Of a stretch of DNA of 64,000 nt, positions 1 to 64,000 are shown piece by piece (the stretch's first letter is position 1; each line of letters starts with the position of its first letter). The stretch is from Mesorhizobium sp. SARCC-RB16n (GTDB lineage Bacteria; Pseudomonadota; Alphaproteobacteria; Rhizobiales; Rhizobiaceae). Both the position numbers and the translations under genes were made by a program. The notes beneath the pieces are model-generated. The model did not search any database. It saw only the letters and a list, made by a program, of their open reading frames with translations, and had not been told where the DNA came from. The DNA is taken from positions 1 to 64,000 of the forward strand of contig NZ_ML703274.1 in NCBI RefSeq assembly GCF_008520305.1, given 5' to 3'.

Positions 1-29
1 AATGCCATCACTCATATGCGATAGCCCTG

Positions 30-240
30 CCCTCAAGGGGGGAGATTGGCTGTTTGACCGCAGGCGCGGATCTTGCAACGTCCACAATCTGCGAAACCGA
101 AAATGTCAGCCGATCTCCCCCCTTGAGGGGGGTGAGGAGTGGTCTGCGAAGCGGACGGAAAGCCAATTGCTTGGCTTTCCGAATAACGAACGCCCGGAGC
201 GACAGCGAAGGGCCGAGTCCGGCAGGGCAGAGGGGGGTCC
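30..240. repeat. Palindromic intergenic repeat next to proA
   Basis: A 22-base arm at 30-51 is repeated in inverted orientation at 108-129 with one mismatch; both carry the core CTCCCCCCTTGAGGG. A further purine-rich block with a G-run lies at about 227-236. This C-run/G-run arrangement matches what I know as a common Mesorhizobium intergenic repeat. It lies just downstream of proA, so a folded transcript could also help end the operon. No gene is convincing in 1-277. Confidence 0.6.
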
Positions 241-277
241 GCGCGCGCAACGCCTCAGGCTCTAGGAACGAAAAGCT

Positions 278-1564
278 TCAAGGCCTCACCTGCCCCGACC
301 CGCGCACGCGGTATTTGAACGAGGTCAGCTGCTCGACGCCGACCGGTCCGCGTGCATGCATCTTGCCGGTGGCGATGCCGATCTCGGCGCCCATGCCGAA
401 CTCGCCGCCATCGGCGAACTGCGTCGAGGCATTGTGCAGCAGGATCGCCGAATCGATCTCGTTGAAGAACCGTTCGACAGTCTTCGCGTCCTCGGCGACA
501 ATCGCCTCGGTGTGATGCGAGGAAAAGGTCTCGATGTGGTCGATCGCACCACTGATGCCGTCGACCAGCTTCACCGCGATGATGGCGTCGAGATATTCCG
601 TCACCCAGTCGGCATCGGTCGCCGGCTTCGCGTCGAAGAACACTTTCATCACCTCGGCATCGGCATGGATTTCGCAGCCGGCGGCGCGTAGCGCGTCAAG
701 GATCGGCACCAGATGGGTGGTGGCAACCGCGCGGTCGACCAGCAGCGTTTCGGCGGCACCGCAGACGCCGGTACGCCGCATCTTGGCGTTGACTGCGATC
801 CGCACCGCCATGTCGAGCTCGGCGGAGCGGTCGATGTAGAGATGGCAGATGCCTTCGAGATGGGCAAAGACCGGCACTCGCGCCTCGCTCTGCACTCGCC
901 CGACCAGGCTTTTGCCGCCGCGCGGGATGATGACGTCGAGATTGCGGCCGAGCCCCTTGAGCATTTCGCCGACCGCGGCGCGATCGGTGGTCGGCACCAG
1001 CTGGATGGCATCCTCACGCAGACCCGCCGCCTTTAGTCCCTCGACCAGGCAGGCGTGGATCGCCGAGGAAGAATTGAGCGAATCCGAGCCGCCGCGCAAA
1101 ATCACCGGATTGCCGGCCTTGAGGCAAAGCGCACCGGCATCCGCCGTCACGTTCGGCCGGCTTTCATAGATGACGCCGACGACACCGAGCGGCGTACGCA
1201 CGCGCTCTATGTGCAGCCCGTTCGGCCGCTCCCACGCGGCGATGACGTCACCCACCGGATCCTTGAGCCCGGCAATTTCACGGATGCCGTCCGCCATGGC
1301 TCGGATGCGCGCCGGATTGAGCTTCAGCCGGTCCATGAAGGAGCCGGAAAGCCCGGATTCGTGGCCGTTGGAGACGTCGATGGCGTTGGCGTCGAGAATG
1401 TCCCGCTCACGGGCGACGATTGCCTCGGCCATGGCGAGAAGCGCAGTGTTCTTGGCGGCGGTGGTGGCAATGGCCAGCGGTCGGGCGGCAGCGCGGGCGC
1501 GGCGGCCGATATCGGCCATCAGCGCCACGGTGTCGTCCCCGGATTTTTCATGCAGCTTCAGCAT
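278..1564 (-). CDS. proA: Glutamate-5-semialdehyde dehydrogenase (gamma-glutamyl phosphate reductase)
   Basis: ProA reduces gamma-glutamyl phosphate to glutamate-5-semialdehyde with NADPH, the second step of proline synthesis in the cytoplasm. The 428-residue product has normal family length. It carries the aldehyde dehydrogenase fold with the catalytic cysteine in TGVCGAAET at about residue 267 and the conserved YESRPNVT and LRGGSDS segments near residues 133 and 158. The start is three bases after the proB stop, so the two genes are certainly co-transcribed and probably translationally coupled. Order on the minus strand is obgE, proB, proA, as in many Rhizobiales. Downstream is a palindromic repeat. 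Function is close to certain. Confidence 0.97.
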
Positions 1565-1567
1565 GGC

Positions 1568-2740
1568 TCATCCTCCGCTTATGTCGCCTTCAGCCCGTAC
1601 TTGGTCACTGGCCCGTACTTGGTCACTAGAGTGACTCACCACAAGATCGTCGCGGTGGATCATCGCCGAACGCGCCTCATAGCCGAGCACGGTTTCGATC
1701 TCGGTCGTCTTCAGGCCTGCGATCCTTACGGCATCGGCGGCATCGTAGGCAACCAGCCCGCGCGCAATCTCGCGACCCTCGGGCGATAGGATCGCCACCG
1801 TGTCGCCGCGCGAGAAATTGCCGCTGACCAGCTTGACGCCGGCCGGCAGCAGCGACTTTCCCGAAATGAGCGCACCGATGGCGCCGGCATCGACCGTCAG
1901 CCGCCCGGCCGGTTCGAGCTGGCCGGCGATCCAGGTCTTGTAGCCCTTCACCGGATTGGCGCTGGGCTTGAAGAATGTCGCGCGCTCGCCGCGTTCGATC
2001 GCCATCAGTGGCGACAGCCTGGTGCCGGAGGTGATGATCATCGCCGTGCCGGCGGCGGTGGCGATCTTGCCGGCATCGAGCTTTGTGCGCATGCCGCCGC
2101 GCGACAGCTCGGAGGCTGCGGCTCCCGCCATCGCCTCGATGTCAGGCGTGATACGGTCGACCAACGGAATGAATTTGGCTTGCGGATCGCGTGCCGGCGG
2201 CGCGGTGTAGAGCCCATCGATGTCGGACAGCAGCACCAACAGGTCCGCGCCCATCATCGTCGCCACGCGCGCGGCCAGCCGGTCATTGTCGCCATAGCGG
2301 ATTTCGGAGGTCGCCACCGTGTCGTTCTCGTTGATGACCGGCACCGCCTTCATCTTGAGCAGCGTCGAGATCGTCGCGCGTGCATTGAGGTAGCGGCGAC
2401 GCTCCTCGGTGTCGCCGAGCGTCAAAAGAATCTGGCCCGATTTCAGAGCACCCTTGCCGAGCGCGTCCGACCAGGCGCCGGCGAGCGCGATCTGGCCGAC
2501 GGCGGCGGCGGCCTGGCTTTCCTCGAGCTTCAGCGCGCGCTTGCCAAGGCCAAGAATGGTACGGCCAAGCGCGATGGCGCCCGACGACACGACGAGGATC
2601 TCGGCGCCGCCATTGGCAAGCACGGCGATATCGTCGGCGAGCGAGGCCAGCCAATCGCGCTTCAGGCCGCTGGCGCGGTCGACGAGCAACGCCGAGCCGA
2701 TCTTGACTGTGATGCGCCGGTATTTCCTGAGCGACTGCAT
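1568..2740 (-). CDS. proB: Glutamate 5-kinase
   Basis: ProB phosphorylates glutamate at the start of proline synthesis and is normally the proline-inhibited step. The chosen start ([16 protein letters not shown]) gives 390 residues and lies four bases after the obgE stop; an upstream in-frame start would overlap obgE. The N-terminal amino-acid kinase domain shows [10 protein letters not shown] and INENDTVAT, followed by a C-terminal PUA domain from about residue 280. The C-terminus is slightly longer than usual and contains a direct repeat [12 protein letters not shown] that comes from an 18-base tandem duplication at 1593-1628. The duplication keeps the frame and falls in the tail, so activity is probably unaffected. 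Confidence 0.95.
1593..1628. repeat. 18-bp tandem duplication in the proB tail
   Basis: The unit gcccgtacttggtcactg occurs at 1593-1610 and again at 1611-1628 with only the last base changed. It adds six residues in frame to ProB. The second copy runs into the 14-base palindrome GTCACTAGAGTGAC at 1623-1636, which may have promoted slippage. Confidence 0.9.
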
Positions 2741-2744
2741 GGCT

Positions 2745-3833
<1,089 letters not shown>

Positions 3834-3906
3834 CTAAACCAAGGCGCGGCGAAGGGCGAGGCCGTTTTATGACGATGGCCGTATGGGGTTGGCCGGAGAG
3901 TGCGGA

Positions 3907-4776
3907 ATGAAGCTTGTAACCTACAACATCCAATACGGCATTGGTCTCGACGGGCGCTACGATGTCGGGCGTATTGCCGATGCCGTGCGCAGCGCCGACG
4001 TAATCGCCTTGCAGGAGGTCACACGCAACAACCCCAGGAACGGTAGCCGCGACATGGTCGCCGAGATCGGCGAGGCGCTGCCCGATTATTTCGCCGTCTA
4101 TGGCAGCAATTTCGAGGCCAATATCGGCTCGCGCATCGAGAACGGCCGTGCCATCACCACCACCTTCCAGCTCGGCAACATGGTCTTGTCGAAAACGCCA
4201 ATTCATCTGTCGCGCAACCTGCTTTTGCCACGCAGCCGCAGCTTCGAGATGATGAACTTCCAGCGCGGCGCTCTGGAAGCGCTGATCGAGACGCCGCTTG
4301 GTTTCATCCGTTTCTATTCCATCCATCTCGATCACCGCAGCCCGGTCGAGCGCGCCAGCCAGATCCAGTTCCTGCGCCAGCGCCTGTTGAACTACGCGCT
4401 CGAAGGCGGCGCATTGTCCGGCGTCGCCGAGATCGGCCTGCCGGAACTGCCGCATCCGGAAGCCTTTGTCGGCATGGGAGATTTCAACATGCTGGCCGGC
4501 TCGCCCGAATATGTCGAACTTGCCGGCCGGCCGGATCACGAATTCGGCATGCCGCTGACCGCCGACTTCGCCGTCGATGCCGCCGTGCGCCTCGATGTCG
4601 CCGGCGAGGATCTCGTCTCCTGGGTCGATCCCAAGGACCCCACCAACACCAGCCGCCACAAGCGCATCGACTACGTCTTCACCAGCGCGTCGCTTGCCCG
4701 TTCGCTGAAGCGCCTGTGGGTCGACCGGCAGGCGATCGGTTCCGACCACCGCCCGGTCTGGGCCGAACTGGGCTGA
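3907..4776 (+). CDS. Endonuclease/exonuclease/phosphatase family protein
   Basis: This 289-residue protein has the metal-dependent EEP fold. Visible motifs are TYNIQYG at the N-terminus, LQEV (metal-binding Glu) at about residue 35, DHRSP, GDFNMLAG at about residue 193, and the C-terminal SDHRPVWAELG with the catalytic His. The substrate could be DNA, a phospholipid head group or a phosphorylated metabolite; sequence alone does not decide. The start at MKLVTYN was chosen because the fold begins there; an in-frame start eight codons upstream exists. There is no signal peptide. The gene runs opposite to its neighbours and interrupts the otherwise minus-strand rplU-obgE-proA block. Confidence 0.85.
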   Translation: MKLVTYNIQYGIGLDGRYDVGRIADAVRSADVIALQEVTRNNPRNGSRDMVAEIGEALPDYFAVYGSNFEANIGSRIENGRAITTTFQLGNMVLSKTPIHLSRNLLLPRSRSFEMMNFQRGALEALIETPLGFIRFYSIHLDHRSPVERASQIQFLRQRLLNYALEGGALSGVAEIGLPELPHPEAFVGMGDFNMLAGSPEYVELAGRPDHEFGMPLTADFAVDAAVRLDVAGEDLVSWVDPKDPTNTSRHKRIDYVFTSASLARSLKRLWVDRQAIGSDHRPVWAELG

Positions 4777-4832
4777 CCCAAACTTTGTCCGCAGCGACTT
4801 TGTCCTGTACCCACCACGCGCCGAGGTGTGCC

Positions 4833-5055
4833 GAGATTCAGGTGAGGCCGAGCCGAGAATGGTGGCTTCCGAGAACCGGAGCGGAGCGTACTGAAGTACG
4901 CGAGCAAATGCATGACCACGAAAATAGAATCGTTTTTCGGAAGGATCATGCGTCAAACAAAAGTGCTACAGCGTCCTTTGCGCGTCCGAGAGGACGCGCG
5001 GCGCTGTAGTAAGCGCAGGAAGCCGCCGTTCGCAGGCCAGCCTCACCTGAATATC
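4833..5055. repeat. Mosaic intergenic repeat with nested hairpin
   Basis: The outer arms are inverted copies: gattcaggtgaggc at 4835-4848 and gcctcacctgaatatc at 5040-5055. Inside is a second palindrome at 4965-5009, with gctacagcgtcc on the left and ggcgctgtag on the right. The layout suggests one repeat element inserted into another, like the RIME-type mosaic elements of rhizobia. A partial copy of the outer element (gcctcacctgaatatc) recurs at 50578-50593. It fills the gap between the converging EEP gene and the acetyltransferase gene. Confidence 0.7.
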
Positions 5056-5062
5056 GACGCAC

Positions 5063-5650
5063 CTAGAAGTGGACCCAGTTGCGCAGGCTAGTCCACGTCT
5101 TCCTGTCGAGCCGGTAACGCTCGACCGGCACTTGGCCGGCGACGATCGAGTTCAGCATGCCCTGGCCGGCATACTGGAAGCCGCACTTGTGGATCACCCG
5201 GCGCGAGGCCGGGTTGATGACCCGGGTCGAGGCATGCAGCACCTGGATCGACGTCTTCTGGAAGGCGAGATCGACCAGCGCGTGGGCAGCTTCGGTCGCA
5301 TAGCCGCGCTTCCAGTGGGGCTCGCCGATCCAGTAGCCGAGCTCCAGCCCGCGATCGGTGGTGTTTAGCCCGGCGCAGCCGACGAAGGTGTCGGTGCCGG
5401 CCAGCGTCAGCGCATAGGCGATGCCGGCGCGGCGCGACTTGGTCATGGCGAGGAAAGCTCGAGCTTCGGCCTCGCCATAAGGGTGAGGCATGCGCGCCAG
5501 CATCTCGGCGACGTGACGGTTGTCGGCAAGCTCGACCAGTTGCGCGATATCCCGCTCATCGGGAGCGCGCATCACCAGCCGCTCGGTGACCAGCACCGGG
5601 CAATCTATGGCGTAACTTTCGTCTTCTGAGTCTTCCGCTTCGGCAACCAT
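5063..5650 (-). CDS. GNAT family N-acetyltransferase
   Basis: A 195-residue acetyltransferase of the RimJ/RimL type. It begins LVTERLVMRAPDERD, the usual N-terminal signature, and has the acetyl-CoA loop region ELGYWIGEPHWKRGYATEA at about residues 105-125. The acceptor could be a ribosomal protein N-terminus or a small molecule. The start at 5650 is fixed by a good Shine-Dalgarno sequence (GGAGG, eight bases upstream) that sits just after a terminator-like hairpin. The gene follows rpmA on the minus strand, and an acetyltransferase at this place is common in Rhizobiales. Confidence 0.88.
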   Translation of the reverse strand: MVAEAEDSEDESYAIDCPVLVTERLVMRAPDERDIAQLVELADNRHVAEMLARMPHPYGEAEARAFLAMTKSRRAGIAYALTLAGTDTFVGCAGLNTTDRGLELGYWIGEPHWKRGYATEAAHALVDLAFQKTSIQVLHASTRVINPASRRVIHKCGFQYAGQGMLNSIVAGQVPVERYRLDRKTWTSLRNWVHF

Positions 5651-5664
5651 TTCAAAGTCCTCCA

Positions 5665-5701
5665 GGCAAAAGAAAAGGGGAGATGGAAACCCATCTCCCC
5701 T
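5665..5701 (-). terminator. Terminator hairpin after rpmA
   Basis: The stem GGGGAGATGG / CCATCTCCCC at about 5679-5700 has a short loop. On the minus strand it is followed by a T-rich run (cttttctttt). It sits downstream of rpmA and upstream of the acetyltransferase Shine-Dalgarno sequence, so it probably attenuates read-through from rplU-rpmA. Confidence 0.65.
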
Positions 5702-5769
5702 GATCCTTTTCCTGGCTTTGCCAGACACCGGTTCCCGAGATGGGCGCCGGTGTTCTAGTGCGGAACCGG

Positions 5770-6039
5770 CTACTCCGCGGCTTTGGTAATCGGGTTGACC
5801 GATACGTAGGTTCGGCCGTTGGCTTTTTTGTTGAACGTCACGGCGCCGGTTTCGAGCGCGAAAAGGGTATGGTCCGTACCCATGCCGACATTGACGCCGG
5901 GATGCCAGGTGGTGCCGCGTTGACGAATGATGATGTTGCCCGGGATGACGGCTTCGCCGCCGAACTTCTTCACGCCCAGACGCTTGGAATGCGAGTCGCG
6001 ACCGTTGCGCGACGAGCCGCCAGCTTTCTTGTGTGCCAT
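5770..6039 (-). CDS. rpmA: 50S ribosomal protein L27
   Basis: L27 lies near the peptidyl transferase centre of the 50S subunit. The 89-residue protein begins [16 protein letters not shown] and contains the typical [11 protein letters not shown] and [10 protein letters not shown] segments; length is normal. It follows rplU by about 100 bases on the minus strand and is probably co-transcribed. A terminator hairpin lies about 70 bases after the stop. Confidence 0.98.
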
Positions 6040-6137
6040 CTAACTAACTCCGTTGCGCCGCAAGGCGCCTAAAAGGCCTTATGAACGCGTTCGCGTTCCG
6101 TTTCAAGTCCGATCCGGCTGATGTTTCGCCGGAAAAA

Positions 6138-6806
6138 TTACTTCGTCGCCAGTTCCTTGGCCTGTTCGCGCCAGTCCTTGATCTGGTCGGCGCTGAACGG
6201 CATGTGCTCGTCGATCTTGGCGACATCCTTGTCGCTGAGCTTGGCGAGCTGCGCGAAGGTGATGATGCCCTGCTCGGCGAGGTCCTTGGCGGCGACCGGG
6301 CCGATGCCCTTGATCACGGTCAGGTCGTCCGGCTCGCCCTTCGGCGCCTTGAACAACGGCGCGGCGACGGCCTCGGCCTTCGCTTCTTCCTTGGGGGCGT
6401 CCTTCTTGGCCTTGGCTTCCTTCGGCGCGGCCTCGGGAGCAACCTCAGCCTTGGCCTCCGCCTTCACGGCGGCCTTCTTGGCCGGCTTGGCGCCACCCAG
6501 CAGGATCTCGGAGATCCGCACGGTGGTCAAAAGCTGACGATGGCCGATCTTGCGGCGCGAATTCTGGCGGCGGCGCTTCTTGAAAGCGATGACCGTGCGG
6601 TTCTTGCCCTGCTCGACGACTTCGGCGGTGACCAGAGCGCCATCGACGAACGGCGCGCCGAACGTGACATTCTCGCCCTCGCCATGCGCGAGCACGTGGC
6701 CGATCTCGACGATGTCGCCGACATTGGCTTCGACTTTTTCGATCTTCAGGAGATCGTTGGCGGCAACGCGATACTGCTTACCGCCCGTTTTAATGACTGC
6801 GAACAT
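6138..6806 (-). CDS. rplU: 50S ribosomal protein L21 with C-terminal helix-hairpin-helix extension
   Basis: L21 binds 23S rRNA. The start at [14 protein letters not shown] is the standard L21 start; the frame is open for 27 more codons upstream but these do not resemble L21. Residues 1-103 are canonical L21. They are followed by an Ala/Lys/Glu-rich linker (about 110-160) and a globular tail containing [20 protein letters not shown], a helix-hairpin-helix-like segment seen in proteins that contact nucleic acid. Total length is 222 residues against about 103 for the E. coli protein. The extension is common in Rhizobiales; its role is unknown to me. Confidence 0.95.
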
Positions 6807-7139
6807 TTTTTGCCTTTCGCTGTTCGGTCGGCCTTGATGAACCGCCTCTGGCGGTTCGGCCGTCTTTTTGTCAGTCTGCGGGTTCAAAAAACAAGCGGCG
6901 CGGAAGAACCCTCCACGCCGATTGCGCGCTGTCCCTAACCGAAGGTTGCGGAGGAGTCAAGGCAAACAGCCCGATTCCTTGCCTTGGCGGACCGGCCGAC
7001 ATTGCCTGTCGAGGACGGGCGGCACCGCTCCAGGCAAGGTCCGGGACGGCAAGCTGAATTTCCGGCGGATTTGGCCTTGTAACCTGTCCGATCAGCCGTT
7101 ATCTAGTGCGCCGCGCCGGCAACGGCGGACCATGACCGC
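6807..7139. other. Intergenic region upstream of rplU and tRNA-Ser
   Basis: This 333-base stretch has no credible gene. It should contain the rplU-rpmA promoter on the minus strand, which I cannot place with confidence, and the tRNA-Ser promoter on the plus strand at about 7076-7104. Confidence 0.6.
7076..7104 (+). promoter_or_regulatory. Candidate promoter of tRNA-Ser
   Basis: A -35-like CTTGTA at 7076-7081 is separated by 17 bases from a -10-like TTATCT at 7099-7104. This would start transcription about 30 bases before the tRNA. Based on consensus only. Confidence 0.4.
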
Positions 7140-7229
7140 GGAGAGGTGGCAGAGTGGTCGAATGCACCGCACTCGAAATGCGGCATGGGTGCAAGCCCAT
7201 CGGGGGTTCGAATCCCTCCCTCTCCGCCA
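7140..7229 (+). tRNA. tRNA-Ser (anticodon CGA)
   Basis: The acceptor arms GGAGAGG (7140-7146) and CCTCTCC (7219-7225) pair perfectly. They are followed by discriminator G and an encoded CCA at 7227-7229. The anticodon loop is CTCGAAA with anticodon CGA, read between GCA and TGC arms, and the T arm contains GGTTCGAATCC. A long variable arm (TGGGTGCAAGCCCA) marks it as a class II tRNA, consistent with serine. Confidence 0.97.
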
Positions 7230-8030
7230 TTCCCCCAAATAGAAAGTGCTGACGTCATTGGCTTGCACCAGGTCGCGGGCTCGTCCGAGGATATGCGCGC
7301 GACGGGACGCGACCAGTCTTTCGCGCGCATCGGAAAATAAGACGGCGATGCTGAGGAACCAAAGCGTGTTCCTCAAGTTCGATATCGGTTTCCATGGAGA
7401 TCGAATTCACCATGCAAGGTCGAGGGTCAATCAAAGCAGCACTTCGAGCGCAGGCCGATGAGGTACGCGTCAACATTAGCGTCCTCCAGCAGGAGTTGGC
7501 CGCCAACCGCAAAACCATAGTTGGCGCGTTGCGTTTGGGGTACGAGATAAAGTCGAGCAAAGCTCTTCTGGCGCGTCTGGAAAGGGTATTGGCGCAGTAC
7601 GCGCCGGGCTGCCTGCATGACGACGTCGCAGCGCAGGGGCGCTCCGAGAAAGGCTCGCGACCGCAAGGCTCCCATTGCAGCCTCTGACGCTTCCGGCATT
7701 CGCGACGAACCATCCGACACCGGCGACCTGGCCTGACGATCTCCCGACCGATAGCTGTGCTGCGCAGCAGCCTCGCCGACGTGCCTCGCGGGAACCTGCG
7801 CAGTCGCAAGCAGCAGGGCGACTGACGCTGCCGGTTTCGTGGCGTTTCTGGCAGGTCCGAAGCAGATTGGGTTGGCTCGGAAGATCCGCCCGCTGCTCAG
7901 AGGACTGAGCTACTGGCGTGCCTCAGGTTCCAAAAGACTCGCGCTATTCTGGGGTGACTTGCTTAGGGCCGGTGCGCTTCTGGAGCAACCGGATCAGCCC
8001 TACCACCTCGAGTCGCATCATCTCCCGCGA
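7230..8030. other. Gene-poor region downstream of tRNA-Ser
   Basis: About 800 bases between tRNA-Ser and the recQ stop contain no recognisable gene. Codon use in the open frames does not show the strong third-position GC bias of the neighbours. The only candidate is a small plus-strand frame at 7412-7687. I saw no repeat of the tRNA 3' end, integrase or transposase fragment. Confidence 0.6.
7412..7687 (+). CDS. Possible small hypothetical protein
   Basis: This 91-residue frame starts MQGRGSIKAALRAQADEVRV and looks largely helical, with heptad-like spacing of Leu and Ala and a KALLARLERVLAQYA segment. A GGAGA sequence lies about 11 bases before the ATG. I recognise no family, and the last 25 residues look like random read-through. 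It may be a real small protein or a decayed fragment in the non-coding gap after tRNA-Ser. Confidence 0.3.
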   Translation: MQGRGSIKAALRAQADEVRVNISVLQQELAANRKTIVGALRLGYEIKSSKALLARLERVLAQYAPGCLHDDVAAQGRSEKGSRPQGSHCSL

Positions 8031-9875
8031 TCAGGCCGACCCGTCGGATTGATGCGCCGCAATCGCCGCCAGAAAAATCTCACCGAACTCCCTAAGCTTC
8101 GCCCCTCCCACACCATTCACTTCAGCAAACGCGTCGAGGTCGCGCGGGCGGCGATCGGCCATGTCGATCAGCGTGCGGTCCGAAAACACCACATAGGCCG
8201 GCACTTGGCGCTCCTTGGCGAGCCGCAGCCGCAGCGCCTTGAGCGCCGCCAGCAGCGAGGCATCCACGCCCTCGGCGCCGGCGGCGGGGCTTTGCCCTGA
8301 ACGCTTCCTGCCGCGCGCGAGAGGGTCCCGCGTCTCGACGCGATACCGGAATTCAACCTCGCCGCGGCCGAGCGCGCGGCCGCTTTCGGAGATGGCGAGA
8401 CCGCCATGGCCCTCGGGATCCGGCATCAGGAATCCGCCGGCGACCAGTTGCCGGACCAGCGACAGCCACACCGGCTTCCTGTGCGCGGCGCCGGTGCCAA
8501 AACTACTTAGCGTCTGATGACCTCTGGCCAGCACCTTCTCGGTCTCGTGGCCAAGCAGGATGTCGATGACATGGGCCGCGCCGAAGCGCTCCCCGCTCTG
8601 CGCGACCGCCGCGAGAATCTTCCGCGCCTCGGCACTGCCATCGGCGCGCGGCGCCTGGTCGAGACAATTGTCGCAATTGCCGCAGGCTTGAGCCTCTTCG
8701 CCGAAATAGCCGAGCAGCACCTGGCGGCGGCATTGCGCCGTCTCGCAATAGCCGATCAGCGTGTCGAGCCGGCGATGCGACCGTCTCTTGTGCTCGGGTG
8801 AGGCGTCCTCGTCGTCGATGAACAGCCGCCGCATGCGGATGTCGCTAAGGCCGTAAAGCATATGCGCCTCGGCCTCGCGGCCGTCGCGGCCGGCACGACC
8901 GATTTCCTGATAATAGGCTTCCAGGCTGCCCGGCATATCGGTGTGGAAGACATAGGCGACGTCGGGTTTGTCGATGCCCATGCCGAAGGCGATGGTCGCC
9001 ACCATGACGACGCCGGACAAGGTCATGAATGCATTTTGATTGGCCTCACGCGCTTCCTTGCTCATGCCGGCGTGATAGGCGAGCGCGGTGACGCCCTTGC
9101 GCTCCAGAAAGGCCGCCATCTCCTCGGTCTTCTTACGCGACAGGCAATAGATGATGCCGCTCTTGCCCGCATGGCGCTCTATGAAACGCAGCAATTGCCG
9201 CTTGCTGTCCTGCTTGGACTCGATCGCCAGTTTGATGTTTGGCCGGTCGAAACCCAGCACCACGGTTTCGACCCGCTCGGCGAACAGCCGGGCGGCGATG
9301 TCGGTACGCGTGCTCTCGTCGGCCGTCGCCGTCACCGCGATGATCGGCACGTTGGCAAAGATGCCGCGCAGCCGAGACAGGCCTTCATATTCGGGCCGGA
9401 ATGCCGGGCCCCATTGCGAGATGCAATGCGCCTCGTCGATGGCGATCAGGCTGACGTCGAGCCTGGAGAGCGCCTCGAGCATGCGCTCGGTCATCAGCCG
9501 CTCCGGCGCCAGATAGAGCAGCCGCGTCTGGCCCGAGGCGACACGGCGCCAGGCAGCGACATTGGCCTCGCGGTCGAGCGCGGAATTGATCGTATCGGCG
9601 GCGACACCGGCAAGCCGCAGCGCCGCGACCTGATCCTGCATCAGCGCCACCAGCGGCGAAACGACGAGGGTGAGCCCGCCCAGGACCAGCGCCGGAACCT
9701 GGTAGCAGAGCGATTTTCCGGCGCCTGTCGGCATGACTGCCAGCACATGGCGCCCGCCGAGCAGTGCGTCCATGACGTCGGCCTGGCCGGGGCGGAAATC
9801 GTCGAAGCCGAACACGTCCTTCAGGACGCGCCGCTTGGGATCCTCGGCCCGAATGTTCGCCGCCTGTGCCTGCAT
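8031..9875 (-). CDS. recQ: ATP-dependent DNA helicase RecQ
   Basis: RecQ is a 3'-to-5' helicase acting in recombination and replication-fork repair. The 614-residue protein shows FGFDDFRPGQ (Q motif region), Walker A MPTGAGKSLCYQ at about residue 48, IDEAHCISQWG at about residue 146, the motif VI segment QEIGRAGRDG at about residue 322, a zinc-binding cysteine cluster ending ACGNCDNCLD at about residue 395, an RQC winged helix, and a single HRDC domain at the C-terminus. This is the normal bacterial architecture. It is transcribed alone on the minus strand. Confidence 0.96.
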   Translation of the reverse strand: MQAQAANIRAEDPKRRVLKDVFGFDDFRPGQADVMDALLGGRHVLAVMPTGAGKSLCYQVPALVLGGLTLVVSPLVALMQDQVAALRLAGVAADTINSALDREANVAAWRRVASGQTRLLYLAPERLMTERMLEALSRLDVSLIAIDEAHCISQWGPAFRPEYEGLSRLRGIFANVPIIAVTATADESTRTDIAARLFAERVETVVLGFDRPNIKLAIESKQDSKRQLLRFIERHAGKSGIIYCLSRKKTEEMAAFLERKGVTALAYHAGMSKEAREANQNAFMTLSGVVMVATIAFGMGIDKPDVAYVFHTDMPGSLEAYYQEIGRAGRDGREAEAHMLYGLSDIRMRRLFIDDEDASPEHKRRSHRRLDTLIGYCETAQCRRQVLLGYFGEEAQACGNCDNCLDQAPRADGSAEARKILAAVAQSGERFGAAHVIDILLGHETEKVLARGHQTLSSFGTGAAHRKPVWLSLVRQLVAGGFLMPDPEGHGGLAISESGRALGRGEVEFRYRVETRDPLARGRKRSGQSPAAGAEGVDASLLAALKALRLRLAKERQVPAYVVFSDRTLIDMADRRPRDLDAFAEVNGVGGAKLREFGEIFLAAIAAHQSDGSA

Positions 9876-10137
9876 CAGGCGGCCGCCTGACTGGGAGCGA
9901 TTTTTCGGGGATTGGAGAGGATGTGGAAACCGGTCAAGAGACTCTCCGCGTGATGCCTTGGAGTAGCGCAGCCGTCACCGGGCCGCAACAGTGCCGGGTC
10001 CTTCTCGGCCCCTCCCTGGTTTCGCGTCCTTCGCCCCCGTGTGTGGCGAAGCCACGCCTTCCCCAGCGGCACATGCACTCTGCTGGATTCCTCCGCGCCG
10101 CGATGTAAGCTTGAACAGATACGCCAGGGAGGGCGCG

Positions 10138-11559
10138 ATGCTGCAAGTGAGACAGGATGTCCTCGGCGAACGGTTCCGGTTACAGCGCGCCGCCTTCGAG
10201 ACACAGCCCTTTGCCGACCTTGGCCTGAGAAAGGACCGTCTCAGGCGCCTGCTGGCGCTGACCGAGCAGCACGAGACTGAAATCTGCGCGACGATCGACG
10301 CCGACTTCGGCGGTCGTTCGGCGCACGAAACGCGGCTTGCGGAACTGTTTGTCGTGCGTGCCGGCATTCGCCATGCCCTTGCGCATGTCGGCGGCTGGAT
10401 GCGGGAGCGTCGTGTCGCCACCACCTTGCCCTTCCTGCCGGGCAAAAACCGCCTTCTGCCGCAGCCGCTTGGGGTGATCGGCATCGTGTCGCCATGGAAC
10501 TACCCGTTTCAGCTCGCCGTCGCGCCGGTCACGGCAGCGCTCGCCGCCGGCAACCGCGTCCTGGTAAAACCCTCCGAATTGACGCCCGCGTTCTCCGAGC
10601 TGCTGGCCAAACTGACCGGCGAGCACTTCGCCCCGGATGAGCTCAGCGTCATTACCGGCGATGCCGAGATGGGCAAGGCCTTCGTGTCGATGCCGTTCGA
10701 TCATCTGCTGTTCACCGGTTCGACCGCGGTCGGCCGCCAAGTCGCGATCGCCGCCGCGGCCAACCTGACCCCGGTCACGCTCGAACTCGGCGGCAAGTCG
10801 CCGGCGATCCTCGACCCCTCCTGCGATTTCGACAAGGCAACAGCCAGCGTCGCCTATGGCAAGCTGTTGAATGCCGGGCAGACCTGCATCGCGCCGGACT
10901 ACCTGCTGGTGCCGAAGGGACAGGCAGGCAACGTCGCCGCGAAGCTCGCAACCGCGGTGGCGCGGCTCTACCCCTCGCTGCGCGACAACCCCGACTATAC
11001 CGCCATCATCAGCGACCGGCATTACCAGCGCCTGCGCGCCATGATCGCGGAAGCCCGCGACGCCGGCGCCGATGTCACCGAGATCAACCCGGCCGGCGAA
11101 GACCTCGGCACCACGGGCCGGAAGCTTTTGCCGACCCTGGTCAGCAACGCCGGCCCGGACCTGCGGCTGATGCGCGAGGAGATTTTCGGCCCGGTGCTGC
11201 CGATCGTCGAATACACCACGGTCGACGACGCCATCGACTATGTGAACCGGGCCGACCGGCCGTTGGCGCTCTACTGGTTCGGCAACGACAGCGGCAATCG
11301 CCAACGCATCCTGCGCGAGACCGTCGCCGGCGGCGTCACCATCAACGACTGCATGCTGCATCTGGTTCAGGAGAACCAGCCCTTCGGCGGCGTCGGCGCC
11401 AGCGGCATGGGTGCCTATCACGGCGAATGGGGGTTCCGGACCTTCAGCAAGGAGAAGCCGGTCTTCCTGCAGTCGCGCTTGAGCGCGGGAGCCCTGCTGC
11501 GACCGCCCTATGGCAAGACGTTCGAACGGCTTTTCGGCCTGCTCAAGCACATCACCTGA
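10138..11559 (+). CDS. Aldehyde dehydrogenase, coniferyl-aldehyde dehydrogenase type
   Basis: The 473-residue protein is an NAD(P)-dependent aldehyde dehydrogenase. It has the active-site segments GIVSPWNYPF, FTGSTAVGRQVA, LELGGKSPAI (general-base Glu) and NAGQTCIAPDY with the catalytic cysteine at about residue 250. The short length and the C-terminal SGMGAYHGEWGFRTFS resemble class 3 enzymes and CalB, which oxidises coniferyl aldehyde from lignin breakdown. The start was chosen at MLQVRQDV, which has GGGAGG just upstream; the frame is open for 49 more codons but without family similarity. It stands alone, so the true substrate is uncertain. Confidence 0.88.
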   Translation: MLQVRQDVLGERFRLQRAAFETQPFADLGLRKDRLRRLLALTEQHETEICATIDADFGGRSAHETRLAELFVVRAGIRHALAHVGGWMRERRVATTLPFLPGKNRLLPQPLGVIGIVSPWNYPFQLAVAPVTAALAAGNRVLVKPSELTPAFSELLAKLTGEHFAPDELSVITGDAEMGKAFVSMPFDHLLFTGSTAVGRQVAIAAAANLTPVTLELGGKSPAILDPSCDFDKATASVAYGKLLNAGQTCIAPDYLLVPKGQAGNVAAKLATAVARLYPSLRDNPDYTAIISDRHYQRLRAMIAEARDAGADVTEINPAGEDLGTTGRKLLPTLVSNAGPDLRLMREEIFGPVLPIVEYTTVDDAIDYVNRADRPLALYWFGNDSGNRQRILRETVAGGVTINDCMLHLVQENQPFGGVGASGMGAYHGEWGFRTFSKEKPVFLQSRLSAGALLRPPYGKTFERLFGLLKHIT

Positions 11560-11653
11560 CGCGCATTAAGTCTATCTTCACCATGATGCGGCAGGTGTCC
11601 GATCCCGCGGTGATGTTTTGGGTACCGCGGTGCCATTGGCGCCCAGGCAACAA

Positions 11654-11688
11654 ACCCGCGCTTGGCTCGAGGCGCGGGTCTTTCATTG
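11654..11688. terminator. Terminator hairpin between converging genes
   Basis: ACCCGCGC at 11654-11661 pairs with GCGCGGGT at 11672-11679, followed by ctttcatt. It lies between the aldehyde dehydrogenase (plus) and the end of the kdgF operon (minus) and is better shaped for the plus strand. Confidence 0.65.
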
Positions 11689-11713
11689 GCCGAGAAATCG
11701 TCGGCGGCCCCGA

Positions 11714-12058
11714 TTAGGCGAGGAAGTCGGCGCGGTGCGGCGTAAAACTATCGACCAGCCGTCCCGCCTCCAGCGCCTTGACGCCGTGCACCAGGCCGGA
11801 CGGCACGATGAAGCTGCCGCCTGTCTCCAGGATTTCGGTCCGGCCGTCGATGGTCACCTCGAAACGGCCTTCGGCGACATAGCTGGCCTGGACATGCGGG
11901 TGCGAATGCAGCGCGCCGACGCCGCCCTTGTCGAAGCCGAACTCGACCATCATCAGTTCGTCTGTGGAGAGGAGCACGCGCCGGCGATTGCCGTCCGGGG
12001 TCGGTGTCCAGGCGCCCTCGCCGGCTTGCGCGAAAATCTTGGCCTCGGTCATTGTCAT
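11714..12058 (-). CDS. kdgF: Unsaturated-uronate ketonising cupin KdgF
   Basis: KdgF opens 4,5-unsaturated monouronates, released by pectate, alginate and related lyases, to the linear keto form used by KduI. The 114-residue protein is a single small cupin. The metal-binding motif reads LHSHPHVQASYV with a second GLVHGV. The C-terminal VDSFTPHRADF has Asp, Phe and Arg at the spacing (0, +2, +6) I recall as the catalytic set of characterised KdgF. The start MTMTEAK follows GAGGAG and lies four bases after the kduD stop. It is the last gene of the uronate operon, which strongly supports the call over a generic cupin. Confidence 0.88.
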   Translation of the reverse strand: MTMTEAKIFAQAGEGAWTPTPDGNRRRVLLSTDELMMVEFGFDKGGVGALHSHPHVQASYVAEGRFEVTIDGRTEILETGGSFIVPSGLVHGVKALEAGRLVDSFTPHRADFLA

Positions 12059-12062
12059 CTCC

Positions 12063-12827
12063 TCACCGCGCCAGCCAGCCGCCGTCCACCGGCACCACCG
12101 CGCCATGCATGTAGTTCGAGGCAGGCGCCAGCAGGAAGACGGCGGCATCGCCAATGTCTCCCGGCTCGCCCCAGCGCCCGGCGGGAATACGCCCGAGAAT
12201 GGCCGCGCGGCGGTCGGGATCGGCGCGCAGCGCCTGCGTGTTGTTGGTCTCGATATAACCCGGCGCTATGCCGTTGACGTTGATGCCTTTCGCCGCCCAT
12301 TCGCAGGCGAGCAGCCTAGTGATGCCGAGCACGCCATGCTTTGAGGCAGTATAAGACGCGACGCGGATGCCGCCCTGGAAACTCAGCACGGAGGCGATGT
12401 TGACGATCTTGCCCCGGCGACCGCCGGCAAGGACCCGCCGGGCAAAGGCCTGGCAGAGCAGGAAGACCGTCTTCAGATTGACGTCGATCACGTCGTCCCA
12501 ATCGGCCTCGCCGAGATCGACGGCATCGGCGCGCCGGATGATGCCGGCATTGTTGACCAGCCCGTCGAGCGGCCCGCTGTCTTGCCAGACTCGGTCCAGC
12601 ATCGGCCCCGCGGCCGCCGTGTCCGCGAGATCGGCGGCCACGGCTTCGAACCGCCCGCCCACCTCGGAAACCTTTTCGGCCGTCTCGGCCATCGAGGAGC
12701 GGCCGACGCCGATCACCGCGCCGCCTGCGCGCGCGATCGAGACCGCGATGCCTTGGCCGATGCCGGTGTTGGCGCCGGTGACCAGGGTGCGCCTGCCGGC
12801 CAGGCTGAAGGGTGTGAGGTCGCTCAC
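12063..12827 (-). CDS. kduD: 2-dehydro-3-deoxy-D-gluconate 5-dehydrogenase (KduD)
   Basis: KduD reduces 2,5-diketo-3-deoxygluconate to 2-keto-3-deoxygluconate with NADH in unsaturated-uronate breakdown. The 254-residue protein is a classical short-chain dehydrogenase with TGANTGIGQG near residue 18, NNAGIIRR near residue 91, and the YTASKHG active site near residue 158, ending in the family-typical VVPVDGGWLAR. Its ATG overlaps the kduI stop by four bases, so the pair is translationally coupled. Substrate assignment rests on the kduI and kdgF neighbours. Confidence 0.93.
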   Translation of the reverse strand: MSDLTPFSLAGRRTLVTGANTGIGQGIAVSIARAGGAVIGVGRSSMAETAEKVSEVGGRFEAVAADLADTAAAGPMLDRVWQDSGPLDGLVNNAGIIRRADAVDLGEADWDDVIDVNLKTVFLLCQAFARRVLAGGRRGKIVNIASVLSFQGGIRVASYTASKHGVLGITRLLACEWAAKGINVNGIAPGYIETNNTQALRADPDRRAAILGRIPAGRWGEPGDIGDAAVFLLAPASNYMHGAVVPVDGGWLAR

Positions 12828-13675
12828 CGCAAGTCGCCCATGTCAACCGGGTCGACATCGGTATAGTCGACATTGTCGCCGGCCATCGCCCAGATGAAGG
12901 CGTAGTTGGAGGTGCCGGCGCCCGAATGGATCGACCAGCCCGGCGACAGCACCGCCTCCTCGTTGCGCATGACGATGTGGCGTGTCTCGTCGGGCTCGCC
13001 CATGAGATGGAAGACGCGCGCCGCCTCGGGCAGGTCGAAATAGAGATAGGCCTCCATGCGCCGGTCATGCACATGGCACGGCATGGTGTTCCAGATCGAG
13101 CCCGGCGCCAGTTGCGTCATGCCGACGACGAGCTGGCAGGTTTTTGTTCCCCCGGCATGGATGAACTGGAAGATCGAGCGCTCGTTGCAGGCCTCCTTGC
13201 TGCCGAGATCGAGGCGCTTGGCGTCATCGAGGCGGATCAGCCGGCTGGGATGAGCCTGATGCGCCGGCGCGCTGAGCAGATAGAACTTGGCCGGCGCGGC
13301 CTTGTCCGCCGAAGCGAACGACACATCGCTGGTGCCCATGCCGAGATAGAGCATGTCGCGCGCCCGCAGGTCGAAGGACTGGCCGCCGGCTTCGATCGTG
13401 CCGCCGCCGCCGATATTGACGGCGATCAATTCGCGCCGGTCGAGAAAACCCTTGGTGCCGGTCGGCTTGATCGCTTCCAACGGCAATGCCGTCGCCACCG
13501 GCACGGCGCCGCCGACGATCATGCGATCGTAGTGGGTATAGGTCAGGCTGCTGCGACCGGGCTGGAAAATATCCTCGATGTGGAAATTATGGCGCAGTTC
13601 GTCCGTTCCCATGGCGGCGGCGGCGGCCGGGTCGATGGCGAAGCGCGATGTGTAGTCGGTGTGGTTCTGGCTCAT
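12824..13675 (-). CDS. kduI: 5-dehydro-4-deoxy-D-glucuronate isomerase (KduI)
   Basis: KduI isomerises 5-keto-4-deoxyuronate to 2,5-diketo-3-deoxygluconate. The 283-residue length is normal. The cupin-type features are visible, with the metal-ligand segment WNTMPCHVHDRRMEAYLYFD and the following VLSPGWSIHSGAGT. The start at MSQNHTDYTSRF was chosen from family similarity; the frame continues open for 48 codons upstream into the regulator gene. It overlaps kduD by four bases. No kdgK or kdgA gene is present here to finish the pathway, so those must be elsewhere. Confidence 0.95.
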   Translation of the reverse strand: MSQNHTDYTSRFAIDPAAAAAMGTDELRHNFHIEDIFQPGRSSLTYTHYDRMIVGGAVPVATALPLEAIKPTGTKGFLDRRELIAVNIGGGGTIEAGGQSFDLRARDMLYLGMGTSDVSFASADKAAPAKFYLLSAPAHQAHPSRLIRLDDAKRLDLGSKEACNERSIFQFIHAGGTKTCQLVVGMTQLAPGSIWNTMPCHVHDRRMEAYLYFDLPEAARVFHLMGEPDETRHIVMRNEEAVLSPGWSIHSGAGTSNYAFIWAMAGDNVDYTDVDPVDMGDLR

Positions 13676-13697
13676 CTCTGTCCTGACTTCTGGTGGA

Positions 13698-14468
13698 TCA
13701 TTCGCCGGCCGCCTTGACCGAACTGGCGTAATAGGTCTGCCGCGCCTGCAGCCGCTCGCGGTAGCGCTGCTGGCTGGCGCCGAGATGGGTGCGCATCGCC
13801 TCGCGCGCGGCTTCGGCATCGCCCGCCGTGATCGCGTTCAGGATCACCAGATGCTCGCGCTGCAGCCCGCGCTGATAGCTGCCGGACTGCACCAGTTCGG
13901 TCGACCAGGGCGAGGTCACGTCGCACGGAATGGCGCGGCGGCCGAGCACGTCGAGCATCTCGACATAAAACGGATTGTTGGTGGCGCTGGCGATCGCCCT
14001 GTGGAAAGCGAGATCCGCCGGACCGGTCGGCTGGCCGTCGAGCAGCAGCCGCTCGAACTCGAAGAAGGCTTCCTGGATTGCCGCCTCCTGCGCGGCGTTG
14101 CGGCGGAGGGCGGCGAGTCCGGCTGATTCGATCTCGATCGCCAACCGCACCTCGAGCACGTTGAGCGCGATGGAATCCTTGCTGCCCATGTCGGCGGCCA
14201 ACGCCCCGAACATGGTCGAGATGTGTTCGGTGACGAAGACCCCCGCGCCCTGCCGCGGCTCGACAAGGCCGTCGGCGGCAAGCTTGGCCAGCGCCTCGCG
14301 GATGACGGTGCGGCTGACGCCGAAGGTCTCGGTCAACTGGCCCTCGGTCGGCAGCTTGTGGCCCGGCAGGATCTCGCCCGCCTGCAGCTGCCTGCGGATC
14401 GCCGCCACGACGGTTTCCGACAGCTTGGGTTTTCTCTCGACCCTGAGGTCGTTCGCGGTGTCGGACAC
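13698..14468 (-). CDS. GntR-family regulator with FCD domain (probable uronate repressor)
   Basis: The 256-residue protein has an N-terminal winged helix (LSETVVAAIRRQLQAG, LPTEGQLTETFGVSRTVIREAL at about residues 15-65) and an all-helical FCD ligand domain with the His/Asp positions of a metal-assisted acid-binding pocket (LAFHRAI, MRTHLG). FCD regulators commonly sense uronates or related acids (UxuR, ExuR, KdgR-like). It sits inside the operon between the TRAP genes and kduI. The palindrome at 18916-18950 in front of uxaC is the best candidate binding site. Function as repressor is inference. Confidence 0.88.
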   Translation of the reverse strand: MSDTANDLRVERKPKLSETVVAAIRRQLQAGEILPGHKLPTEGQLTETFGVSRTVIREALAKLAADGLVEPRQGAGVFVTEHISTMFGALAADMGSKDSIALNVLEVRLAIEIESAGLAALRRNAAQEAAIQEAFFEFERLLLDGQPTGPADLAFHRAIASATNNPFYVEMLDVLGRRAIPCDVTSPWSTELVQSGSYQRGLQREHLVILNAITAGDAEAAREAMRTHLGASQQRYRERLQARQTYYASSVKAAGE

Positions 14469-14480
14469 GTGGTGACCTCC

Positions 14481-14584
14481 TAGAGCAATTCCAGGAAAAG
14501 CGCGTAGCAGTCTTCCCTGTGGAATTACGTAAAAACAAAGAGTTAGAGCGGTTCAGCGATTCTACCAATCGCTGAACCGCTCTA
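14481..14584. repeat. Two-hairpin repetitive element between dctM-like gene and regulator
   Basis: An 18-base arm (tagagcggttcagcgatt, 14544-14561) is perfectly repeated in inverted orientation at 14567-14584 around a five-base loop. A weaker inverted repeat with AATTCC...GGAATT spans about 14486-14526. I recognise this composition as a frequent Mesorhizobium repeat. The TAG stop of the TRAP large-subunit gene (14582-14584) lies within the right arm. Confidence 0.75.
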
Positions 14585-15862
14585 GTGGAACAGGCTCGGC
14601 AGCCACAATGAGATTTCCGGCACGTAGGTGACGAGCATCAGCACGACGAAGGCGGCGCCATAGAATGGCCAGATAGAGCGCATCGCGGTCCAGATCGGAA
14701 TGCGGCCGATGGCGCAGCTGACGAACAGGACCGCGCCGACCGGCGGCGTGCAAAGCCCGATGCCGAGGTTGAGGATGAGGATCACGCCGAAATGCACCGG
14801 ATCGACGCCATAGGCCATGACCACCGGCAGGAAGATCGGCGTCGTGATGATGATCAGCGGCGACATGTCCATGAAGGTGCCGAGAATGAGCAGCACGATG
14901 TTGATCAACAGCAGGATGACCAGCTTGTTGTCGGATACCGACTGCAGAAAGGCGACCAGCGCCGCCGGTACCCTGAGATAGGCGAGCAGCCAGCCGAAGG
15001 CGGCCGCGCAGCCGATGATCATCAGCACCATGGCGGTGGTGCGCACCGCGGCCGTCGTCGCCGCGACGAAGTCGCCCCAGTCCATCGAGCGGTAGATGAT
15101 CAGCGTCACCAGGAAGGCGTAGACGATGGCGATGCAGGAACTCTCGGTCGCGGTGAAGATGCCGGACCTGACGCCGCCGAAGATGATGGCGATCAGGATG
15201 AGGCCGGGAATGGCGGCGACAAGCAGCTGCAAGGCCCGACCGAAGCCGGCGAAGGGCTCCGTCGGATAACCGCGGCGGCTCGCGACCCAATAGGCCGTTA
15301 TCATCAGCGACAGCGCCAGCAGCAGCCCCGGCAGCACGCCAGCCGTGAACAGGTCGGCGATCGAGATGCGGCCGCCGGCGGAGATCGAATAGATGATCAT
15401 GTTGTGGGACGGCGGAATGAGGAGGGCGATGATGGCGCCGACCGAGGTGATGTTGACGGCGTAGTCGACGCCGTAGCCGCGCGCCTTCATCTGCGGGATC
15501 ATCAGCCCGCCGACCGCCGACGCATCCGCCACCGCTGAGCCGGAAATGCCACCGAACAGGGTCGACGCCGCGATGTTGACCTGCCCCAGACCGCCGCGCA
15601 AATGGCCGACCAGGGAGCCAGCCAGCGCGACCAGCCGCGCGGCGATGCCGCCGCGCACCATCAGGTCGCCGGCGAAGATGAAGAAAGGGATGGCCATCAG
15701 CGAAAAGACGCTGACGCCGGAATTGAGCCGCTGGAACACCACGACCGGCGGCAGGCCAAGCGTGAGGATCGTCGCGAAGCTGGCGACGCCCAGACAGAAC
15801 GCGATCGGCGTGCCGATGACCAGCAGGAAGACGAAGGTGCCGAAGAGAACGGTGAGTGCCAT
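14582..15862 (-). CDS. TRAP transporter large permease (DctM family)
   Basis: The large membrane subunit of a tripartite ATP-independent periplasmic transporter, which imports organic acids with the sodium gradient. The 426-residue protein is strongly hydrophobic throughout, with about 12 membrane segments and the DctM signatures GTPIAFCLGVASF near the start and NIGLGLCTPPVGA-like NLGIGLCTPPVGA near residue 365. The stop codon lies in a palindromic repeat. It follows the small subunit with three bases between the genes. Operon context points to uronates as cargo. Confidence 0.94.
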   Translation of the reverse strand: MALTVLFGTFVFLLVIGTPIAFCLGVASFATILTLGLPPVVVFQRLNSGVSVFSLMAIPFFIFAGDLMVRGGIAARLVALAGSLVGHLRGGLGQVNIAASTLFGGISGSAVADASAVGGLMIPQMKARGYGVDYAVNITSVGAIIALLIPPSHNMIIYSISAGGRISIADLFTAGVLPGLLLALSLMITAYWVASRRGYPTEPFAGFGRALQLLVAAIPGLILIAIIFGGVRSGIFTATESSCIAIVYAFLVTLIIYRSMDWGDFVAATTAAVRTTAMVLMIIGCAAAFGWLLAYLRVPAALVAFLQSVSDNKLVILLLINIVLLILGTFMDMSPLIIITTPIFLPVVMAYGVDPVHFGVILILNLGIGLCTPPVGAVLFVSCAIGRIPIWTAMRSIWPFYGAAFVVLMLVTYVPEISLWLPSLFH

Positions 15863-15865
15863 GGT

Positions 15866-16456
15866 TCAAAGCTCCTCGCCGGTCGCATGGATGTCGGCAT
15901 CGACGGGCAAGCCGGCAAAACGTCCGGCCAGCCGCTCCAGCGAAAACAGGCAGACCAGTGCGCCACCCAGGATGACCGGCAGGAAGCTGACGCCCCCCGG
16001 CAGGGCGAGCGAAGGCATCACCGTGTTCCAGGTCAGCATGGCCAGTTGTACGCCATAGACGATCATGCCGGCCCCGAAGGCCAGCACGACAAGATCGGAG
16101 ATGCTGCGCAGCACCGCCTTGGCCGAAACGGGCAGGACATAGAGCAGCACGTCGAAGCCCAGATGCGTGCGCTCGCGCACGCCGACGGCGGCGCCGAGAA
16201 AAATGAACCAGCCCATCAGCAGCACCGAGAAGGACTCGGTCCAGCTCGGTGAACGGTTCAGCACGTAGCGCGAGAACACCTGCCAGAAGATGATGATCGT
16301 CATCAGCGTCAGGCCGGCGCCGCTGATCCAAAGTGCCAGCCGGGCGAGCCCGGAGAGCACGCGCTCCGCACCCAGCCAGAACCCTCGCATGGCCGGCGCG
16401 CCCGAAGCCAGCGCGGGGGCCTCCGCGCTGCTCGGCCTGTTGCCCGTGCCGGTCAT
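15866..16456 (-). CDS. TRAP transporter small permease (DctQ family)
   Basis: A 196-residue DctQ-type subunit with about four membrane segments. The most typical part is [33 protein letters not shown]-like; the core [19 protein letters not shown] lies near residues 77-95, followed by [10 protein letters not shown]. It has a longer N-terminal cytoplasmic stretch than most. Its ATG overlaps the stop of the binding-protein gene by four bases, so the two are translationally coupled. Confidence 0.93.
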
Positions 16457-17430
16457 TTCTCGGCCTGTATCCGGGCAGCCAGATCCTTCAGCTCGGGCGT
16501 CGACAGGTACTTGTCGTAGACCGGCTTCATGGCGTCGATCAGCGGCTGCTTGTCGATCTCGCTGACCTTGACGCCCGCGGCCTCGACGATGCCGCGCGAC
16601 TTCTTCTCCTGCGCGTCCCAGAGTTCGCGCATCTTGACGACGCTGTCCTTGGCCGCCTGCCGCACGATCGCCTGGTCTTCCGGCGACAGTCTGTCCCAGC
16701 TTGCCTTCGACATGACCAGCACCTCCGGCACGATCTGGTGCTCGTCCATCGTATAGTGCTTGGCGACTTCGTAGTGCTTGGCGGATTCGAAGCTCGGCCA
16801 GTTGTTTTCGGCGCCGTCGATGACGCCGGTCTGCAGCGCCGAATAGACCTCGCCATAGGCCATCGGCGTCGCATTGGCGCCAAGCGCGTTGACCATGTCG
16901 ACGAACACGTCGGACTGGATGACGCGGAACTTCATGCCTTTCATGTCCGCCATCGAGGTGATGTCCTTCTTGGTGTTGTAGAAGGACCGCGCGCCGGAAT
17001 CGTAGAAGGCGAGGCCGACGAGATCATGCGCTTCGAACGCCTTCAGGATCTGGTCGCCGATCGGCCCGTCCATGACATGGCGCATATGCTCGACCGAGCG
17101 GAACATGTAGGGCAGCGACGGCACGGCGGTCTCCGGCACGATGCCGTTGAACGGTCCCATCGAGACACGATCGAGGTCGATGACGCCGGCCTGGGTCTGC
17201 TCGATCGTATCCTTTTCCTCGCCGAGTTGCGCCGAGTGATAGACCTCGATCGAATAGCGGCCGGCGGTGCGCTGCTTGATCAGGTCGCCCATATACTTGA
17301 CCGCCTCGACGGTCGGATAACCATCCGGATGGGTATCCGAGGATCGCAGCACGGTTTCGGCGTTGGCAATGCCGATCAGCAGCGGGCCGAAGGCGAACGT
17401 GGCCGCCGTCAACTTCGAAAAATGCAACAT
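16453..17430 (-). CDS. TRAP transporter substrate-binding protein (DctP family)
   Basis: The periplasmic binding protein of the TRAP system. The 325-residue precursor starts [15 protein letters not shown] and has a signal peptide that probably ends after IANA (residue 24). The mature protein shows the family pattern: [23 protein letters not shown]-like [20 protein letters not shown] with the ligand-anchoring Arg near residue 170, and GVIDGAENN near residue 205. The start was chosen at the signal peptide; an Shine-Dalgarno AGGGAGG lies upstream. The ligand is likely a hexuronate or an unsaturated uronate, from context only. Confidence 0.93.
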
Positions 17431-17464
17431 GACTTCCTCCCTTTTGAAAATCTGAACGTCCGGC

Positions 17465-18871
17465 TCAGAGCCGGTACGCATTCTTGGCAAGCGTGTAGGC
17501 AAGCTCCTTCGCCAGTTCATGCGCCTCGTCCTCGCGCAGCCGATGCTCGGCGACCAGGCGCGCCAGGAACGCGCAGTCGACCCGCCGCGCCACGTCGTGA
17601 CGGGCCGGGATCGACGGAAAGGCGCGGGTGTCGTCGGTGAAACCGACCGTGTTGTAGAAGCCGGCGGTCTCGGTGGTCATCTCGCGGAAACGGCGCATGC
17701 CTTCAGGGCTGTCATGGAACCACCAGGCCGGCCCGAGCTTCAGCGCCGGATAGACGCCCGCCAGCGGCGCCAATTCGCGCGCATAGCTGGTCTCATCCAG
17801 CGTGAACAGGATGACGGTGAGATCGCGCTCCAGCCCGACGCAATCGAGCAGCGGTTTCAGCGCCGTCACATAGTCGGTGCGAGTCGGGATATCGAAGCCC
17901 TTGTCCCTGCCGAATTTCTGGAAAATGGAAGGCGAATGATTGCGCCAGGAACCGGGATGGATCTGCAGCACCAGCCCGTCATCCCGGCTCATCTTGGCCA
18001 TCTCGGTCAGCATCTGCGCGCGAAACAGCTTTCGTTCGCGCTCGTCCTGCGAGCCGGCGCGGATCCGGTTGAACAGCTCCTGCGCCGCCGCGTCGGAAAG
18101 ATTGGCGGTCTCCGCCGTGGGATGGCCGTGATCCGACGAAGTCGCGCCGAAGCTCTTGAAGAAGGCACGCCGCTGGCGGTGCGCGTCGAGATAGCCGGCC
18201 CAGCTCCCGGTGTCGCAGCCGGTGATCTCGCCGAGCCGATCCAGATTGACCGAAAAGCCTTCGAAATCGGGATCGACGACGGCGTCCGGCCGATAGGCGG
18301 TGACGACACGGCCCTGCCAGCCGCTGTCGCGGATCATCTGGTGCCATTTGAGATCGTCGAGCGCGCCTTCGGTCGTCGCGATGACCTCGATGTTGAAGCG
18401 CTCGAACAGCGCGCGGGGGCGAAAGTTCTCCCACAGCAGCACCGTCGCGATCGTGTCGTAATGGCGATCGGCGGTTGCTGCGCTCAACGGCTCTTCGATG
18501 CTGAACAGATGCGCAAGCACATGGTCGAACCACAGCCGGGTCGGCGTACCACGGAAGAGGTAATAGTGTTCGGCGAACAGCCGCCAGATCGCCCTGCCGT
18601 CGGTCTCGACGGGCGCGCCATCAAGGGTCGGCACGCCGAGAGCCTCCAGCCGCACGCCTTGGCTGAACAGCATGCGAAAAATGTAGTGGTCAGGCACGAT
18701 GAGCAGTTGCGCGGGATCGGGGAACGGCTCGTTCAGCGCATACCAGCGCGGGTCGGTGTGCCCGTGCGGACTGATGATGGGCAGGTCCTTGATGCCGGCA
18801 TAGAGATCGCGGGCGATCGAAAGCGGACGCGCCTCGGCTGGAAACAGCAAATCCGCATTCATCAGTGCCAC
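17465..18871 (-). CDS. uxaC: Glucuronate/galacturonate isomerase
   Basis: UxaC converts D-glucuronate to D-fructuronate and D-galacturonate to D-tagaturonate, the first step of the Ashwell pathway. The 468-residue protein shows the HxH metal motif in [19 protein letters not shown] and the [18 protein letters not shown] and [18 protein letters not shown] segments, normal for the family. I chose the GTG at 18871 because it lies six bases after GGGAGG; ATG at 18877 touches that sequence and ATG at 18862 is 15 bases away. It is the first gene of the operon and has the promoter/operator region directly upstream. Confidence 0.95.
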
Positions 18872-18891
18872 GGCCATCCTCCCGGTTCCCA

Positions 18892-18950
18892 TCGGTAGGG
18901 TTGACCAGAAATAATGTCAACATACAAAAATTGGATTGTTGTATGATGAC
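18892..18950. promoter_or_regulatory. Operator and candidate promoter between uxaC and the reductase gene
   Basis: GTCAACATACAA at 18916-18927 and TTGTATGATGAC at 18939-18950 form an inverted repeat (11 of 12 positions) with an 11-base spacer. On the minus strand TTGACA at 18920-18915 is a perfect -35 with a weak TACCGA at 18897-18892 after 17 bases. A TATGAT at 18942-18947 could serve as -10 for the plus strand. A repressor bound here would cover the -35 for uxaC. The FCD regulator encoded in the operon is the natural candidate. Confidence 0.7.
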
Positions 18951-19047
18951 TTTTGGGCCAAGCTGAGCATTGTGGGCAAACGCCGCCGGTGTTACGCCGC
19001 TTGCGATCCGCCCGCGGATCACCAGCCGTTCCATGAGATGAGTGCCG

Positions 19048-20556
19048 ATGACAGACCGTCGCCTTTCCAACCGCACGGCGCACGCATTGCCCACCAAGGT
19101 AGCTTCGCCTCGATATGATCGCGGCGCGGTTGCACCGGGCATCGTGCATCTCGGCGTCGGCGCCTTTCACCGCGCCCATCAGGCCGCCTACATCGATGAA
19201 TGCCTGGCCGCCGGCGAGACGGGCTGGGGCATAACAGGCGTGTCATTGCGCAGCGCCGACACGCGTGACGCGCTGTCGCCGCAAGATGGGCTTTACACCC
19301 TGGCGGTCCGCGGCAGCGGCGGCGAGACGCTGCATGTGATCGGCTCCATCGGATCGCTGCTGGTGGCGCCGGAGGACCCGGCCGCGGTGCTGGCGGTGCT
19401 GACCGATCCACGCACCCGTATCGTGACGCTGACGATCACCGAGAAAGCCTATCTGCGGGCGGCCGGCGGCGGACTGGACGCGGCGCATCGCGACATCGCC
19501 CACGACCTTGCCAATCCGCAAAAGCCGAAGACGGCGCATGGTTTTCTGACCGAAGCGCTCGCCCGCAGGCTGGCCGCCGGCACGCCGCCTTTTACCGTGC
19601 TTTGTTGCGACAACCTGCCGGCCAACGGCGCCACCTTGCACAAGCTGCTGATCGAATTCGCCACACTGCGCGATGCCGGTCTTGGTTCGGCGGGCGATTC
19701 TGGAATCGCCGGCCACATCGCCGATCATGTCGCATTTCCCTCGAGCATGGTCGACCGCATCGTGCCGGCCACGACCGACGCCGACCGAGCGCGGATATCG
19801 GGCGAACTTGGCATCGAGGACGCTTGGCCCGTGATGACCGAACCCTTCCGCCAATGGGTGATCGAAGACGATTTCCCGACGGGCCGGCCGGCCTGGGAGA
19901 GATTCGGCGTCACCATGGTCGGCGATGTCGCCCCCTTCGAGGACATGAAGCTGAGGCTGCTCAACGGCGCCCATTCGGGCATCGCCTATCTCGGCCTGCT
20001 CAGCGGCCACGCCACGGTCGACAGCGCCTTCGCCGATCCGGCGATAAGGCGGTTCGTTGACGCGTTGTGGGAGGAGGCCAAATCGACATTGCCGGACGAT
20101 GCCGGCCTCGACACGTCAGCCTATACGGCCGAGCTTGCCGAGCGTTTTTCGAACACGGCCCTTGCCCACCGCACGGCGCAGATCGCCAATGACGGCAGCC
20201 AGAAACTGCCGCAGCGCATCATCGCCTCGGCTATCGAGTGCCTCGAAGCCGGCACCGAGCTGGTCCATCTCACGCTGGTGGTTGCTGCCTGGATCGCCGC
20301 CTGCGCGGCGCGGGGAAAAACCTTGCCGGAGGGCCATTTCACCGATCCGCTCGATGCGGCGCTGACGGCGCTTTTGAGCCAGCAACTGCCGGCGAACGAA
20401 ACCGTGACGGCAGTGTTCGATCTGACCGGCTTCGCCAGGGATCACGCCGAACGCCAGACGCTGATCGAACTCGTCGCCATCCATCTCGTCCACTTGCGAC
20501 GGGACGGCACGACTTTGGCTTTCGCGGCGCTCGGCATCGAAAGCGAAGGGCCGTAA
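19048..20556 (+). CDS. uxuB: Mannitol dehydrogenase family protein, probable fructuronate reductase
   Basis: The 502-residue protein is a long-chain polyol dehydrogenase. It has the NAD-binding GIVHLGVGAFHRAHQA near residue 34, VLCCDNLPANG near residue 190, and the catalytic segment KLRLLNGAHSGIAYLG near residue 298 with the active-site Lys, Asn and His. The family includes mannitol dehydrogenase, arabinitol dehydrogenase and UxuB. Divergent placement from uxaC across a shared operator favours reduction of fructuronate to mannonate. A GTG two codons upstream (19042) is an alternative start. No uxuA (mannonate dehydratase) is in the window. Confidence 0.85.
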   Translation: MTDRRLSNRTAHALPTKVASPRYDRGAVAPGIVHLGVGAFHRAHQAAYIDECLAAGETGWGITGVSLRSADTRDALSPQDGLYTLAVRGSGGETLHVIGSIGSLLVAPEDPAAVLAVLTDPRTRIVTLTITEKAYLRAAGGGLDAAHRDIAHDLANPQKPKTAHGFLTEALARRLAAGTPPFTVLCCDNLPANGATLHKLLIEFATLRDAGLGSAGDSGIAGHIADHVAFPSSMVDRIVPATTDADRARISGELGIEDAWPVMTEPFRQWVIEDDFPTGRPAWERFGVTMVGDVAPFEDMKLRLLNGAHSGIAYLGLLSGHATVDSAFADPAIRRFVDALWEEAKSTLPDDAGLDTSAYTAELAERFSNTALAHRTAQIANDGSQKLPQRIIASAIECLEAGTELVHLTLVVAAWIAACAARGKTLPEGHFTDPLDAALTALLSQQLPANETVTAVFDLTGFARDHAERQTLIELVAIHLVHLRRDGTTLAFAALGIESEGP

Positions 20557-20652
20557 GGCGGAACTGACACTGATCTGCAGGCCATAGAGGACTTTAATAC
20601 CCGCGCTACGGCACCGCCGCTGTAGCTGAATTCTCGCCGCTCGAACAAAGCA

Positions 20653-20675
20653 AAAGCGAGGCAAGGCCCCGCTTT
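20653..20675 (-). terminator. Terminator of the atp operon
   Basis: AAAGCG and CGCTTT with an inner GGC/GCC form a stem around a three-base loop. On the minus strand it is followed by a T-rich tail (ttttgctttgttcg) about 25 bases after the atpC stop. It also separates the converging reductase gene. Confidence 0.65.
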
Positions 20676-20698
20676 CAGTCACTTACTCGAGAAGAACT

Positions 20699-21106
20699 TC
20701 AGGCCGGCAGGATGGCGCCTTCCAGCGTGGTGAGCTGGCCAAGGAACTGTTCCGCCTTGCTGCGCGCCTGGTCGTCCTTGGCGTCGTTGGCGTCTTCCTT
20801 GGCTTCCTGGATGCGGCGGGCGAGATCGGCGCGGTCGACATCCTTCACCGCGACAGCCGATTCCGCCAGTAGCGTGCAGCCGGCCGGGACGATGTCGGCA
20901 AAGCCGCCGAACACCACATAGCGCTCCTCGCTGCCCGAGGCGCTCTTCACCGTGACGACACCCGGCTTGATCGTGGTCATGACCGGCGCGTGATGCGCCA
21001 TCACGGTCATCTCGCCCTCGGCGCCCGGAATGACGACGGATTCGACCTCGGCGGAAACCAGCAGGCGCTCCGGAGAAACCAGTTCGAACTTGAAAGCTTC
21101 AGCCAT
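20699..21106 (-). CDS. atpC: ATP synthase F1 epsilon subunit
   Basis: The epsilon subunit is part of the central stalk and regulates ATP hydrolysis. The 135-residue protein begins with the usual FKFELVSPERLLVSAEVESVVIPG-type strand (core SPERLLVSAEVESVVIPG), contains GEMTVMAHHAPVMTTIKPG, and ends in the helical hairpin region DRADLARRIQEAKEDAND. Length is normal. It is the last gene of atpHAGDC and is separated from atpD by 111 bases containing a long inverted repeat. Confidence 0.97.
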   Translation of the reverse strand: MAEAFKFELVSPERLLVSAEVESVVIPGAEGEMTVMAHHAPVMTTIKPGVVTVKSASGSEERYVVFGGFADIVPAGCTLLAESAVAVKDVDRADLARRIQEAKEDANDAKDDQARSKAEQFLGQLTTLEGAILPA

Positions 21107-21120
21107 ACCAACTTAGCAGG

Positions 21121-21207
21121 TAGGGAGTAGTAAGTAGTCAGTAGTGAAGGGGTGCAATGGCCCCTGGTCACATCTGCTATTCACTACTCACTACTTACTA
21201 CTCCCTA
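21121..21207. repeat. Long inverted repeat between atpD and atpC
   Basis: A 28-base arm at 21121-21148 made of AGTAGT-like trinucleotides is repeated inverted at 21180-21207 with one mismatch. An inner GGGG...CCCC pair lies around 21149-21164. The transcript of the atp operon would form a very stable hairpin here, in front of atpC. Neither arm overlaps coding sequence. Confidence 0.9.
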
Positions 21208-21217
21208 TTCGCTTGAA

Positions 21218-23756
<2,539 letters not shown>

Positions 23757-23802
23757 GCTTCAAACCTGATCCCGTCTTCTCTCATCCGGACTGGCGCTTC
23801 GC

Positions 23803-25332
23803 TCAGGCGAAGGTCTTGGCGAAAGCGTCGATCTCGGCCTTCAGCTTGGCGCGCAGATCGTCCGACAGCGCCTTTTCCTTGCGGATGGCGTCGAGGACGT
23901 CCTTACCGGCCGAACGCATGTGGCTGAGCAGGCCGTGCTCGAACTTGCCGACCTGGTTGACCGGCAGCTTGTCGAGATAGCCGTTGACGCCGGCGAAGAT
24001 CACCGCGACCTGCTCTTCCGTCTTCAGCGGCGAGAACTGCGGCTGCTTCAGAAGCTCGGTCAGGCGCGAGCCGCGGTTGAGCAGGCGCTGCGTGGCGGCA
24101 TCGAGATCCGAGCCGAACTGCGCGAAAGCAGCCATTTCGCGGTACTGCGCCAGCTCGCCCTTGATCGAGCCGGCAACCTGCTTCATTGCCTTGATCTGCG
24201 CCGAGGAACCGACGCGCGACACCGACAGGCCGACGTTGACGGCCGGACGGATGCCCTGGAAGAACAGGTTGGTTTCAAGGAAGATCTGGCCGTCGGTGAT
24301 CGAGATCACGTTGGTCGGGATGTAGGCCGACACGTCGTTGGCCTGCGTCTCGATGACCGGCAGCGCGGTCAGCGAGCCACCACCCAGATCGTCGTTGAGC
24401 TTGGCGGCGCGCTCAAGCAGGCGCGAGTGCAGGTAGAAGACGTCGCCCGGATAGGCTTCGCGGCCCGGCGGGCGGCGCAGCAACAGCGACATCTGGCGAT
24501 AGGCGACGGCCTGCTTCGACAGATCGTCATAGCTGATCAGCGCATGCATGCCGTTGTCGCGGAAATATTCGCCCATGGTGCAGGCCGTGAACGGCGCCAG
24601 GAACTGCATCGGCGCCGGATCGGAAGCGGTGGCGGCGACGATGATCGAATATTCGAGCGCGCCGCGCTCTTCCAGCACCTTGACGAACTGCGCGACAGTC
24701 GAGCGCTTCTGGCCGACGGCGACGTAGACGCAGTAGAGCTTTTCCTTCTCGGGGCCGTTGTCGTGCACCGACTTCTGGTTGAGCATCGTGTCGAGGATGA
24801 TGGCGGTCTTGCCGGTCTGGCGATCGCCGATGACCAGCTCGCGCTGGCCGCGGCCGACCGGGATCAGCGCGTCGATGGCCTTGAGGCCAGTCGACATCGG
24901 CTCGTTCACCGACTTGCGCGGGATGATGCCGGGTGCCTTGACATCGACGCGCTTGCGTTCCGTCGCCTTGATCGGACCCTTGCCGTCGATCGGGTTGCCG
25001 AGCGCGTCGACGACGCGGCCGAGCAGGCCGGGGCCGACAGGCGCGTCGACGATGGCGCCGGTGCGCTTGACGGTGTCGCCTTCCTTGATGTCGCGGTCGG
25101 CGCCGAAGATGACGACGCCGACATTGTCGGCTTCGAGGTTGAGCGCCATGCCGCGGATGCCGCCGGGGAATTCGACCATTTCGCCGGCCTGGACATTGTC
25201 GAGACCGTAGACGCGGGCGATACCGTCACCGACGGACAGCACCTGTCCGACTTCGGAGACCTCGGCCTCCTTGCCGAAATTCTTGATCTGGTCTTTCAGA
25301 ATTGCGGAAATTTCCGCGGCGCGGATGTCCAT
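23803..25332 (-). CDS. atpA: ATP synthase F1 alpha subunit
   Basis: The non-catalytic nucleotide-binding alpha subunit, 509 residues. It has the P-loop [13 protein letters not shown] near residue 169, the [20 protein letters not shown] segment (20 residues) near residue 346, and the usual [11 protein letters not shown] near residue 33. Its ATG shares one base with the atpH stop (TGATG), indicating coupled translation. Length and order are standard. Confidence 0.98.
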
Positions 25333-25892
25333 CAGCCGACCTCTTTCAGTGCAAGCTTGAGCGAATTGAGTTTGGTTTTGAGCGACGTATCGATCTGGCG
25401 CGAGCCCATCTTGACCACCAGCCCGCCGAGCAGCGACGGGTCGACGGTGACGGAAATGGCCACGTCCTTGCCGGCAACGCTTTTCAGCGCCGCCTTGAGT
25501 TCAGCTTCCTGGGCCGAGGTGAGTTCATGCGCCGACGTCACTTCGGCGGCGGCCTCGCCACGGGCTTCGGCCGCGATCTGACGGAATGCCTTGATCATGC
25601 CGGGCACTGCGAACAGGCGGCGGTTCTTGGCGACGACGCGCAGGAAATTGCCGGTCAGGCCTGTGATGCCGGCCTTGTCGGCGATCGCCGCGATGGCCTT
25701 GGCCTGGTCCTCGCTGGAAAACACCGGGCTGTTGATCAGCCGGGTCAGGTCCGCGCTGCCCGCGAGCAGTGCCTCGAAACCGTTGAGGTCGGCCTCGACC
25801 TTGGCGACGGAATTTGCTTGCGATGCCAGTTCGAACAGCGAACCGGCATAGCGTTCTGCGACACCTGAGATTGGCGATGACGATTGAGCCAC
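25332..25892 (-). CDS. atpH: ATP synthase F1 delta subunit
   Basis: The delta subunit joins F1 to the peripheral stalk. The 186-residue protein starts at a GTG ([20 protein letters not shown]); this start gives standard length, whereas an ATG 30 codons upstream adds a sequence without similarity. The family segments [13 protein letters not shown] and [20 protein letters not shown] are clear. It is the first gene of atpHAGDC. The operon promoter should lie in 25893-26010; a TTGAAA with a weak -10 is present there but is not convincing. Confidence 0.95.
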
Positions 25893-26138
25893 GGACCGTC
25901 TTTTCTCTTGTCTGACAGGCCGCAGATTGTTGGCGCGAGCAAAAACTCTGGCTAAATCTTTGACCTTACTGCATTTTTTCAAGCACGGAGGCGCGGCTTC
26001 CGCTATCCCCGGCCGAAAGTCGATTGCCGTCTAGCACAGGCATTTTAAGACCGCAATGCGTCGTTCCGCATGGTTTTCAGGCACTATTGTCGCATCCGGC
26101 GAAAGATCAGCGTCCTGCGCGCTGGAATACCGTTGGAT

Positions 26139-26534
26139 TCAAGGCACAAAGCCGAAGGCAAAGGCGAGCGGCAAGGCCGCGAGCGCCAATTCCACCACAA
26201 TGGAAACCCAATTGAAAGGTGTATTGGCGCCATCCGACATCATCGACAGCAGCCGGCCGAAGGCGGTGAACAGCCAGGAGAAGCCGAGAGCCATGTAGAC
26301 CAGCGGCTGCGCGAGCAGGATGCAGCACAAGCCGACACCGAGATAGAAGCCCGACATGCGGCCCCGCCCTTCGGCGATCGCCGCGGCCTTCTCGGGTTTC
26401 GCCTGCAGGCGCAGGATGCGGAACGCCAGGGCCGGCGCCAGGAAGAACAGCAGGCCGAGCAGCACGGTGAAGACCGCGCTCGACCAGGCCAGCCATTCGC
26501 CCTGGCTCGTCGGCCATGGAAGCGCAAAATCCAT
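26139..26534 (-). CDS. Small integral membrane protein, DUF4345-like
   Basis: A 131-residue protein with four hydrophobic segments, at about residues 16-38, 62-80, 80-98 and 108-130, and a charged loop (LQAKPEKAAAIAEGRGRMSG) between the first two. The pattern and the GRGRMSGFYLGVGL segment resemble small four-helix membrane proteins of the DUF4345 type; I am not certain of the family. Function is unknown. It lies alone upstream of the atp operon on the same strand, about 250 bases away, so it is probably a separate unit. Confidence 0.75.
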   Translation of the reverse strand: MDFALPWPTSQGEWLAWSSAVFTVLLGLLFFLAPALAFRILRLQAKPEKAAAIAEGRGRMSGFYLGVGLCCILLAQPLVYMALGFSWLFTAFGRLLSMMSDGANTPFNWVSIVVELALAALPLAFAFGFVP

Positions 26535-26633
26535 CGTGTCCCCTCAAGATGCCTGTTTGAAATTACGGGCATTCTAGCCGAGGAAAAATGCCGCGCCAGA
26601 TGGCTCCGGGCACTTTAGCCTAGGAGAGGCACA

Positions 26634-27329
26634 TCAACCGAGCGCGAATTCCGCCGCCGCCTCGGCATGGATGCGCGTCGTGTCGAAAACCGGAATGTCG
26701 AAATCACCCTGGCCGATGAGCATAGTAATCTCGGTACAGCCCATGATCAGGCTGTCGGCGGCTTCTTCGCTGTGGAGACGTTCGGCCTCGGCGATGTAGG
26801 CGGCCTTCGAGGCTTCGGTGACGATGCCCTGGCAGAGTTCCTCGTAGATGACGCGATGGACCATGTCGCGCCCGGCGTCATCGGGCACCACTGGCGAGAG
26901 GCCATATTTGTTGGCAAGCCGGCCCTTGTAGAAGTCCTGCTCCATGGTGAACCGCGTTGCCAGCAATGCCGGACGCTGCATGCCGGCTTTTCTTATCGCC
27001 ATCGCGGTGGCATCGGCGATATGGATCAGCGGAATCGACACAGCCGCCTGCACCTGGTCGGCCAGTTTGTGCATGGTGTTGGTGCACAGAAGCAAGCCTT
27101 CCGCGCCACCGGACTCGAGCTTGCGCGCGGCACCGATCAGCAGCGCGCCGGCGCCGTCCCAATCACCATGATGCTGCCGCTCGGCGATCTCGGCGAAATC
27201 GAACGACCAGAGCAGCAGCTTCGCCGAATGCAGGCCGCCAAGGCGCTCGCGCACGATCTCATTGAGCAGGCGGTAGTAGATTGCAGTCGATTCCCAACTC
27301 ATGCCGCCGAGCAGGCCAAGGGTTTTCAT
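26634..27329 (-). CDS. Aspartate/glutamate racemase family protein
   Basis: A 231-residue cofactor-independent amino-acid racemase. It begins MKTLGLLGGMSWESTAIYYR, the signature of the YgeA/aspartate racemase group. Both catalytic cysteines are present, in LLLCTNTMHKL near residue 82 and LIMGCTEITML near residue 190. Substrate could be Asp, Glu or a broader set. The start and its ribosome-binding site lie in the second copy of a 47-bp tandem duplication, so an upstream 16-codon leader ORF ends in an ATGA overlap with this start. It follows priA on the same strand by about 100 bases. Confidence 0.88.
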   Translation of the reverse strand: MKTLGLLGGMSWESTAIYYRLLNEIVRERLGGLHSAKLLLWSFDFAEIAERQHHGDWDGAGALLIGAARKLESGGAEGLLLCTNTMHKLADQVQAAVSIPLIHIADATAMAIRKAGMQRPALLATRFTMEQDFYKGRLANKYGLSPVVPDDAGRDMVHRVIYEELCQGIVTEASKAAYIAEAERLHSEEAADSLIMGCTEITMLIGQGDFDIPVFDTTRIHAEAAAEFALG

Positions 27330-27417
27330 GTGATCTTTCCGTTTCTCTCGCCAAGAGAGCTGTAGCTGAATTTCATGTGATCTTTCCGTTTCTCTCGCCA
27401 AGAGAGCTGTAGCTGAA
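27324..27417. repeat. 47-bp perfect tandem duplication over the racemase start
   Basis: Bases 27324-27370 are repeated exactly at 27371-27417. Each copy contains, on the minus strand, GGAAAGATCACATGAAA, meaning a ribosome-binding site plus ATG. Each copy also contains a small CTCT/AGAG hairpin. Because 47 is not a multiple of three, the two ATGs are in different frames. Confidence 0.95.
27326..27376 (-). CDS. Candidate 16-residue leader ORF of the racemase gene
   Basis: The upstream copy of the duplicated ATG opens a frame MKFSYSSLGERNGKIT followed by TGA. The stop overlaps the racemase ATG as ATGA. It has the same ribosome-binding site as the main gene. It may be translated and couple to racemase synthesis, or may simply be a by-product of the duplication. 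Confidence 0.4.
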   Translation of the reverse strand: MKFSYSSLGERNGKIT

Positions 27418-27426
27418 ATTGCGTGC

Positions 27427-29610
27427 CTACAAAAAGCTCTGCGGGTCGATGTCGATCTGCACCCGGACCGAACCACGCTGCTTCGGTCCGTCGGCAAGCA
27501 TGGCTCTGATAAAACCTTGCATGTCGGCGCGCCGTTCGCCCTGGATCAGCAGACGGAAGCGGTGGCGGCCGCCGAGCAGGGACAGCGGCGCTTCCGCCGG
27601 CCCGAGCACGAACAGGTCCGACGCCTCGGGCGCCGCGCGGCGCAGGCCGCGTGCGTGGCCTTCCGCTTCCGCCCGCGTCACCGCGCTGACGATGACGCCG
27701 GCCAGCCGGCCGAAGGGTGGCAAGGCAGCGCGTTCGCGCTCCGAAATCTCGCGCTGATAGAAAGACTCGGCGTCCCCGGAGACGATCGCCCGCATCACCG
27801 GATGGTCGGGCTGGAAGGTCTGCAGCAGCCCGAGGCTCTTCTTGCCGGTGCGGCCGGCACGGCCAGTCACCTGGCTGAGCAACTGGAAGGTGCGCTCGGC
27901 GGCGCGTGGATCGCCATTGGCAAGGCCGAGATCGGCATCGACGACGCCGACCAGCGTCATGTTCGGGAAATTATGGCCCTTGGCGACCAGTTGGGTGCCG
28001 ATGACGATATCGGCCTCGCCATTGGCGATCGCCTCCAGCTCCAGCCGCAACCGTCGTACACCCCCCATGATGTCCGACGACAGCACGATGGTGCGCGCGT
28101 CCGGGAAATGCGTGACGACCTCCTCGGCGATGCGTTCGACTCCCGGCCCGCAAGCGACCAGATGGTCGAGCGTACCGCATTCCGGACAGGCCTCGGGACG
28201 GCGTTCATTGTGACCGCAGTGATGACACACCAACTGGCCGCGAAAGCGATGTTCGACCAGCCAGGCCGAGCACACCGGGCAGCCGAAACGGTGGCCGCAG
28301 ACCCGGCACAGCGTCAGTGGCGCATAGCCGCGCCGGTTGAGGAACAGCAGCGACTGCTCCTTCTTCTCCAGCGTCCGGCGCATATGGTCGATCAGCACCG
28401 GCGACAGGAAGCCGCCACGCGTCGGTGGCGCGCGCCGCATGTCGATCGACTTGAGATCGGGAAGCGCCGCTTCGGCAAAGCGGGCGGAAAGCACTGCCCT
28501 GGCATAGCGGCCCTGGCTGGCATTGACCCGGCTCTCGACCGACGGCGTCGCCGACGCCAGGACTACGGGGAAGCCGCCTATATGGCCGCGCACGACAGCC
28601 ATGTCGCGCGCATTGTAGAAGACGCGGTCTTCCTGCTTGTAGGCCGGGTCGTGCTCCTCGTCGACGACGATCAGGCCAAGCTCCTTGAACGGCAGGAACA
28701 GCGCCGAGCGCGCGCCGGCAACGACACGCACGCTGCCTTCCGCCACTTGCCGCCAGACTTTTTCACGCATTCGCGGCGGCAGATCGGAATGCCACTCGGC
28801 CGGCTTGGCGCCAAAACGCTGCTGGAAGCGTTCGAGGAAAGCATGCGTCAGCGCGATTTCCGGCAGCAGGATGAGCACTTGGCTGCCCCGGTCGAGCGCG
28901 GCCGCCACCGCCTCGAAATAAACCTCCGTCTTGCCCGAACCGGTAACGCCGTCGAGCAGCGCGACATTGAAAGCGCCGGCCGCGACATTGGCGCGCAGCA
29001 TCGACGCGGCCTCTTCCTGATCCGGCATCAGCTCCGGTACCGCGTAGCTGGGATCGGGCGCGGCCACCACCGGGCGCGGCGGGATCATCACCGTCTCGAA
29101 TACGCCTTGCGCTTTCAGCCCCTCGATCACCGTCGACGACACGCCCGCGGCATGCGCGAGCCCGGATCGCGTCCAGGCGAGGCCGCCTTCGGCGGTCTCC
29201 AGCACGCGCGCCCTGGCATCGGTCATCCGGTCGGGTACAAGCAGGGTGCGCTGCAGCCCTTCGATCCAGGGTTCCGGATCAAAGGCCTCGGGCGCCCTGA
29301 GCAGCATGCGCGCCACCATGCCCGGCGCCGACAGCGTGTATTGCGCAACCCAGTCGACGAAGCGGCGCATGGCGCGGTCGATCGGCGGGCAGTCGAAAAC
29401 CTGTTCGATCGGGCGCAGCTTTTTGGCGTCGATATTCTCGACCGTGCCATCCCAGACAATGCCTGCGACCTGGCGCGGCCCGAGCGGCACGCGCACGATC
29501 GACCCCGGCACGACACGCATGCCGGGGGGCACCGCATAGGTGTAGGGGCGTTCCGCCGGCATCGGCACCAGCACCGGTGCGGCCGCTACAAAGGGCGAAT
29601 CTTCAATCAT
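27427..29610 (-). CDS. priA: Primosomal protein N' (replication restart helicase PriA)
   Basis: PriA recognises stalled forks and reloads the replisome. The 727-residue protein has the 3'-DNA-binding domain at the N-terminus (YTYAVPPGMRVVPGSIVRVP-type; core PGSIVRVPLGPRQVAGIVW), Walker A GVTGSGKTEVY near residue 223, VVDEEHDPAYKQE near residue 320, and the eight-cysteine zinc region between about residues 430 and 490 (CRVCGHRFGCPVC, CHHCGHNERRPEACPECG). Architecture is complete. It diverges from the aldolase gene, with an 18-bp palindrome between them. Confidence 0.97.
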   Translation of the reverse strand: MIEDSPFVAAAPVLVPMPAERPYTYAVPPGMRVVPGSIVRVPLGPRQVAGIVWDGTVENIDAKKLRPIEQVFDCPPIDRAMRRFVDWVAQYTLSAPGMVARMLLRAPEAFDPEPWIEGLQRTLLVPDRMTDARARVLETAEGGLAWTRSGLAHAAGVSSTVIEGLKAQGVFETVMIPPRPVVAAPDPSYAVPELMPDQEEAASMLRANVAAGAFNVALLDGVTGSGKTEVYFEAVAAALDRGSQVLILLPEIALTHAFLERFQQRFGAKPAEWHSDLPPRMREKVWRQVAEGSVRVVAGARSALFLPFKELGLIVVDEEHDPAYKQEDRVFYNARDMAVVRGHIGGFPVVLASATPSVESRVNASQGRYARAVLSARFAEAALPDLKSIDMRRAPPTRGGFLSPVLIDHMRRTLEKKEQSLLFLNRRGYAPLTLCRVCGHRFGCPVCSAWLVEHRFRGQLVCHHCGHNERRPEACPECGTLDHLVACGPGVERIAEEVVTHFPDARTIVLSSDIMGGVRRLRLELEAIANGEADIVIGTQLVAKGHNFPNMTLVGVVDADLGLANGDPRAAERTFQLLSQVTGRAGRTGKKSLGLLQTFQPDHPVMRAIVSGDAESFYQREISERERAALPPFGRLAGVIVSAVTRAEAEGHARGLRRAAPEASDLFVLGPAEAPLSLLGGRHRFRLLIQGERRADMQGFIRAMLADGPKQRGSVRVQIDIDPQSFL

Positions 29611-29630
29611 GAGGCGTGACCTTGCCCCGA

Positions 29631-29648
29631 CTTTGGTCTAGATCAAAG
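29631..29648. promoter_or_regulatory. 18-bp palindrome between priA and the aldolase gene
   Basis: CTTTGGTCTAGATCAAAG is symmetric except for one symmetric pair of positions. It lies 20 bases upstream of the priA ATG and 53 bases upstream of the aldolase ATG, a position suited for an operator of either gene. No known regulator is assigned. Confidence 0.45.
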
Positions 29649-29701
29649 AGCAACGCTGAACGTGCCTTCCCAAGCACGACGAAATCGTCAGGAGACCCGC
29701 C

Positions 29702-30358
29702 ATGAAATTTTTTGCCGACACCGCCGACATCAAAGAGATCAAGGAACTGAACGATCTGGGGCTGCTCGATGGCGTCACCACCAACCCCTCGCTGATCCTG
29801 AAATCGGGCGGCAAGATCGCCGAGGTCACCAAGCAGATCTGCGACATCGTCGAAGGACCTGTCTCGGCGGAAGTCGTGGCGACCGAATACAAGCAGATGA
29901 TGGCCGAAGCCGAGGTGCTTGCCAAGATCGCGCCCAATGTCTGCATCAAGGTGCCGTTGACGCTGGACGGACTGAAGGCCTGCAAGACCATCCGCACCCA
30001 GATGAACCGCATGGTCAACGTCACGCTGTGCTTTTCGGCCAACCAGGCGCTGCTCGCCGCCAAGGCCGGCGCTTCCTTCATCTCGCCCTTCGTCGGTCGC
30101 ATCGACGACACCGGCTCAGACGGCATGGAGCTGATCCAGGAAATCCGTCAGATCTACGACAATTACGATTACCAGACCGAGATCCTGACCGCTTCCGTGC
30201 GCACGGTGAACCACGTCAAGCAGGCGGCTCTCATCGGCGCCGACGTCATCACCGCGCCGCCGGCGACGCTGAAGGCGCTGGTCAGCCATCCGCTGACCGA
30301 CAAGGGCCTTGCCGCTTTCCTCGCCGACTGGGCCAAGACCGGCCAGAAGATCGGCTGA
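29702..30358 (+). CDS. Transaldolase-like fructose-6-phosphate aldolase / transaldolase
   Basis: A 218-residue small-type transaldolase (TalC/FSA group). It starts [16 protein letters not shown] and has [13 protein letters not shown] at residues 24-36 and the Schiff-base lysine in VCIKVPLT (Lys83). The short form acts either as transaldolase in the pentose phosphate pathway or as fructose-6-phosphate aldolase; sequence inspection does not decide. AGGAG precedes the ATG. It is monocistronic with a strong terminator after it. Confidence 0.93.
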
Positions 30359-30378
30359 GCGGTCCGATACCAGATACG

Positions 30379-30406
30379 AAAAAAGGCCGGGCGACCGGCC
30401 TTTTTT
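30379..30406. terminator. Bidirectional terminator
   Basis: AAAAAAGGCCGG and CCGGCCTTTTTT pair around GCGA. The A-run and T-run make it a good intrinsic terminator on both strands, ending the aldolase gene (plus) and ftsK (minus). Confidence 0.92.
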
Positions 30407-30437
30407 ATGCGCTACGGATCAAGAGCAGCCCGCCTGG

Positions 30438-32954
30438 TCACTCCGCGCCGTCATCGGGCGGCACGGTGGGCGATGGGCGCCGCCCCATGATGATCTCGCG
30501 CTTGCCTACATGGTTGGGTGCGCCGACCAGACCTTCCTTTTCCATGCGTTCGACCAGTGAAGCGGCGCGGTTGTACCCGATGCCGAGGCGGCGCTGGATG
30601 TAGGATGTCGAACATTTCTTGTCGCGCAACACCACCTTGACCGCCTCGTCATAGCTGGAATCGCCATCCTCGGCGGCAACGGCTCCCTTGTCGAAGACCG
30701 CTCCCTGGTCGCTTTCCTCTTGCTCTTCATCCTCGTCGGCCGTCACGGTCTCCAGATATTCGGGCCGGCCCTGCGCCTTCAGATGCGCCACGACATGCTC
30801 GACCTCGGCGTCGGAAACAAACGGGCCGTGCACCCGGGCAATGCGCCCGCCGCCCATCATGTGCAGCATGTCGCCCTGGCCGAGCAGCTGCTCGGCGCCC
30901 TGTTCGCCCAGGATGGTGCGGCTGTCGATCTTGGAGGTGACCTGGAAGGAGATGCGGGTGGGGAAATTGGCTTTGATCGTGCCGGTGATGACGTCGACCG
31001 AGGGGCGCTGCGTCGCCATGATCAGGTGGATACCGGCGGCGCGCGCCATCTGTGCCAGGCGCTGGATGGCGCCTTCGATCTCCTTGCCGGCGACCATCAT
31101 CAGGTCGGCCATCTCGTCGACGATGACGACGATGTAGGGCATCGGCGCGAGGTCGATTTCCTGCTGTTCGAACAGCGGCTCGCCAGTGCCCTTCTCAAAG
31201 CCGGCCTGCACGGTCATGACCACCGTCTCACCCTTGTCGCGGGCTTGGGCGGCGCGCTCATTGTAGCCGTCGATGTTGCGCACGCCGAGCCGCGCCATCT
31301 TGCGGTAGCGGTCCTCCATCTCGCGTACAGCCCATTTGAGCGCGGTAACGGCCTTCTTGGGGTCAGTGACGACGGGGGTCAGAAGGTGCGGGATACCGTC
31401 ATAGACGGAGAGTTCGAGCATTTTCGGGTCGACCATGATCAGCCGGCATTCTTCCGGCTTCAGCCGGTAGAGTAGCGACAGGATCATGGTGTTGATGGCG
31501 ACCGACTTGCCGGAGCCGGTGGTGCCGGCGACGAGCAGATGCGGCATCTTCGCCAGCTCGGCGATGACAGGTTCGCCGCCGATCGTCTTTCCGAGGCAAA
31601 GCGCCAGCTTGCAGCTGGTCTTGCGGAAGCCCTGGGATTCGATCAGTTCGCGGAAATAGACGGTTTCGCGCGTCTCGTTCGGCAACTCTATGCCGATGAC
31701 GTTGCGGCCCGGCACCACGGCGACGCGCGCCGAGACCGCCGACATGGAGCGGGCGATGTCGTCGGCGAGACCGATGACGCGGGAGGATTTGACGCCCGGC
31801 GCCGGCTCGAACTCGTAGAGGGTGACGACCGGGCCGGGGCGAACATGGATGATCTCGCCGCGCACGCCGAAATCCTCCAGCACGCTTTCCAGGAGATCGG
31901 CATTCTGCTCCAGCCGCTCCTGCGACATATAGAAGCCCTGGCCTTCCGGGGGCTGCTGCAGCAATTCCTCCGAGGGGAGCTCGTAGGCTTCGCCCGTAAT
32001 CGGCTGCGCAACCTTGCCAGCCATCGGCAGCGAAGGCGATCGCACGGCGGGAGTCTGAACGATTTCCCCTAAGCCGTGCGCAGCCTGTGCCGGTACGGTG
32101 TTGCCCGCCCGGGATCGCCGCGGCGTGCTGCTCACAGCTGGCTCGGCCACGGCCTTGTTGGAGTTGGCCGGAAAGACGTCCGGGGGGGCCGCGGAGGCCT
32201 GGCCAGGAAGGCATTCGATGACACGGAACAGGGTCGTGACATCGGCCGCGGCGAGCGGGGAGATATCGGGCCGCGCCGTGGCACCCGGCTGAGCCGGGAC
32301 CGGCGCACGCGCCACCGGGCTGACCTGCCGGCCCGGCGACGTGACGTCGACCAGAATAGGCGCCAAGCCCTCGAAGAAGGCGTGATCCGAAAGATAAGGC
32401 CGCTTGGCTTTTTCAGGGTCGGCTGTTTTAACCGTCGCCCCATTCCCAACAACGGGAGTCGGGCGCGTGGCCGCTCGTGCGGGCACCTTCAAAGCCGCCG
32501 GCGCAACGCCTTGCGACGTCCCGCCGCGTGCTGGCTGAGCGGACGCGGCCGGTGACGGTCCGCGATGCATGACGGCGCCAGCTTGCTGCGTCGGGAGCGC
32601 CTGCGGGCCACCCTGCGCGGCATCCTCGTCCTGCGGCTGGCGATGCTTGGGTTCATAGTCCGGCGTGCGTGTAAAACGCACATTGGGCGCAAGGAAAAAA
32701 TACTCCTGCCAGGCAGGGCTTTCGGTGTCGCCGCCCTGCGGGAAAGCATTGTCCGCTGCTGGCTTGCCATTCGGCCCCGCGGCGGGCCTCCTGTCGCCGC
32801 CGGGATCGGCAACCCGCCTGGAATGGCCTGCATGAGAAGCACTGGACTGGCGAACATCCGCCTTGCCGCCCGGGCCGCCGGGACGCTCCCCCTTGGGGTC
32901 ATCGGGCGAAGCTGTGTGCAACGAATTGACCCGAGAAAAACGCCTGGCTTCCAT
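30438..32954 (-). CDS. ftsK: FtsK/SpoIIIE-type DNA translocase without N-terminal membrane domain
   Basis: FtsK motors pump double-stranded DNA during chromosome segregation. The 838-residue protein has a complete motor: the alpha domain from about residue 350 ([20 protein letters not shown]), Walker [14 protein letters not shown] near residue 478, Walker [14 protein letters not shown] near residue 612, and the gamma winged helix at about residues 765-825 ([17 protein letters not shown]) that reads polar sequences. The first 330 residues are Pro/Ala/Arg-rich and show no hydrophobic segment, so the four membrane helices of classical FtsK are absent. It may be a second, soluble FtsK. The start is ATG at 32954; TTG two codons upstream is possible. 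Confidence 0.9.
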
Positions 32955-33209
32955 GCTCAAGACTCACTGTGGAACGTCTGCTGAGCAATAGGGAGCGAGT
33001 GGTTAACAGTTGCTTCCGTCAGTGCCGTCGGAGCGACCGAAAAATATCTTTCGCGGCGATGCCGAACGACACGGATTCGAGCACTGGATCGTATTCGACG
33101 ATCATCCACGTGTACGGGGGCCGAGCATGAGCAGCGCCGGCCCTTGGCCATCGGGAAACGGCCCGGGCACCAGGATCGAGAGGACGTCTTTCGTGAGCGA
33201 AGAGCGGCG

Positions 33210-33788
33210 CTAGCTGGCCGTCTTGCCGTGCCGGGCCAGATCCTGGGCGATGGAGAGTTGCAGGGCTTCGGCCAGTTCGCGCGCGGCACGATTCTCGGCG
33301 TCGATCTGCGCCCGGTAGGAAGCAAACTCCTGACGCGGCTTGTCGAAGGACGAGGTGATCGCCCGCTTGCCGACGGTGATGACCGCGCCGCTTCTCGCAT
33401 CGGTCAGCGTATAGCTGGCGGTCAGCGTCACCGAACCGGCGGTCGGCTCGTCCTGATCGGTTCCGACCTGGACGAGTGCCGAGGATTCAACAGCTTCGGT
33501 CACACTGAGATCGAGTGAATAGAGGGGTGAGGCCGGTTCGCCGGCGCCGCGCCCGAATCCGAAGATCAGATTGTTGCGCACCTGCTGGGCATAACGCGTC
33601 CGAACCGGCTTGATGGCGATCGATGCCATCTCGGCATTGGCGGTCGAGCCCGTCGACAACGGCGCGCTGGAATAGAGCGGCCGCACCTGGCAGGCCGAAA
33701 TGAGCGCCAGCGAGCCAACGAGGCCGGCAAGCGCGATGCGGCGCAGCAAACGGCTCAACTCTGTCTTTTCCCGATCAGGCAACGACAT
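33210..33788 (-). CDS. lptE: LPS-assembly lipoprotein LptE
   Basis: LptE is the outer-membrane lipoprotein that plugs LptD during lipopolysaccharide export. The 192-residue protein has a lipoprotein signal peptide with the lipobox LALISAC, giving Cys33 as the lipidated residue after cleavage, followed by VRPLYS. Family segments include [17 protein letters not shown] and [15 protein letters not shown]. Its start overlaps the leuS stop by 14 bases, so it is co-transcribed with leuS. In related genomes holA usually follows; here it does not. Confidence 0.92.
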
Positions 33789-36399
33789 TGACGATCCTCT
33801 GCGGCACGATGATCACCTTGCGCGGAGCCTTACCTTCAAGTGCTTTCTGCACGAAGTCGAGAGCCAAGACCGCTTTTTCGACCGCACCTTGGTCCGCGTC
33901 GCGGGCAATTGTCAAATCCCCCCGCTTCTTGCCGTTGACCTGCACCGGATAGGTGACTTCGTTGTCGACGACCAGTGCTGGATCGAAGACCGGCCACGGC
34001 CTTTCGGCAACCAGATCGGTGCCGCCCAGCGTCTCCCAACACTCTTCCGCAAGGTGCGGCATCACTGGCGCGATCAGATGCACCATGATCTCCACGGCTT
34101 CGCGGCAGGCGCTTTTCAGCGCCGTATCGGCCTTGCCTTCCGCCACCTCGTTGAGTGGGGTGGTCAGCGCGTTGGCCAGTTCATAGATGCGGGCGATGGC
34201 ACGGTTGAAGGCGAGCTTCTCGATGTCTTCGCCGACCGCCTTCAGGATCTTGTGCGCGGCCTTGGACACCGCCCCGGCCTCGCCGGCATCGGCCGCCTTG
34301 GGTGCGATGCCTGCCAACGTCTCGGCCGCTGTCGACACCAGCCGCCAGATGCGCTGCATGAAGCGATGCGCGCCGGCGGCACCGTCGTCGGTCCACTCGA
34401 CATCGCGTTCGGGCGGCGAATCCGACAGCATGAACCAGCGCGCCGTGTCGGCGCCGTAGCCGTCGGTGATGTCTTCCGGGCTCACCGTGTTCTTCTTCGA
34501 CTTCGACATCTTCTCGAGCGGGCCGATGGCGACCGCTTCTCCGGTGGCGATGTCGATGGCGCGGCGCTTGCCGTCGACATCCTCCAGCCGCACCTCGGTC
34601 GGCGCCAGCCAGCGGCCATTCGATGCAGTGCCGACACGGTAGGTTTCGTGCACCACCATGCCTTGCGTGAACAGTCCCTTGAACGGCTCGGCCAGGTTGA
34701 CATGGCCGGTCTCGCGCATGGCGCGGGTGAAGAAGCGCGAATAGAGCAGGTGCAGGATCGCATGCTCGATGCCGCCAATATACTGGTCGACCGCCAGCCA
34801 CTCGTTCGCTGCCTTGGGATCGGTCGGCTCATGCGCCCAGGGCGCGGTGAAGCGGGCGAAATACCAGGACGAATCGACGAACGTGTCCATCGTGTCGGTT
34901 TCACGCCGCGCATCTCTGCCGCATTGCGGGCATTTCACATGCCGCCAGGTTGGGTGACGGTCGAGCGGGTTTCCTGGCCGGTCGAAATCGACATCGTCCG
35001 GCAGCTTGACCGGCAGATCGGCCTTCGGCACCGGCACCACGCCGCAATCCTCGCAATGGATCATCGGGATCGGGCAGCCCCAGTAGCGCTGGCGCGAAAT
35101 GCCCCAGTCGCGCAGGCGGAAATTCACCTTGCGCTCGGCCATCGGACGGTTGCCGATGGTCTTTTGTTCCAGCAGTCTGGCGACCTCGTCGAAGGCCAGA
35201 TCCGGTTTCATGCCGTCGAGGAAGCGCGAGTTGATCATCGCGCCGTCGTCGGCATAGGCCACGTCGACCACATGGAAAGTCGACGGGTTCTCGCCTTCCG
35301 GCATCACTACCGGCACCACAGGCAGGCCGTATTTGTTGGCGAAGTCGAGGTCGCGCTGGTCATGCGCCGGGCAGCCAAAGATAGCGCCGGTGCCGTATTC
35401 CATCAGCACGAAATTGGCGACATAGACGGGCAGCGTCCAGCTGTCGTCGAATGGATGGACGACGCGGATACCGGTGTCGAAGCCTTTCTTCTCGGCCGTC
35501 TCGAGAGCCGCCACCGAAGTGCCCATATGGCGGACTTCCTCGATGAACTTCGCCAGCGCCGGATTGGTCTCGGCGGCCTTCTTGGCCAGCGGATGATCGG
35601 CGGCGATCGCCATGAACGAGGCGCCGAAAATGGTGTCGGGCCGCGTCGTATAGACCTCCAGCTCATGCTCGCCGGCAATGTCCGAGGCCAGCGGCCAGCG
35701 GATCAGCAGGCCTTCCGAACGGCCGATCCAGTTCTGCTGCATCAGCTTTACTTTTTCGGGCCATTCGTCGAGACCGTCGAGCGAATCCAGCAGGTCCTGC
35801 GCGAAGTCGGTGATCTTGAAGAACCATTGCGTCAGCTCGCGCTGTTCGACCAGCGCGCCGGAACGCCAGCCGCGCCCGTCGATGACCTGTTCGTTGGCGA
35901 GCACAGTCATGTCCTCCGGGTCCCAGTTGACCTTGGAGGATTTGCGCGTCACCAGCCCCTTCTGGACAAAGTCCAGGAACAGCATCTGCTGGCGGTGGTA
36001 ATAGTCGACGTCGCAGGTGGCGAACTCGCGCGCCCAGTCCAGCGACAGGCCCATGACCTTGAGCTGCTCGCGCATGGTGGCGATGTTTTGGTAGGTCCAT
36101 TCCTTGGGATGGACCTTGTTCTGCATCGCGGCGTTCTCCGCCGGCATGCCGAAGGCGTCCCAGCCCATCGGATGCAGCACGTTGAAACCCTTGGCCCGCT
36201 TGTAGCGCGCCACCACGTCGCCCATCGTGTAATTGCGGGTATGGCCGATATGGATGCGCCCCGACGGATAGGGGAACATCTCCAGCACGTAATATTTCGG
36301 GCGCGGATCGTCATTGTGCGCTTCGAAAAGCTTCTTCTCGGCCCAGGCCTTCTGCCATTTGGGTTCTGACGCGCGCGGATTGTATCGTTCGGTTGCCAT
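33775..36399 (-). CDS. leuS: Leucyl-tRNA synthetase
   Basis: LeuS charges tRNA-Leu. The 874-residue class I synthetase has the HIGH motif ([14 protein letters not shown]) at residues 50-53 and KMSKS ([15 protein letters not shown]) near residue 628. It also has the editing domain with [12 protein letters not shown] near residue 250 and the zinc-like [16 protein letters not shown] region. Length is standard. The start at [16 protein letters not shown] was chosen; 18 more codons are open upstream without similarity. It begins the leuS-lptE operon. Confidence 0.98.
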
Positions 36400-36551
36400 G
36401 GGACGTTTTTCACTTAAAAGCATGCGAATGCGGGCAAGGGCCCGGCAGTTCACGAAATGTGGTCCGGGTGTTCACCATGGTTTGGCAAACCCGTCAACCA
36501 TATGGGCATCGCGGCTGACAAAAACGCGGGTCAAAACAGCGGGATTTGCAT

Positions 36552-37214
36552 ATGGGCGACACCGTTCAGCAGTTTTTCGCGGTCAAGGCGAAGATCGCCG
36601 CGGCCGAGCTGGAGGCCGGCCGTGAAGTCGGCGCGGTGACGCTGGTTGCGGTCTCCAAGACCTTCGACGCCGCCGATATCCAACCGGTGATCGAGGCCGG
36701 CCAACGCGTCTTCGGCGAGAACCGCGTCCAGGAAGCACAAGGCAAATGGCCAGCGCTGAAAGCGGCTTTCCCAGACATTGAACTGCACCTGATCGGTCCG
36801 CTGCAGTCGAACAAGGCGAAGGAGGCGGTGGCGCTGTTCGATGTCATCGAGACGGTCGATCGCGACAAGATCGCCGCCGAACTCGCCAAGGAAATTGTCC
36901 GGCAAGGCCGTGCGCCAAAGCTCTATGCCCAGGTGAATACCGGTTCCGAACCGCAGAAAGCCGGCATCGAACCGCGCGACGCCGTCGCATTCGTCAAACG
37001 CTGCCGGGAAGTCCACGGCCTCGCCATCGAAGGCCTGATGTGCATCCCGCCGGCCGACGAAAACCCCGGCCCACATTTCGCGCTGCTGGAAAAACTGGCG
37101 CGGGAGGCCGGCGTCGCCAAACTGTCGATGGGCATGTCTGGGGATTACGAGACAGCGATCGCCTTCGGCGCCACCAGCGTCAGGGTTGGTTCGGCGATCT
37201 TCGGCAGCCGGTAG
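36552..37214 (+). CDS. yggS: YggS/PLPBP family pyridoxal-phosphate homeostasis protein
   Basis: A 220-residue TIM-barrel protein that binds pyridoxal 5'-phosphate and buffers it; it has no known enzymatic activity. The PLP lysine is in LVAVSKTFDA near residue 36. Further signatures are FGENRVQEAQGKW, LHLIGPLQSNK and LSMGMSGDYETAIAFGATSVRVG. An in-frame ATG two codons upstream is an alternative start. It diverges from leuS across about 150 bases. Confidence 0.95.
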   Translation: MGDTVQQFFAVKAKIAAAELEAGREVGAVTLVAVSKTFDAADIQPVIEAGQRVFGENRVQEAQGKWPALKAAFPDIELHLIGPLQSNKAKEAVALFDVIETVDRDKIAAELAKEIVRQGRAPKLYAQVNTGSEPQKAGIEPRDAVAFVKRCREVHGLAIEGLMCIPPADENPGPHFALLEKLAREAGVAKLSMGMSGDYETAIAFGATSVRVGSAIFGSR

Positions 37215-37253
37215 TCCGGCCGAACCTCCCAGCTTGCTGAGGCATGAGTCGGA

Positions 37254-37279
37254 TGCTATATCTAGCCAAGCTAGCTAGG
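37254..37279 (+). promoter_or_regulatory. Promoter/operator of the toxin-antitoxin pair
   Basis: CTAGCCAAGCTAG at 37262-37274 is a perfect 5-3-5 palindrome and AGCTAGCT overlaps it. A -10-like TATATC lies at 37257-37262. The antitoxin ATG is 15 bases downstream, so the site is well placed for autoregulation. Confidence 0.5.
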
Positions 37280-37288
37280 AAGCATTCT

Positions 37289-37543
37289 ATGAACTGGCAT
37301 CTTCAGGACGCAAAAAACAATTTCTCCAAGCTGGTCCAACGCGCGCGCAGCGAGGGACCGCAGACGGTGACGTTGCGCGGCGAGCGGGCCGCGGTGGTTC
37401 TCTCCGCCGAGGATTACGATCGTCTGGCTGGAAAGAAAAAGTCGTTGGCTGAGTATCTTTTGACAGGCCCGGTTTGGGATGATGATTTCGCCGAGGAGGT
37501 CAACCGTCGCCCGGAAACGATGATCCGGAACGTCGATCTCTGA
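37289..37543 (+). CDS. Antitoxin of the Phd/YefM family
   Basis: An 84-residue antitoxin. The N-terminal DNA-binding half reads MNWHLQDAKNNFSKLVQRAR, typical of Phd/YefM proteins, followed by VTLRGERAAVVLSAEDYDRL. The C-terminal tail (LLTGPVWDDDFAEEVNRRPE) is acidic and should wrap the toxin. The start was placed after the palindromic operator; an in-frame start 15 codons upstream would run through it. Its stop overlaps the toxin start. Confidence 0.9.
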   Translation: MNWHLQDAKNNFSKLVQRARSEGPQTVTLRGERAAVVLSAEDYDRLAGKKKSLAEYLLTGPVWDDDFAEEVNRRPETMIRNVDL

Positions 37544-37944
37544 TGTATCTGCTCGATACGAACATCGTTTCCGACGTGCAGAGGCGGCTACCCAGGCCGA
37601 CTGAATGGTTGGCTTCGGTAGATCCAACATCGGTGAATCTCAGCGTCATTACCCTTGGTGAGATCGAGCGTGGGATCGTCAAGCTGGGCAAGGTCGATTC
37701 CGAAAAGGCGACACGCCTCGATTTATGGCTACGGGAGCTTCGGCGTGACAACGTCGACCGTATTCTTGCTGTCACGGAAGATGTGGCATTGACTTGGGGC
37801 CGCATCACCGCCGCCCGAACACGAGGCAGCGCTGACACGCTCATCGCCGCAACCGCACTTGTCCATGACCTCGTTCTGGTAACTCGCAACGTCATCGACT
37901 TTGAAGATACTGGCGTGACGGTGCTCAATCCCTGGGACATCTAA
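37543..37944 (+). CDS. PIN-domain ribonuclease toxin (VapC/FitB-like)
   Basis: A 133-residue PIN-domain protein, the toxin partner. It starts MYLLDTNIVSDVQRR with the first acidic metal ligand (Asp5). It also has GEIERGIVKL with the conserved Glu near residue 45, and ends with the acidic positions in GSADTLIAATALVHDLVLVTRNVIDFEDTGV-type sequence (core SADTLIAATALVHDLVLVTR). VapC-type enzymes cut tRNA or rRNA when released. The ATG overlaps the antitoxin stop by one base, so the pair is coupled. All four acidic positions appear present, suggesting an active toxin. Confidence 0.92.
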   Translation: MYLLDTNIVSDVQRRLPRPTEWLASVDPTSVNLSVITLGEIERGIVKLGKVDSEKATRLDLWLRELRRDNVDRILAVTEDVALTWGRITAARTRGSADTLIAATALVHDLVLVTRNVIDFEDTGVTVLNPWDI

Positions 37945-38091
37945 GCGCTCCTTTCTACCCCGCAGCGCACCATTTTCGCCTATGCCACATCGTTGGGCCT
38001 GGTCCAAAAGCGCCATTATGCCAATGCTTGAAACGAAACGTACCGTTCCTATTTGTCTTGTGTCACCTACACATTCTCCTGGAGCTTCGCC

Positions 38092-39141
38092 ATGCGTTAC
38101 AATCAGCTTGGAAATACCGGGCTATTCGTCTCCGAACTTTGCCTCGGCACCATGACCTTCGGCGCCGCCGGCCAGAACGCCCAATGGGGCCTGATCGCCA
38201 GCCTCGACCAAAAGGGTGTCAACGAGATCGTCGGCCGCTCGATCGCGGCCGGCGTCAACTTCTTCGACACGGCGGACGTCTATTCGTTCGGCGAGTCCGA
38301 GCGCCTGCTCGGCCAGTCGCTCCGGGACCTCGGTATTGCCCGGTCGAATGTGGTCATCGCGACCAAGGTCCATGGCGCCATGGGCGAAGGCCCGAACCAG
38401 CGCGGCTCCTCGCGCGGCCACATCATGGATTCGGTCGATGCCAGCCTCGAACGGCTGCAGCTCGACCATATCGATCTCTATCAGCTGCACGGCACCGACG
38501 CGGTTACGCCGATCGACGAGACGCTGCGGGCACTCGACGATCTCGTCTCCAGCGGCAAGGTCCGCTATGTCGGCGTGTCCAACTGGCAGGCCTGGCGCAT
38601 CGCCAAGGCGCTCGGCATCGCCGACCGCAAGGGCTTTGCCCGCTTCGAGACCATCCAGTCCTATTATTCGATCGCCGGCCGCGACCTCGAACGCGAGATC
38701 GTGCCGCTGATCAACGAGGAGAAGCTCGGCCTGATGGTGTGGTCGCCGATGGCCGGCGGCCTGCTGTCGGGCAAATACGGTCCCGGCGCGCCGGGCAATG
38801 GCGAGGGCCGGCGCGCGTCCTTCAACTTCCCGCCGGTCAACGAGGACCGCGCCTGGGCGGCGGTCGCCGTCATGCGCGAGATCGCGAAAAAGCATGATGT
38901 CAGCGTCGCCACGGTGGCGCTCGGCTATGTCCTGGCCAAGCCTTTCGTGATGAGCGTCATCATCGGCGCCAGCCGCATGGACCAGCTCGAGCAGAACCTC
39001 GCCGCCACCAACCTCGAGCTCGATGCGGACGATCTCGCCAGGCTGGACGAAGCGAGTGCATTACCCGCCGAATATCCCGGCTGGATGGTCGAACGCCAGG
39101 GTGCGGGCCGTCGTCCGGCCCCTTTCGTGCCTAAGGCATAG
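38092..39141 (+). CDS. Aldo-keto reductase
   Basis: A 349-residue NADPH-dependent reductase of the aldo-keto reductase superfamily, close to the YajO/Tas-like group. Visible are LCLGTMTFG, FFDTADVYSFGESE (catalytic Asp and Tyr near residues 59 and 64), VIATKVHG (catalytic Lys) and LYQLHG (catalytic His). SVIIGASRMDQLEQNL binds the cofactor phosphate. The natural substrate is unknown. The start at MRYNQLGNTGL was chosen from family similarity. It belongs to a group with a LysR regulator, an exporter and a second aldo-keto reductase. Confidence 0.92.
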   Translation: MRYNQLGNTGLFVSELCLGTMTFGAAGQNAQWGLIASLDQKGVNEIVGRSIAAGVNFFDTADVYSFGESERLLGQSLRDLGIARSNVVIATKVHGAMGEGPNQRGSSRGHIMDSVDASLERLQLDHIDLYQLHGTDAVTPIDETLRALDDLVSSGKVRYVGVSNWQAWRIAKALGIADRKGFARFETIQSYYSIAGRDLEREIVPLINEEKLGLMVWSPMAGGLLSGKYGPGAPGNGEGRRASFNFPPVNEDRAWAAVAVMREIAKKHDVSVATVALGYVLAKPFVMSVIIGASRMDQLEQNLAATNLELDADDLARLDEASALPAEYPGWMVERQGAGRRPAPFVPKA

Positions 39142-39168
39142 TTCGAACCGCGAGCCAGCCAGCCTTCT

Positions 39169-39203
39169 CGAAAGCCGCGTGCCCCATGGACGCGCGGCTT
39201 TCG
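39169..39203. terminator. Stem-loop between converging genes
   Basis: CGAAAGCCGCG at 39169-39179 pairs perfectly with CGCGGCTTTCG at 39193-39203. It ends one base before the LysR stop codon and follows the aldo-keto reductase gene by 27 bases. There is no clear T-run, so it may act in both directions with help of other factors. Confidence 0.6.
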
Positions 39204-40109
39204 TCACAGCCGAACCGTCTCGGCCAGAAAGTCGAGAAAGACGCGCACCCGCGCAGGCAGATGCTTGCCCTGGCCGACATAGACGGCATGCGTCGGCTCT
39301 TCGTCGCCGGGATTGAAGTCTTCCAGCAGCGGCACAAGCCTGCCGGCGGCAATGTCGGGCTCGACATGCCAGCGCGCCAGTCGGGCAATGCCCGCCCCGG
39401 CGACGGTCGTTTGGCGCATCGCCTCGCCATCGGTCAAAGTCAGGTTTCCGACAATGGGGATGATGATCGGCGCGCCTGCCGCATCGACAAAAGGCCAGCC
39501 GTCGATATGCCGCGCGAAGCCGAAGGCGAGCATGTTGTGACGCTGGAGAGCGGACAGCGTACGCGGCATGCCGTGTGCTTCGAGATAGGAAGGCGCCGCG
39601 ACCAATACCATCCGGCTTTGACCGAGCTTGCGCGCCACCAGCCGTGATTCGCTCAGCGGCCCGGCGCGTATGGCCACATCGGCGCGCTCTTCCAACAAGT
39701 CGATCACGTTGTCGGTCAGCACAGCCTCGACGGAAATCTCCGGATATAGTTCCAGAAAACGCGGCAGCAGTGCCATTAGCCGGTGTTGGCCGAACGGAAC
39801 GTAGCTGTTGACCCTAAGCCTGCCGCGCGGCGCGGCTCCTGCCGCCGCTTCACGCTCGGCCTTATCCATGTCGGCCAGGATGCGCACGCCGCTCTCGTAG
39901 AACACGGTCCCTTCCGGTGTCAGTTGCAGCTTGCGCGTCGAGCGGCTGACCAGGCGCGCGCCGAGCCGCGCCTCCAGCCGCGCGATCAGCTTGCTGACCG
40001 CCGATGGCGTCATGCGCAGCCGCCGCGCCGCAGCCGAAAAACTGCCCGCCTCGACGACGCGCGCGAAGACTTCGATCTCGCCGGAGCGGTTGATATCGGG
40101 CCTGGCCAT
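39204..40109 (-). CDS. LysR-family transcriptional regulator
   Basis: A 301-residue LysR protein with the N-terminal winged helix (GEIEVFARVVEAGSFSAAAR, RRLRMTPSAVSKLIARLEAR) and a C-terminal effector domain. It probably controls the divergent MFS exporter and perhaps both aldo-keto reductases. A perfect palindrome TGTGAATCTATTTCACA lies directly upstream of its start, suited to autoregulation. The start at MARPDINRSGEIE gives normal length. Confidence 0.93.
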   Translation of the reverse strand: MARPDINRSGEIEVFARVVEAGSFSAAARRLRMTPSAVSKLIARLEARLGARLVSRSTRKLQLTPEGTVFYESGVRILADMDKAEREAAAGAAPRGRLRVNSYVPFGQHRLMALLPRFLELYPEISVEAVLTDNVIDLLEERADVAIRAGPLSESRLVARKLGQSRMVLVAAPSYLEAHGMPRTLSALQRHNMLAFGFARHIDGWPFVDAAGAPIIIPIVGNLTLTDGEAMRQTTVAGAGIARLARWHVEPDIAAGRLVPLLEDFNPGDEEPTHAVYVGQGKHLPARVRVFLDFLAETVRL

Positions 40110-40110
40110 C

Positions 40111-40127
40111 TGTGAATCTATTTCACA
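40111..40127. promoter_or_regulatory. Candidate LysR operator
   Basis: TGTGAATCTATTTCACA is a perfect 6-5-6 inverted repeat, one base upstream of the LysR ATG and about 100 bases before the exporter start. A third half-like GGTTCACA lies at about 40151-40158. Position and symmetry fit a LysR site for the divergent pair. Confidence 0.6.
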
Positions 40128-40226
40128 GGAAATATGCCTTGGGCAAGTCTGGTTCACAGCATGGCGGATCACGATCTTCCGGGCCGGGGCGCGGAGCGTC
40201 CCTTGCTGACAGATGGACCCACCGCC

Positions 40227-41414
40227 ATGCCTCTTGCTCTTTACGCCCTCACCGCCGGCGCCTTCGGCATCGGCGTAACTGAATTCGTCATCATGGGACT
40301 GCTGCTCGACGTCAGCGCCGATCTCGGTGTCTCGATCTCGGCGGCGGGCCTGCTCATTTCCGGCTATGCGCTAGGCGTGGTTGTCGGTGCGCCGCTGCTC
40401 GGCGCGGTAGCCGGCCGCCTGCCGCGCAAGACCTTGCTGCTTGCCCTGATGGTGGTTTTCACCGTCGGCAACCTCGCCTGCGCGCTGGCGCCCGACTACT
40501 GGACGCTGATGGCCGCGCGCGTGCTCACCGCCTTCGCTCATGCCTCCTTCTTCGGCGTCGGCTCGGTTGTTGCCACCGGCCTCGTCGCACCCAACAAGAA
40601 GGCTTCGGCCATCGCTCTGATGTTCACGGGCCTGACCGTCGCCAACATTCTGGGCGTGCCGTTCGGTACCTGGCTCGGCCAGGCCTATGGCTGGCGCTCG
40701 ACTTTCCTTACCGTCACGCTGGTCGGCGTTGTCGCCTTTGCCGTGATTGCGCTGCTGGTGCCGCGCGACGCACCGGCCGTGGAGGATGAAGAGGAAAGTT
40801 CCGGGGGCACACTTGCCGTGCTTGGCCGCCGGCCGGTGCTGCTCGGCCTTTTGACCACCGTGCTGAGCTGGGTCGGCGTCTTTGCCGCCTTCACCTATCT
40901 GGCGCCGATCCTCACCCGCATCAGCGGCTTTTCAGAAGCCGCCGTGTCGCCGATCCTGCTCGTCTTCGGCGGCGGGCTGGTCGCCGGCAATCTGCTCGGC
41001 GGCCGCCTCGCCGACCGACATCTCATGCCGACGGTCATCGGCACGCTGGTCGCGCTTTCAGCCGTGCTCTTCGTCATGACCGCGGCCGTGCACCAGCCGG
41101 TCGCGGCGATCATTGCCATCGGTCTGCTGGGCGCGGCGGCCTTCGCCACGGTAGCCCCACTACAGATATGGGTGCTTGAGAAGGCCAAGGGCGCCGGCCA
41201 GGGTCTGGCCTCCTCCTTCAACATTGCCGCCTTCAATCTCGGCAATGCGATCGGCGCCTGGCTCGGCGGTTTCGTCATCGATCACGGCCCCGGCCTCGGC
41301 TTCGTTCCCTTGATCGCCGGCATCGTGCCACTCGCAGCACTCGCTGTGGTGTTTCTGGCGCTGCGCCTGGAGCGCGGCCCTGCGGTCGCCGTGCCGGCCA
41401 CGGCCCAGTGCTGA
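40227..41414 (+). CDS. MFS exporter, DHA1 (AraJ-like) group
   Basis: A 395-residue major facilitator protein with 12 hydrophobic segments. It shows the DHA1 signature FGIGVTEFVIMGLL in helix 1 and GRLPRKTLLLALM in the loop between helices 2 and 3. These transporters expel sugars, drugs or small toxic compounds by proton antiport. The start at MPLALYALTAGAFG begins at the first helix; 31 more codons are open upstream and an ATG at 40161 cannot be excluded. It is divergent from the LysR gene and followed after 40 bases by the second aldo-keto reductase. Confidence 0.9.
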   Translation: MPLALYALTAGAFGIGVTEFVIMGLLLDVSADLGVSISAAGLLISGYALGVVVGAPLLGAVAGRLPRKTLLLALMVVFTVGNLACALAPDYWTLMAARVLTAFAHASFFGVGSVVATGLVAPNKKASAIALMFTGLTVANILGVPFGTWLGQAYGWRSTFLTVTLVGVVAFAVIALLVPRDAPAVEDEEESSGGTLAVLGRRPVLLGLLTTVLSWVGVFAAFTYLAPILTRISGFSEAAVSPILLVFGGGLVAGNLLGGRLADRHLMPTVIGTLVALSAVLFVMTAAVHQPVAAIIAIGLLGAAAFATVAPLQIWVLEKAKGAGQGLASSFNIAAFNLGNAIGAWLGGFVIDHGPGLGFVPLIAGIVPLAALAVVFLALRLERGPAVAVPATAQC

Positions 41415-41454
41415 CCGAACCAAATCCACAACCGACATCACAAGGAGCTAAATC

Positions 41455-42489
41455 ATGGACTATCGACGTCTCGGCGCATCGGGCCTGAAGGTCCCGGCGC
41501 TTTCATTCGGCGCCGGCACCTTCGGCGGCTCCGGCCCGCTGTTCGGCGCCTGGGGCAACAGCGACGCGCAAGAGGCGCGGCGTCTTATCGACATCTGCCT
41601 CGAGGCCGGCGTCAATTTGTTCGACACCGCCGACGTCTATTCGAACGGCGCCTCGGAGGAGGTGCTCGGCGAGGCGATCAAGGGCCGCCGCGATGCCGTG
41701 CTGATCTCGACCAAGACCGCGCTGCCGATGGGCGACGGGCCCGCCGATTACGGCTCCTCGCGCTCGCGGCTGATCAAGTCCGTGGATGCCGCGCTGAAGC
41801 GCCTCGGCACCGACTATATCGACCTGTTGCAGCTGCATGCCTTCGATGCCGGCACGCCGATCGAGGAAGTGCTGTCGACGCTCGACAACCTCGTGTGCGC
41901 CGGCAAGCTGCGTTATGTCGGCGTCTCCAACTTCTCCGGCTGGCAGGTGATGAAGTCGCTCGGCCTGGCGGAGAAGAACGGCTATCCCCGCTATGTCGCG
42001 CACCAGGTCTACTATTCTCTCGTCGGCCGCGACTATGAGTGGGAGCTGATGCCGCTTGGCCTCGACCAGGATGTCGGCGCGCTGGTGTGGAGCCCGCTCG
42101 GCTGGGGTCGCCTGACCGGCAAGATCCGCCGCGGCCAGCCCTTGCCGGAAAAGAGCCGGCTGCACGACACCGCGAGCTTCGGCCCGCCGGTCGAGGACGA
42201 GCATCTCTACCGGGTCATGGATGCCCTCGATGCGGTGGCGCAGGAAACCGGCAAGACGGTTCCGCAAATCGCCATCAACTGGCTGCTGCAGCGCCCGACC
42301 GTTTCATCGGTGATCATCGGCGCTCGCAACGAGGAGCAACTGCGCCAGAACCTTGCCGCCGTCGGCTGGGCCCTGACGCCGGAGCAGATGAAAAAGCTCG
42401 ACGCGGCAAGCGAGGTCACCGCGCCCTACCCGTACTTCCCCTATCGGCGCCAGGAGGGTTTTGCCCGGCTCAATCCACCGGCGGTGTGA
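41455..42489 (+). CDS. Aldo-keto reductase
   Basis: A 344-residue aldo-keto reductase related to the one at 38092. Catalytic positions are in LFDTADVYSNGASEE, VLISTKTALP and LLQLHA, and the cofactor segment is SVIIGARNEEQLRQNL. AAGGAG precedes the ATG. It starts 40 bases after the exporter stop, so exporter and reductase are probably co-transcribed under the LysR regulator. Substrate unknown. Confidence 0.93.
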   Translation: MDYRRLGASGLKVPALSFGAGTFGGSGPLFGAWGNSDAQEARRLIDICLEAGVNLFDTADVYSNGASEEVLGEAIKGRRDAVLISTKTALPMGDGPADYGSSRSRLIKSVDAALKRLGTDYIDLLQLHAFDAGTPIEEVLSTLDNLVCAGKLRYVGVSNFSGWQVMKSLGLAEKNGYPRYVAHQVYYSLVGRDYEWELMPLGLDQDVGALVWSPLGWGRLTGKIRRGQPLPEKSRLHDTASFGPPVEDEHLYRVMDALDAVAQETGKTVPQIAINWLLQRPTVSSVIIGARNEEQLRQNLAAVGWALTPEQMKKLDAASEVTAPYPYFPYRRQEGFARLNPPAV

Positions 42490-42586
42490 CCAGCTCGGAA
42501 CCGCTACGGGGACAATTGTCTTTCACTGGGGCGCGCAAAGCGCGGCGTAGCGGCTCGACAGTGCCGACCAATCTGCATATCGTGTT

Positions 42587-42946
42587 GTGGTGGATAGACT
42601 GAATTTAAGTACTGACTACTACGCCACGTCCGATGCAGATGGACGGTTTCAACATGGCGTGATTTTCCATATCACGCGCAACAAAGCTGGTGGGTCTATC
42701 AGCACCCCTGTGGGGCGCTTTTATACATGGCGACCAGAGATCCATCCGGAGGGGTATTTTGACCATTCTAGGGTCGACTGTTACGTTGACGATCATCGCC
42801 TTGCACCAGAGCCAAGCTGGCTTGCACGCACGCTTCTAGGCGCCCTTGTAGAACTAGGCAGCGTATCAGAGCCGATATGGTTGGGGTGGCATCGGTCCAA
42901 AGAATTGGATGGCGAAGAACGGGGTAAGGTCTTCGATCTCGACTAA
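42587..42946 (+). CDS. Hypothetical protein, low GC, unrecognised family
   Basis: A 119-residue frame with protein-like composition (GRFYTWRPEIHPEGYFDHSR, PSWLARTLLGALVELGSVSE) but no family I recognise. Codon use has much lower third-position GC than the neighbours, suggesting recent acquisition. The start is a GTG without a clear ribosome-binding site, so the true start may be internal, for example the GTG before IFHITRNK. Its stop overlaps the stop of the opposing usg gene by four bases. Confidence 0.5.
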   Translation: MVDRLNLSTDYYATSDADGRFQHGVIFHITRNKAGGSISTPVGRFYTWRPEIHPEGYFDHSRVDCYVDDHRLAPEPSWLARTLLGALVELGSVSEPIWLGWHRSKELDGEERGKVFDLD

Positions 42947-43215
42947 TGCAGCACGAACTCTCCATCCACCTTGCGCCATTCATTCGGCGCGATCAGCTTC
43001 TGGTGCGTATAGACCACCGAATGCAGCGGCCCATCCAGCTTGGCTTTCCAGAATTCGATGAACCGGATCAGCACCGGGAACTTCGGAGCGAGGTCGTAGT
43101 CCTGCCAGACGAAGCTCTGCAGGAGATGCGGGTGGTCGGGGAAATGATAAAGAATCTTGGCCGTCGTCAGGCCGTAGCCTTTGAGCATCAGGTCCATTTC
43201 AAGATGGTCGCGCAT
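42943..43215 (-). CDS. usg: Usg family protein
   Basis: A 90-residue protein with the Usg signature: LMLKGYGLTTAKILYHFPDH, SFVWQDYDLAPKFPVL and WKAKLDGPLHSVVYTHQKLI. Usg was named from its place upstream of trp genes in Rhodobacterales/Caulobacter; its biochemical role is not established. It is common and well conserved in alphaproteobacteria. The start at MRDHLEMDLM gives the usual length; 14 additional codons are open upstream. Confidence 0.9.
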   Translation of the reverse strand: MRDHLEMDLMLKGYGLTTAKILYHFPDHPHLLQSFVWQDYDLAPKFPVLIRFIEFWKAKLDGPLHSVVYTHQKLIAPNEWRKVDGEFVLH

Positions 43216-43521
43216 TGCGGTCCCCAAGGTTGATTCTCCTTTCCTCCCAGGCACCAATTGTGCGCGCCGTTACTTAACTGTCTATTGATTTTTCTTGATC
43301 GCAAAACGAACTTTTCCCGCAAAAACATGCAGTTAGCAGCGAACCCATTCGAGTGCTGACAGCCCCGGAGAAGCCGCCTGCGGCATCCCGCCACGCGAAT
43401 CCAACGTCTAATGTTGCCGTCGCGGCGGAACTGGTAATAATGCCGCCGAATTCGCGGCTGCGTCGCCGCGATCCCGCGGGTGTTTCAAGCCGGCGGATTG
43501 GTTCGGGAGGAAAGCGAAGAA
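43216..43521. other. Intergenic region between usg and acs
   Basis: About 300 bases between divergent genes without a credible gene. The AT-rich stretch at about 43265-43330 is the likely promoter zone for one or both genes; no operator is obvious. The acs ribosome-binding site AGGAAAG lies just before 43522. Confidence 0.5.
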
Positions 43522-45476
<1,955 letters not shown>

Positions 45477-45477
<1 letters not shown>

Positions 45478-46229
45478 TGCGGGAAGACGCGGCATTGGGC
45501 ACCGTCACCCAGCTGTGGCGCTATCCGGCGAGTTCGCTCGCCGGCGAGCGCCAGGACGCCATCCTGGTCGGCACCGACAGCATCGAGGGCGACCGTATGT
45601 TCGGCCTCGTCGATATCGCGGACAATGAAATTGCCCGGCCCGATCGCGACGTCAAATGGCACAAGGTGCCGCGCATCCGGACCCGGTTGAGCCGTAGCGG
45701 CGAATTGGAAATCGCCATCCCCGATGGCGACTGGCTAGCCGCACCCAGCGCTGAATGCGACCGCGCGGTGTCGGCCTATCTCGGCTTCGGCGCCTCGATC
45801 CGGCCGTATCGCAGGGAAAACCCGGCCGGCTATGCCGGGCCGCTGACCGCGGAGCGCTACCGCAAGGCGCCGATCCACCTTCTGACCACGGCATCCCTGG
45901 CGCGGCTGAAGGCACTGCATCCGGACGGAGCCGCCGACCCGCGACGCTTCCGGCCCAACATCGTCGTCGACATGGCTTCGGTCGACGGCTCGTTTCCCGA
46001 AACCGAATGGATCGGCCGCAAGCTCGCCATCGGCGACCTCGTCTTGACGATCTCCGAGCCGTGCCGCCGCTGCGGCTTCACCATCATCGCCCAGGACGGC
46101 TTCGACAATGATCCGGCCATCCTGCGCAATCTGGTCCGCCACAACGCGCATAATCTCGGTGTCTATTGCACCGTCGACCAGCCCGGCCGGGTCGAGATCG
46201 GCGCGCCGATGCGGTTCGTGACGGCATAG
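45477..46229 (+). CDS. MOSC domain protein
   Basis: A 250-residue protein with an N-terminal MOSC beta-barrel (LWRYPASSLAGERQDAILVG) and a C-terminal MOSC domain (RFRPNIVVDM, WIGRKLAIGDLVLTISEPCRRCGFT). The cysteines in EPCRRCG are the usual MOSC sulfur-carrying position. MOSC proteins handle molybdenum cofactor or sulfur transfer, and some reduce N-hydroxylated compounds with a redox chain. The ATG overlaps the acs stop by one base (TGATG), so the two are translationally coupled, an association with no obvious metabolic reason. Confidence 0.88.
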
Positions 46230-46385
46230 CCCTCGTAGCTCGCCGCCCTGGTGCGATAGAGATGTGGCGGCCCTCTTCACACGGCTTGTAATACGCGTGA
46301 CAGAAAACCGCGCCATACAGCTGGCGCGCGACCCGCCTTGCCGCTTCCGTCGGCATCCATTTCAGATCCACCAATCGGAGTGCCG

Positions 46386-47204
46386 ATGACTTCCCTGCCC
46401 ATCCTTGGCGCCGCCATGACCCTGGACGACCTCGAAATCCACCGCGACTGGCTTTTCGAAAAGCAGCGTGACCTCGAATTGCAGAGCTTTGCCGAGGCCA
46501 GTGTTCTCAACGGCGACTGGGCACCGCTCGCCGCCCGCGCCAAAAAGCTTCTCGGCGGCTATCAGGGACGGCTCGGGATACACGGGCCATTCTGGGGCTT
46601 CACCATCGCCTCGCAGGACCCCGACATTCGCGACGTCGTCGGCAAACGCCTGCTGCAAGGTCTCGATGTCTGTGCCGCCATCCGTGCGACGCATATGGTC
46701 GTTCACAGCCCCTATACGACCTGGTCCTACAACAACCTCGACAACAATCCCGGCGAACGCGAAAAAATCATCGAATACTCTCAGCTGACGCTGCGCGACG
46801 CCGTCAAGCGGGCCGAAGACATCGGCTGCACCATGGTGCTGGAGAACATCGAGGACAAGGATCCGCAAATCCGGGTGGCGTTGGCGGACAGCTTCAAGTC
46901 GCCCGCGGTCGCGGTCTCCATCGACACGGGCCACGCCTACTATGCCCATGGCTCGACCGGTGCTCCGCCGGTGGACTACTATGTGCACGCCGCCGGCAAC
47001 CGCCTGCAGCATGTCCATCTGCAGGATGCCGACGGCTACGCCGATCGTCATTGGAGCCTCGGCGAAGGCACCATCCAATGGCGTTCGGTCTTTGCCGCGC
47101 TCGCTAGGCTCGAAAGCAATCCGCGCCTCATCATCGAAATCAAGGACAAGTCCAAGATCCCCGCTTCGGCGGCCTATATCGCCTCGCTCGGCATCGCCGA
47201 GTGA
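46386..47204 (+). CDS. Sugar phosphate isomerase/epimerase family TIM-barrel protein
   Basis: A 272-residue protein of the xylose-isomerase-like TIM-barrel (AP endonuclease 2) family. Metal-binding segments include THMVVHSPYTTW, MVLENIEDKDP with the Glu ligand near residue 160, SIDTGHAYYAHG near residue 180, and HVHLQDADGYADRHWSLGEG near residue 212, and a final IIEIKD. All ligands look intact. The substrate is unknown. The start at MTSLPILGAAM follows a GGAG; 16 more codons are open upstream. Confidence 0.87.
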   Translation: MTSLPILGAAMTLDDLEIHRDWLFEKQRDLELQSFAEASVLNGDWAPLAARAKKLLGGYQGRLGIHGPFWGFTIASQDPDIRDVVGKRLLQGLDVCAAIRATHMVVHSPYTTWSYNNLDNNPGEREKIIEYSQLTLRDAVKRAEDIGCTMVLENIEDKDPQIRVALADSFKSPAVAVSIDTGHAYYAHGSTGAPPVDYYVHAAGNRLQHVHLQDADGYADRHWSLGEGTIQWRSVFAALARLESNPRLIIEIKDKSKIPASAAYIASLGIAE

Positions 47205-47230
47205 GATGTGGCAAATGAGAGCGTTCCGCC

Positions 47231-48499
47231 TTACCGGTACAAATCCGCCCGTGTCGGTGGCAAGCCGCTCGGGCCTCGCGCCCGTTTGGTGGCGACGGTC
47301 TGGAATATCTGCGCCGAGGCGCGTTCGAAGGTGATGGAGCAGCCGCTCAGGTAAAGCAGCCACAGCCGCGCCTTGGCTTCGCCGACCTCGGCGATCGCCT
47401 CGCCGAACCGCGCCTGCAGACGCTCGGCCCACAGCCTGCAGGTGCAGGCATAGTGCTCGCGCAAATTCTCGACATCGTAGACGAGGAAGCCGTGTGCTTC
47501 GAGATTGCCTACTGTCATGCCGATCGTGTCGAGTTCGCCACCCGGGAAGATGTATTTGATCAGCGCCTTGTATTCCGGCCCCTTGCGCAGCGTCTTCTTG
47601 ATGTCGCCCTTGCTGCGCCTTGTGATGGCGTGATGCAGATAGATGCCGCCTGGTTTCAGCAGCCGGTGGACAGCGGAGAAGTAGGCGGCATGGTTTGCCA
47701 GGCCTAGATGCTCGAACATACCGATGGACGATATCTTGTCGAAGGTGCCGGTGAGCTCCGCGTAGGACTTTATCTCGATGGTGATCTTGTCCTCCAGACC
47801 CTCGGCGCGAATGCGCTCGCGGGCAAGCGAGGTCTGGGCTTGCGACAGCGAGACGCCGTGCCCGACGACACCGTAGTTTTTCGCGGCATGGATCAGCATC
47901 GCGCCCCAGCCGCAGCCGATGTCGAGCAATCTTTCACCGGGTTTCAGCCGAAGCTTGCGGCAGATATGGTCGAGCTTGTCGACCTGCGCCTCGTCGATGC
48001 CGTTTGCGAAATCCTGGAAATACCCGCAGCTATAGACCATGCGCTGGTCTAGAAAGAGCCCGTAGAAGGCATTCGAGATATCATAGTGATGCTGGATCGC
48101 CTCCTTGCTGGAGCCGCTGACGAACGGGTTGCGACCGGCGAGATCAACCCGCGACGCCATCTGCTTTCTCGAAAACAGCACCGCCGGCAAGTCACGCAGA
48201 AGCGCCCGTTTCGGCAATGCCTTCAGCTTCGACCGCAGCTTGCCCGTCGAAGGCAGGGCATAGAAATCGAACAGCGATCCATCCTCGATGTCGACTGCCT
48301 TGGAAATCCACATCTCGATTAGGGTCGACAAGGACGGTCGGCGAACAATCCGCCAGACAATGTCGCGGTCGTTGATAACGAGCACGGGCCCCGTGGCGGG
48401 GCCGATCCGCTCGCCGGTCCACAGTCTGACCGCGAAGCCGGGCTTCACCGCCTCGACTACCGTTCGAACGATGCGCGCAGCTCTTTCGGTGGCGTCCAT
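47231..48499 (-). CDS. cfa: Cyclopropane-fatty-acyl-phospholipid synthase family methyltransferase
   Basis: Cfa adds a methylene from S-adenosylmethionine across double bonds of membrane lipid acyl chains, an adaptation to acid or stationary phase. The 422-residue protein has an N-terminal lipid-binding region and a SAM domain with LLDIGCGWGAMLIHAAKNYG near residue 196, SSIGMFEHLG and YLHHAI. The start at MDATERAARIVRTVV is chosen because GGGGAAGGGC precedes it. It is monocistronic and opposite the TIM-barrel gene. Confidence 0.9.
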   Translation of the reverse strand: MDATERAARIVRTVVEAVKPGFAVRLWTGERIGPATGPVLVINDRDIVWRIVRRPSLSTLIEMWISKAVDIEDGSLFDFYALPSTGKLRSKLKALPKRALLRDLPAVLFSRKQMASRVDLAGRNPFVSGSSKEAIQHHYDISNAFYGLFLDQRMVYSCGYFQDFANGIDEAQVDKLDHICRKLRLKPGERLLDIGCGWGAMLIHAAKNYGVVGHGVSLSQAQTSLARERIRAEGLEDKITIEIKSYAELTGTFDKISSIGMFEHLGLANHAAYFSAVHRLLKPGGIYLHHAITRRSKGDIKKTLRKGPEYKALIKYIFPGGELDTIGMTVGNLEAHGFLVYDVENLREHYACTCRLWAERLQARFGEAIAEVGEAKARLWLLYLSGCSITFERASAQIFQTVATKRARGPSGLPPTRADLYR

Positions 48500-48633
48500 G
48501 CCCTTCCCCGCGGTCGATGGCCAATCTTGTCCGTTTGAGACCTGGATCGCAAGCCAAAGCATGCGGCGCCATCTTCCGGCAAGGAATGCCTTTTTCAGCA
48601 TGGTACTTGTCATTTGCTGCAACGCACCCCATC

Positions 48634-48657
48634 ATGGGTGTGTGTTCAACGAACTGA
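48634..48657 (+). CDS. Seven-codon upstream ORF
   Basis: ATG at 48634 opens MGVCSTN and ends with TGA at 48655-48657, immediately before the perfect Shine-Dalgarno sequence of the next small ORF. It has no clear ribosome-binding site of its own. It may be a chance frame; listed because of its tight placement. Confidence 0.2.
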   Translation: MGVCSTN

Positions 48658-48671
48658 AAGGAGGTGATCCG

Positions 48672-48743
48672 ATGTCGAGTGATTTCGTTTTCCAGAACGT
48701 GGCCTCAGCGGATTGCACTTTCGGGAAGCAGTCTTCCCGTTAA
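48672..48743 (+). CDS. Candidate 23-residue small protein with perfect Shine-Dalgarno
   Basis: The frame encodes MSSDFVFQNVASADCTFGKQ and three more residues (SSR), then TAA. The 13 bases AAGGAGGTGATCC at 48658-48670 are the exact complement of the 16S rRNA 3' end, and GGAGG is seven bases from the ATG. A 7-bp hairpin (CGGGAAG/CTTCCCG) covers the last codons. No family is recognised. With the hairpins and terminator that follow, this looks like a short, strongly translated transcript or a ribosome-occupied regulatory RNA. Confidence 0.55.
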   Translation: MSSDFVFQNVASADCTFGKQSSR

Positions 48744-48779
48744 GGCGCGAGATGCGCGGCGGGTGACGTGAGCGTCACC
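48722..48779 (+). ncRNA. Two consecutive stem-loops after the small ORF
   Basis: CGGGAAG-CAGT-CTTCCCG at 48722-48739 and GGTGACG-TGAG-CGTCACC at 48762-48779 are perfect stems with four-base loops. The second can be extended by GGC/GCC with a bulge. With the terminator at 48812 they make a compact structured 3' region, suggesting an RNA function alone or with the small ORF. Confidence 0.5.
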
Positions 48780-48811
48780 GCCATTGAGCCGCGTCATGGA
48801 CGGAAACACGG

Positions 48812-48850
48812 AAGGCCGCCGGCTTCGAAAGAAGCGGCGGCCTTTTCCTT
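48812..48850 (+). terminator. Intrinsic terminator
   Basis: A stem of 14 pairs with one bulge and a GAAA tetraloop (AAGGCCGCC...GGCGGCCTT) is followed by ttttcctttt on the plus strand. It best serves the small plus-strand transcript, but it also lies 13 bases after the TadG-like stop on the minus strand. Confidence 0.85.
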
Positions 48851-48862
48851 TTGGGCCGGGTC

Positions 48863-50224
48863 CTACTTCGTCAAAGCAAGGGCTTCGATGTTGCGGGCGA
48901 TTGTCTGAAAGGCCGAATCCAATTCGGCGCCATCGGCGGCCTGGTAGAAATGCTTGACCGAACCGGTATCGGGGCTGGCACAATTCTGGAGCGTCGAAGC
49001 GGCATTCGTCTCGTCGAGTTTGAAGCCGATCGTGAAGATCTCTATGCCTTTGTCGCGCATGGCAGCGCAGAGTTTTGTCGCCGCCGTGCGGGTCGTTTCC
49101 TTGCCGGCGTCGTTATAGACCCCACCAACGCTGGTCGCGTCGAAATAGGACAGGTTGAATTCGCCGTCCGTCATGAGGATCGCGTACTTGCCAACTTTCT
49201 TGGGATCGAGCTTGGCTGGCCGCTGAGAGGCATTGAGCACACTGCCCCAGCTTTCCGACAGCATATACCAGGTCCATTGGACGCCGATGTGGCCGGCGGT
49301 GCCTCCCGAGGCGACAAGATTCTTGATGACATTCTTGAGCGTGGCGACGTCAGCCGTCAAAGGGACGAGCGCGGCGGCCGGACAAGCTGCGGTGTTTGTG
49401 TTTGCAGCGAAGCTCGACAACAGATAGTCGCGGTTGACCATGCTGGAGACAGGACCTGCGTCCGAATATTGATCGGCCCCTTTGCGTTCGGTGGCGCAAT
49501 TGTCCGGGCGTGGGGACGCCGAAGCAGACTGAGCGCTCGCATTGCCGGGCGCCTGTTTGCGCTGGCTGGCATTGGCTTCCACATAGACGCTGCTGGCCGC
49601 AAGTTGGCCGGTATTGACCGAATTGGCGTAGGGCACGATGGAGAGGCGAACGCGCGGCTTGTTCGGGTCCTGACTGCCTAGAAAGCTGTCCACCGCATTG
49701 GCGGCGGCGGTTTTCAGGTCCTTGATTTTCTGACCGGCCATCGATCCGGTTACATCGAGCATCATCGCCACTTCGATGGTCCTGTCCGAATAAAGCGATG
49801 TCGTCGAAGCAGTGACCCGCCTCGCATCGTCCGTGCCGAAAATCGGGAAGAACAGGGCAACATCGACATGGGCGTCCACTTGGACCGTTTTTGCGGTCTT
49901 GTCGACGATCAGCTTGTCGAGCACGATCTGGCCGGCGTGCAGAATGCCCGCCGTGCTGTTGGCGTCGAGAAAGGCCTGCACGGATTTGTTGGCGTCGGCT
50001 TCCTTGATGGCGCCGGTGGTCAGGTCACGTGCTGTCGATGTCACGGCCGCATCGACCACGCCCTGCAGGCTCGATTTGGCATTGTAGAGCTGAGTGACAT
50101 TGACCGAAAAGCCCGCGACCAGCGCCAAGACCGAGGCAGCAAAGCCGAACAGGACTGCGAAATTTCCACCACGATCTCTGGCGAACTCGCCGACCGCGTG
50201 AACAAGACCCCCGTAATTCCGCAT
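48863..50224 (-). CDS. TadG-like pilus assembly protein with von Willebrand A domain
   Basis: A 453-residue secreted or membrane-anchored protein. The N-terminus (MRNYGGLVHAVGEFARDRGG) is followed by one hydrophobic segment (FAVLFGFAASVLALVAGFSV, about residues 22-41) and the TadE/TadG pattern YNAKSSLQGVVDAAVTSTAR. A VWA domain begins MMLDVTGSMAGQKI near residue 153, with the metal site in the DxTGS variant, and continues to ILMTDGEFN and KGIEIFTIGFKLD. TadG-type proteins act with Flp/Tad pili or on the cell surface. No other tad gene is nearby, so it is an isolated copy. Confidence 0.88.
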   Translation of the reverse strand: MRNYGGLVHAVGEFARDRGGNFAVLFGFAASVLALVAGFSVNVTQLYNAKSSLQGVVDAAVTSTARDLTTGAIKEADANKSVQAFLDANSTAGILHAGQIVLDKLIVDKTAKTVQVDAHVDVALFFPIFGTDDARRVTASTTSLYSDRTIEVAMMLDVTGSMAGQKIKDLKTAAANAVDSFLGSQDPNKPRVRLSIVPYANSVNTGQLAASSVYVEANASQRKQAPGNASAQSASASPRPDNCATERKGADQYSDAGPVSSMVNRDYLLSSFAANTNTAACPAAALVPLTADVATLKNVIKNLVASGGTAGHIGVQWTWYMLSESWGSVLNASQRPAKLDPKKVGKYAILMTDGEFNLSYFDATSVGGVYNDAGKETTRTAATKLCAAMRDKGIEIFTIGFKLDETNAASTLQNCASPDTGSVKHFYQAADGAELDSAFQTIARNIEALALTK

Positions 50225-50373
50225 CCAACAGCCTCCGCTTGCCTCGGCCTCGTCGCCGCGGACAGGGCAATGCAGGATTCCAGCCGGATGACGCCGCCTC
50301 ACGCCGGGACACCCTCGGCAAGACATCAACCTGTTGTTTTTGCTTACTTTCGACCTTCGTAAAGGTGAACGAC

Positions 50374-50422
50374 TGGTAAACGAAAAAACACGGTTGTCGC
50401 CGCGTTTACCAAGCGCTTACCA
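50374..50422. promoter_or_regulatory. TTACCA-type repeat cluster upstream of the TadG-like gene
   Basis: TGGTAAACG (50374-50382) and CGTTTACCA (50403-50411) are a perfect 9-bp inverted repeat. TTTACCA at 50405-50411 and CTTACCA at 50416-50422 are direct copies 11 bases apart, one helical turn. The arrangement resembles TTAACC-type cell-cycle boxes of alphaproteobacteria, but with a changed base; the regulator is unknown. Confidence 0.4.
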
Positions 50423-50569
50423 TGCTGGAGGCGAGGCCATCGCCGAAGCGTGGCGACGTCCTGTTGCGGCACAGCCTTTCTGTGCCGAAGCGGACCAACT
50501 GTCCCAGGATTGAAGGCCCCGCGAACTGGTCAGCGGCAAAATGTGTTTGGATGTAGGGCCTGTTAGGAA

Positions 50570-50593
50570 GATCAGGCCGGCCTCACCTGAATA
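50570..50593. repeat. Partial copy of the mosaic intergenic repeat
   Basis: The sequence gcctcacctgaatatc at 50578-50593 matches 5040-5055 exactly, with a similar preceding stretch. It is a truncated end of the repeat seen at 4833-5055, next to the stop of the transglutaminase-like gene. Confidence 0.6.
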
Positions 50594-50599
50594 TCATAG

Positions 50600-51469
50600 C
50601 TAGGCCAGCATCTGTGCGCTGACCGTCCTGTTGATGCCGCGATGGGGCGGGTTGAACAGCCTGCCTTCCTGCTCATAGGTCCACACCTTGAAAAGGCTGA
50701 GCCGGTGCGGGCCGAAGCTGTGCAGCAAGGGAACGTCGGTGGCATCGCGGCCGCGCGCGATGACGACACGACCGATCCTGGGCCGGTTGTGGCGCGGGTC
50801 GAACGTATACCACTTGCCGTCGAGGAACGCTTCCATCCAGGCCGAGAAATCCATCGGCGCCGGATCGGCCGGCACACCGATGTCGCCGAGATAGCCGTTC
50901 ACGTAACGTGCCGGAATGTTCATGCAGCGGCAGAGCGTGATCGCCAGGTGGGCGAAGTCGCGGCACACCCCGACGCGTTCCTCGTGCGCCTGCGCGGCGG
51001 TGCGGGTCGAACGCGCATAGCCGTAGCCGAAGGACAGGCGGTTGTGGACATAGTCGACGATTGCCTGTACCCGCGCCCAGCCGGACGGAAGATGGCCGAA
51101 CAGCTGCCAGGCGAGATCGCTCAGGTGATCTGTCTCGCAATATCGGCTGCCCAGGAGGTAGCAGAGCACCTCGTCGGGCAACTCGGCGACCGGCATTTCG
51201 CTGGCCAGCGTATTGACCTCGTCCATCTCGCCGCTGTCCTCGATCACCGCGTCGTAGAGGATGCGAAAGCCGCCGGCGGGCGCGGTAAAACGACGACAGG
51301 CATTGCCATGCAGGTCGTGATAGAGCGTGGTCGGCACCGATGGCGAGGTGAGCATACGTGTCTGCCGTTTGATGTCGGCCTGCCTGTCCTTGTGAATCTC
51401 GAGCAGAGAAATCACCGGAGTTGCCTCGGCACATTCAATGGCGATCTCGTAGCCGAGGCGTATCAGCAT
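50600..51469 (-). CDS. Transglutaminase-like cysteine protease family protein
   Basis: A 289-residue protein with an N-terminal bacterial transglutaminase beta domain (RLGYEIAIECAEATPVISLL) and a papain-like core. The catalytic Cys is in ERVGVCRDFAHLAITLCR near residue 160 and the Asp in WYTFDPRHN near residue 225. Where most family members have His (DFHAWxE), this one reads MDFSAWMEAF, with Ser. The family ranges from proteases to structural or amidase-like proteins; function here is unknown. The frame is open far upstream, but similarity begins at MLIRLGYEIAI, which I take as the start. Confidence 0.88.
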   Translation of the reverse strand: MLIRLGYEIAIECAEATPVISLLEIHKDRQADIKRQTRMLTSPSVPTTLYHDLHGNACRRFTAPAGGFRILYDAVIEDSGEMDEVNTLASEMPVAELPDEVLCYLLGSRYCETDHLSDLAWQLFGHLPSGWARVQAIVDYVHNRLSFGYGYARSTRTAAQAHEERVGVCRDFAHLAITLCRCMNIPARYVNGYLGDIGVPADPAPMDFSAWMEAFLDGKWYTFDPRHNRPRIGRVVIARGRDATDVPLLHSFGPHRLSLFKVWTYEQEGRLFNPPHRGINRTVSAQMLA

Positions 51470-51641
51470 GGGCGTGGTCCCCTGGTTCGCATGATGGGAA
51501 TGGTACGGTTTCAAACGTTGCAAGGTGACGGTGGTTCCCTCGATCGCGCCCCAAATGCGCTCTCGCGCCTTTCCATGTCGGCGCCTTGGCGTTACGGTTG
51601 CGTCCTCCCTCGACACCCTCCCCCAGACTTCAAGGAACATC

Positions 51642-52307
51642 ATGTTTGCTGGCAGAAAATTCGCCGCCTTCCTTTTTGACATGGACGGCACGCTCATCAA
51701 TTCCATCGCCTCCGCGGAGCGGGTCTGGGGCGATTGGGCGCGGCGCCACGGCCTCGACGTCGCGGCCTTCCTGCCGACGATCCACGGCGTGCGGGCGATC
51801 GAGACCATCACCGCGCTGGCGCTCACGGGCGTCGACCCGAGACACGAAGCGGATCTGCTGCTGAAGGCAGAGGCTGACGATCTCGAGGGCATCGTCCAGA
51901 TCGCCGGCGCCGTGGCGTTTCTCAACGCGCTGCCGCCGGAACGCTGGGCGATCGTAACCTCGGCGCCACGCTCCTTGGCGCTTGCACGCATGAAGGTCGC
52001 CGGCATTCCTGTCCCTGCGGTCCTCGTCGCGGCAGAGGACGTTTCCCGCGGCAAGCCGGCGCCCGATTGCTTCCAGCTAGGCGCAAGACGGCTTGGCTTC
52101 GACGCACGCGATTGTCTGGTGTTCGAGGATGCCCCGGCCGGCATCGCGGCGGCGGAGGCGGCTGGCGCTTCGGTCATGGTGATCAACGCCACGCACCAGC
52201 ATCCCTTGGCAACGCAGCATGCCACAATCGCCGGTTATGATGCGATCGACATCACCGTCGACGAACGCGGCTGGATTGCGCTCGAGCCGCAGCGCAACGC
52301 TGCTTAG
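51642..52307 (+). CDS. HAD-family sugar-phosphatase-like hydrolase
   Basis: A 221-residue HAD phosphatase. The nucleophile motif is AFLFDMDGTLINSIASAERV (Asp at about residues 12 and 14), then motif II VTSAPRS, motif III Lys in RGKPAPD and motif IV VFEDAPAGIAAAEAAG. The helical cap after motif I resembles the YfbT/GPP group that acts on small sugar phosphates. The start was chosen at MFAGRKFAAFLFD. It diverges from the transglutaminase-like gene and converges with the SDHAF4-like gene ten bases away. Confidence 0.9.
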   Translation: MFAGRKFAAFLFDMDGTLINSIASAERVWGDWARRHGLDVAAFLPTIHGVRAIETITALALTGVDPRHEADLLLKAEADDLEGIVQIAGAVAFLNALPPERWAIVTSAPRSLALARMKVAGIPVPAVLVAAEDVSRGKPAPDCFQLGARRLGFDARDCLVFEDAPAGIAAAEAAGASVMVINATHQHPLATQHATIAGYDAIDITVDERGWIALEPQRNAA

Positions 52308-52320
52308 GGAACAGTCCCTA
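52305..52320. other. Palindrome bounded by two converging stop codons
   Basis: TAGGGAACAGTCCCTA is a perfect inverted repeat (6-4-6). Its first three bases are the stop of the HAD gene and its last three, on the other strand, are the stop of the SDHAF4-like gene. Confidence 0.8.
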
Positions 52321-52539
52321 GAAGTCGCTGGTCAGGCCCTTGACCTCCCAGTCGCCATAGCGGCCGGGCTCCTTGCCGCCACGGCCGCCGATCTCCCGGG
52401 GCAGCGCCGCTTCCTTCTCGCGGTAGTCCTGCCGCCTTGCCTCGGCTTCCTGCAGCGCGCGGTGGGCGGCGGGCGTCAGTTCTTTTGGCGGCGTGCCGTC
52501 ATCGGGACCGGCCGGCGTTTTACTGGTTTCGTCGTTCAT
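52318..52539 (-). CDS. DUF1674 / SDHAF4-like protein
   Basis: A 73-residue protein ending GGRGGKEPGRYGDWEVKGLTSDF; the GPEPTRYGDWE-like C-terminus marks DUF1674, the bacterial relatives of succinate dehydrogenase assembly factor 4. These are thought to help flavinylated SdhA assemble. The N-terminal half is charged and probably disordered. No sdh genes are in the window. The start at MNDETSKTPAG follows a weak GAG-rich site; 28 more codons are open upstream. Confidence 0.85.
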   Translation of the reverse strand: MNDETSKTPAGPDDGTPPKELTPAAHRALQEAEARRQDYREKEAALPREIGGRGGKEPGRYGDWEVKGLTSDF

Positions 52540-52640
52540 GCGTATCTCGAGCGGATTGAAACAGGAACAGGCATTTCCCATCATATAGCGATGACGTCGC
52601 GAGGATCGACCCTTTTTTACCATCCGGACAGGAGCAGACG

Positions 52641-53660
52641 ATGAACACCATTCGCACCGCCATGCTTCTCGCCACCATGACGGCGCTGTTCATGGGCGTC
52701 GGTTTCCTGATCGGCGGCTCGGGCGGCATGATGATCGCGCTGGTGGTCGCCGCCGGCACCAATTTGTTCAGCTACTGGAACGCCGACAAGATGGTGCTGT
52801 CGATGAACCGCGCCGTCGAGGTCGACGAGAAGAATGCGCCGGAATATTACGCCATCGTCCAGGCACTGGCCAAGCAGGCCGGGCTGCCGATGCCGAAAAC
52901 CTATCTGATCGACAATCCGCAGCCGAATGCCTTTGCCACCGGCCGCAATCCGCAGAACGCGGCGGTCGCCGCCTCCACCGGCCTGTTGCAGCGACTGACC
53001 CATGAAGAGGTCGCCGCCGTGATGGCGCATGAGCTCGCCCACGTCCAGCACCGCGACACGCTGACCATGACCATCGTCGCCACCTTTGCCGGCGCCATCT
53101 CGATGCTCGGCAATTTCGCGTTTTTCCTCGGCGGCAATCGCGACAACAACCCGTTCGGCTTTGTCGGCGTGCTGGCGGCGATGATCGTGGCGCCCTTCGC
53201 GGCCATGATCGTGCAGATGGCGGTCAGCCGCACCCGCGAATATGAGGCCGACCGGCGCGGCGCCGAAATCTGTGGACACCCGCTATGGCTGGCCTCCGCG
53301 CTTGACAAGATCGCCCGCGGGGCCGAACGCATTCCCAACCCCGATGCCGAGCGCAACCCGGCGATGGCACATCTCTTCATCATCAACCCCCTGCATGGCG
53401 AGCGCATGGACAGTCTGTTCTCCACCCATCCGAGCACCGACAACCGCATCGCCGCCCTGCAGGCGATGGCGCGCGAAATGGCCGATGGCGCTCCGCGAAC
53501 CGCGCAGCGCCAGGCACCGACGCCAGCGCAGGCGAACGAGCCGCAATCGGCCGGACCGTGGGGCAAGCCGGCTGAACCGGAACAGGCGGCCGAACCGGCC
53601 AGCCCGAAGCCCAATCCGTGGGGTCGCAACCCGACCGGGCCCAAGGGCCGGTGGTCGTGA
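52641..53660 (+). CDS. htpX: Membrane zinc metalloprotease HtpX
   Basis: HtpX is an M48 protease of the inner membrane that degrades misfolded membrane proteins. The 339-residue protein has two N-terminal hydrophobic segments (about residues 5-38), the zinc motif [13 protein letters not shown] near residue 128, two further membrane segments, and the third ligand in [13 protein letters not shown] near residue 197. A Pro/Ala-rich tail from about residue 290 is seen in other Rhizobiales. AGGAG precedes the ATG. Its stop overlaps the rsmB GTG start. Confidence 0.96.
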
Positions 53661-55048
53661 GCGTGGCGGGCAGAGCACCTCGACGTACGGTTTCAGGCGA
53701 TCAGGACCACGATCCCGGCGGCGAATTCGTTGCCGGCCTCGCGGCGCGCAAGGCGGCGGCGCGCTTGCTGGCTGCCGTCATCGACGCCCGCACGCCTCTT
53801 GATGGCCTGACCGACCACGAGAACGGCCATCCGCAATACAGGGCGCTCGATTTGCGCGACCGTGGCCTGGTTCGCGCCATACTGGTCACCGCGCTGCGCT
53901 ACCGCATGACCATATCGGGACTGCTGGCGCGGCGCCTGGAAAAGCCGCTGCCGCCCAACGCGACCGTCTTGTCGCACATACTGCATGTGGCGGCAGCGCA
54001 GATCCTGTTCCTCGACATTCCCGACAGCGCCGCCGTCGACCTCGCCGTGACGCACGCCAAGTCCGATCCCCGCACGCAGCGTTTTTCCGGCCTGGTCAAC
54101 GGCGTGCTGCGCACGCTGGCGCGAGCCAAGGAAGCCGAACTTCCGGCCGCGCTTGCCGCCACCGACGAAGCGCCGAAATGGTTTTCCGACCGGCTGAAGA
54201 CCGCCTACGGCTCCGAGAAGGCCCGGCAGATCCTGGCCGCCCATCGCCACGAGGCGCCGGTCGATTTCTCGGTCAAGGCCGATGCTGAACTCTGGGCCGA
54301 AAAGCTCGGCGGCATTGTCCTGCCCACGGGAACGGTTCGGGTGGAGGAGCTTGCCGGCGCCGTCACCGAATTGCCTGGCTTCGCGGAGGGCGCATGGTGG
54401 GTCCAGGATGCGGCCGCCAGCCTTCCCGCCCGGCTGTTCGGCGATGTCAGCGGATTGCGCGTCGCCGATCTCTGCGCCGCGCCCGGCGGCAAGACCGCGC
54501 AGCTCATTGTCGCTGGCGCCAAGGTTACAGCGGTAGACACCTCGAAGAACCGCCTAGTGCGGCTGGCGCAGAATCTCGACCGCCTTGGCCTCTCCGCCGA
54601 AATCGTGCAGGCCGACTTGCTCAAATTCGAGCCCAGCGAATTGTTCGACGCCGTGCTGCTCGATGCGCCGTGCTCCTCGACCGGTACGGTGCGCCGGCAT
54701 CCGGACGTGCCGTGGACCAAGACGGCAGCGGACGTCGAAAAACTTGCCGACCTGCAACGCAGGCTGCTTACCCGCGCCGTTACGCTGGTCAGGCCCGGCG
54801 GCCGGATCGTCTTTTCCAATTGTTCGCTCGATCCGATCGAGGGCGAAGAACTGCATCGTTCCTTTCTCGAGAACACGGCTGCGGTCATTGACGATCCGCT
54901 GCGGCAGGGCGAGATCGCCGGCATCGATTCGTTCCTGACGCCGCAAGGCACGCTGCGCACCACACCCGCCGATCTTGACCTCGGCGCCCCGGAGCGCTCC
55001 GGTCTGGACGGCTTCTTCGCCGCGCGGATGCGTCGAACCTCGGCCTAA
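53657..55048 (+). CDS. rsmB: 16S rRNA (cytosine-5) methyltransferase RsmB family
   Basis: RsmB methylates C967 of 16S rRNA. The 463-residue protein has an N-terminal NusB-like helical domain ([20 protein letters not shown]) and a Rossmann SAM domain with [14 protein letters not shown] near residue 275. Both cysteines are present: [15 protein letters not shown] near residue 339 (nucleophile) and [13 protein letters not shown] near residue 388. The start is the GTG in GTGA at 53657, overlapping the htpX stop and giving coupled translation; earlier in-frame codons lie inside htpX. Confidence 0.92.
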
Positions 55049-55187
55049 CCACCCGGATTTGCAGATTTTTTGGGAAGGACCCTGTCCGAAAGCAGGGGAC
55101 CCTGCTCCGTCCTATGGAATCCGCCTTCGCATAAGTTCTTGAATCATATAAGCTTGTGCTTGGGGTAGAGGACGATCAGGAGGGGTT

Positions 55188-56912
55188 TTGGCACTGGCTG
55201 CCAGCAACACGACGCGTCTGTGGACGCTGGTCGCGAAGGAGTTCTGGCGCAAGACGCGCCGGCGCCTGCGTGCCGGCCCGATCTATCGTTGGCGCTATTC
55301 CGGACGCACGCCCGAACGTGTCCTGATCGCGCCGCCGGACCTGCGCCTCGCCGATCCGCAGATCGCACTCGAGATCTATTACGGCCGCTATCCCCTGTCG
55401 GGGCACCTGGTCGAGACCGGCGGCAAGTCGCCCTTCCAGATCAATGTCCCCAATCACGGGTGGCAGAAGACGCTGCATGGCTTTCGCTGGCTGCGCCATA
55501 TGCGTGCCGCCGGCACGGAGCTTGCCGCCGCAAACGCCCGCGCGCTCGTCTCCGACTGGATCGCCATGCATGGCAACCATATTTCGGGCATTGCCTGGGA
55601 GCCAGGTACGACGGCCAAACGCATCATCGCCTGGCTGCAGCATTCTTCCGTCGTGCTGCAGGGTGCCGAGTTCCCCTTCTATCGCGCCTTCCTGAAATCG
55701 CTGGCCATGCAGATCCGCTATCTCAGGTCGATGGCGCGCGAAATGCCCGACGGCAAGGACCGGCTGCGCGCCCGCATCGCGCTGGCCTTCGCCGCACTGT
55801 CCCTGCCGGCGCCGGCCTCGGCGTTGCGCGGCGCCACGCGCAACCTCGCAGACGAACTCAATCGCCAGATTCTTGCCGACGGCGGTCATGTCTCGCGCAA
55901 TCCAATGACGGTGCTGGAAATCCTCGCCGACCTCCTGCCGCTGCGCCAGACCTATGCCAACCAGGCCGAAGCGCCGCCGCAGGCGCTGATCGGCGCCATC
56001 GACCGCATGCTGCCGGCGTTGCGCTTCTTCCGGCATCAGGATGGCAGCCTCGCCCGCTTCAACGGCATGGGCGCCACCATCCACGACCGCATAGCCACCA
56101 TCCTGCGCCATGACGACACCGCGGGCTCGCCGCTGCTGCATGCGCCGCATTCGGGCTATGAGCGGCTGGCGATGGGCGGCACCACCGTCATCGCCGATAC
56201 CGGCCTGCCGCCGCCGGTCGACGTGTCCAATGCAGCGCATGCCGGCTGCCTCGCCTTCGAACTGTCGTCGGGCCGCCAGCACTACATCGTCAATGCCGGC
56301 ATCGACACCTACGGCGCCGCCGAGTTCCGGCCGCTGGCCCGCGCCACCGCCGCGCATTCGACGGCCACCATCAACGACACGTCTTCGGCGCGTTTCACCC
56401 ACTCGCTGCGGGTCAACGACCAGTTGGGTTCGCCGTTGATCGGTGGGCCGCAGCAAGTGCAGTGCAAACGCATCGACCAGAAAGGCGTCCACGGCTTCAT
56501 CGCCCGTCATGACGGCTATCTGCAGCGTTTCGGCTTCCTGCACGAGCGTGAGCTGAAGCTCTCCGCGGACGGCAATGTGCTGGCGGGCCGGGACCGGTTC
56601 CTGCGGCCCGGCAATGCCGCGATCCGCAACAACGGCCGCGATTTCATCACCGTGCGCTTTCACGTCCATCCGGACATCAATCTGCTGCAGGACGAACAGG
56701 AGCGTCTGGTCCTGACCGCCGATCAGGCCGACACCTGGGTGTTCACCTCAGGCGAAGTCATGCCCGAGGTGGAGGAATCGATCTATTTCGCCGGTCTGGG
56801 CGGTCCGCGCCGCAGCCGCCAGATCGTCCTCGCCTTCAAGGCGTCCGAAATTGCCGAAGTCCACTGGCAGCTGACGCGGACAACGATCGCCGGTTATCCC
56901 GAAAACAACTGA
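55188..56912 (+). CDS. Heparinase II/III family protein
   Basis: A 574-residue protein with a long helical N-terminal toroid (about residues 60-310) and a C-terminal beta-rich heparinase II/III domain (LAMGGTTVIADTGLPPPVDVS, HYIVNAGIDTYG). Lyases of this family cleave uronate-containing polysaccharides by beta-elimination. No signal peptide is visible: the N-terminus is basic (KEFWRKTRRRLRAG) without a hydrophobic core. The start is a TTG with AGGAGG just upstream. It lies between rsmB and purH, a placement I have seen in other rhizobia, which argues for a conserved housekeeping role rather than recent acquisition. Confidence 0.85.
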   Translation: MALAASNTTRLWTLVAKEFWRKTRRRLRAGPIYRWRYSGRTPERVLIAPPDLRLADPQIALEIYYGRYPLSGHLVETGGKSPFQINVPNHGWQKTLHGFRWLRHMRAAGTELAAANARALVSDWIAMHGNHISGIAWEPGTTAKRIIAWLQHSSVVLQGAEFPFYRAFLKSLAMQIRYLRSMAREMPDGKDRLRARIALAFAALSLPAPASALRGATRNLADELNRQILADGGHVSRNPMTVLEILADLLPLRQTYANQAEAPPQALIGAIDRMLPALRFFRHQDGSLARFNGMGATIHDRIATILRHDDTAGSPLLHAPHSGYERLAMGGTTVIADTGLPPPVDVSNAAHAGCLAFELSSGRQHYIVNAGIDTYGAAEFRPLARATAAHSTATINDTSSARFTHSLRVNDQLGSPLIGGPQQVQCKRIDQKGVHGFIARHDGYLQRFGFLHERELKLSADGNVLAGRDRFLRPGNAAIRNNGRDFITVRFHVHPDINLLQDEQERLVLTADQADTWVFTSGEVMPEVEESIYFAGLGGPRRSRQIVLAFKASEIAEVHWQLTRTTIAGYPENN

Positions 56913-57006
56913 CCCTGTCTTCCAGCGCCGACCTTGCGGTTTGATTTCCTGATGTCATGTGCTACGGCGCGGGCCTGCTCCTCCAGACTTGAAAGGCCGC
57001 CAGCCC

Positions 57007-58623
57007 ATGGTCGTTCCTGCCAAGAACATTCTCGCCCCCGACCTCGTTCCGGTCCGCCGCGCGCTGCTGTCCGTTTTCGACAAGACCGGACTGATCGACT
57101 TTGCCAGGGCATTGGCCGCGGCCGGCGTCGAGCTGGTCTCCACCGGCGGCACGGCAAAAGCAATCGCCAAAGCCGGCATGGCGGTGCGCGATGTCTCCGA
57201 ACTCACCGGCTTTCCCGAGATCATGGATGGCCGCGTCAAGACGCTGCACCCGTCCGTGCATGGCGCGCTGCTTGGCGTGCGCGACGACCCCGAGCATGCA
57301 TTGGCGATGCGCAAATACGGCATCGAGCCTATCGATCTGGTGGTCTCCAACCTCTATCCGTTCGAGGAAGTCCGCCGCTCCGGCGCCGACTACGCGTCGG
57401 TCGTCGAGAACATCGACATTGGCGGCCCGGCGATGATCCGCGCCTCGGCCAAGAACCATGCCTATGTGGCCATCGTCACCGATCCCGGCGACTACGCCGC
57501 GGTGCTCAACGCGCTGGAGATGAACATCGGCTCGCTGTCGCTGGATTTCCGCAAGAAGCTGGCGGCCAAGGCCTTCGCCCGTACCGCCACCTACGACGCG
57601 GCGATCTCGGGCTGGTTCGCCGAGGCGCTGGAGATCGAGCACCCGACCTGGCGCGCCTTCGGCGGCAGGCTTGCCGAGGTGATGCGCTACGGCGAAAACC
57701 CGCATCAGGGCGCCGGCTTCTACGTCAATGGCGACAAGCGGCCCGGCGTCGCCACGGCGCGGCAGCTGCAAGGCAAGCAGCTATCCTACAACAACATCAA
57801 CGACACCGATGCCGCCTTCGAACTGGCCGGCGAGTTCGATCCGAACCGCTCTGCCGCAGTCGCTATCATCAAGCATGCCAATCCGTGCGGCGTCGCCGAA
57901 GGCACGTCGCTGAAGGCGGCCTACGCCAAGGCGCTCGCCTGCGACCCGGTCTCGGCCTTCGGCGGCATTGTCGCCATGAACCGCACCCTCGACGCCGAGG
58001 CGGCCGAGGAAATCGTGAAAACCTTCACCGAGGTGATCATCGCGCCGGACGTCACCGACGAGGCCGCGGCAATCATAGCCGCCAAGAAGAATTTGCGCCT
58101 GCTGGTCACCAGCGGCCTGCCCGATCCGCGCGCGGCCGGTACCGCGGTCAAGTCCGTCGCCGGAGGCCTTCTCGTCCAGGGCCGCGACAATGCCGTGGTC
58201 GACGACCTCGAACTGAAGGTGGTGACGAAGCGCGCCCCGACGCCGGCCGAAATGGCCGACCTCAAATTTGCCTTCCGCGTCGCCAAGCACGTCAAGTCGA
58301 ACGCCATCGTCTATGCCAAGGACGGCGCCACGGTCGGCATCGGCGCCGGCCAGATGAGCCGGGTCGATTCCTCACGCATCGCAGCGCGCAAGGCGCTCGA
58401 CGCCGCGGAGGCGGCTGGACTGGCCGAGCCGCTGACCAAAGGCTCGGTTGTCGCTTCCGACGCGTTCTTCCCCTTCGCCGACGGCCTGCTGTCGGCCATC
58501 GAAGCCGGTGCCACCGCCGTGATCCAGCCGGGCGGCTCGATGCGCGACGACGACGTCATCGCCGCCGCAGATGAACATGGCATCGCCATGGTGTTCACAG
58601 GCGTGCGGCATTTCCGGCATTGA
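57007..58623 (+). CDS. purH: Bifunctional AICAR transformylase / IMP cyclohydrolase
   Basis: PurH carries out the last two steps of purine synthesis. The 538-residue protein has the N-terminal cyclohydrolase domain ([38 protein letters not shown]) and the C-terminal transformylase with [11 protein letters not shown], the catalytic Lys-His pair in [11 protein letters not shown] near residue 290, and the final [20 protein letters not shown]. The start at [16 protein letters not shown] was chosen because similarity begins there. A strong stem-loop follows the stop directly. Confidence 0.97.
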
Positions 58624-58664
58624 GCGCCACTTCCTTCTCCTCTTGTAGAAGAAGGAAGCGGCGC
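58624..58664. terminator. Stem-loop between purH and the MFS gene
   Basis: GCGCC and CTTCCTTCT on the left pair with AGAAGGAAG and GGCGC on the right, 14 pairs with one mismatch and an 11-base loop. It fills the 43 bases between two converging stop codons. There is no T-run, so it is not a classical intrinsic terminator. Confidence 0.6.
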
Positions 58665-58666
58665 TG

Positions 58667-60043
58667 CTACTCCACCGGCCGGTCCGCCGGATAGGGCGTC
58701 CTCACCAAAATCGCCATGCCGATGGCCAGGAACAAAATAATCGCCGCCATGCCGAGCCGGGCCGAGCCGCTGGTGGCGGTAATCGTCGCCACCATGAACG
58801 GCGCCAGGAAACTGGTTGCCCGCCCTGCCAGCGCATAGATGCCGAAATAGCGGCCGGATTCGGCTGCGGTCACGCTGCGCGCCATGTAGGAGCGCGACGA
58901 GGCCTGCACCGGCCCGAAAGCCAGACCGATCAGCAGGCCATACATGATGTAGGCCTTCTCAGCCGCCGTGCCGAACAGGCCGCCGGAATCGGTGGTGGAA
59001 AGCTGGATCAGGCCGAGCAGCGTGAAGCCGGGCCCAGTCGAGATGACGCCGATGGTGGCGATCGACAGCATGACCAGCGAAATCATCACCACCGCCTTGG
59101 AGCCGAGCGCGGTGTCGAGCCGCGCCGCGATCCAGCAGCCGAAAATGGCGACGATGTTGAGGATAATGCCGAACATGCCGATCTCGGTGATCGACCAGTG
59201 GAACATGCCGGCCGCGAACGTGCCGCCCAGCGCCAGCAGCGCATTGACGCCATCCTGGTAGATCATGCGGGCGACGAGGAAGCGGAAGATGCCGCCGCGC
59301 TTGCGCACCTCGGCCAGCGTCGATTTCAGTTCCGAAAGGCCTTCGCGCACCGCCGGCCCGATCGGGATGCCCTTGATGGCGTCGGGCGTGAAGAAGAACA
59401 TCGGCAGGATGAAGAGGAAATACCAGCCGGCCGACAGCGGTCCGGTGGCGCGGGCATCCTCGCCCAGCTGCGGATCAAGGCCGAACAACGGGGTGATGCC
59501 GATGATCGTCTTGCCGGTCTCCGGCGAGCCGGCCAGGCAGGTGACGACGAAGATCAGCGCGATCATGCCGCCGAGATAGCCGAGCCCCCATGCCATGTTT
59601 GAGATGCGGCCGATCTCGCTCTTCGGCACCAGCCGCGGCATCATGGAGTCGTTGAACACCGTCGAGAACTCCGCCGCTACCGACGCCATGGAAAACAGCG
59701 CGACGATCAGGAACAGATTCGAGCCCGGTGCGGCGAACCACAGCAGGGTCAGACTGGTGATCTTGATCGCCGCGAAGAAGGCGATCCAGGGTTTGCGCGG
59801 TCCGGTCTGATCGGCAATCGAGCCAAGAATTGGCGACAGCACGGCGATGACCAGCCCGGCAGCGGCGATGCCATAGCCCCAGACGGCCTGGCCGGTGGTC
59901 GGATCGCCCGCCATGCGCGAAACGAAATAGGGTCCGAAGATGAAGGTGGTGACGACCGTGAAGAACGGCTGCGCCGCCCAGTCGAAGAACATCCACCCCC
60001 AGATGCCGCGCCCGGACGCCCGCTGCATTGTCTCTACCGCCAT
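58667..60043 (-). CDS. MFS transporter of the Atg22/UMF1 type
   Basis: A 458-residue membrane protein with about 12 hydrophobic segments. The start [20 protein letters not shown] is diagnostic of the Atg22-like (UMF1) group, whose yeast member exports amino acids from the vacuole. Other features are [13 protein letters not shown] and the helix-rich [15 protein letters not shown] loop. The bacterial substrates are unknown. It is monocistronic, converging with purH. Confidence 0.9.
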
Positions 60044-60152
60044 GATGATTCCCTTGGCATCCGCTCCGCCCGTTCGGGCGCCATGTCTGCATGTTTCCGA
60101 TGCTCATGCAAATGACAAGCGCCGCGCCGCGCCTCATTGTCCTATCGGACAT

Positions 60153-60272
60153 TTCTCCCTGTATAGTGACGGGAGAAAGACGCGTCGCGGAGGATTTCGC
60201 GAATGTCGACGTAACAGAATTGGCGCCTGCCTTGCGCTCAGTTCCTTTCTCCCCGTCACTATACGGGGAGAA
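60153..60272. repeat. Paired palindromic repeats upstream of the MFS gene
   Basis: Two near-identical inverted copies, at 60153-60178 and 60247-60272, both contain GTATAGTGAC or its complement flanked by C-runs and G-runs. Each copy is also a palindrome in itself (TCTCCC...GGGAGA; TTCTCCCCGT...ACGGGGAGAA). The pattern followed by ggcaggcggatgagggg is a familiar Mesorhizobium intergenic repeat. The remainder of 60044-60323 shows no gene. Confidence 0.75.
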
Positions 60273-60323
60273 GGTGGCGGCAGGCGGATGAGGGGCAGCG
60301 CCAAACCTTGGAGATGACCCGCT

Positions 60324-63300
60324 TCACATCCCCGTCAGATCGCTCATCAGCCCTGATGCCACCGACAGCCGCGACACGGTGATGTCGCCGCCTTCGGTCA
60401 GCGCCTGCAGCCGATCGCGGATGCGCGCCACCCGCTCGCCGCCGGCTTCCAACCAGGCCGCCACCGGATCGGCCGCCTTGGCATGGCCGGTGAGCGCAGC
60501 GACCGCGATGCCGCGCCGCGCAGCGCCGATCGTGTCGGTGGCGCGGGACAGAGCGAGCTGATCATAGTAGTCGGAAGGCGTGATCGAACGCGCGGCATCC
60601 TCGACGCGCGGAATGCGGAAGGCGTCGCTGACCGCGAAGAACGCCTTGGCGGTCGCAACGATATCGGCGCCCGCCGTGCGCGCCGTCAGCGCGATGTCGG
60701 GGATGAGCTCCGCCACCTCGCTCATCGCCAGCTGCTCGGCCAGCTTTTCGGGGGCGCCCGCCTTGAACAGACCGTGCCGCTTCTCCTCGATCCGCTCGCG
60801 CGAAAAGGCCGGTAGCAGCGATACCAGCTTGGGCTCCAGCGCCTTGCGCGCATCCTGCAGTTCGGCGATGCGATGGCCGAGCGGTGCCGTGCCGGCATCG
60901 TTCTTCAGATACCAGCCGCTGCTCATATAGATGAGCCGGCTCACCATCTGATAGAGATCGAGTTGCACCTGGCCGTCGATCTGGTTGTCGAGCGCGTCGA
61001 TCTCGCGATAGAGCGCCGGCAGCGCAAAGCCGTCGCGCACCACGGCGAAGGTGCGCACCACGTCGGCGGCGGTGCGCCCCGTTGCTTCCTGCAGCCGGTT
61101 GACGAAGGACGGGCCGCCGCGATTGACCAGATCGTTGGCGACGACACGAGCAATGATCTCGCGGCGCAGCCTATGACTGTGGATCTCCGAAGCGTATTTC
61201 TTCGCCATCCGGTCCGGGAAATAACCCATCAGGTCGCGGTCGAAATGCGCATCGTCCGGCACGTCGCTGGCGACGATGTCGGAAAACAGCACGATCTTGG
61301 CATAGGCGAGCAGCACCCCGAGTTCGGCCCGGGTCAGCGGCTCGCCGCGCGCCTCGCGTTCGGCAAGGGCTGCCGGCGACGGCAGTGTCTCGACCATGCG
61401 ATCGAGCAGGCCACGCGCCTCCAGCGCCGTCATGAAGCGGCTTTGATGCGCGATGTCGGCGAGGCCGCGCTTGCGGGCGATCGAAAGCGCCAGCGTCTGC
61501 TGGTAGTTGTTGGACAGCACCAGGCTGCCGACCTCGTCGGTCATCTCGGCCAGCAGCTTGTTGCGCGCCGGACGCGTCAACGATCCCTTGCGCATCGCGG
61601 ATGCCAGCGCGATCTTGATGTTGACCTCCACGTCGGAGCAGTTGACGCCGCCCGAATTGTCGATGGCGTCGGAATTGCAGCGGCCGCCATTCATGCCGAA
61701 CTCGATGCGCGCCCGCTGCGTGACGCCGAGATTGGCACCCTCGCCGATCACCTTGGCGCGCACGTCGAGCGCTGTGATGCGGATGGCATCGTTGGCGCGG
61801 TCGCCGACCTCGGCATTGGTTTCGGTCGATGCCCTGAGATAGGTCCCGATGCCGCCGAACCACAGGAGATCGACCGGCGCCTTGAGGATGGCGGTCATGA
61901 TCTCGACCGGCGTGGCGGTCGTCTTGGCAAGGCCGATCGCGGCCGCAGCGGCCGCCGTTAAGGTGATCGACTTCTGGCTGCGCGAGACGATGACGCCGCC
62001 TTCCGACAGCTTGCTCTTGTCATAGTCCTGCCAGCTTGACCGCGGCAACGCGAACATGCGTTCGCGCTCGGCCATGGAGGCCGCCATGTCAGGATCCGGG
62101 TCGATGAAGATATCGCGATGGTCGAAGGCCGCGATCAACCGCGTTTTCGGCGATAACAGCATGCCGTTGCCGAACACGTCGCCCGACATGTCGCCGACGC
62201 CGACGACGGAGAAAGGCGAGGTCTGGATATCGCGGTTCATCTCACGGAAATGCCGCTTGACCGCTTCCCAGGCGCCCTTGGCGGTGATGCCCATCTTCTT
62301 ATGGTCATAGCCGGCCGAACCGCCGCTGGCGAAGGCATCGTCGAGCCAGAAGCCGTGCTTCTCCGAGATCGCGTTGGCAGTATCGGAGAAAGTCGCCGTG
62401 CCCTTATCGGCGGCGACGACGAAATAGGGATCGTCCTGGTCGCGGCGCACGACACCCGCCGGCGGGATGACGCCGTCCAGCCCGATATTGTCCGTGATCG
62501 ACAGCAGGCTGGAGACGAAGTTCTTGTAGGCAGACGTGCCGGCCTCGAAGATGGCGTCGCGTCCGGCGCTCATCGGCAGCTTCTTGGGATAGAAGCCGCC
62601 CTTGGCGCCGACCGGCACGATGACGGCGTTCTTGACCTGCTGCGCCTTGACCAGGCCGAGCACTTCGGTTCGGTAATCCTGGGCGCGGTCCGACCAGCGC
62701 AGGCCGCCACGCGCGACCGGGCCGAAGCGCAGATGAAGGCCTTCGACCTCCGAACCGTAGACGAAGATTTCCCGCCATGGCCGTGGCGCCGGCAGCCCTT
62801 CGACTGCCTGCGATTCGAGCTTGATCGCCAGCGACTGGCCTTTCTCTTTCGTATCGGAAACGAAATGATTGGTGCGCAGCGAGGCTTCGATCAGATTGAG
62901 GTAGCGGCGGATGATGGTGTCGTCGTCGATGTTGGGCACATCTTCCAGCGCATCCTTGATCTTGGCCTTGAGGTGCTTGGCCGCCACCACGCCTTCGGTT
63001 TCGGCCGTCGGGCCGAGCCGGGCGATGAACAGGTCATGCAGGCCGCGCGCGATCTCGGGATAGCGGTTGAGCGCCGCGGCGATGAAATCCTGGCTTTGCG
63101 GAATGCCGACCTGCTGCAGATAGCGGCCATAGGCGCGCAGGATGGTGATCTCGCCCGACCACAGGCCGGCCGTCTGGGCGAGGCCGTTATAACCGTCATT
63201 GTCGACGTCGCCGCGCCACACCGACAGGAACGCGTCCTCGAACAGCGCCCCGCCATCGGCGTGGTCGATCGGCTTGCCGTAGCTGTTCTCCAGTTCCATG

Positions 63301-64000
63301 TCGTGGATGAAGGCCAGGCCCGACTGGTCGTCGCCGACCTCGAAGGTGCGCTCGCTGATGACGCGGAAGCCGATGTTCTCCAGCACCGGAACGCGCCGCG
63401 ACAACGCCACCGGGCTGCCGTGGTGATAGATCTTCAGCGCCGCCTGCTGCGGCTTCTGCTCGGCATGGCGGTAGTAGTCGATGGCGATCGGATTGCCGGC
63501 GCTGATCTTGGCGATGCGTCCGGCATCGGCCAGCGCCACCGCCGCGCTGAACGTGTCCCGGTAGCTCTCCGGCAGCCGCGCGGCGATCGCTTTCAACGCC
63601 GGGTCGCTGCCGCTGGCTTCGGCCGCATCGGCAAGCGCATCTTCCCAGGTGCGCACGATATCGCGGATCGCCGCCTCGATCGTCGCCTGCTCGACCTTCG
63701 GCGTCTTGCCGCCGGAGCGGCCGATGATGAAATGCACGCGCGCCAGCCCGCCTTCGGGGAAGGCCGGGTAGTAGGCCGACAGCCGGCCCTCGAACACGGT
63801 TTTCAGATAGGTGCCGATCTTCTCTCGCACGACGCTGTCGTAGCGGTCGCGCGGCACGAAGACGAGGATCGAGACGAAGCGGTCGAACTGGTCGGCGCGC
63901 ACCAGCGCCCGCACGCGTGGCCGCTCGATCAGGCCGAGAATGGCCGCGGCATGTTTGCGCAGGATCGGTACCGGCACCTGGAACAATTCGTCGCGCGGAT
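60324..64000 (-). CDS. NAD-specific glutamate dehydrogenase, large type (5' part outside window)
   Basis: The frame runs from the stop at 60324 to the window end without a start, giving at least 1,224 residues; full-length enzymes of this 180-kDa class have about 1,600. It deaminates glutamate to 2-oxoglutarate with NAD, allowing growth on amino acids. The catalytic region is visible: HLRFGPVARGGLRWSDRAQD, the Lys segment VGAKGGFYPKKLP, PAGVVRRDQDDPYFVVAADK, SAGYDHKKMGITAKGAWEAV and GDMSGDVFGNGMLLS. The C-terminal half is the helical tail special to this class. The upstream codons at the edge read PRDELFQVP, continuing the family sequence. Confidence 0.95.
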   Translation of the reverse strand, partial: PRDELFQVPVPILRKHAAAILGLIERPRVRALVRADQFDRFVSILVFVPRDRYDSVVREKIGTYLKTVFEGRLSAYYPAFPEGGLARVHFIIGRSGGKTPKVEQATIEAAIRDIVRTWEDALADAAEASGSDPALKAIAARLPESYRDTFSAAVALADAGRIAKISAGNPIAIDYYRHAEQKPQQAALKIYHHGSPVALSRRVPVLENIGFRVISERTFEVGDDQSGLAFIHDMELENSYGKPIDHADGGALFEDAFLSVWRGDVDNDGYNGLAQTAGLWSGEITILRAYGRYLQQVGIPQSQDFIAAALNRYPEIARGLHDLFIARLGPTAETEGVVAAKHLKAKIKDALEDVPNIDDDTIIRRYLNLIEASLRTNHFVSDTKEKGQSLAIKLESQAVEGLPAPRPWREIFVYGSEVEGLHLRFGPVARGGLRWSDRAQDYRTEVLGLVKAQQVKNAVIVPVGAKGGFYPKKLPMSAGRDAIFEAGTSAYKNFVSSLLSITDNIGLDGVIPPAGVVRRDQDDPYFVVAADKGTATFSDTANAISEKHGFWLDDAFASGGSAGYDHKKMGITAKGAWEAVKRHFREMNRDIQTSPFSVVGVGDMSGDVFGNGMLLSPKTRLIAAFDHRDIFIDPDPDMAASMAERERMFALPRSSWQDYDKSKLSEGGVIVSRSQKSITLTAAAAAAIGLAKTTATPVEIMTAILKAPVDLLWFGGIGTYLRASTETNAEVGDRANDAIRITALDVRAKVIGEGANLGVTQRARIEFGMNGGRCNSDAIDNSGGVNCSDVEVNIKIALASAMRKGSLTRPARNKLLAEMTDEVGSLVLSNNYQQTLALSIARKRGLADIAHQSRFMTALEARGLLDRMVETLPSPAALAEREARGEPLTRAELGVLLAYAKIVLFSDIVASDVPDDAHFDRDLMGYFPDRMAKKYASEIHSHRLRREIIARVVANDLVNRGGPSFVNRLQEATGRTAADVVRTFAVVRDGFALPALYREIDALDNQIDGQVQLDLYQMVSRLIYMSSGWYLKNDAGTAPLGHRIAELQDARKALEPKLVSLLPAFSRERIEEKRHGLFKAGAPEKLAEQLAMSEVAELIPDIALTARTAGADIVATAKAFFAVSDAFRIPRVEDAARSITPSDYYDQLALSRATDTIGAARRGIAVAALTGHAKAADPVAAWLEAGGERVARIRDRLQALTEGGDITVSRLSVASGLMSDLTGM

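Follow-up and report, generated by a model that had tools for sequence, protein, structure and literature searches.

A stand-alone small RNA gene of Mesorhizobium with an extended Shine-Dalgarno sequence before a tiny open reading frame

A small gene in the analysed Mesorhizobium DNA (a stretch of 64,000 nt, hereafter the window) joins a long complement of the 16S rRNA tail to a tiny open reading frame on a short, terminated RNA. Genes of this kind are already described, as small mRNAs with an extended Shine-Dalgarno sequence (SD) and as the Rfam family CC2171. We regard it as probable, at roughly 70%, that this gene is the Mesorhizobium member of a set of alphaproteobacterial stand-alone small RNAs with an extended SD, which are gated by the ribosome and in which translation is kept rather than the peptide.

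The gene lies on the plus strand between two genes of the minus strand, a CMAS-domain cyclopropane synthase-like gene (cfa) and a gene whose product has VWA and Tad domains (tadG-like). The product of the former (47231-48622) fell short of the cut-offs that NCBIfam sets for Cfa families, reaching at best 326.9 where 650 is required, and is probably a Cfa paralogue. All the parts that an earlier note on this DNA had described, namely reading frames, 16S complement, hairpins and a terminator, were located where it had placed them. A sigma70-like promoter (TTGTCA-17 nt-CATCAT, 48607-48635, plus strand) was predicted upstream by a scan that found one such site against 0.1 expected in shuffled sequences, and CCCCATCAT of this promoter-like site was retained in 29 of 35 relatives within the genus. 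A promoter logo anchored on AAC had 0 sequences anchored. Judged from the promoter-like site, transcription would be expected to start near 48642. The small RNA would then be about 205 nt long (48642-48846, plus strand), an extent that draws also on an alignment of 39 sequences and on the match to the CC2171 model at 48648-48843. The earlier note had proposed to look for a plus-strand transcript; in another species of the genus, Mesorhizobium huakuii 7653R, an RNA-seq report lists MH_s33, annotated as CC2171, as a 215-nt transcript (PMC5596092). MH_s33 is alike in genus and annotation, and its flanking genes are given in that report as (-)/(-), so its neighbourhood may differ.

The small open reading frame (sORF), MSSDFVFQNVASADCTFGKQSSR, has 23 codons on the plus strand (48672-48743) and runs from ATG at 48672 to TAA at 48741-48743. 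Its start lies 7 bases past the GGAGG core (48660-48664), as had been noted earlier, and its product had no match in Pfam or NCBIfam. A second, seven-codon frame immediately upstream (48634-48657, plus strand; ATG 48634, TGA 48657) had also been noted. It exists in the window, yet an ATG-to-TGA frame was kept in only 1 of 35 relatives within the genus. Moreover, it begins at 48634 inside the predicted -10 box and is therefore probably absent from the transcript. For these two reasons we rejected it and judged it to lie outside the gene.

Complementarity to the 16S tail is longest in GAAAGGAGGTGATCC (48656-48670, plus strand), 15 nt that end one base before the ATG. Thirteen of these bases, AAGGAGGTGATCC (48658-48670), had been recognized before; the match in fact extends to 15 contiguous nt and is broken at -1, where G stands in place of A. 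In relatives with A at this position, the complement can reach 16 nt. The tail used for comparison was read directly in a single genome of the order (L350, CTGGATCACCTCCTTTCT) and is assumed for the genus of the window, in whose searched genomes the tail pattern matched only the element or nothing. The exact 13-mer was found once, whereas an arithmetic estimate for the two strands of 64 kb gives about 0.002 occurrences. Allowing up to two mismatches brought the number to 5; shuffled sequences averaged 1.1, and 5 or more were reached in 1 of 100 shuffles. The complement to the tail is far from chance. A chance match, or a piece of a 16S gene in antisense, would be consistent with the identity of the 13-mer to the reverse-complemented 16S end, but identity ends after 15 nt, a limit on which we rejected the antisense fragment. 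This explanation is also contradicted by conservation throughout the genus together with the promoter-like site, the ORF, the hairpins and the terminator, and by occurrence in other families; we consider its probability close to negligible.

Both stem-loops and the plus-strand terminator of the earlier note were borne out by comparison of genus-type sequences. Hairpin 1 (48722-48728 with 48733-48739, plus strand; 7 bp) lies over the last codons, with 3 of 7 pairs changed on both sides and 99.6% of cells paired. It had been said to overlap the stop as well; it overlaps the last codons only, ending at 48739, before the stop at 48741-48743. Hairpin 2 (about 48758-48769 with 48772-48782, plus strand) is variable in sequence and retains its pairing, with 8 of 11 pairs changed on both sides and 95.9% of cells paired. 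The Rho-independent terminator (48812-48846, plus strand) has a stem of 48812-48821 with 48835-48844 followed by TTTT, and its 8 core pairs were 100% paired. It was called from an inverted repeat (I2) and its conservation. A simple terminator scan, which takes short simple stems with loops of 3-8 nt, found none and probably missed this one because its stem has a bulge.

The predicted fold of the RNA had a z-score of -5.8, and 0 of 200 shuffled sequences were equally stable. The alignment (A2) contained 39 of 46 genus-type sequences, after exclusion of L018, L022, L297, L319 and L325 (shorter list) and of L042 and L043 (insertion). Across these 39 sequences, 98.2% of the cells were paired and 13 of 30 pairs had changes on both sides. 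The observed pairing, double-sided changes and covariation score were reached in 0 of 500 shuffles, an excess that is partly due to the relatedness of the sequences; one of the five measures, the number of pair types, was weaker, being matched by 12 of 500. Sliding the hairpin partners abolished the pairing. The two sequences with the insertion share the ORF and carry about 50 additional bases in the region of hairpin 2, which lengthens the RNA from about 205 nt to 256 nt.

The DNA of 48610-48860 matched 36 of 37 Mesorhizobium genomes and 8 of 24 genomes of other families in the order. Thirty-five of the 36 genus matches were retrieved for comparison of the locus, and the 15-nt block was unchanged in 34 of them, the exception (L027) having one change. 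The same peptide was encoded in the Mesorhizobium loci L224 and L278. At the level of the order, the pattern GGAGGTGATCCRRTGTC (SD plus RTGTC) was present in 126 of 297 genomes and the reversed pattern in 0, with the qualification that two inspected matches (L055 and L078), one of them the sole match of its genome, were ordinary genes whose SD match was shorter. In the phylum, a model of the 48-nt core (R1) had matches at E ≤ 1e-4 in 58 of the 299 genomes searched, and all 58 belonged to the class of the window, Alphaproteobacteria. Model searches at a looser E ≤ 0.01 gave 181 of 297 and 109 of 289, tallies that overstate the family because many matches of about 18 bits (model positions 15-31, in the search with 109 of 289) resemble antisense 16S tails. 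A profile search of contigs, which serves for names and not for counts, matched at least 119 stretches.

In 68 divergent loci of the core model, the SD block matched GAAAGGAGGTGATCCA at 13 to 16 of its 16 positions. An ATG, GTG or TTG followed the 16-nt block at 0 nt in 64 of these loci and 1 nt nearer in the other 4, a position that is not independent evidence of a start because the model itself favours TG there. These loci bear on the possibility that the RNA is a non-coding regulator acting in trans, or a decoy for the 30S subunit, whose SD binds the 16S tail and whose translation is incidental. A tail complement kept nearly perfect across families and a structured 3′ half would suit such an RNA, and Rfam and the M. 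huakuii report file it as an sRNA. A pure decoy would nevertheless have no need of a stop-closed open frame of narrow length, and the start codons next to the SD block, with the reservation just given, also count against it. We regard this explanation as very unlikely.

The gene appears to stand alone, because among the 30 neighbour clusters listed the large ones (38 and 37 loci) showed genus loci and none outside the genus exceeded 6 loci; for the same reason, the neighbours were dismissed as a clue to function. Plasmid and phage collections (72,556 and 50,697 records, respectively) had no match to the element of the window at E 1e-5, and an origin from either was set aside. A Bradyrhizobium-type gene of 14 codons adjoins a tRNA gene in L127, L128, L129 and L258, and forms of it with 14 to 16 codons occur on the viral contigs L339, L340 and L342; together, these observations hint at an integration site. 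One genome (G341) had two strong matches to the core model, at C1:2922042 (7.5e-11) and C1:805100 (2.6e-10).

The length of the frame was narrowly confined. In 128 of 129 rows (after removal of L055 and of L068, a duplicate of L031), the first in-frame stop came at 14-31 codons, the exception being L078, whereas the other two frames were spread from 1 to more than 150. In shuffled sequence, a stop at 14-36 codons occurred in 37% of trials. In a separate listing of loci, three rows fell outside 14-36 codons: L288 (59), L343 (71) and L230 (6, probably because the locus comes to an end at that point). In a set of 277 members, the start codons ATG, GTG and TTG numbered 150, 123 and 4, counts that, like the range of lengths, are conditioned by the search, since its pattern fixed these three codons and ORFs outside 10-40 codons were removed.

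The peptide itself bore little mark of selection. For the 36 matched genus loci, pN/pS was 1.89 in the sORF (pS 0.046) as against 0.46 in the tadG-like gene (pS 0.59); for the 28 genus loci with cfa, it was 2.97 in the sORF (pS 0.014) as against 0.14 in cfa (pS 0.42). Windows of 22 codons in the neighbouring genes gave 0.02-0.65. The far lower synonymous divergence of the sORF (0.046 and 0.014, against 0.59 and 0.42 in its neighbours) implies that the RNA itself is constrained. For unique ORFs in nine groups, including the genus, pN/pS ranged over 0.83-1.81. The bootstrap intervals were wide for the genus (0.54-9.1) and for Bradyrhizobium (0.43-4.0), and were 0.86-1.95 for the Sphingomonad type, 0.52-1.42 for the Rhodobacterales type and 0.69-1.10 for the VSHC group of 25 codons. 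In the VSHC and MS..26 groups, compared without gaps, pN and pS were both about 0.4-0.56, and a ratio near 1 says little there because saturation alone gives such a ratio. A motif near the 3′ end of the ORF, GRGCARCCY, kept to the reading frame in 56 cases; in 12 others it did not, and 9 of these lay well inside a still-open ORF.

Could the 23-aa peptide nonetheless be the product, the long SD merely giving strong translation? The open frame of narrow length, a peptide almost constant within the genus, and peptide similarity within lineages (for example, VS[YF]xKRCHLAGIAR in Bradyrhizobium) would all fit a microprotein gene, and the near-constancy in the genus counts against retention of translation without the peptide. 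On the other side stand a pN/pS of about 1 or above with synonymous change suppressed, the retention of GRGCARCCY out of frame, and the finding that across families little of the peptide is common past its first residues and a partial EQP motif. We consider a microprotein gene unlikely. The patterns of substitution suggest that the translation of the sORF, rather than its peptide, is retained. The earlier note had taken the region for a self-contained small gene or a dual-function RNA (small protein plus regulatory RNA). The first proposal agrees with the gene having its own promoter-like site and terminator, with its conservation and with its covarying hairpins. A functional peptide, as a dual-function sRNA has, is argued against by pN/pS of about 1 or above, although the intervals are wide; because the peptide carries no sign of purifying selection, an RNA gated by translation is favoured over a small protein plus RNA.

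With respect to known families, the alignment of the window to Rfam RF01867 (CC2171, a Caulobacter sRNA) spanned model positions 1 to 159, and in it the two SD blocks coincided, as did the two terminators. The match rests mainly on these parts, the middle being poorly aligned, and at 35.4 bits (E 4e-6 for a search of 321 bases) it is below the gathering cut-off of 75, so the window is not a CC2171 member by the rule of Rfam. CC2171 also differs in being filed by Rfam as a non-coding sRNA and in its peptide. When 38 relatives were scanned, 37 matched CC2171 (L119 had no match) and 5 exceeded 75 bits, including Brevundimonas (86.1) and Methylobacterium (89.9). A match to ctRNA_p42d (24.2 bits, cut-off 50) lay on the terminator and was set aside. 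In L123, a match to the Brucella sRNA CI27 (2195-2351, minus strand; 44.6 bits, gathering 59.8) overlapped the end of its CC2171 match, the two being on opposite strands.

Small mRNAs with an extended SD were reportedly described by Hahn et al. in 2017 (RNA Biol 14:1353): rreB, of 14 aa, in Bradyrhizobiaceae and rreR, of 18 aa, in the Rhodobacter/Roseobacter lineage. They are said to associate with the 30S subunit, to be weakly translated and to be stabilised when the start codon is removed. The gene of the window resembles them in their reported build, a short RNA with a terminator on which a very long complement of the 16S tail immediately precedes a tiny ORF, and with its promoter-like site, ORF and terminator it has the form of a stand-alone short mRNA. 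It differs in its 23 codons, its peptide and its 15 contiguous nt; the search of Hahn et al. reportedly required at least 16 nt, so the Mesorhizobium form may have escaped it. The loci of Bradyrhizobium have 14 codons and those of the Rhodobacterales type 18, which we take to be the lengths of rreB and rreR. In a structural survey that cites Hahn (PMC7217052, Table 1), small proteins of 14 aa from B. japonicum and 18 aa from D. shibae are reported as unstructured, a further point against a microprotein gene; we infer that they are rreB and rreR. Together with the CC2171 alignment and MH_s33, the agreement in length and the proteins of the survey led us to assign the gene of the window to this described kind. 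A stretching of SD pairing toward the start codon, which helps to place the start, is likewise reported for Staphylococcus aureus (PMC13009471), where, unlike here, it concerns many mRNAs rather than a dedicated small RNA, in another phylum. By ribosome profiling in Caulobacter, as reported by Schrader et al. 2014, ncRNA regions were mostly untranslated and two earlier ncRNAs were translated. This result counts against gating by the ribosome, with the proviso that CC2171 may or may not be one of the two.

Some lineages carry a sequence downstream that is complementary to their own SD. An internal anti-SD throughout the class was not supported, with mean z values of -0.14 (VSHC), +0.74 (Bradyrhizobium) and +0.41 (MS[SN]E) and, for the Mesorhizobium set, a median of -0.53; mean dG was left out for MSSG and Bradyrhizobium, where its values were artefacts. 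A test of run length gave 0.05 or less for 6 of 28 Mesorhizobium members, 3 of 72 of VSHC, 2 of 34 of the Sphingomonad type and 0 of 12 of Bradyrhizobium. In all 17 members of the Rhodobacterales type, GGAGG took part in the longest run of complementarity between the SD and the sequence past the stop; 8 of the 17 were at or below 0.05 against shuffles, and the stretch past the stop was of the kind CACCTCC, CATCTCC or CGCCTCC (for example, L227, L239 and L276). Four loci that we label Rhizobium-like (L174-L177), of the same family as the window, have an SD with one extra A, AAAGGAAGGTGATCC, and their complements after the stop (CGCCTTCCT, CACCTTCCT, CGCCTTCCT and TCATCTTCCTT, respectively; 9-11 bp) fit the SD with the extra base, with 3 of 4 at or below 0.05. 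An internal anti-SD is thus favoured in these two lineages, although their members are related and the counts are not independent. In the Rhodobacterales and Rhizobium-like lineages, the downstream complement could hide the RNA's own SD until a ribosome takes it. Such pairing does not explain the window, because it was unsupported in the Mesorhizobium set (6 of 28).

For a ribosome-gated RNA, we propose the following course. A 30S subunit would zip onto the whole SD along the 16S tail and initiate, and the ribosome would translate the 23 codons, hairpin 1 included, as far as the stop. This passage across the hairpin would tie termination to RNA folding, as had been guessed in the earlier note. 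The long SD would hold the ribosome and make its escape slow, and the fate of the RNA, that is, its stability and the exposure of its 3′ half, would follow the supply of ribosomes; the slow escape and the effect on stability lean on what Hahn et al. reportedly found. The peptide would be mostly a by-product. A wider proposal, which we hold tentatively and at somewhat less than even odds, is that CC2171, rreB, rreR and many unannotated loci belong to a single RNA family spread over the class, whose selected features are the RNA sequence and the act of being translated (start, frame length and stop) and not the peptide, and which senses the supply of ribosomes by competing for the 16S tail.

Among the papers listed by our literature searches, which for Hahn et al. 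covered the citation, none brought CC2171 and the extended-SD small mRNAs together; this bridge, and the sign that translation is retained without its peptide, are new here. The results suggest the merger of an Rfam sRNA family with a described family of small mRNAs. If translation is selected without the peptide, such genes would be misplaced in catalogues of sRNAs and of microproteins alike, and any hunt for what the peptide does would be misdirected. A class-wide RNA that complements the whole 16S tail would be a natural probe of how the length of the SD controls initiation and RNA decay.
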